DNA of 20,815 nucleotides, taken from IMG/VR virus record IMGVR_UViG_3300010354_000848, positions 1 through 20,815 of that record; one strand, written 5' to 3'. Below the pieces are notes generated by a model. That model was not told where the DNA came from, did not search any database, and saw only the letters and a list, made by a program, of their open reading frames with translations. This document shows, piece by piece, positions 1-20,815 of the stretch (its first letter is position 1; every line of letters starts with the position of its first letter). The translations under genes were made by a program, and so were the position numbers. The stretch is from a virus.

Positions 1-870
1 AGTAATTTAGCAGTTGGACAATCTTTACCGTTTGTAGTTTCTACAGTTTCTGGTTCAATTTCAATTACAGAATTAACAACTTCTAGTTATTCAGGCGCAT
101 TTATATTGAGCAGTGGAAGTGGTCCTTATGCTGGTAAACAAATTGCTACCACTACATTTACTGCTACTGTGGGAGATAGTTACGAACCAAATGATGTCTT
201 TAGATTTAGTTTAACAAATGCTGTCAGCCTCATTGGATTGGTTTCTGGACAGAGTTATGTTGATATAGAAATTGTAGATCAAGTTGTTGCTAATTTCGGT
301 CAATCACCAAGTAATATTTTTGCTAAGACATCGGACGGTGCCGAGGCATTTGGAAAAGTTAGAATTAGAACCACTGGAACTATAAGTATAGAGATTGGTG
401 ATGCGAGTTATACTGTTTACCCATCCAGTGTATCAGTAACGCCTGCCACACAGATATGGTCTAACAATACTGCAACAATAAGTTATAATAATTATTATGT
501 AAGAGCCATTGTTGATCCATATGATACCTGGACAAACACGGCAGAATTTACTGGGCCTGGATTTGGATCAACTGTAGACACAAACTATTTTGCCACAAAC
601 GGGTATGCTCCAGTGATTGGTAGTTGGGTGTACATAAATTCTGCTGATGTTGCAAATGGTTGGTATGGTCGTGCTATATATGATACGAACGGTGAAGGCT
701 ATGCAGCCTACTATCTAACAATTCAAATAGGAGATTCATCTCAAAATATAATTGCATCTGGAACATATAATGTTTCGTTAAATTCGCAGCAATCGGCTGC
801 TGCTCCATTACCTCCAGGGGGATTTCTTGCAAATTCTGAGCAGGGTAATGATTTTAGAGATTTACAATAA
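1..870 (+). CDS. Virion structural protein, C-terminal part (5' end outside window)
   Basis: The reading frame is open from base 1 to a TAA at 868-870, so this is the C-terminal 289 residues of a longer protein. The TTG at 106 is an internal codon, not a convincing start. The sequence is rich in Ser, Thr, Gly, Asn and Tyr, has almost no Cys and shows no catalytic motif or membrane segment. That composition is typical of beta-structured phage tail, baseplate or fibre proteins. It stands two bases before another structural gene on the same strand and is followed by six more virion genes, so a structural role is inferred mainly from context and composition. I do not recognise a named family. Confidence 0.7.
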   Translation, partial: SNLAVGQSLPFVVSTVSGSISITELTTSSYSGAFILSSGSGPYAGKQIATTTFTATVGDSYEPNDVFRFSLTNAVSLIGLVSGQSYVDIEIVDQVVANFGQSPSNIFAKTSDGAEAFGKVRIRTTGTISIEIGDASYTVYPSSVSVTPATQIWSNNTATISYNNYYVRAIVDPYDTWTNTAEFTGPGFGSTVDTNYFATNGYAPVIGSWVYINSADVANGWYGRAIYDTNGEGYAAYYLTIQIGDSSQNIIASGTYNVSLNSQQSAAAPLPPGGFLANSEQGNDFRDLQ

Positions 871-872
871 TT

Positions 873-3776
873 ATGAAGATAATAGATCAAATTAACACAT
901 CCGGGAATGTTTTAATTATTACAGATAATCCTTTATCTGAAATTAGTAAACATGTGGTAAAGGTCAATAATTCTGTTATTACTACAAGCACATCGCCCTC
1001 TTTGATTTATTATACGTTATCCAGCGACACTGTTGTTCCTGGAAGAGCAATAATACAAGTTAATAATTTAACGTCTAATACATGTTATATTTTTTCTGCC
1101 ACAGTATTCACGAATCCTAATATAGAATTCTGGTCAGATGATTTTAATCCTGCTGGAATTGATACCGCATACGATGGGGGAACTTGGAGTAATGGCGTTA
1201 TAATGGACGCCTTGGGTGTAAATCCTGAAGATTTAATAATTGACGGTGATGCTTTCATGTCACCTAGTGTTAGTTTCGCTCCAGAAGAACTTGTTCCCGG
1301 ACATACCGCCGATAGTTTAGGTATTAACGTTTACACCAAAGGCCCAGATTCATATGCTACAGTTGTTGCAGGAGTTTTTAATGTTGTTGCCGGCCAAACT
1401 ACAACTGTTGTAATTTCCACGTTCCCTGATGCTTATTCCGGAATAAGAGTAACCTATGGAGGTCAAATATTTAATAGATCTACTGTGACTAATAGTTTAT
1501 CAATTAACACATTCTTTATTGACGGTAGATATTTAATTATTCCACCTCAAACAACTTCAGGGAAGGGCGAATATGTATTTGTTAGGATAGGAGGTATAGG
1601 ATTAATCGATCAGCAATCGATTGATATTCCTAGAAATTCTAGCACATCCACTGGTATAGTAGAAAGTCTAGCTGCATATGAAGATGTAGAATATGTTTAT
1701 GTCATGTTGAACGGTAAAGAGATAGGTAGCACTGTGACATCTGGAGCATATTATACTTTGAAACGAAATTTTAACGATAGTTATAGAGCATCAGTTCAGG
1801 TATATAATTTGAATACTGCAACATCGATGTCTAACACTATTGAAGCATGGTTTTTCAGCACTCCTTATGTTAAATTTAACAAGATGAATGAGGAAGTTTT
1901 TCAAATTATAACACCTACATCAAATGTTAACTTGGCATATCCACCTGGATCTTGGGAACCCTTTAGTGATAAGGTTTTAGTTGAAATAAGCAATTCGTCA
2001 TTGAGCACGGTTAGAAGAAGATTAGAACCTCCATATACCAGCAATTATACTAAATCTAATGACAATAGAGTCTTTGATATTGATAACAGATCAGACAATG
2101 GAATACCTTTAAATTATCTTAGCACTATTACTGCTGCCGATATTTTTGTGTATGCTAATGGTGTGCGTATTAGACCGGGTTATGATTTTAATTTTAATTT
2201 AAGTTCAAAGACCATTGAGTTAGTTCCCAATTTATACCCAGATGGTACGTATATTTCTATTGTGGCATTAGGCGGTTCGTCTTATGATTATGTAATTAGT
2301 GGAAATATATTACAATTTAGAGAATCTAAATCTAACAATAATGTTAAAGTAACCACATTTAATAACCATGATCAATTGTTTATGAACAATGAAGTTTTTG
2401 ATCCAAACGGAGTAAACTTGTATCAATTAGAATATCCTGTACAAGATGAAAGTTATGTTTGGGTCTACGTTGATGGAATTCCTATAATTCATAAAACAGA
2501 TTTTGAAGTATTATCAGATAATAGAACATTGCGTATTGCTCCAGGAATTGTAGGTCCTTCTTCTAGAATTATGGTTACATCTATTAAAAATCCTGAATAT
2601 ATGAATAAAGTATACGGTTATAGGATTTTCAAAGATTTCTTTGGGAGAGATCATTTTAAGCGTTTATCTGCTTATCATACAACATTTTTAACCGATAACG
2701 CAAAATTTTATGATACAAAAATAAAAGTTTTCGATTCGACAATTTTAAGTCCAACAAATCCATCTCGTAATATACCTGGAGTTGTATTGATAGATAGAGA
2801 GCGCATTGAATTTTTCAATCAGGATTTTGACGAATTACAAGATCTAAGAAGGGGAACATTAGGAACTAGTCCTGCATTTTATCTTGATGAAGGTACAAAA
2901 GTCATTGACCAGGGTATATTTCAAACGATTCCATATTGGGAAACAGAATTTTATTATTCAACAATCACAAACACTGCTTCGGTTTACACTATTCCTGTAT
3001 TTGATGTAAATGATACTTCTACAACTTTTGTTCCTAGTAATTTAAAACGTGGTATTACTTTAAATACCTCAACATCAGTTTTACCAGTTGATCAAGTAAC
3101 CGTTTTTTTCGGTGGACACCAATTAAAAAAAGCCAGTTACCAAAAGTATTATGAAAAGATTAATGATGTTCTAACAATACCAAAAGAGTTTGAAGTTGAA
3201 GTTTTAACAACAAGTTTAGTTACAAGCACTGTAACAACTTCTGTTTACGGAAATATTCCTAATCTTTTGAGAGATGAAGTATTTAAAGTATCATTTCACT
3301 TAACTGATTCTAATAATACTACGTCATATTGGACTACGAGTTCTATTATAACTAACAACACTCTAACAAGTACCACAGGTACATTAGGTACATCTACTGT
3401 AGTATGGTCGTCAATTTATTCGGAAACTTCAGGAACAGTTTTTGGATTTAGTAATCTAGCAGGTTCTAGTATAGAATCGACAATTACTGTAAGTTTACTT
3501 TATCAACATTTGACATTAAATATAAGAGATCGCTTAGAACCGGGTGTTCACTTGTATTTGACTAAAAAAGAAGGATATGTTTGGAATCAAAACCAATCAT
3601 TATTAGAAAGTAATGATAACAGGTCTAAATTTATCAGAGAAAAAGAAGCAGAATTGCCGGATGTTTATTTCTACGGAGGAGATCCAAGATTGTTAGATGC
3701 AAATAATGTTCCATTAACATTAGATCCATCGGATAACATTTATACAGACAAGGGTGCAACATTGAGAAGGTATTAA
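873..3776 (+). CDS. Large virion structural protein (tail/baseplate type)
   Basis: This 967-residue protein starts with ATG two bases after the preceding stop. No good Shine-Dalgarno sequence is visible, so translation is probably coupled. It is mostly Ser/Thr/Asn/Tyr-rich beta-type sequence, with several stretches that read like repeated small beta domains (for example VYVMLNGKEI and VWVYVDGIPI followed by a description of a value). Around residues 630-690 it has the segment ERIEFF...LRRGTLGT, a motif often seen in tail and baseplate proteins of T4-like marine phages. No enzyme motif was found. Its place between two other fibre-like genes supports a virion role, but the exact substructure cannot be told from sequence alone. 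Confidence 0.75.
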   Translation: MKIIDQINTSGNVLIITDNPLSEISKHVVKVNNSVITTSTSPSLIYYTLSSDTVVPGRAIIQVNNLTSNTCYIFSATVFTNPNIEFWSDDFNPAGIDTAYDGGTWSNGVIMDALGVNPEDLIIDGDAFMSPSVSFAPEELVPGHTADSLGINVYTKGPDSYATVVAGVFNVVAGQTTTVVISTFPDAYSGIRVTYGGQIFNRSTVTNSLSINTFFIDGRYLIIPPQTTSGKGEYVFVRIGGIGLIDQQSIDIPRNSSTSTGIVESLAAYEDVEYVYVMLNGKEIGSTVTSGAYYTLKRNFNDSYRASVQVYNLNTATSMSNTIEAWFFSTPYVKFNKMNEEVFQIITPTSNVNLAYPPGSWEPFSDKVLVEISNSSLSTVRRRLEPPYTSNYTKSNDNRVFDIDNRSDNGIPLNYLSTITAADIFVYANGVRIRPGYDFNFNLSSKTIELVPNLYPDGTYISIVALGGSSYDYVISGNILQFRESKSNNNVKVTTFNNHDQLFMNNEVFDPNGVNLYQLEYPVQDESYVWVYVDGIPIIHKTDFEVLSDNRTLRIAPGIVGPSSRIMVTSIKNPEYMNKVYGYRIFKDFFGRDHFKRLSAYHTTFLTDNAKFYDTKIKVFDSTILSPTNPSRNIPGVVLIDRERIEFFNQDFDELQDLRRGTLGTSPAFYLDEGTKVIDQGIFQTIPYWETEFYYSTITNTASVYTIPVFDVNDTSTTFVPSNLKRGITLNTSTSVLPVDQVTVFFGGHQLKKASYQKYYEKINDVLTIPKEFEVEVLTTSLVTSTVTTSVYGNIPNLLRDEVFKVSFHLTDSNNTTSYWTTSSIITNNTLTSTTGTLGTSTVVWSSIYSETSGTVFGFSNLAGSSIESTITVSLLYQHLTLNIRDRLEPGVHLYLTKKEGYVWNQNQSLLESNDNRSKFIREKEAELPDVYFYGGDPRLLDANNVPLTLDPSDNIYTDKGATLRRY

Positions 3777-3779
3777 AAC

Positions 3780-5390
3780 ATGACTAGAATAACTGAATTA
3801 CCTTTTGTTACAGGATTTGGTCCTAATAATACTACAACAAGTTTTATTGTAGTAGATGACCAACTCAAAATAACTAGACGATTAACGTTTGATACCGATC
3901 TCTTACCTGCTTTGCAGAATAGTTTTTTTGGTACAGGGCAATCTCTAACTCCTACTAGTGATGCTAGATTTGCATCTGTTGCTTCTTTTTTAGGATCTTT
4001 CACCAATGTACAAATTAGACAAAATTTAGAAATAGGTGGTCTTGTAAGTTATGATTTTGCTGACGGGGATATCTTATTAACAAATGAAAATCCTCCAAAA
4101 AATACAACATTTTTAATAAGAGGTTATACTAATAATTATATTTCTACTGGAGCGGCTCATCCTGTAGTTTTAGGTGAATTGGCGGGAGCCAATGATGAAT
4201 TTCCTACACCTGCTCTTAGTGGAAACAACTTATTAACAGTTGCATCAGGAGGATACACAGGAAGATCTTGGACTGATTCGAGAGGAAAGTTTTCTGGTAG
4301 ATTAACTTTTTATGCCACAGAAAATTGGAATGATACAGTTTCTTCAAGTACAAATGTAGGAACAGGTTTTTACATTGCTACTCATCCTAATGGAATTATT
4401 CTTGATAGATATCAAGATTTTCAAAAAATACATTTAAAACAAGATTGGGATGCTGAAGGGAATTATCCTGTTGCAAGTATATTATTAGGTTCAGGACTGT
4501 CCGGTTATAAAAATTATATAAAATCTAATTCTACTGTAATTACTCATGAAGGTGCTACAAAATTAAAATTTTTAAATACACGGTTTTCTATTGATGGCGT
4601 AGTACCTGAAGATTTAGTCGGAGCAGACAATCAAACTTTGTTGAGTTCTAATGTAATTACCATAATAGGAAACAGACGAAGTGCTACATCTGGTAGACGT
4701 AATGCTTTATTAATAAACGACACTATAGGAAAAATAGAGTTTAGAGGCATGAGTGCAAATACAGCCTCTATTACCAATACAGGTACAATTAGTGGAGAAA
4801 TAAAGTTTGTTGCTCTTGAAGGTTATAGTTCAACTGGTACAGGAGCAAAATTAGTTATTACCACAGTCAATTCTGGTACAACTACAGTTTCTAATAGACT
4901 GGTTTTATCTAATAGAGAAAATATATATTCAAGTAACAAACATACATTTACTGATTCTCAAGGAAATACTATAGGAGTTATTTCTACAGGAACAGATACA
5001 TCTTTCATATCGTCTAGAATTGGATTATCGACTTCTACTATTTCTATTGTTGAGGGAGATACTGCTACAACAGTAATTTCTGGATTTAAAACTTATGTAT
5101 TATCCAAAGTAACTACAAATTATGCTGCTAGAGTAAGGATCTATTCAGATCAAACAAGTCAATCGGCTGATTTAACTAGACCTGTAGGAACAACTGTTAC
5201 CAACAATGTAAATTTAATCACTGAAGTTGTGACCACTTCTGGTTCGTTATCAAAAGTTATTGCTCCTGGTGTAATAGGATTTAACTCAGATCCTATAATT
5301 TCCAACATAATATATATTACGTTAACTAATAACACTTCAACAGTAACACCGATAACTGCTACTATAACTGTACTTAAACTTGAATTATAA
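3780..5390 (+). CDS. Tail-fibre-like structural protein
   Basis: This 536-residue protein starts three bases after the previous stop, with GAGAAGG about ten bases upstream as a weak ribosome binding site. The N-terminus opens with MTRITELP and a short TSFIVVDDQLK-type segment, like the attachment regions of many phage fibre proteins. The rest is Thr/Ser/Asn/Gly-rich with many short beta-like repeats and no visible catalytic residues. The C-terminal 120 residues are Thr- and Val-rich and may form a beta-sandwich tip. It belongs to the same late-type gene run as its neighbours. The fibre role is inferred from composition and neighbours, and I cannot assign a named T4 counterpart. Confidence 0.65.
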   Translation: MTRITELPFVTGFGPNNTTTSFIVVDDQLKITRRLTFDTDLLPALQNSFFGTGQSLTPTSDARFASVASFLGSFTNVQIRQNLEIGGLVSYDFADGDILLTNENPPKNTTFLIRGYTNNYISTGAAHPVVLGELAGANDEFPTPALSGNNLLTVASGGYTGRSWTDSRGKFSGRLTFYATENWNDTVSSSTNVGTGFYIATHPNGIILDRYQDFQKIHLKQDWDAEGNYPVASILLGSGLSGYKNYIKSNSTVITHEGATKLKFLNTRFSIDGVVPEDLVGADNQTLLSSNVITIIGNRRSATSGRRNALLINDTIGKIEFRGMSANTASITNTGTISGEIKFVALEGYSSTGTGAKLVITTVNSGTTTVSNRLVLSNRENIYSSNKHTFTDSQGNTIGVISTGTDTSFISSRIGLSTSTISIVEGDTATTVISGFKTYVLSKVTTNYAARVRIYSDQTSQSADLTRPVGTTVTNNVNLITEVVTTSGSLSKVIAPGVIGFNSDPIISNIIYITLTNNTSTVTPITATITVLKLEL

Positions 5391-5406
5391 TGATGATTAA
5401 ATTTAA

Positions 5407-5415
5407 GATAAATAT
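5407..5415 (+). promoter_or_regulatory. Candidate T4-type late promoter
   Basis: GATAAATAT lies in the 43-base gap between two structural genes, 18 bases before the ATG at 5434. T4 and cyanophage late promoters consist only of a TATAAATA-like -10 element, and this site matches seven of eight positions. The identical nonamer occurs in another intergenic gap on the minus strand at 15391-15399. No -35 element is needed for this class. The motif is AT-rich and could occur by chance. Confidence 0.4.
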
Positions 5416-5433
5416 CGTATTGGATAATAATTT

Positions 5434-6045
5434 ATGTTAAATCAAACAGAATTTATGGGATTTCATGTAGAAGGACATTTAAAAATATTTGATCCTTCTA
5501 CGAATGAAGTATTCGTCAACAAGCGTAATGCTATTCATTACGAAAATTTCAGCATTGCTCTAGCAGGTGCAATGAGTAATCAGGATTCGGGATTTATAGG
5601 AGAGATGTGTTTTGGTAATGGCGGGACGAGCATCGATCCTACTGGAATTATTACCTATAGAACTCCTAACACTATTGGAACAGAAGCAACCCTATATAGT
5701 CAAACTTATACAAAAAGTGTTGATCCTAAAAGATCAACAAATTCAGATCCAGCAAGAAATTATATGGAAGTTAGGCATAGAGCAGGTGCATTCTATAGTG
5801 ATATTCTAGTTAGTTGTTTACTTGATTTCGGAGAGCCATCTAATCAATTGGCCTTTGATAATGAAACAAACAATCAAAGTTCTTATGTATTTGATGAAAT
5901 TGGATTAAGATCCTATTCACCAGCAGGTCCAGGTCAGGGTATTCTTTTAACTCATGTAATATTTCACCCTGTTCAAAAATCATTAAACAGATTAATTCAA
6001 GTTGATTATACTGTCAGAATACAAAGTCTAAGTTCAGGAACATGA
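5434..6045 (+). CDS. Virion structural protein, conserved type
   Basis: This 203-residue protein begins at an ATG with only a weak GGAT upstream, just behind a candidate late promoter. It opens with FMGFHVEGHLKIFDPSTNEV followed by a KRNAIHYENF segment, and reads like the small structural proteins found next to fibre genes in T4-like marine phages. Later parts contain an Asn/Gly-rich GEMCFGNGGTSIDP segment and a Tyr-rich middle. No enzyme motif or signal peptide was seen. Being the first gene after the candidate late promoter and just before three paralogous fibre genes, it may be a connector or baseplate part. That last step is inference from position only. Confidence 0.6.
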   Translation: MLNQTEFMGFHVEGHLKIFDPSTNEVFVNKRNAIHYENFSIALAGAMSNQDSGFIGEMCFGNGGTSIDPTGIITYRTPNTIGTEATLYSQTYTKSVDPKRSTNSDPARNYMEVRHRAGAFYSDILVSCLLDFGEPSNQLAFDNETNNQSSYVFDEIGLRSYSPAGPGQGILLTHVIFHPVQKSLNRLIQVDYTVRIQSLSSGT

Positions 6046-6048
6046 TAA

Positions 6049-7881
6049 ATGGCAGGCAATTACATTTTAACATTTAGTAGTCCATTTAAAACTGAAACAG
6101 TAGTAGTACCATCAGCAAGCGGTGGTTCTGGTGTAAATGATTACGATACAAGTTTAGTTCTTGCAGGTCCAGGATATGTTAATTATGGCATTGCCTATGC
6201 ACAGAATTTTTTAAAACTTTTAGAAAATTTTGCAAGTCCTTATCCCCCAGATAATGCTATTCAAGGGCAGTTATGGTATGATACAAGCGATTCTAATAAA
6301 AAGGTATTAAGGGTAAATGATGGAACTGATACTAGTTCTAGATGGGCTCCTGCAAGTGGAATATATCAACAACCTAACGATCCAGCAGAACAATATCAAG
6401 ATGTAATCTATGACGGTGATATTTGGGTTGATACAAACAATGCTCAATTAAAAATTAGATACGGGACTACATGGAAAGTTGTCGGTCCAGATTCTAGTTC
6501 AGGAGCAGACAAATCTGGATCAGAGTTTACCTATTTAGAAAGTACCACTGGTCAATTTTATCCTGTAATTCTAAATTGGGCTAACAATAAAGTTATTACC
6601 ATTACTTCAAATAATGATTTTATTCCGAGAGTGGTAATAGATGGTTTTACTAATGTCAAAGTCGGTGTAAATTTAACAAATAAAAATCAAGCAAAATATT
6701 ATGGAGTTGCCGAAAAGGCAGAAGCATTGATTGTTTCTGCCAATTCTACAATTAGGGCATCTGATTTATTAAAAAATAGAACATCGACATCTCAAGTTCA
6801 TACTGGATCTTTAAAAATAAGTTCATCCGAAGGCTTGAGTATATTGAATCCTGATTATAATCATGAAATTAGAATCAAAAGCAATAATGCCGACGGAGCC
6901 TCTTTAAATTTCAATTCTCCAGATCAAACTAAAAAATTTAAAGTTGGCATCAATGATTATTCATTTATAACCTTTAATCCTAAAGTCAGTTCTATAGGAA
7001 TCAACACTGCGACAACAGATAACAGTCCTCCTTTAGATGTATTTGGTAATACAAATATCACTGGTAAAGTAACAATATATGAATCTATTTTAACAGCATT
7101 GGATGTTCAAGGCAAAACCAATTTATCAAAAGACGTGACTATAAATGAAAATTTAAGAGTCAATGGAATAACAACATCAACTGGTAAATTAGTTGTTGGA
7201 ACATCTACAGGAACAGCGGGAATTATCATAGAACCTGGTAAGAATGATGTTTATGATATAGGAACTCCAACAAGTAAGTTTAGGACCATTTATGCATCAT
7301 CAGTGGGTACTCCAACAAGTACAGTAGTATTTTACGGCAATTTAAATGGTACTGCTACAAAATTAGCAACAAAGAGAGAGATAAGATTAAAGGGGCATGT
7401 TACAGGAACCGCGGTTCTCTTCGATGGAAGCGCAAATATTGAATTTACAACAACTATAACATCATATGTCTTTACACAAAGTGTATCTACCTCATCTGCT
7501 ACTGCATTTCACTCATTGTTAGTTTGCAATACAAGTTTAACAACTTCGTCGGTTCAAGTTATAAGCAAACAAAACTTTTTAAATGATGTTACAGTTGGGT
7601 TGGTTTTGCCAGGAACTATTATTCCGTTCGCTGGGAATACTTCAACAGTTGAATCTATATTGAAACCGGATGGAAAACCTGCATGGTTATTATGTAATAA
7701 TAGTGGAACACCGGGTGTTCCTAGATTTCATACACAAACTTATTTTACTGCGTTGTATGATGCTGTTCAAACCAAATACCATCCAAGTCCTCCCCCTGGG
7801 TTTTTCGCAGTTCCCGATATGACAACAGCGACTACTATATATTCAGGACCCGCTGCTCTTTATTACATAATCAAAACATAA
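6049..7881 (+). CDS. Tail fibre protein with GQLWYD module and C-terminal tail-collar domain
   Basis: This 610-residue protein starts with an ATG preceded by AGGAA about nine bases upstream. Residues 30-145 hold a module with NFLKLLENF, GQLWYD (73-78) and a second copy GDIWVD (123-128), which is shared with the next two genes. The middle is beta-type sequence with intramolecular repeats. From about residue 520 to the end it matches the phage tail-collar domain: GTIIPFAG, a PAWLLCNNSG segment, a YFTALYDAV segment, a VPDM segment and the terminal YYIIKT. This domain occurs in short tail fibres such as T4 gp12 and usually lies near the receptor-binding tip. The protein is therefore a likely adsorption protein. 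The host receptor cannot be predicted. Confidence 0.8.
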   Translation: MAGNYILTFSSPFKTETVVVPSASGGSGVNDYDTSLVLAGPGYVNYGIAYAQNFLKLLENFASPYPPDNAIQGQLWYDTSDSNKKVLRVNDGTDTSSRWAPASGIYQQPNDPAEQYQDVIYDGDIWVDTNNAQLKIRYGTTWKVVGPDSSSGADKSGSEFTYLESTTGQFYPVILNWANNKVITITSNNDFIPRVVIDGFTNVKVGVNLTNKNQAKYYGVAEKAEALIVSANSTIRASDLLKNRTSTSQVHTGSLKISSSEGLSILNPDYNHEIRIKSNNADGASLNFNSPDQTKKFKVGINDYSFITFNPKVSSIGINTATTDNSPPLDVFGNTNITGKVTIYESILTALDVQGKTNLSKDVTINENLRVNGITTSTGKLVVGTSTGTAGIIIEPGKNDVYDIGTPTSKFRTIYASSVGTPTSTVVFYGNLNGTATKLATKREIRLKGHVTGTAVLFDGSANIEFTTTITSYVFTQSVSTSSATAFHSLLVCNTSLTTSSVQVISKQNFLNDVTVGLVLPGTIIPFAGNTSTVESILKPDGKPAWLLCNNSGTPGVPRFHTQTYFTALYDAVQTKYHPSPPPGFFAVPDMTTATTIYSGPAALYYIIKT

Positions 7882-7882
7882 T

Positions 7883-8872
7883 ATGGCCTATACTGTATAT
7901 AATAATGATGGTTCGGTTTTAGTTAATATTCCTAATGGTGAGGTGGATGATCTAACCACAAGCGTCTCATTAATTGGTAAAAATGTTAACAACTACGGAG
8001 AGATAATTAACAATAATTTTGTTAAATTGTTAACAAATTTTGCTAATAATACCCAACCATTAAGTCCTCAGATTGGGCAATTATGGTTTGATAAAGTTCA
8101 AAATACTTTAAAGGTTTACAACGGTACTAATTGGGAACCTCCTTTACAACCAACAGTGGATAGTGCCGTTTCTGGTACACCTACTGAGGGAGATTTTTGG
8201 TTTGATACAACTAAAAAGCAATTAAAAATCTATTATCAAAATACATTTACTGTGGTAGGGCCAGCAGTAGACGGTAATTTAGGAAGATTCGGAATCGAAC
8301 CTCCAAATGTTCCTTATCTATTTTCAGATGATCTAGGCAATCAAAAAAATGTAGGGGTTGCTTATAGTTATGGATCGCCGGTTTTATTTTTCTCTTCTGG
8401 TACATTTACCGCAGATGCAGCAACATCTCAATATTATCTTAATACTAGTACTGGTGGAATAATTAACGAGGGAACAACAGTTATAAACACATTAACTGTT
8501 GTTAAAAATCTTAAGGTAAGTGGAGATATTTTTGTAGGGGGTAATACTCTTACTCCTTACAGAGGATTTACTACTGCTTATAATTCTGGATGGTTGGGGT
8601 CTTTTACTGCAACTTATACTGCTACTAATAATTTTGTAAGATTAGAATTACTTCCTTATCTATTTTCAACTTCTTCTACCATAACTAATTTATTGTCAGA
8701 AGTCAAGGTAGTATTAACCAGCGGAACTTTTACTGCTACAGAAGTTCGCCATTATAGGTTAGAAGAAAGGGTTACCGGTGTACGTGCTTGGGAAGCCTAT
8801 GAAAAATATTCAAAGACTTCAGCATATACTGCCATAGTAAATACCTGGACAAATGTAGTGAGATTATCATAA
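7883..8872 (+). CDS. Tail-fibre-like protein, paralogue with GQLWFD module
   Basis: This 329-residue protein starts one base after the previous stop, with no clear ribosome binding site, so coupled translation is likely. The N-terminal 130 residues repeat the module of the flanking genes: SLIGKNVNNYGE, then NFVKLLTNF, GQLWFD (65-70) and GDFWFD (103-108), closing with a VVGPA segment. The remainder is unique and lacks both the collar domain of the upstream gene and the AERY domain of the downstream one. The final 100 residues contain a segment resembling a beta-sandwich, TGVRAWEAYEKYS. It probably builds a fibre or a fibre adaptor together with its paralogues, which is inferred from shared module and adjacency. 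Confidence 0.72.
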   Translation: MAYTVYNNDGSVLVNIPNGEVDDLTTSVSLIGKNVNNYGEIINNNFVKLLTNFANNTQPLSPQIGQLWFDKVQNTLKVYNGTNWEPPLQPTVDSAVSGTPTEGDFWFDTTKKQLKIYYQNTFTVVGPAVDGNLGRFGIEPPNVPYLFSDDLGNQKNVGVAYSYGSPVLFFSSGTFTADAATSQYYLNTSTGGIINEGTTVINTLTVVKNLKVSGDIFVGGNTLTPYRGFTTAYNSGWLGSFTATYTATNNFVRLELLPYLFSTSSTITNLLSEVKVVLTSGTFTATEVRHYRLEERVTGVRAWEAYEKYSKTSAYTAIVNTWTNVVRLS

Positions 8873-10134
8873 TGGCATATATTTTAAATAAAACTAATGG
8901 ATCAGTTGTAGCAATAGTTCAAGATGCTAGTCTTGACACTACTACAGATTTAACTTTTTTAGGAAGAAATTACGCCGGATACGGTGAAATACAAAATGAA
9001 AATTTCTTAAAACTTTTAGAAAATTTTTCTAATTCAACTGAACCATCGAAGCCTATTGAAGGTCAGTTATGGTATGATTCTAACAATAACAGAATCAATT
9101 TATACAATGGTGCAAGTTGGAAAGGACTTGCAAATTTAGATATTTCAGAAACAGACCCTTCTGAGACAAAGACTTATTATCAGGGAGATTTGTGGTATGA
9201 TAATACAAATCAACAGATATATGTTTATAATGGAAATAATTTTGTATTAGTAGGACCACCTAGTTCAAATGATTTAATTGCTTCTTGGAAAGGATCTTAC
9301 GAAATAAGTTCATCTATTGGAACCCAAGGAGCATCTTTATATAATATTAAAGCGGTAATAGGTAGCGATGATCAAGTTGTAGCCATTGTTAGCAATAATG
9401 AATATGCTGTTTCTAGTTCACCGTCAAGTGATAGTTATCCCGTAGCAGGATTAACTAATTATATTAAGAGAGGGATTACATTAACAGGTGCCAATCCTGA
9501 TACAGGATCAACTAAGTTATCAGGATATTATTTTTGGGGAACGGCTGCAGAGGCCCTTACAGCTGATACTGCTACCTACGCTAAATCTGCGTTAAGTTTT
9601 AATTTCACAACCACCAACGCTAACACAGATTTTTATGTTCCATTTTTGTCAACAAGCACTAGTACGCCTCAGGTATTTGTAAGTAGTTCTACAGCAGGAT
9701 TACTATATAATCCAAATACAAATATTTTAAAAGTAACAGCATCTGCTGCTCTTTATAGTGATATTGCTGAAAGATATCATGCCGATGGGCCATATGCAGA
9801 AGGCACAGTGCTGGTTATCGGTGGAAAATTTGACGTTACTATTTCTAAGAATGATGCAGATGTCAGTGTGGCGGGAATAGTAAGTACAAAGCCTGCTTAT
9901 AGGATGAATGAAGGTGCAGGCGACCAATCAACTCATCCGTTTATTGCCTTAAAAGGAAGAGTTCCGTGTAGGGTTACTGGTAGAGTTCATAAGGGTGAAC
10001 TACTTGTTACCAGTAAGATTCCTGGGCATGGGAGAGCCTTCGAAAAAACAGACAGTCCAAATGCTGTATTTGCTAAGGCTTTAGAAAGCCATCATTCCGA
10101 AGGGCAAGGCGTAGTTGAGGTTATGGTTTTTTAA
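8872..10134 (+). CDS. Tail-fibre-like protein, paralogue with C-terminal AERY domain
   Basis: This 420-residue protein has an ATG that shares one base with the previous stop (TAATG). The N-terminus repeats the shared module with GRNYAGYGE, NFLKLLENF, GQLWYD (64-69) and GDLWYD (105-110). From residue 296 a compact C-terminal domain begins with SDIAERYHAD and continues through GTVLVIGG, AGIVSTKPAY, ALKGRVPCRV and VFAKALES to the end. This domain closes many marine T4-like fibre and structural proteins, and resembles the autoproteolytic or chaperone-like C-terminal domains of phage fibres, although I see no proven cleavage site. It is the last gene of the plus-strand run, and its TAA overlaps the thyA stop on the other strand. 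Confidence 0.78.
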   Translation: MAYILNKTNGSVVAIVQDASLDTTTDLTFLGRNYAGYGEIQNENFLKLLENFSNSTEPSKPIEGQLWYDSNNNRINLYNGASWKGLANLDISETDPSETKTYYQGDLWYDNTNQQIYVYNGNNFVLVGPPSSNDLIASWKGSYEISSSIGTQGASLYNIKAVIGSDDQVVAIVSNNEYAVSSSPSSDSYPVAGLTNYIKRGITLTGANPDTGSTKLSGYYFWGTAAEALTADTATYAKSALSFNFTTTNANTDFYVPFLSTSTSTPQVFVSSSTAGLLYNPNTNILKVTASAALYSDIAERYHADGPYAEGTVLVIGGKFDVTISKNDADVSVAGIVSTKPAYRMNEGAGDQSTHPFIALKGRVPCRVTGRVHKGELLVTSKIPGHGRAFEKTDSPNAVFAKALESHHSEGQGVVEVMVF

Positions 10135-11018
10135 ACAGCCATCTCCGCCTTAATGGCATCGTGACAATTGTAATCAATTAATTCAATATCAGACATTGTA
10201 AATTTTGTAATGTCTGATATTTCTTTATTTAGATTCAGTATAGGCATTTTTAGAGGTTTTCTAGATAATTGCTCTTGAACTTGCTTCACATGATTTTTAT
10301 ATATGTGTGCATCTCCAAAGGATATAACTAATTCTTTAACCCCTAGGCCGCATACTTGAGATAATAAATGTGTGAATAGCGCATAACTGGCTATGTTAAA
10401 TGGCACTCCAAGAAACATGTCTGCACTGCGTTGGTACATATGACAACTTAGTTTTTTATCTTTAGTAACATAAAACTGGCTCATCATATGACATGGGGGT
10501 AATGCCATAATGTCTAATTCACCTGGATTCCATGCTGTAATTATATGCCTTCTGCTATAAGGATCTTTCTTTAAACCATCAACTAAGTCAATTAATTGAT
10601 CATGATTTTGAAGAACTACTTTATTAATCCTGATGAGAGGTTTGCGCCAACGCCGCCATTGAACACCATAGATTCTACCTAAGTCTCCCGGGTGGCGTTG
10701 CAATCTTTTGCTTGTCCAATAAGATGCTTGAGCATTATCTGTCCAGATTGTTCTTTTATCAGAATATCGATCACCGTGCAGTAATTCACGCAATCGAAAT
10801 TCATCTCCGCTGCCCTCAATGAACCACAAGAGTTCACTTACCACTGATTTCCATGCAAGTTTTTTAGTGGTAATAGCAGGGAACCCCTCTTCTAAATTAA
10901 AACGCATCTGTATGCCAAACTTAGATAGCGTTCCGGTTCCCGTGCGATCGTCTCTACTTTCTCCTGTTTCTAAAATAGATCTAAGAGCATTCAGGTATTC
11001 TATTTCAGACTTGTTCAT
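10131..11018 (-). CDS. thyA: Thymidylate synthase (ThyA type)
   Basis: This 295-residue enzyme would methylate dUMP to dTMP with methylene-tetrahydrofolate. Family motifs are all present: DRTGTGTLSKFG (24-35), the paired Arg156-Arg157 that bind phosphate, catalytic Cys176 in LPPCHMMSQFYV, QRSADMFLGVPFN with Asn208, and FGDAHIY (234-240). Asn208 sits where family members use Asn to select dUMP. dCMP hydroxymethylases carry Asp there, so a hydroxymethylase is unlikely. The length is near that of related phage and bacterial enzymes. Its start overlaps the upstream gene by 14 bases with no strong ribosome binding site, so it is probably translated by coupling as the last gene of its operon. It supplies dTMP for replication of an AT-rich genome. 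Confidence 0.96.
   Translation of the reverse strand: MNKSEIEYLNALRSILETGESRDDRTGTGTLSKFGIQMRFNLEEGFPAITTKKLAWKSVVSELLWFIEGSGDEFRLRELLHGDRYSDKRTIWTDNAQASYWTSKRLQRHPGDLGRIYGVQWRRWRKPLIRINKVVLQNHDQLIDLVDGLKKDPYSRRHIITAWNPGELDIMALPPCHMMSQFYVTKDKKLSCHMYQRSADMFLGVPFNIASYALFTHLLSQVCGLGVKELVISFGDAHIYKNHVKQVQEQLSRKPLKMPILNLNKEISDITKFTMSDIELIDYNCHDAIKAEMAV
10185..10230 (+). terminator. Hairpin inside thyA, possible terminator for the plus-strand structural genes
   Basis: A perfect 13-base inverted repeat (10185-10197 and 10209-10221) surrounds an 11-base loop. On the plus strand it is followed by the T-rich run TCTTTATTT. It starts 51 bases after the stop of the last structural gene, in the right place to end that transcript, yet lies within the 3' end of thyA on the other strand. 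The stem has only four G-C pairs, so it would be a weak terminator. On the minus strand it simply encodes thyA residues 267-278 (ISDI...MSDI) and has no T-run after it. Confidence 0.45.
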
Positions 11019-11670
11019 CTACAGATTTTGTTTTCTTTGAAGATTGTGTTTTTTTAGGCTTAGGGGGTTCCATTTCTTCGGCTTTTCTTCTTAGGGCCTG
11101 TGCTTCTTTGAACAACTTATCAGCCATTGATCTAAGGTCTGCTGCGGTAACAGGCTCATTTGGTTGAACTACTGCTCCTTCATACCCAGGATGATAAGGT
11201 GCATCTTCTACTAATTTTTTATTTTCTTGAGAATCAGCAGGTGGAACAATAGATTTAGTATCTTGTTTTTCTGATTCTTTTAGAGAGCCATCTTCTCGAA
11301 GTGCTAACTCTGATACACTAACACCTCTGTCTTTAGCAATTAATTCATTTAATTGGTCTAAAGGGACTTGTGTTACTGAGTTCGGAGTCATTAATACCAT
11401 ATTGGTAGGTACTTTTTTAAGATGTCCGTTGGTATGAAGATACGCTAGCATTACACTTCCATCTGGGAATCGTCTTGTTGCTAAGACTTCAGCAAGTTCA
11501 TACGCTTGTTGCCCTGAATCACTTTCAATTAAACTCATCAGTGAGTCATGATGACTATCAGGTAACCCTTGTGTACCAACGACTAATGCATTGGTAGCAT
11601 CGTTTGGTAAAGTTCTGTAAACTACAGCTAGTCTAGCAGAATTATTCTTCATTTTGCCCACATGTTTCAT
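11005..11670 (-). CDS. Conserved T4-like phage protein of unknown function
   Basis: This 221-residue protein starts at an ATG with a strong AAGGAG five bases upstream, placed directly after the preceding stop. Residues 1-110 form a compact domain with MKHVGKMKNN, VVYRTLPNDATNALVVGTQ, LATRRFPDGSVML and VPTNMVLMTPNSV, a type found in cyanophages and their relatives. Residues 120-170 are low-complexity and charged, and the C-terminal 50 residues form a Lys/Glu-rich predicted coiled coil ending in a basic tail. No catalytic motif is visible and the function is unknown. It lies between a 71-residue gene and thyA, sharing 14 bases with the latter, and appears to be part of the VWA-to-thyA operon. 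Confidence 0.75.
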   Translation of the reverse strand: MKHVGKMKNNSARLAVVYRTLPNDATNALVVGTQGLPDSHHDSLMSLIESDSGQQAYELAEVLATRRFPDGSVMLAYLHTNGHLKKVPTNMVLMTPNSVTQVPLDQLNELIAKDRGVSVSELALREDGSLKESEKQDTKSIVPPADSQENKKLVEDAPYHPGYEGAVVQPNEPVTAADLRSMADKLFKEAQALRRKAEEMEPPKPKKTQSSKKTKSVDEQV

Positions 11671-11679
11671 GGGAACTCC

Positions 11680-11895
11680 TTATTTGTTTTCTTGTTTAGA
11701 TTGAGATGCGATTGCTTGCAAAAATGTGCTTAGTTTGTCATAAGCGGCACCTACACTTGACAGTTCTCCGGCCTGGAAAGCACCGCGTCTTACTGCTGCT
11801 TCTAACACCTGTTTGATATTATTAAGATCGTTTACAGTTAGTTCTGGAGTTACTGCACCATCATTACCTTCTGTCATTTGTTCTTGATTTTCCAT
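11680..11895 (-). CDS. Small conserved phage protein
   Basis: This 71-residue acidic protein has an ATG preceded by AGGAG six bases upstream, so the start is well supported. After a disordered Gln/Glu/Gly-rich first 17 residues it has a predicted helical part with LTVNDLNNIKQVLEAAVRRGAF and LSSVGAAYDKLSTFLQAI. A similar ELT..DL..I pattern followed by RGAF and VG..Y.KL is familiar to me from small proteins of cyanophages, where the function is unknown. It has no membrane segment or catalytic residues. It sits eight bases downstream of the 95-residue gene and nine upstream of the 221-residue gene in one operon. Confidence 0.7.
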   Translation of the reverse strand: MENQEQMTEGNDGAVTPELTVNDLNNIKQVLEAAVRRGAFQAGELSSVGAAYDKLSTFLQAIASQSKQENK

Positions 11896-11903
11896 TTTTT
11901 CTC

Positions 11904-12191
11904 CTATTTTTTATGTAAAAATTGGCACCCTATACTTAACATGGTAATTTCTTTAGGATCTTCTAACCCAATTACAGTTATTTGTGTAACTTTTTTTGTT
12001 GTCTTATCCAGTGTTATAGTATGCTCAATTGCATATCTACTATTTAAGTGGTAGTTAATCCATTGGTCTATTTTTTTGATATCTAAATAGCCTGTTTCTA
12101 ATTCTAAAGTAGCAAAGTGTTCTGGGATGAAGTTTAATTTCCTCAAGCCCAGAACATCTAATGGATTTAGTTCTCCTCTATTCAAACTCAT
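11904..12191 (-). CDS. Hypothetical protein, 95 residues
   Basis: The ATG at 12191 overlaps the stop of the VWA gene in an ATGA arrangement, so translation is likely coupled to the VWA gene. The protein is 95 residues long. It begins MSLNRGELNPLDVLGLRKLNF, has an acidic helical middle (HFATLELETGYLDIKKIDQWI) and ends with beta-type sequence and LHKK. I recognise no family and see no catalytic motif, signal peptide or membrane segment. Coupling to the VWA gene suggests it may act together with it, but that is inference from gene order only. Confidence 0.65.
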   Translation of the reverse strand: MSLNRGELNPLDVLGLRKLNFIPEHFATLELETGYLDIKKIDQWINYHLNSRYAIEHTITLDKTTKKVTQITVIGLEDPKEITMLSIGCQFLHKK

Positions 12192-13450
12192 TTGTAATAG
12201 GCGTACTGACCAAATGGAGGAACAATGGACTCATCGCCGTGAATAATAAACAAGGTATCACAGTAATCCTCATCACCCCAACTACCACAGGGATAGCCAT
12301 CTGTAAACATGATAAAGCGTTTTGGAGTTATACCCTCTTCTTTCATAAAATTGTAATTGGCTTCGAAATCAGTGCCTCCGCCACCTTTAATTTTATAATC
12401 TAAAAGATCGTCTTTGGTATCTCCAGTAAATTCTGCGTAATTGTAAACTTCTGTATCAAAACACCAAAGGTTAATTTTAAAGTCTCTGTATTCATCCATA
12501 ATACCCTTGACCTCACTAATGAAGTCTTTGGCTTGATGATCACCGATACTACCGCTCATATCGATGCCAACACTGATATCTATAGTTTCCTCATTCATAA
12601 GTCCAGGCAATACAGCACCGGTGTGCTGACTACGACGATTTGGACGATTAAAACTAAAGTCACTTTTGATAAGGCTTTGGATATTCATACGTAGCATTTG
12701 CCGCCAATCCATTTTAGGCTCGGTTAAGTCTTTGATCATACGCTGGATTCCTGCCGGAACTTTACCTGCACCGGCACTCTGCGCAGCGGCGATCATAGCC
12801 TCTTTGATCTCATCACGGATCTGCTGGCGTTCTGCCTTACTCAAACGAGGACGCTTGCCCTTACCAGGTTTATCGCCGTCCTCACAATCACCACCATCAT
12901 CACCGTCCTCATCGTCGAGGTGATCGTCTAACAATTCACCCAAGTCTTCCGGATGGATTTTCTCCGCCCCAGCATATAGAATGGCATAGATTTCTTCATA
13001 AGATTTTCCACGATATTTGTCATCTTGGAAGATCCTAATCCAACTTGGAACCGTGCCAATTTTTTCATCTTTAAGAATTTGGTTGGCAGCATAGTCAGCG
13101 GCAATGTTGGCTAATTTGGGATCACGACCTTCACGACGTCCCATATGATCGAAGATGTTATGTAGGACTTCATGGGCAAAGCCAAACTCGCATTCTTTTG
13201 GACTGAGTTCGTTTACAAAGCCATTATTGTAGTAGAAGTTTCTGCCATCAGTGGCTAAAGTTTGGCACCAATCGCTGGCTTCAATCATCTTCATACGAGT
13301 GGCTAAATTGCCAAAAAACGGATGACGCAGTAACAAACCTACACGAGCAGTTACCAATTTGTCAACAATTTTAGCCTGCTCTTGAGCAGTAAAAGTCTTA
13401 CCTTCCCACTTGGGCTTTGATATTTTAGAACCTTTCATCACTGAAGTCAT
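12188..13450 (-). CDS. VWA-domain protein with N-terminal putative zinc metallopeptidase (DUF2201 type)
   Basis: The start at 13450 is chosen because GGAG lies six bases upstream; a longer frame begins at 13477 without such a site. The 420-residue protein has a HEVLH zinc-binding motif (93-97, with a further His at 102) in the N-terminal half, an acidic Asp/Glu-rich linker around 174-193, and a VWA-like domain from about 288. The VWA domain has the metal-site motif DMSGS (297-301), GGGGTDF (356-362) and FTDGYP (382-387). This two-domain layout is the DUF2201 pattern, whose members often lie beside a MoxR-type ATPase. Here the ATPase is the next gene upstream. Such pairs are thought to remodel or process protein partners; the substrate is unknown. 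Confidence 0.85.
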   Translation of the reverse strand: MTSVMKGSKISKPKWEGKTFTAQEQAKIVDKLVTARVGLLLRHPFFGNLATRMKMIEASDWCQTLATDGRNFYYNNGFVNELSPKECEFGFAHEVLHNIFDHMGRREGRDPKLANIAADYAANQILKDEKIGTVPSWIRIFQDDKYRGKSYEEIYAILYAGAEKIHPEDLGELLDDHLDDEDGDDGGDCEDGDKPGKGKRPRLSKAERQQIRDEIKEAMIAAAQSAGAGKVPAGIQRMIKDLTEPKMDWRQMLRMNIQSLIKSDFSFNRPNRRSQHTGAVLPGLMNEETIDISVGIDMSGSIGDHQAKDFISEVKGIMDEYRDFKINLWCFDTEVYNYAEFTGDTKDDLLDYKIKGGGGTDFEANYNFMKEEGITPKRFIMFTDGYPCGSWGDEDYCDTLFIIHGDESIVPPFGQYAYYK

Positions 13451-13456
13451 ATATTT

Positions 13457-13460
13457 CTCC
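13457..13460 (-). promoter_or_regulatory. Shine-Dalgarno site deciding the VWA gene start
   Basis: GGAG on the minus strand stands six bases before the ATG at 13450, in the sequence read as ggagaaatatATG. The in-frame ATG at 13477 has no comparable site, so the shorter start is preferred. Confidence 0.7.
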
Positions 13461-13479
13461 GTTGTTTTACTATACACAT

Positions 13480-13508
13480 ATTATATATTCACTTTGCTTT
13501 AAGAGCAA
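13480..13508 (-). promoter_or_regulatory. Sigma70-type promoter upstream of the VWA-thyA operon
   Basis: Read on the minus strand, a perfect TATAAT -10 element (13485-13480) is preceded by TTGCTC (13508-13503) with a 17-base spacer. The -35 matches only three of six consensus bases. The predicted transcript would start near 13473 and give a leader of about 20 bases before the ATG at 13450. The site follows directly after the ATPase gene's terminator, so the VWA-to-thyA genes probably form a separate transcript. Confidence 0.55.
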
Positions 13509-13510
13509 GC

Positions 13511-13536
13511 AAAAAAGGCCCTTGCGGGCCCTTTTT
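13511..13536 (-). terminator. Rho-independent terminator after the MoxR-type ATPase gene
   Basis: On the minus strand a hairpin with a 5-pair G-C stem (GGCCC/GGGCC) and a GCAA loop is flanked by A- and T-runs and followed by six T residues. The stem has an extra base that would form a bulge. It begins within the ATPase stop codon, leaving no doubt about which gene it serves. The T-rich run on both sides means it could also work on plus-strand transcripts. Confidence 0.75.
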
Positions 13537-14617
13537 AACCTTCCATTGCTTGGATAATATACTTGCCATACTTGTCGTGGAAGCGATCGAAGTTCTTCAA
13601 TTTTGAAGCATCAAACGGTAAAGCATAGTTAGTTAAGGCAACTTTGGCACCCATAACAACTAACTCAGTTGGGAAATTATCCATCATAAAACCAAAGAAG
13701 TTATCTGCCATATTATCCCAACCTTTGACTTTCTTCTTGTCTGCCTCTTGGAGTTCATAACACATACTGATAGTCAAAGAATACATTGCCGAGATCTCTT
13801 TTACAGAGAACTCTTTTACCTTACCACTAAGGATATCTTCTGGTTTGGGCATTTGTTTGGCAACCTTACGGTGTGCCATAAACTTCACAGCAAGCCCTTC
13901 ACCTACAGCACCGGATACCAAATCAGTAAGGGTGGTGTCACTGATGTCATCATCTTCCAAAAGATCGCTTACAAATGACCACGAACGTGGAGTAGCAAAC
14001 GAGCGGCTTGCACTCTTTGGGTCAAAGTCATAGAGATCCTGTTTGGCAAAACCAACATAGCCTACAACCTGTTCATGAATACGATTGGCAGTAGCCCACT
14101 GAAGCCAATCTTCAAAGTCTACAGCAAGTTCCAAATGGATGAAACGGTTAGCCAACGGAGCAGGCATACGATAAGTTACACCCTTGTCCGCTTCACGGTT
14201 ACCAGCAGCCACAATGTCTACACCATCTGGCAAACGATACGTGCCTACACGACGGTTAAGAATGAGCTGGTAAGCGGCAGCCTGAGTAGCCGGAGCCGCA
14301 GAGTTGAGTTCATCTAAAAACAAGATAGCCTTACTATCCGGATCTGAGGGAAGCTCCGAAGGAGGAGCCCAAGTCATAGTATTGGCTTGACTGTTGTAAT
14401 ATGGGATACCTTTGATGTCAGTAGGTTCCCAAAGACTCAAACGAACGTCAATAACCTCACGATCCTGTTCAGAACCAATCTGTTTGACAATGTCTGACTT
14501 GCCAATACCTGGGGGGCCCCACATGAAGATTGGACGCTTCTTGCTCATTGCTTTACGGATAGAAGCCTTGGCACCATTTGGGGTAACAGTGCGATTTGCG
14601 GACATTTCTTTTGCCAT
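13535..14617 (-). CDS. MoxR-type AAA+ ATPase
   Basis: This 360-residue protein has Walker A GPPGIGKS (34-41), Walker B ILFLDEL (98-104), sensor-1 Asn140 in VAAGN and Arg158 in LANRF as a likely arginine finger. An AAA+ core of this kind with LSLWEPTDIKG and a QAAAYQLILNRRVG loop fits the MoxR/AAA_5 group, which uses ATP hydrolysis to remodel client proteins. The C-terminal third, past about residue 230, is a helical region without a further motif. It has its own promoter, ends in a terminator and stands directly upstream of a VWA/metallopeptidase gene, the usual partner of MoxR ATPases. The client in the phage cycle is unknown. Base composition here is clearly richer in G+C than in the plus-strand virion genes. 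Confidence 0.9.
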   Translation of the reverse strand: MAKEMSANRTVTPNGAKASIRKAMSKKRPIFMWGPPGIGKSDIVKQIGSEQDREVIDVRLSLWEPTDIKGIPYYNSQANTMTWAPPSELPSDPDSKAILFLDELNSAAPATQAAAYQLILNRRVGTYRLPDGVDIVAAGNREADKGVTYRMPAPLANRFIHLELAVDFEDWLQWATANRIHEQVVGYVGFAKQDLYDFDPKSASRSFATPRSWSFVSDLLEDDDISDTTLTDLVSGAVGEGLAVKFMAHRKVAKQMPKPEDILSGKVKEFSVKEISAMYSLTISMCYELQEADKKKVKGWDNMADNFFGFMMDNFPTELVVMGAKVALTNYALPFDASKLKNFDRFHDKYGKYIIQAMEG

Positions 14618-14666
14618 TTATATCTCTCTATAAAGTTATACTACAAAAATTTGTTTACGAGTCTCT

Positions 14667-14695
14667 ATTATAGTGAGGTATTAGTGTTTTGTCAA
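14667..14695 (-). promoter_or_regulatory. Consensus sigma70 promoter of the MoxR-type ATPase gene
   Basis: The minus strand has TTGACA (14695-14690), a 17-base spacer and TATAAT (14672-14667), an exact match to both consensus hexamers and the optimal spacing. The expected start near 14660 leaves a leader of about 42 bases before ATG 14617, where GAGAG forms a modest ribosome binding site. The TGA stop of the preceding gene is embedded in the -35 hexamer. A host-polymerase early promoter is the natural reading. Confidence 0.85.
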
Positions 14696-15078
14696 CTAGT
14701 TTTTTCTTTATTTCTAGTGTGTGATTTATGCCACAGTTTTAGGTTCCCAGAAAATAAAACCATTTGAACAGCAGTCTTTTCACCAAACACAAATATTTCT
14801 TTTTTATTTAGATAAAATGGGCAATCAATGGTATTGTCTAACCAAATTATAAATTTGTTTTCGAATACTTCGATTTCTTTTTCAAACTTAATATGGTAAA
14901 ATTTAATATCTGCCTTTTTAAGGGCTTCGAAACCTAGTGGAGTTAACCAAAATCCACCTTTTGATTTATTTCTAGTACTCTGCCACCAGATTTTGGTGTA
15001 GGTTTTTATATTTTTAGGGCTAGGTTCTACACCTAGTTCTCTCATAACATATTCGGTAATTTTAGTTTTTTGGTTCAT
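14692..15078 (-). CDS. Conserved T4-like phage hypothetical protein
   Basis: This 128-residue protein starts at an ATG lying inside the last codons of the preceding gene (17-base overlap), so its translation is probably coupled. It contains KIWWQSTRNKSKGGFWLTPLGFEAL, then WLDNTIDCPFYLNKKEIFVFGEK and AVQMVLFSGNLKLW, a pattern I associate with a small conserved family in T4-like cyanophages. The C-terminus is basic. No catalytic motif or membrane segment was seen and the function is unknown. Its TGA stop forms part of the -35 element of the ATPase promoter. Confidence 0.75.
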   Translation of the reverse strand: MNQKTKITEYVMRELGVEPSPKNIKTYTKIWWQSTRNKSKGGFWLTPLGFEALKKADIKFYHIKFEKEIEVFENKFIIWLDNTIDCPFYLNKKEIFVFGEKTAVQMVLFSGNLKLWHKSHTRNKEKTS

Positions 15079-15364
15079 CTACAAGCTTTTCGCCTGTGGT
15101 TAATTTAAACACAGAAAAATCTTTGGTATTAAATTGTTTGTTGAGTTTTTCTGCTAAATTAAAGGCATGTCCTGCATTTGAGAAACTGACTTTTTTATAT
15201 TTCGGACCAATTTGTTGGGAGACTATACCTGTGGTAGTTTTTAAATTAATAGGTTTATCTTTGTAAAAGACTGCCCATATCGCTTCTGCATCTAAAATTT
15301 GATCTGTTTTATAATTTTTTTTATTTGTTATTTCTAAAAGTATTTGAGGTTTAGGTCTACTCAC
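15062..15364 (-). CDS. Conserved T4-like phage hypothetical protein, GTG start
   Basis: The protein has 100 residues and starts at a GTG, which is the first codon of MSRPKPQILLE. GGAGA lies about ten bases upstream. It has KTDQILDAEAIWAVFYKDKPINLKT and PKYKKVSFSNAGHAFNLAEKLN, a pattern that I recall from small conserved proteins of T4-like cyanophages, with no known function. The Lys-rich composition gives a basic protein. Unlike its neighbours it is preceded by an unusual leader: an eight-base inverted repeat with the ribosome binding site in its loop and a candidate late promoter overlapping the repeat. That suggests separate, possibly stage-specific expression. Confidence 0.75.
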   Translation of the reverse strand: MSRPKPQILLEITNKKNYKTDQILDAEAIWAVFYKDKPINLKTTTGIVSQQIGPKYKKVSFSNAGHAFNLAEKLNKQFNTKDFSVFKLTTGEKLVDEPKN

Positions 15365-15365
15365 A

Positions 15366-15392
15366 ATATACGCTCTCCAAATATGCGTATAT
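15366..15392 (-). promoter_or_regulatory. Leader hairpin holding the ribosome binding site of the GTG-start gene
   Basis: Perfect eight-base arms (15385-15392 and 15366-15373, minus-strand ATATACGC and GCGTATAT) enclose an 11-base loop that contains GGAGA. The stem ends one base before the GTG start codon. A readthrough transcript could fold here and change access to the ribosome, whereas a transcript started at the adjoining late-type promoter would lack most of the first arm. The functional reading is inference. Confidence 0.45.
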
Positions 15393-15399
15393 ATTTATC
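15391..15399 (-). promoter_or_regulatory. Candidate T4-type late promoter, overlapping the leader hairpin
   Basis: The minus strand reads GATAAATAT, identical to the motif at 5407-5415 on the plus strand. If it works like a T4 late promoter the transcript would begin near 15386, within the first arm of the hairpin and about 22 bases before the GTG at 15364. It sits in a 40-base gap between two genes. Confidence 0.45.
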
Positions 15400-15404
15400 A
15401 AATT

Positions 15405-15620
15405 TTAAAATCTGCCACCGTCCATTTTTATGGATATAGATTCTGGTGCTTTAGGTTGACTATCCATATTGCCTACTAACCTAGCCATTACGGCACTTAT
15501 GCTAGATGCTAGGTCACTTACTTCTTTTTGAGAAAGCGTTAGATTTTTTTGATTTGATTTGATAAGAATTTTGGCTTTTTCTAAAAAATCTTCAATCGGA
15601 TATGTATTAAGAGGTTTCAT
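15405..15620 (-). CDS. Small phage protein, 71 residues
   Basis: The ATG at 15620 overlaps the stop of the preceding gene (ATGA), and no separate ribosome binding site is visible, so translation should be coupled. The protein has a Lys-rich helical N-terminal half (IEDFLEKAKILIKSNQKNL) and a VSDLASSISAVMARLVG helix, then a Pro/Ser-rich tail ending in MDGGRF. I recognise the general type from T4-like phages but cannot name it. It is the last gene of the operon that begins with the homing endonuclease. No catalytic motif is seen. Confidence 0.65.
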   Translation of the reverse strand: MKPLNTYPIEDFLEKAKILIKSNQKNLTLSQKEVSDLASSISAVMARLVGNMDSQPKAPESISIKMDGGRF

Positions 15621-16087
15621 AGTTTGTTAATTTTATTCAATTCAGATTTCATTTCTAATTCAGTTTTAAAAGGGCCTTTGTAGGAATACCGTTCTAGTGT
15701 AATAAGTTTAGGACAAAAACTTTTAACCCAACCTTTTCGAAATTGAATTATATAGTATCCTGCACAGAATTGACTTTTACTTTTTTTACTTTTTGTAAAA
15801 ATTGGTAATTTTTTCTTTATATTAAAGATTGGATCAAACGGTTTTGAACTACAAGGGTAATCATATATTTGATCTGGTATTGAGATACTAGATTCTAATT
15901 TTTTCTGTGGTAATTCTATACCATATTCACCTAAGTTTTTAACTAATAATTTCTGTCCTTGTTTTGTTAAAATATAACCCCTTTTGTTTTTTTGGATAGA
16001 ACCTATTTTTTCTCTACCATTTTTAATGATCCATTCTTTATCTGGAATGAGTTCTTTTGTTTCGATTCTAACAGACATATCTTGCAT
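15617..16087 (-). CDS. Conserved T4-like phage hypothetical protein
   Basis: The 156-residue protein starts at the ATG with GGAG seven bases upstream, overlapping the end of the nuclease gene by 20 bases. An ATG nine bases further in (MSVRIETK) is possible but has no such site. The protein is Lys-rich and basic, with KRGYILTKQGQKLLVKNL suggesting a small winged-helix-like part. A central PCSSKPFDPIFNIKKKLPIF segment and a C-terminal half with FCAGYYIIQF, WVKSFCPKLITLERY and KGPFKTELEMK follow. The three central Cys at about residues 79, 108 and 125 could bind a metal, but I see no full zinc motif. Its place directly after a nuclease gene hints at DNA-related work, which is not proven. Confidence 0.7.
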   Translation of the reverse strand: MQDMSVRIETKELIPDKEWIIKNGREKIGSIQKNKRGYILTKQGQKLLVKNLGEYGIELPQKKLESSISIPDQIYDYPCSSKPFDPIFNIKKKLPIFTKSKKSKSQFCAGYYIIQFRKGWVKSFCPKLITLERYSYKGPFKTELEMKSELNKINKL

Positions 16088-17054
16088 TTAATGGCTCCGC
16101 ATAACTTTGAATTTGTTCGCTAATTTTTTGTAAATCGTATGTGGCACAAAATTTAAGTAATCTTATGCCAACTTGTGGAATATTTTTATTTTGATTAATT
16201 GTTTCATTTATTACGTCAAACATAAGATCTCGAACCTCAGTCGGTTGTGATCTAAGATCGCAGAGTAATTTATTTCTTTCGTAACATTCTTTAACACGTT
16301 GTTCTTGCCCTTCGTGATCTGTCCAACGTTGTAGCATGAGATTATTCCAAGCCCATCCTTTGCTGTTTCTATCAGCAAATGCTTCTCTTAATCCTACTTT
16401 GTTCTTTGAACCCTTTTCACGTACACCCGGAAAGGCGGAGAAGATGTTATCACTGGTATCACCACGCATACACTTTTCAAACAACAGCCATTCTGGATCT
16501 GGGGCAGTCTTGACTTCACCTGTTTTCTTATCTTTTACAGGCTTGCCTTTTTCGTCAAAGTATCCTTCATGTGTAGTTGTTACACCACTTACACCATTAT
16601 ATTGCTTGACATTAGGCGCAATTAATTGAGCAAAGTCACCATCTGTAGATATGATAACATGATGATCATTTGGGTGAAGGTCAATCCAGCCGGCAATGAG
16701 ATCATCTGCTTCGAGTTGTGGATGATGTAGAACTGTGGTATTGGTCTTGTCTGTGATAAACTCTTTAAATTGATCAAATGTTTCCCAAAACACACGATCT
16801 TCTTCTGCTTCACGTGGACTTAGGGCAGCACGAGCATCTGAACGGTTTCGTTTGTATGGAGCATAATGGTCCTTACGCCAAGAACGTCCCTCTAAGGCAA
16901 ATACAACATGACTACCATTAAAATCCTTCCATGCCTTGCGAACACTACTAAGAATAGTATGTATGCTCATACCGACTTTATCTTCGAGATTCCCTCGAAC
17001 TACGTGTCGAGCACGGAAGAATGTATTTGCTGTATCAACTAAAATATAAGTCAT
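16068..17054 (-). CDS. FEN-like 5' nuclease of the T4 RNase H type
   Basis: This 328-residue protein has the metal-binding acidic pattern of the 5'-3' exonuclease/FEN family: Asp7 in ILVDTAN, the basic WRKDHYAPYKRNR segment (59-71), LEADD (114-118), STDGDF (136-141) and RGDTSDN (197-203), followed by a helix-hairpin-helix-type AFPGVREKG (207-215). T4 RNase H, of about 305 residues, uses the same fold to remove RNA primers from lagging-strand fragments. The same work is likely here, though a general 5' exonuclease role cannot be excluded. The ATG forms an ATGA overlap with the preceding stop and has GAGG four bases upstream. The C-terminal 120 residues are less conserved. Confidence 0.88.
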   Translation of the reverse strand: MTYILVDTANTFFRARHVVRGNLEDKVGMSIHTILSSVRKAWKDFNGSHVVFALEGRSWRKDHYAPYKRNRSDARAALSPREAEEDRVFWETFDQFKEFITDKTNTTVLHHPQLEADDLIAGWIDLHPNDHHVIISTDGDFAQLIAPNVKQYNGVSGVTTTHEGYFDEKGKPVKDKKTGEVKTAPDPEWLLFEKCMRGDTSDNIFSAFPGVREKGSKNKVGLREAFADRNSKGWAWNNLMLQRWTDHEGQEQRVKECYERNKLLCDLRSQPTEVRDLMFDVINETINQNKNIPQVGIRLLKFCATYDLQKISEQIQSYAEPLNARYVC

Positions 17055-17530
17055 GAAACCTCTGTTTTTCCGTCATCACGGAGAGCACGATTAACATAAC
17101 CAGAACCACGGCGTTCCATATCTACACCAGATTCTGCCCCAACATTACGACAAAGTTCACTGAACCAAGCATCGACGATTTCTTCATCTGAATCACCTTT
17201 GTAGCCTGCTTCACGCAATTGTAGCACAAAGTATTCATTCCAGTCAAGTTCAAAAAATCCATTTTTTAAATTATCTTTATTAACATGGGTTTCTAACACC
17301 TGGATCCAAGGTTCTTTCTTTTCTGTTGCTAGTTCTTTTGGTGTCAATTTAGCCAATCGTTTGGCTTCTTCTGCTTCTGCAAGTTCTTTGTTCGCTATTT
17401 CTAAAAGACGATTTTTTTCTTCTTCTGCTGCTCGAATAGCCTGTTCTGCTTCCATTTGACGTTGAATAGTTTCGGCAATGGCCTTTTCCATCTCTTCTAT
17501 ACCAAAAATTTTTCTAAGTAGTTTTTTCAT
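17051..17530 (-). CDS. Conserved T4-like phage protein with coiled-coil N-terminus
   Basis: The start at 17530 gives 159 residues beginning MKKLLRKIFGIEE; an upstream ATG at 17554 has no better ribosome binding site and lies deeper in the preceding gene. Residues 12-60 are Glu/Ala/Lys-rich and should form a long coiled coil. Residues 62-145 hold a conserved block: KLTPKELATEKKEPWIQVLE, GFFELDWNEYFVLQLREAGY, then DEEIVDAWFSELCRNV and a GSGYVN segment. I know this type from T4-like cyanophages, where it stays uncharacterised. Its stop overlaps the nuclease start (ATGA). Acting with the nuclease at replication is a guess from gene order. Confidence 0.75.
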   Translation of the reverse strand: MKKLLRKIFGIEEMEKAIAETIQRQMEAEQAIRAAEEEKNRLLEIANKELAEAEEAKRLAKLTPKELATEKKEPWIQVLETHVNKDNLKNGFFELDWNEYFVLQLREAGYKGDSDEEIVDAWFSELCRNVGAESGVDMERRGSGYVNRALRDDGKTEVS

Positions 17531-17762
17531 GTTTATATGCTGGGTTGGGAACATCTAATTCAAATATATGAATATGTGTTTGGGAACCTGTTTCTTTTAG
17601 ATATTCCATTGTTCTATTATGTTCTGCTTCTACTCTTGTTAGATAAAATCCTGTTCCTAAATAGTTTCCTGAAGTATAACCAGTAGGAGTGAAACTCATA
17701 CCATCCTGTTTTACAAGGAAATATACTTTGACAAATTCTGGAATATCTAACGGTTGTGTCAT
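17514..17762 (-). CDS. Hypothetical protein, 82 residues
   Basis: I chose the ATG at 17762, whose bases overlap the queE stop (ATGA) and which follows a GGGGG run usable as a ribosome binding site; a longer frame from 17771 adds only three residues. The 82 residues have a Tyr/Thr/Gly-rich middle (GMSFTPTGYTSGNYLGTGFY) and a VEAEHNRTMEYLKETGSQTH segment. No family is recognised. Gene order, tightly coupled between queE and the coiled-coil gene, suggests shared timing rather than a known partnership. Confidence 0.65.
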   Translation of the reverse strand: MTQPLDIPEFVKVYFLVKQDGMSFTPTGYTSGNYLGTGFYLTRVEAEHNRTMEYLKETGSQTHIHIFELDVPNPAYKHEKTT

Positions 17763-18613
17763 GTCCCCCACTCGTTCTTAAACAAGGGAACTTGTAGCCT
17801 ATCACTGTATCTTAGTCCATGTTTCATACAGGCCAATGCTACATTCTTATTATTTAGGCTGTAGACACTTTCTACACCACCGACCGGCATGAGATAGACT
17901 TCTCCCTCAAATCCAGCATCTCTGTATTCCATTGTGGCACGTAGAGCATCGTGAACATCTTGCTCTGTGGCTACTACGAACTTAAGATAGGTCCAACCGA
18001 TTTCTTCATATTCACATACTACTTCTGGTTTGATCGCTTCTTCCCATTTCTCACCGCTGGAAGGAAGTTTGGCACTGACTGAGAAGGTTATAATATTGGT
18101 ATTTGCCTCACGTTGGTTAATCCAAGCAATTAACCTACGTTTGAAATCTGGTAAGAGTTTTTGAGTTCCATTGGTCTCAAATGTGATTTCTTTTAGATCC
18201 TGCATCTTGGGGTGATCTAACAAGTCTGGATAACTACGTTGCCAACCTAACAAGGGTTCTCCGCCTGTAATTACAAGATGTTCCCTCATCCAACGCTTGT
18301 AGGGTAACATTTCCATAATAGCATCTACAATGGCATCAGTTTCCAATACAGGACTAAAGTCCTTAAATCGCGGATCCCAACTGGCATAACTATCACAACC
18401 TGAATGAACTAATGGTAAGTCTTTGTAAGTTTTAAATTCTACAATGCGGTTGGCTATTTCATTTCGTTCGTTAGATTTCTCGCCACGTGGCATACCAAAC
18501 CCGTCACAGGTAAAGTTACAACCAAATACACGTAGGAACACACTGGGTACACCCATATAGCGTCCTTCACCTTGAACACTGTAAAATAATTCTGATACTT
18601 TTAATTTTGACAT
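17759..18613 (-). CDS. queE: 7-carboxy-7-deazaguanine synthase (radical SAM, QueE type)
   Basis: The 284-residue enzyme would convert carboxy-tetrahydropterin to 7-carboxy-7-deazaguanine, an early step to preQ0, queuosine or deazaguanine-modified DNA. Family marks are SVQGEG (12-17), the cluster region starting FGCNFTC (30-36), GGEP (117-120) and ETNGT (146-150). The canonical CX3CX2C is altered: Cys32 and Cys36 are present, but the third Cys, in the CDS position typical of QueE, is Cys73, after a 36-residue gap. The start at 18613 is preferred over 18649 because AGGA lies six bases upstream and the protein then begins with the usual N-terminus. It follows a homing endonuclease gene by two bases. 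No other deazaguanine gene is in the window. Confidence 0.9.
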   Translation of the reverse strand: MSKLKVSELFYSVQGEGRYMGVPSVFLRVFGCNFTCDGFGMPRGEKSNERNEIANRIVEFKTYKDLPLVHSGCDSYASWDPRFKDFSPVLETDAIVDAIMEMLPYKRWMREHLVITGGEPLLGWQRSYPDLLDHPKMQDLKEITFETNGTQKLLPDFKRRLIAWINQREANTNIITFSVSAKLPSSGEKWEEAIKPEVVCEYEEIGWTYLKFVVATEQDVHDALRATMEYRDAGFEGEVYLMPVGGVESVYSLNNKNVALACMKHGLRYSDRLQVPLFKNEWGT

Positions 18614-18615
18614 AT

Positions 18616-19650
18616 TTATTCCTGACTGTTTATTATTTTTGCCTGCCAACCTAGATTAAAAAGTTTATTACGTCCTTTTTGACCTTTCACTAGATTTCTT
18701 AAAGAGTCATATCCTATATTTTGATCTTTACAAAATTGATGAAGTTTTCCATGTACTATATGTTTATTACCTAAAGGATCTATTATTTCCCATAATTTAC
18801 TCATCGGATGTATATAAGTTGAAGGCATTTTTTTGCCTTTGTTCCAGGAAATTATTTCACCGGATGCTATTTTATTCTTTCTAGTTAATTTCATTTTTTC
18901 TATCGATTCTTTAGAATGTTTCCATCCATTTAGTTTTTTGGTTTGAGCAGATTTTCTACCAGATTCTAAAAAGTTTCTATTTTTCCAACCTTGGCTATTA
19001 TGTCTTTTTTCTAAAAACTCTTTTTTCCAATCTTCATTTTCCCATCGAATTTTCATCAATTTTGCTTTTAATTGTTTATTATCTTCTGTCCACCAATTTT
19101 TATTTTTTTCTGACATTATTTTTTTAGTTTCTTCTGAATGGTGTTTCCCTCGCCACGGATTTTTTTCACCTAACATGTAAGCCTGCCTGTATTCTTTTGT
19201 TCTATGATTTGCTTCTTTAATTTTTTTTATAGATTCGGGCGTGTGTTTTTTTCCTTTAAATGTGCCCCCATGTTCAGCAAAATGTTTTTTCATTGCAATG
19301 ATATAGGATTCTCTTACTTTTTCATAGATTTTTGAAGATACAATGTAATTTCTTTTTTGTTTTTTATTTCCTGAACCATTAATCATTACGTGCAACGCCA
19401 TTGACATTTTATTGTGCATTTTTGGAAGCATATCCATTTTCCATAACAGCAAATGTGCTAGATAATGTTCTCTAGGATATAACTTAACTTTGTTATCAGT
19501 TGTGTCCTCGCCCCCGAGACTTATAGGGAGAATATGATGAACTTCTCCGTAAGAATTTTCTGGAAAAATTCTGTTTTTAGCAAATAAAATCAATTTTTCG
19601 TATCTAGACGAATATATGTTTGTTCTAATTCCGTTCGGCCAAGGTATCAT
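18616..19650 (-). CDS. Free-standing HNH homing endonuclease with NUMOD3 repeats
   Basis: This 344-residue protein has an HNH nuclease core at residues 38-67 (HHILPISLGGEDTTDNKVKL, then REHYLAH, with likely metal ligands His38/His39, Asn53 and His62). Repeated basic DNA-binding motifs of the NUMOD3 type follow: FKGKKHTPESIKKIKEAN (131-148), PWRGKHHSEETKKIMSEK (165-182) and WKHSKESIEKMK (243-254). The C-terminal 60 residues look like another intron-endonuclease DNA-binding module ending GWQAKII. Such enzymes spread between phage genomes by cutting uninfected alleles. The start has AGGAG seven bases upstream. The gene is very AT-rich (15 G+C in the 60 bases from 19081) compared with its neighbour queE, which supports recent arrival. 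Confidence 0.9.
   Translation of the reverse strand: MIPWPNGIRTNIYSSRYEKLILFAKNRIFPENSYGEVHHILPISLGGEDTTDNKVKLYPREHYLAHLLLWKMDMLPKMHNKMSMALHVMINGSGNKKQKRNYIVSSKIYEKVRESYIIAMKKHFAEHGGTFKGKKHTPESIKKIKEANHRTKEYRQAYMLGEKNPWRGKHHSEETKKIMSEKNKNWWTEDNKQLKAKLMKIRWENEDWKKEFLEKRHNSQGWKNRNFLESGRKSAQTKKLNGWKHSKESIEKMKLTRKNKIASGEIISWNKGKKMPSTYIHPMSKLWEIIDPLGNKHIVHGKLHQFCKDQNIGYDSLRNLVKGQKGRNKLFNLGWQAKIINSQE
18620..18623 (-). promoter_or_regulatory. Shine-Dalgarno site deciding the queE start
   Basis: The minus strand has AGGA six bases upstream of the ATG at 18613, within the last codons of the endonuclease gene. It favours the start at 18613 over an in-frame ATG at 18649, which would lie further inside the endonuclease gene. 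Confidence 0.7.
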
Positions 19651-19667
19651 TTTTATCTCCTTTTGTA

Positions 19668-19696
19668 AATATATATTATTATTTAGGATTTGTCAA
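19668..19696 (-). promoter_or_regulatory. Sigma70 promoter of the endonuclease-queE operon
   Basis: Read on the minus strand, TTGACA (19696-19691) and TATATT (19673-19668) are separated by 17 bases. The -35 is a perfect match and the -10 matches five of six. The expected start is close to the AGGAG site and the ATG at 19650. The -35 region overlaps the leader of the divergent radical SAM gene, so polymerase bound here could block ribosome-site transcription on the other strand. Confidence 0.75.
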
Positions 19697-19698
19697 AC

Positions 19699-20553
19699 AT
19701 GCAAACAACCAAAATTTTATGGAATCTTCATAGCCATTGTAGAGCAGAATGTTCATATTGCCCTGTACAATTTTGGGGAGGCCCTGAACCTAGACACATT
19801 CAAGATTATATGAATGTTCTCACAAGAATTGTTGAACATTTCAATAGTTTAGATAGAATGATTGAATGGACATTCGATGGAGGTGAACCATTGGAGATGC
19901 ACGATTTCCCTCAAATGTTGAAATATTGTAAAGAAAATAATGGTAAAATAACTTTAAATTCAAATGGTGGAAGAATATGGCTGGACTGGTGGGCGGTAGA
20001 ACCTAATATAGATCATCTTAATTTAACCTATCATTATTGGCAAAAAGAAAGTCTTATAAAATATATTTTAGATATTTTTGTTAAAAAATCAAAATCAATT
20101 AATGTTATGGTTCCTATTAGGCCTGATTTTTTCGATTGGGATATAGAAAGATGTCTAAAAATTGAGCAACAATATGGCATCGTTGTAGGAAAAAATCAAC
20201 TATATAAAGATTCTAGTCAAGTTAGAGGGTTATACGATTACACTGATGAACAATTGAGAATAATGAGAGGTGAAGAATTAGTTGAAGAAAATATCAAGCA
20301 TAAAGAAACAACATATGCTGAACGGAATGAGCAAATAGTACAAGAAAGTCCTGTATATCTAGGTAAATTGTGTAACACAGGTATAGAACGGTTGTATATC
20401 ACACATGACGGTTGGGTATCAGGAAGTGCATGTAATAATACTCATTTGGGAAATATATGGGATAATTCGTTTCAATTAAGGACATCACCTACTGTTTGTA
20501 AAATGTTAGCATGTACCAATAATGATGACCAACAAATTACAAAATTTGTTTAA
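19699..20553 (+). CDS. Radical SAM protein with SPASM/Twitch-like C-terminus
   Basis: I start at the ATG at 19699, with AGGA ten bases upstream; the frame runs from a TTG at 19690. The 284-residue protein has the radical SAM cluster motif CRAECSYC (Cys14, 18, 21; CX3CX2C), GGEP (61-64) for SAM contact, and LNSNGG. Its last 65 residues carry Cys225, Cys245, Cys267 and Cys272, with RLYITHDGWVSGSAC in between, as in SPASM or Twitch domains that bind extra iron-sulfur clusters. Members with such tails often modify peptides, proteins or nucleotides, but the substrate here is unknown. No promoter was clearly identified on this strand; a TAAATAT-like sequence sits upstream. It stands back-to-back with the endonuclease-queE operon and shares 17 bases with a convergent gene. 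Confidence 0.85.
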   Translation: MQTTKILWNLHSHCRAECSYCPVQFWGGPEPRHIQDYMNVLTRIVEHFNSLDRMIEWTFDGGEPLEMHDFPQMLKYCKENNGKITLNSNGGRIWLDWWAVEPNIDHLNLTYHYWQKESLIKYILDIFVKKSKSINVMVPIRPDFFDWDIERCLKIEQQYGIVVGKNQLYKDSSQVRGLYDYTDEQLRIMRGEELVEENIKHKETTYAERNEQIVQESPVYLGKLCNTGIERLYITHDGWVSGSACNNTHLGNIWDNSFQLRTSPTVCKMLACTNNDDQQITKFV

Positions 20554-20704
20554 ATCGTAATTCAAATGCAGAGGTAAGACAACTAAATGTTTTCATAGTA
20601 AAAGTATTAGTATAGAAAACCCATGTTTCACCATTGATGTCACGTATGTCATCTATTTCGAATAGATCTCCATTACTGCCATACCACTTACTGCCTATCT
20701 TCAT
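20537..20704 (-). CDS. Small phage protein, 55 residues
   Basis: The 55-residue frame opens with ATG and MKIGSKWYGSNGDLFEIDDI, preceded by GAGGA about seven bases upstream, a strong ribosome binding site. It continues with NGETWVFYTNTF and ends FELRFKQIL. The pattern of a short beta-rich protein, with the RDINGETWVFY segment, resembles small proteins of T4-like phages, but I cannot name it. Its 3' end overlaps the radical SAM gene by 17 bases on the opposite strand. It follows another minus-strand gene by nine bases. Confidence 0.65.
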   Translation of the reverse strand: MKIGSKWYGSNGDLFEIDDIRDINGETWVFYTNTFTMKTFSCLTSAFELRFKQIL

Positions 20705-20713
20705 ACTGGTTCC

Positions 20714-20815
20714 TCAAAATGGAATATCATCTTCATCTTCTTCTGATCTCAAAGTGGCCAAGCATACATTATAATCAATGATAAATGCTTCCCAACTTTT
20801 ACGCATAGCAGGCCA
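20714..20815 (-). CDS. Unknown phage protein, C-terminal end (5' part outside window)
   Basis: The minus-strand frame is open from the window edge to a TGA at 20714-20716 and encodes at least 33 residues. These read PAMRKSWEAFIIDYN, then ATLRS and the acidic ending EEDEDDIPF. An acidic tail ending in DDIPF is known from bacterial single-stranded-DNA-binding proteins, where it recruits partners, but the part before it does not look like that fold, so I make no assignment. It lies nine bases upstream of the 55-residue gene and is probably co-transcribed with it. Confidence 0.55.
   Translation of the reverse strand, partial: WPAMRKSWEAFIIDYNVCLATLRSEEDEDDIPF

Follow-up and report, generated by a model that had tools for sequence, protein, structure and literature searches.

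What does a radical SAM enzyme do when its gene sits head-to-head with queE in an uncultured phage? We addressed this question for a 20.8-kb IMG/VR record (20,815 nucleotides) of a freshwater-type bacterial virus, which is taken over its full length and referred to below as the window. The sequence-only reading had described a radical SAM protein encoded at 19699-20553, with the CX3CX2C and GGEP motifs and four further cysteines in its tail. This description was confirmed, and the gene displays the following features, with residues counted from the ATG at 19699:

19699 to 20553, plus strand: Twitch-class radical SAM protein of 284 amino acids, as judged from the open reading frame, Pfam and NCBIfam matches, 69 distinct relatives, a dN/dS of 0.07 and an AlphaFold2 (AF2) model with a pLDDT of 88
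19738 to 19761, plus strand: CX3CX2C motif with C14, C18 and C21, presumed ligands of the SAM-binding [4Fe-4S] cluster; invariant in 69 of 69 sequences, function assigned by superfamily homology
19879 to 19890, plus strand: GGEP motif, residues 61-64; across 40 aligned sequences G61, G62 and P64 never vary and E63 hardly does
20032 to 20043, plus strand: HYWQ (residues 112-115), just after the C-terminus of the core strand modelled at 106-110; invariant in 40 sequences
20371 to 20514, plus strand: Twitch-like tail C225-X19-C245-X21-C267-X4-C272, presumed to bind an auxiliary Fe-S cluster; cysteines invariant in 69 of 69 sequences, with C-terminal matches to SkfB and STM4011

The stop codon of this reading frame ends at 20553, and an alternative upstream start, TTG at 19690, is possible. 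Successive IMG/VR searches with a growing profile yielded 2, 6, 49 and then approximately 101 relatives, which were collapsed to 69 distinct aligned sequences. All seven presumed cluster cysteines were present in each of the 69, and an eighth, C77, in 68. Among close pairs of relatives the median dN/dS was 0.07 (21 pairs). Together, the cysteine conservation, which is far beyond chance, and the dN/dS values indicate that the radical SAM gene is real, functional and under strong purifying selection. The 40 aligned members were 42-72% identical to the window copy and shared further invariant features, namely GG.PL, NGG, W.DW.A.E, HYWQ and D277; an insert ahead of the tail, either proline-rich or charged, occurs in some of them. 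The HYWQ signature of the family may contribute active-site residues, and in the predicted structure it sits where the active site would be expected.

Relatives were found only in IMG/VR, that is, in uncultured phages. No significant match was obtained in the phage collection searched, nor in the 84,980 bacterial and archaeal genomes, which were scanned twice; all of these searches were seed-based and capped at 80 loci per scan, so that distant relatives could escape them. The suggestion that such an enzyme is unusual in a lytic phage proved too strong, since 40 matches with E≤0.001 were found in BFVD and phage radical SAM proteins also form PHROG families; what stands is that the present family is confined to one lineage. 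When 40 members were compared with curated models, none came near a cut-off, and no known house-keeping radical SAM family thus fits. As far as sequence comparison goes, the family is so far without a name in curated libraries, while related proteins, such as A0A6J5TAD7, have already been deposited without a function.

Radical SAM enzymes are defined by a partial TIM barrel with a CX3CX2C motif, or a variant of it, as the binding site for a [4Fe-4S] cluster. In line with this definition, the motif was retained in 69 of 69 sequences, the AF2 model contained the corresponding core, and all 40 aligned members matched the Pfam Radical_SAM model (PF04055; best E 6.8e-8). The window copy alone matched this model weakly, with an E of 9.6e-5 and below the Pfam gathering score. 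The AF2 model, built from 40 sequences, reached a pLDDT of 88 and a pTM of 0.85 and replaced an earlier model built from five sequences (pLDDT 65). It predicts a core of alternating strands and helices that starts at residue 2, followed by helices at residues 183-216 and a small beta-rich tail with a beta hairpin after the core.

The class of the tail was then judged from its cysteines. A SPASM domain has seven cysteines, arranged as CX9-15GX4C, CX2CX5CX3C and a final C, for two auxiliary clusters, whereas a Twitch domain is a shortened SPASM-like C-terminal region with cysteines for one auxiliary Fe-S cluster. In the phage family the four tail cysteines, C225, C245, C267 and C272, all lie within the last 60 residues; there are only four of them, their spacing is wrong for SPASM, CX2CX5CX3C is absent, and no SPASM Pfam model was matched. 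The SPASM half of the proposed "SPASM/Twitch-like tail" was accordingly ruled out. The Twitch half held: the four cysteines are kept in all 69 homologues, a beta hairpin follows the core, and the tail matches that of SkfB by profile. These cysteines would suffice for one presumed auxiliary cluster.

The overall fold was less informative. In the search against solved structures the best Z scores were obtained for BlsE (14.6), SkfB (14.5), PqqE (14.4), EpeE (14.4) and SuiB (14.3), followed by viperin-like enzymes and MoaA at 13-14; QueE was also listed, and the absence of a family from this list does not count against that family. The matches are tied (Z 13-14.6), so that the fold does not reveal the substrate. 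By sequence profile the nearest solved structures were SkfB, chiefly over its C-terminal part, YydG and QueE. Among curated models, viperin matched the first ~90 residues of all 40 members and STM4011 the last 53 residues of 32 of them.

The surroundings of the gene comprise these features:

17759 to 18613, minus strand: queE-like gene (7-carboxy-7-deazaguanine synthase), transcribed divergently from the neighbouring radical SAM gene; phrog_2076 with E 1e-51, and synteny
18616 to 19650, minus strand: HNH/NUMOD3 homing endonuclease, separating queE from its promoter-like element; profile matches, absent from this position in most relatives
19668 to 19696, minus strand: promoter-like element TTGACA-N4-CTAAATA-N6-TATATT directed toward queE; ends 2 bases before the radical SAM ATG
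20537 to 20704, minus strand: convergent gene for a 55-residue protein, overlapping the 3′ end of the radical SAM gene; 10 of 48 loci, no family match

The search for conserved neighbours gave a clear answer. In a first set of loci the radical SAM gene was head-to-head with the queE-like gene in 48 of 48 cases and was transcribed against its neighbours, and in a larger set this arrangement recurred in all 129 loci with DNA on that side; these loci lie on contig fragments of one phage lineage, and the counts are not independent. The gap between the two genes is mostly 35-75 nt in relatives. The homing endonuclease lies outside this conserved unit; its insertion is exact, between the promoter-like element (19668-19696) and the queE start codon at 18613. 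The convergent genes downstream include one for a cupin/cysteine-dioxygenase-like protein (phrog_4786; 35 of 48 loci) and one for a glycosyltransferase-like protein (41 of 48). The latter (L001 9404-10540, minus strand, and homologues) is conserved between the radical SAM and DpdA-like genes in most loci; a role in decorating bases or surfaces is conceivable.

Two further observations concern the window itself. Its QueE (17759-18613, minus strand) and related phage QueE proteins have only C35, C39 and C76 as cluster-type cysteines (C-X3-C-X36-C), and a long insert inside the radical SAM motif (GFGMPRGE...GCDSYASWDP) is common to these proteins and that of PA5oct. At 12188-14617 on the minus strand, the window encodes a MoxR-like AAA ATPase and a DUF2201 metallopeptidase/VWA protein, which are 91% and 72% identical to their counterparts in L008 and constitute an unusually conserved phage chaperone-like pair.

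The order of the genes for DNA polymerase B, a DpdA-like protein, queE, a 5′-3′ exonuclease and an AAA ATPase parallels that of the Pseudomonas jumbo phage PA5oct, in whose corresponding stretch no such radical SAM gene was found. The DpdA-like protein (453-549 residues) is 44% identical to a PA5oct protein and contains the TGT-like motifs DSGGxQ, VLQG, GWAxGG, HFLG and FDCASP, and a homologue in a Vibrio phage lies inside a queF/preQ0-transporter/que/folE cluster. By profile its link to TGT is weak (7.9% probability); high divergence is a known property of DpdA2 proteins (PMC6884629). The L001 copy is split by an in-frame stop (12027-13388 and 11848-12066, minus strand), which no other copy shows. 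The two longest contigs with the radical SAM gene, of 221 and 138 kb, carry QueE and the DpdA-like gene as well as FolE and QueD, the latter two at 29 and 42 kb in G005 and at 22 and 38 kb in G003. No QueC was detected in these two contigs, which are fragments, and the pathway as seen therefore stops at 7-carboxy-7-deazaguanine (CDG).

We subsequently asked how constant the radical SAM gene is within its lineage. Among the best 80 loci listed in a queE scan, all of the same lineage, only 9 carried it, and the DpdA-like gene was present both with and without it. Since most queE-bearing relatives lack the radical SAM gene, the core pathway does not require it. When presence was mapped onto the queE tree, at least 11 changes were needed, at least 3 of which are forced by well-supported branches. 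The radical SAM gene is thus an optional cassette in one lineage, with repeated gains or losses.

The region upstream of queE was compared in 83 non-redundant loci with enough DNA, 44 without and 39 with the radical SAM gene. FolE was encoded there in 28 of the 44 loci without the gene but in 0 of the 39 with it; the corresponding numbers were 8 and 0 for QueD and 21 and 5 for a gpt-like phosphoribosyltransferase. The same slot also carries unrelated cargo, with MazG, HIT, GMP reductase-like and MetK genes, which shows that the queE-upstream region is a general cargo slot. The presence of GMP reductase-like genes in 5 of 39 loci with the radical SAM gene versus 0 of 44 without it (p 0.02, uncorrected for many clusters) was too weak to be considered an enrichment.

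Several of these cargo genes can be placed precisely. A GMP reductase/IMP dehydrogenase-like gene is found at the 3′ end of the radical SAM gene, or close to it, in L031 (5410-6429), L036 (8869-9945) and L042 (9364-10446), on the minus strand in all three, and a MetK-like SAM synthetase gene is located beside queE in radical SAM-bearing loci (L017 1297-2397, L034 2137-3240 and L035 3615-4718, minus strand). Furthermore, five loci encode a subtilisin-like secreted protease of ~680 residues close to the radical SAM gene (e.g. L038 6206-8236, L042 11599-13644 and L043 10222-12258, minus strand).

A pattern related to the promoter-like element, TATTTAG..GTCAA on the plus strand, was present in 61 of 67 distinct upstream regions of loci with the gene and in 0 of 51 queE upstream regions of loci without it. 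The composite element also precedes folE and a few other genes, which indicates a phage promoter class that is not private to the radical SAM gene; the idea that the CTAAATA element is special to this gene was dropped for the same reason.

Against this background, we tentatively favour an accessory Twitch-class radical SAM enzyme that tailors either the 7-deazaguanine base of the phage or the precursor of this base in free form. In this view, the queE operon of a PA5oct-related lineage is headed by a divergent cassette that encodes the enzyme, for which two clusters are predicted: a [4Fe-4S] cluster that cleaves SAM and an auxiliary Fe-S cluster. FolE, QueD and QueE would provide CDG as an example of a substrate, and tailoring could take place either before or after the DpdA-like protein inserts the base into DNA. 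The 5′-deoxyadenosyl radical would either take a hydrogen atom from this small, negatively charged purine analogue or become attached to it, with the auxiliary cluster passing an electron. The substrate, the reaction, the link to DNA modification and the clusters are thus what we infer. Base tailoring is favoured because the neighbouring genes belong to the pathway, which ends at CDG as far as it was detected, because neither a precursor peptide nor an RRE was found, and because the structural relatives include nucleoside and pterin enzymes. In addition, in relatives without the gene the slot often holds FolE, QueD and gpt-like genes, and the composite element is shared between queE, where the radical SAM gene is present, and folE. 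Small-molecule enzymes, with BlsE first and MoaA, viperin and QueE among the others, appear in the fold list, although peptide enzymes tie with them. As the adjacency to queE comes from one lineage, it does not represent independent evidence for tailoring, and the mixed content of the cargo slot, the divergence from QueE described below and the structural ties with peptide enzymes speak against it. A bolder form, in which the family converts CDG, or its deoxynucleoside in DNA, to a new hypermodified base and constitutes an optional upgrade that an environmental phage lineage swaps in and out beside queE, is unlikely.

The alternative that survives best is that the gene is auxiliary cargo unrelated to the pathway, serving host metabolism or counter-defence, which simply landed in the promoter region of that operon. 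Its patchy distribution on the queE tree and the general nature of the slot would be expected of such cargo, and the radical SAM protein indeed diverges faster than the core genes, showing 42-59% identity where QueE shows 69-83%. On the other hand, the gene was never found away from queE in the 129 loci, while other cargo moves about. We consider unrelated cargo somewhat unlikely.

It is rather less probable that the enzyme modifies a host or phage protein, by epimerisation, thioether formation, oxidation or enzyme activation, in the manner of EpeE/YydG, SkfB, PqqE or anSME, with no adjoining precursor peptide. SkfB, EpeE, PqqE and SuiB are among its best structural or profile matches, and the SkfB profile match lies in the C-terminal tail. 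Nevertheless, no conserved small open reading frame that could encode a RiPP precursor was found near the gene in 48 loci, where the gene is boxed in by the divergent queE and the convergent genes. The 55-residue neighbour, which the sequence-only reading had named as one possible partner, was ruled out as precursor or partner, as its gene cluster occurs in only 10 of the 48 loci and is not always adjacent. Likewise, no Pfam match to an RRE (PqqD-like) domain was obtained for the radical SAM protein, and the first core strand, starting at residue 2, leaves no RRE-like N-terminal extension. An RRE is not universal among RiPP maturases. Both absences, of a precursor gene close by and of an RRE-like extension, argue against a standard peptide maturase.

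A third possibility, which we regard as improbable, is the synthesis of a modified nucleotide that inhibits competing phages or host enzymes, as viperin does by making ddhNTPs. The first ~90 residues of all 40 members match prokaryotic viperin models (best E 7e-9 with NCBIfam and 1.3e-10 with PADLOC pVip), and viperin structures lie within ~1 Z of the best fold match. Yet only the N-terminal half of the core is matched, and the window copy scores 30 bits, over residues 5-97 only, against a cut-off of 180. Viperin is not known to have an auxiliary cluster, in contrast to the four further invariant cysteines of the phage family. Finally, the enzyme might stand in for FolE and open the 7-deazaguanine pathway by another route, as suggested by the absence of FolE from the queE-upstream region of loci with the gene and by the GTP-using radical SAM enzyme MoaA of the same fold class. 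This is extremely improbable, and replacement of FolE or QueD is refuted in the only two contigs with the gene that are long enough, where both proteins are encoded elsewhere and FolE was moved rather than lost.

Irrespective of the substrate, these findings delineate a sharply defined phage radical SAM family with ~100 members, eight near-invariant cysteines and a fixed genomic position, to which the curated libraries searched assign neither name nor function. 7-Deazaguanine bases guard phage DNA against restriction (PMC6884629). If base tailoring proves true, radical chemistry would be an addition to the ways in which DNA bases are known to be hypermodified, and since phages with and without the gene occur naturally, its effect could be tested directly.

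Among known systems, QueE (phrog_2076) is the neighbour in every locus and is likewise a radical SAM protein. The GGEP and NG motifs of the two proteins align (hhalign 79%, 55 columns), but QueE lacks both the Twitch tail and HYWQ. An origin as a close QueE paralogue was ruled out, because only 55 core columns align, and the score with the curated QueE model TIGR03963 was 15.9 bits against a cut-off of 260. Prokaryotic viperin (pVip) is alike over the first ~90 residues, while the C-terminal half of the phage protein has no match in it. Conversely, the STM4011 family of radical SAM proteins (NF038073) matches the C-terminal 53 residues in 32 of 40 members (best E 7e-7); the window copy reaches 27 bits with this model, against a cut-off of 200, and the family name defines no function.

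SkfB (PDB 6efn) and EpeE/YydG (PDB 8ai1), which are Twitch-type RiPP enzymes, also combine a radical SAM core with a cysteine-rich C-terminal region for an auxiliary cluster. They gave the best profile matches among solved structures (E 1e-4 for SkfB and 9e-4 for YydG) and Z scores of ~14.5 in the fold search (VIA). The phage protein differs from them in its HYWQ core motif and in having no precursor peptide nearby, and is only 12-18% identical to them; furthermore, SkfB has an N-terminal RRE region, which the phage protein lacks. BlsE (PDB 7vob), a cytosylglucuronate decarboxylase that acts on a nucleoside, came out on top of both fold searches, with a Foldseek E of 5.8e-9 and a VIA Z of 14.6 (248 aligned residues), and is also a radical SAM protein with an extra C-terminal region. 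It is found in another context, its identity to the phage protein is 12-14%, and it is tied with many other structures, so that no function was deduced from this likeness.

Within phages, further radical SAM proteins are encoded near queE in the Campylobacter phages CP220 and CP21. CPT_0023 of CP220 was rejected as a relative, as its alignment is weak and covers only the N-terminal part of the core. A structural match was found in an uncultured Caudovirales protein, A0A6J5TAD7, which is annotated only as "4Fe-4S single cluster domain". It shares 25% identity with the phage radical SAM protein over the full length, with a TM-score of 0.78, and probably belongs to the same or a sister family.
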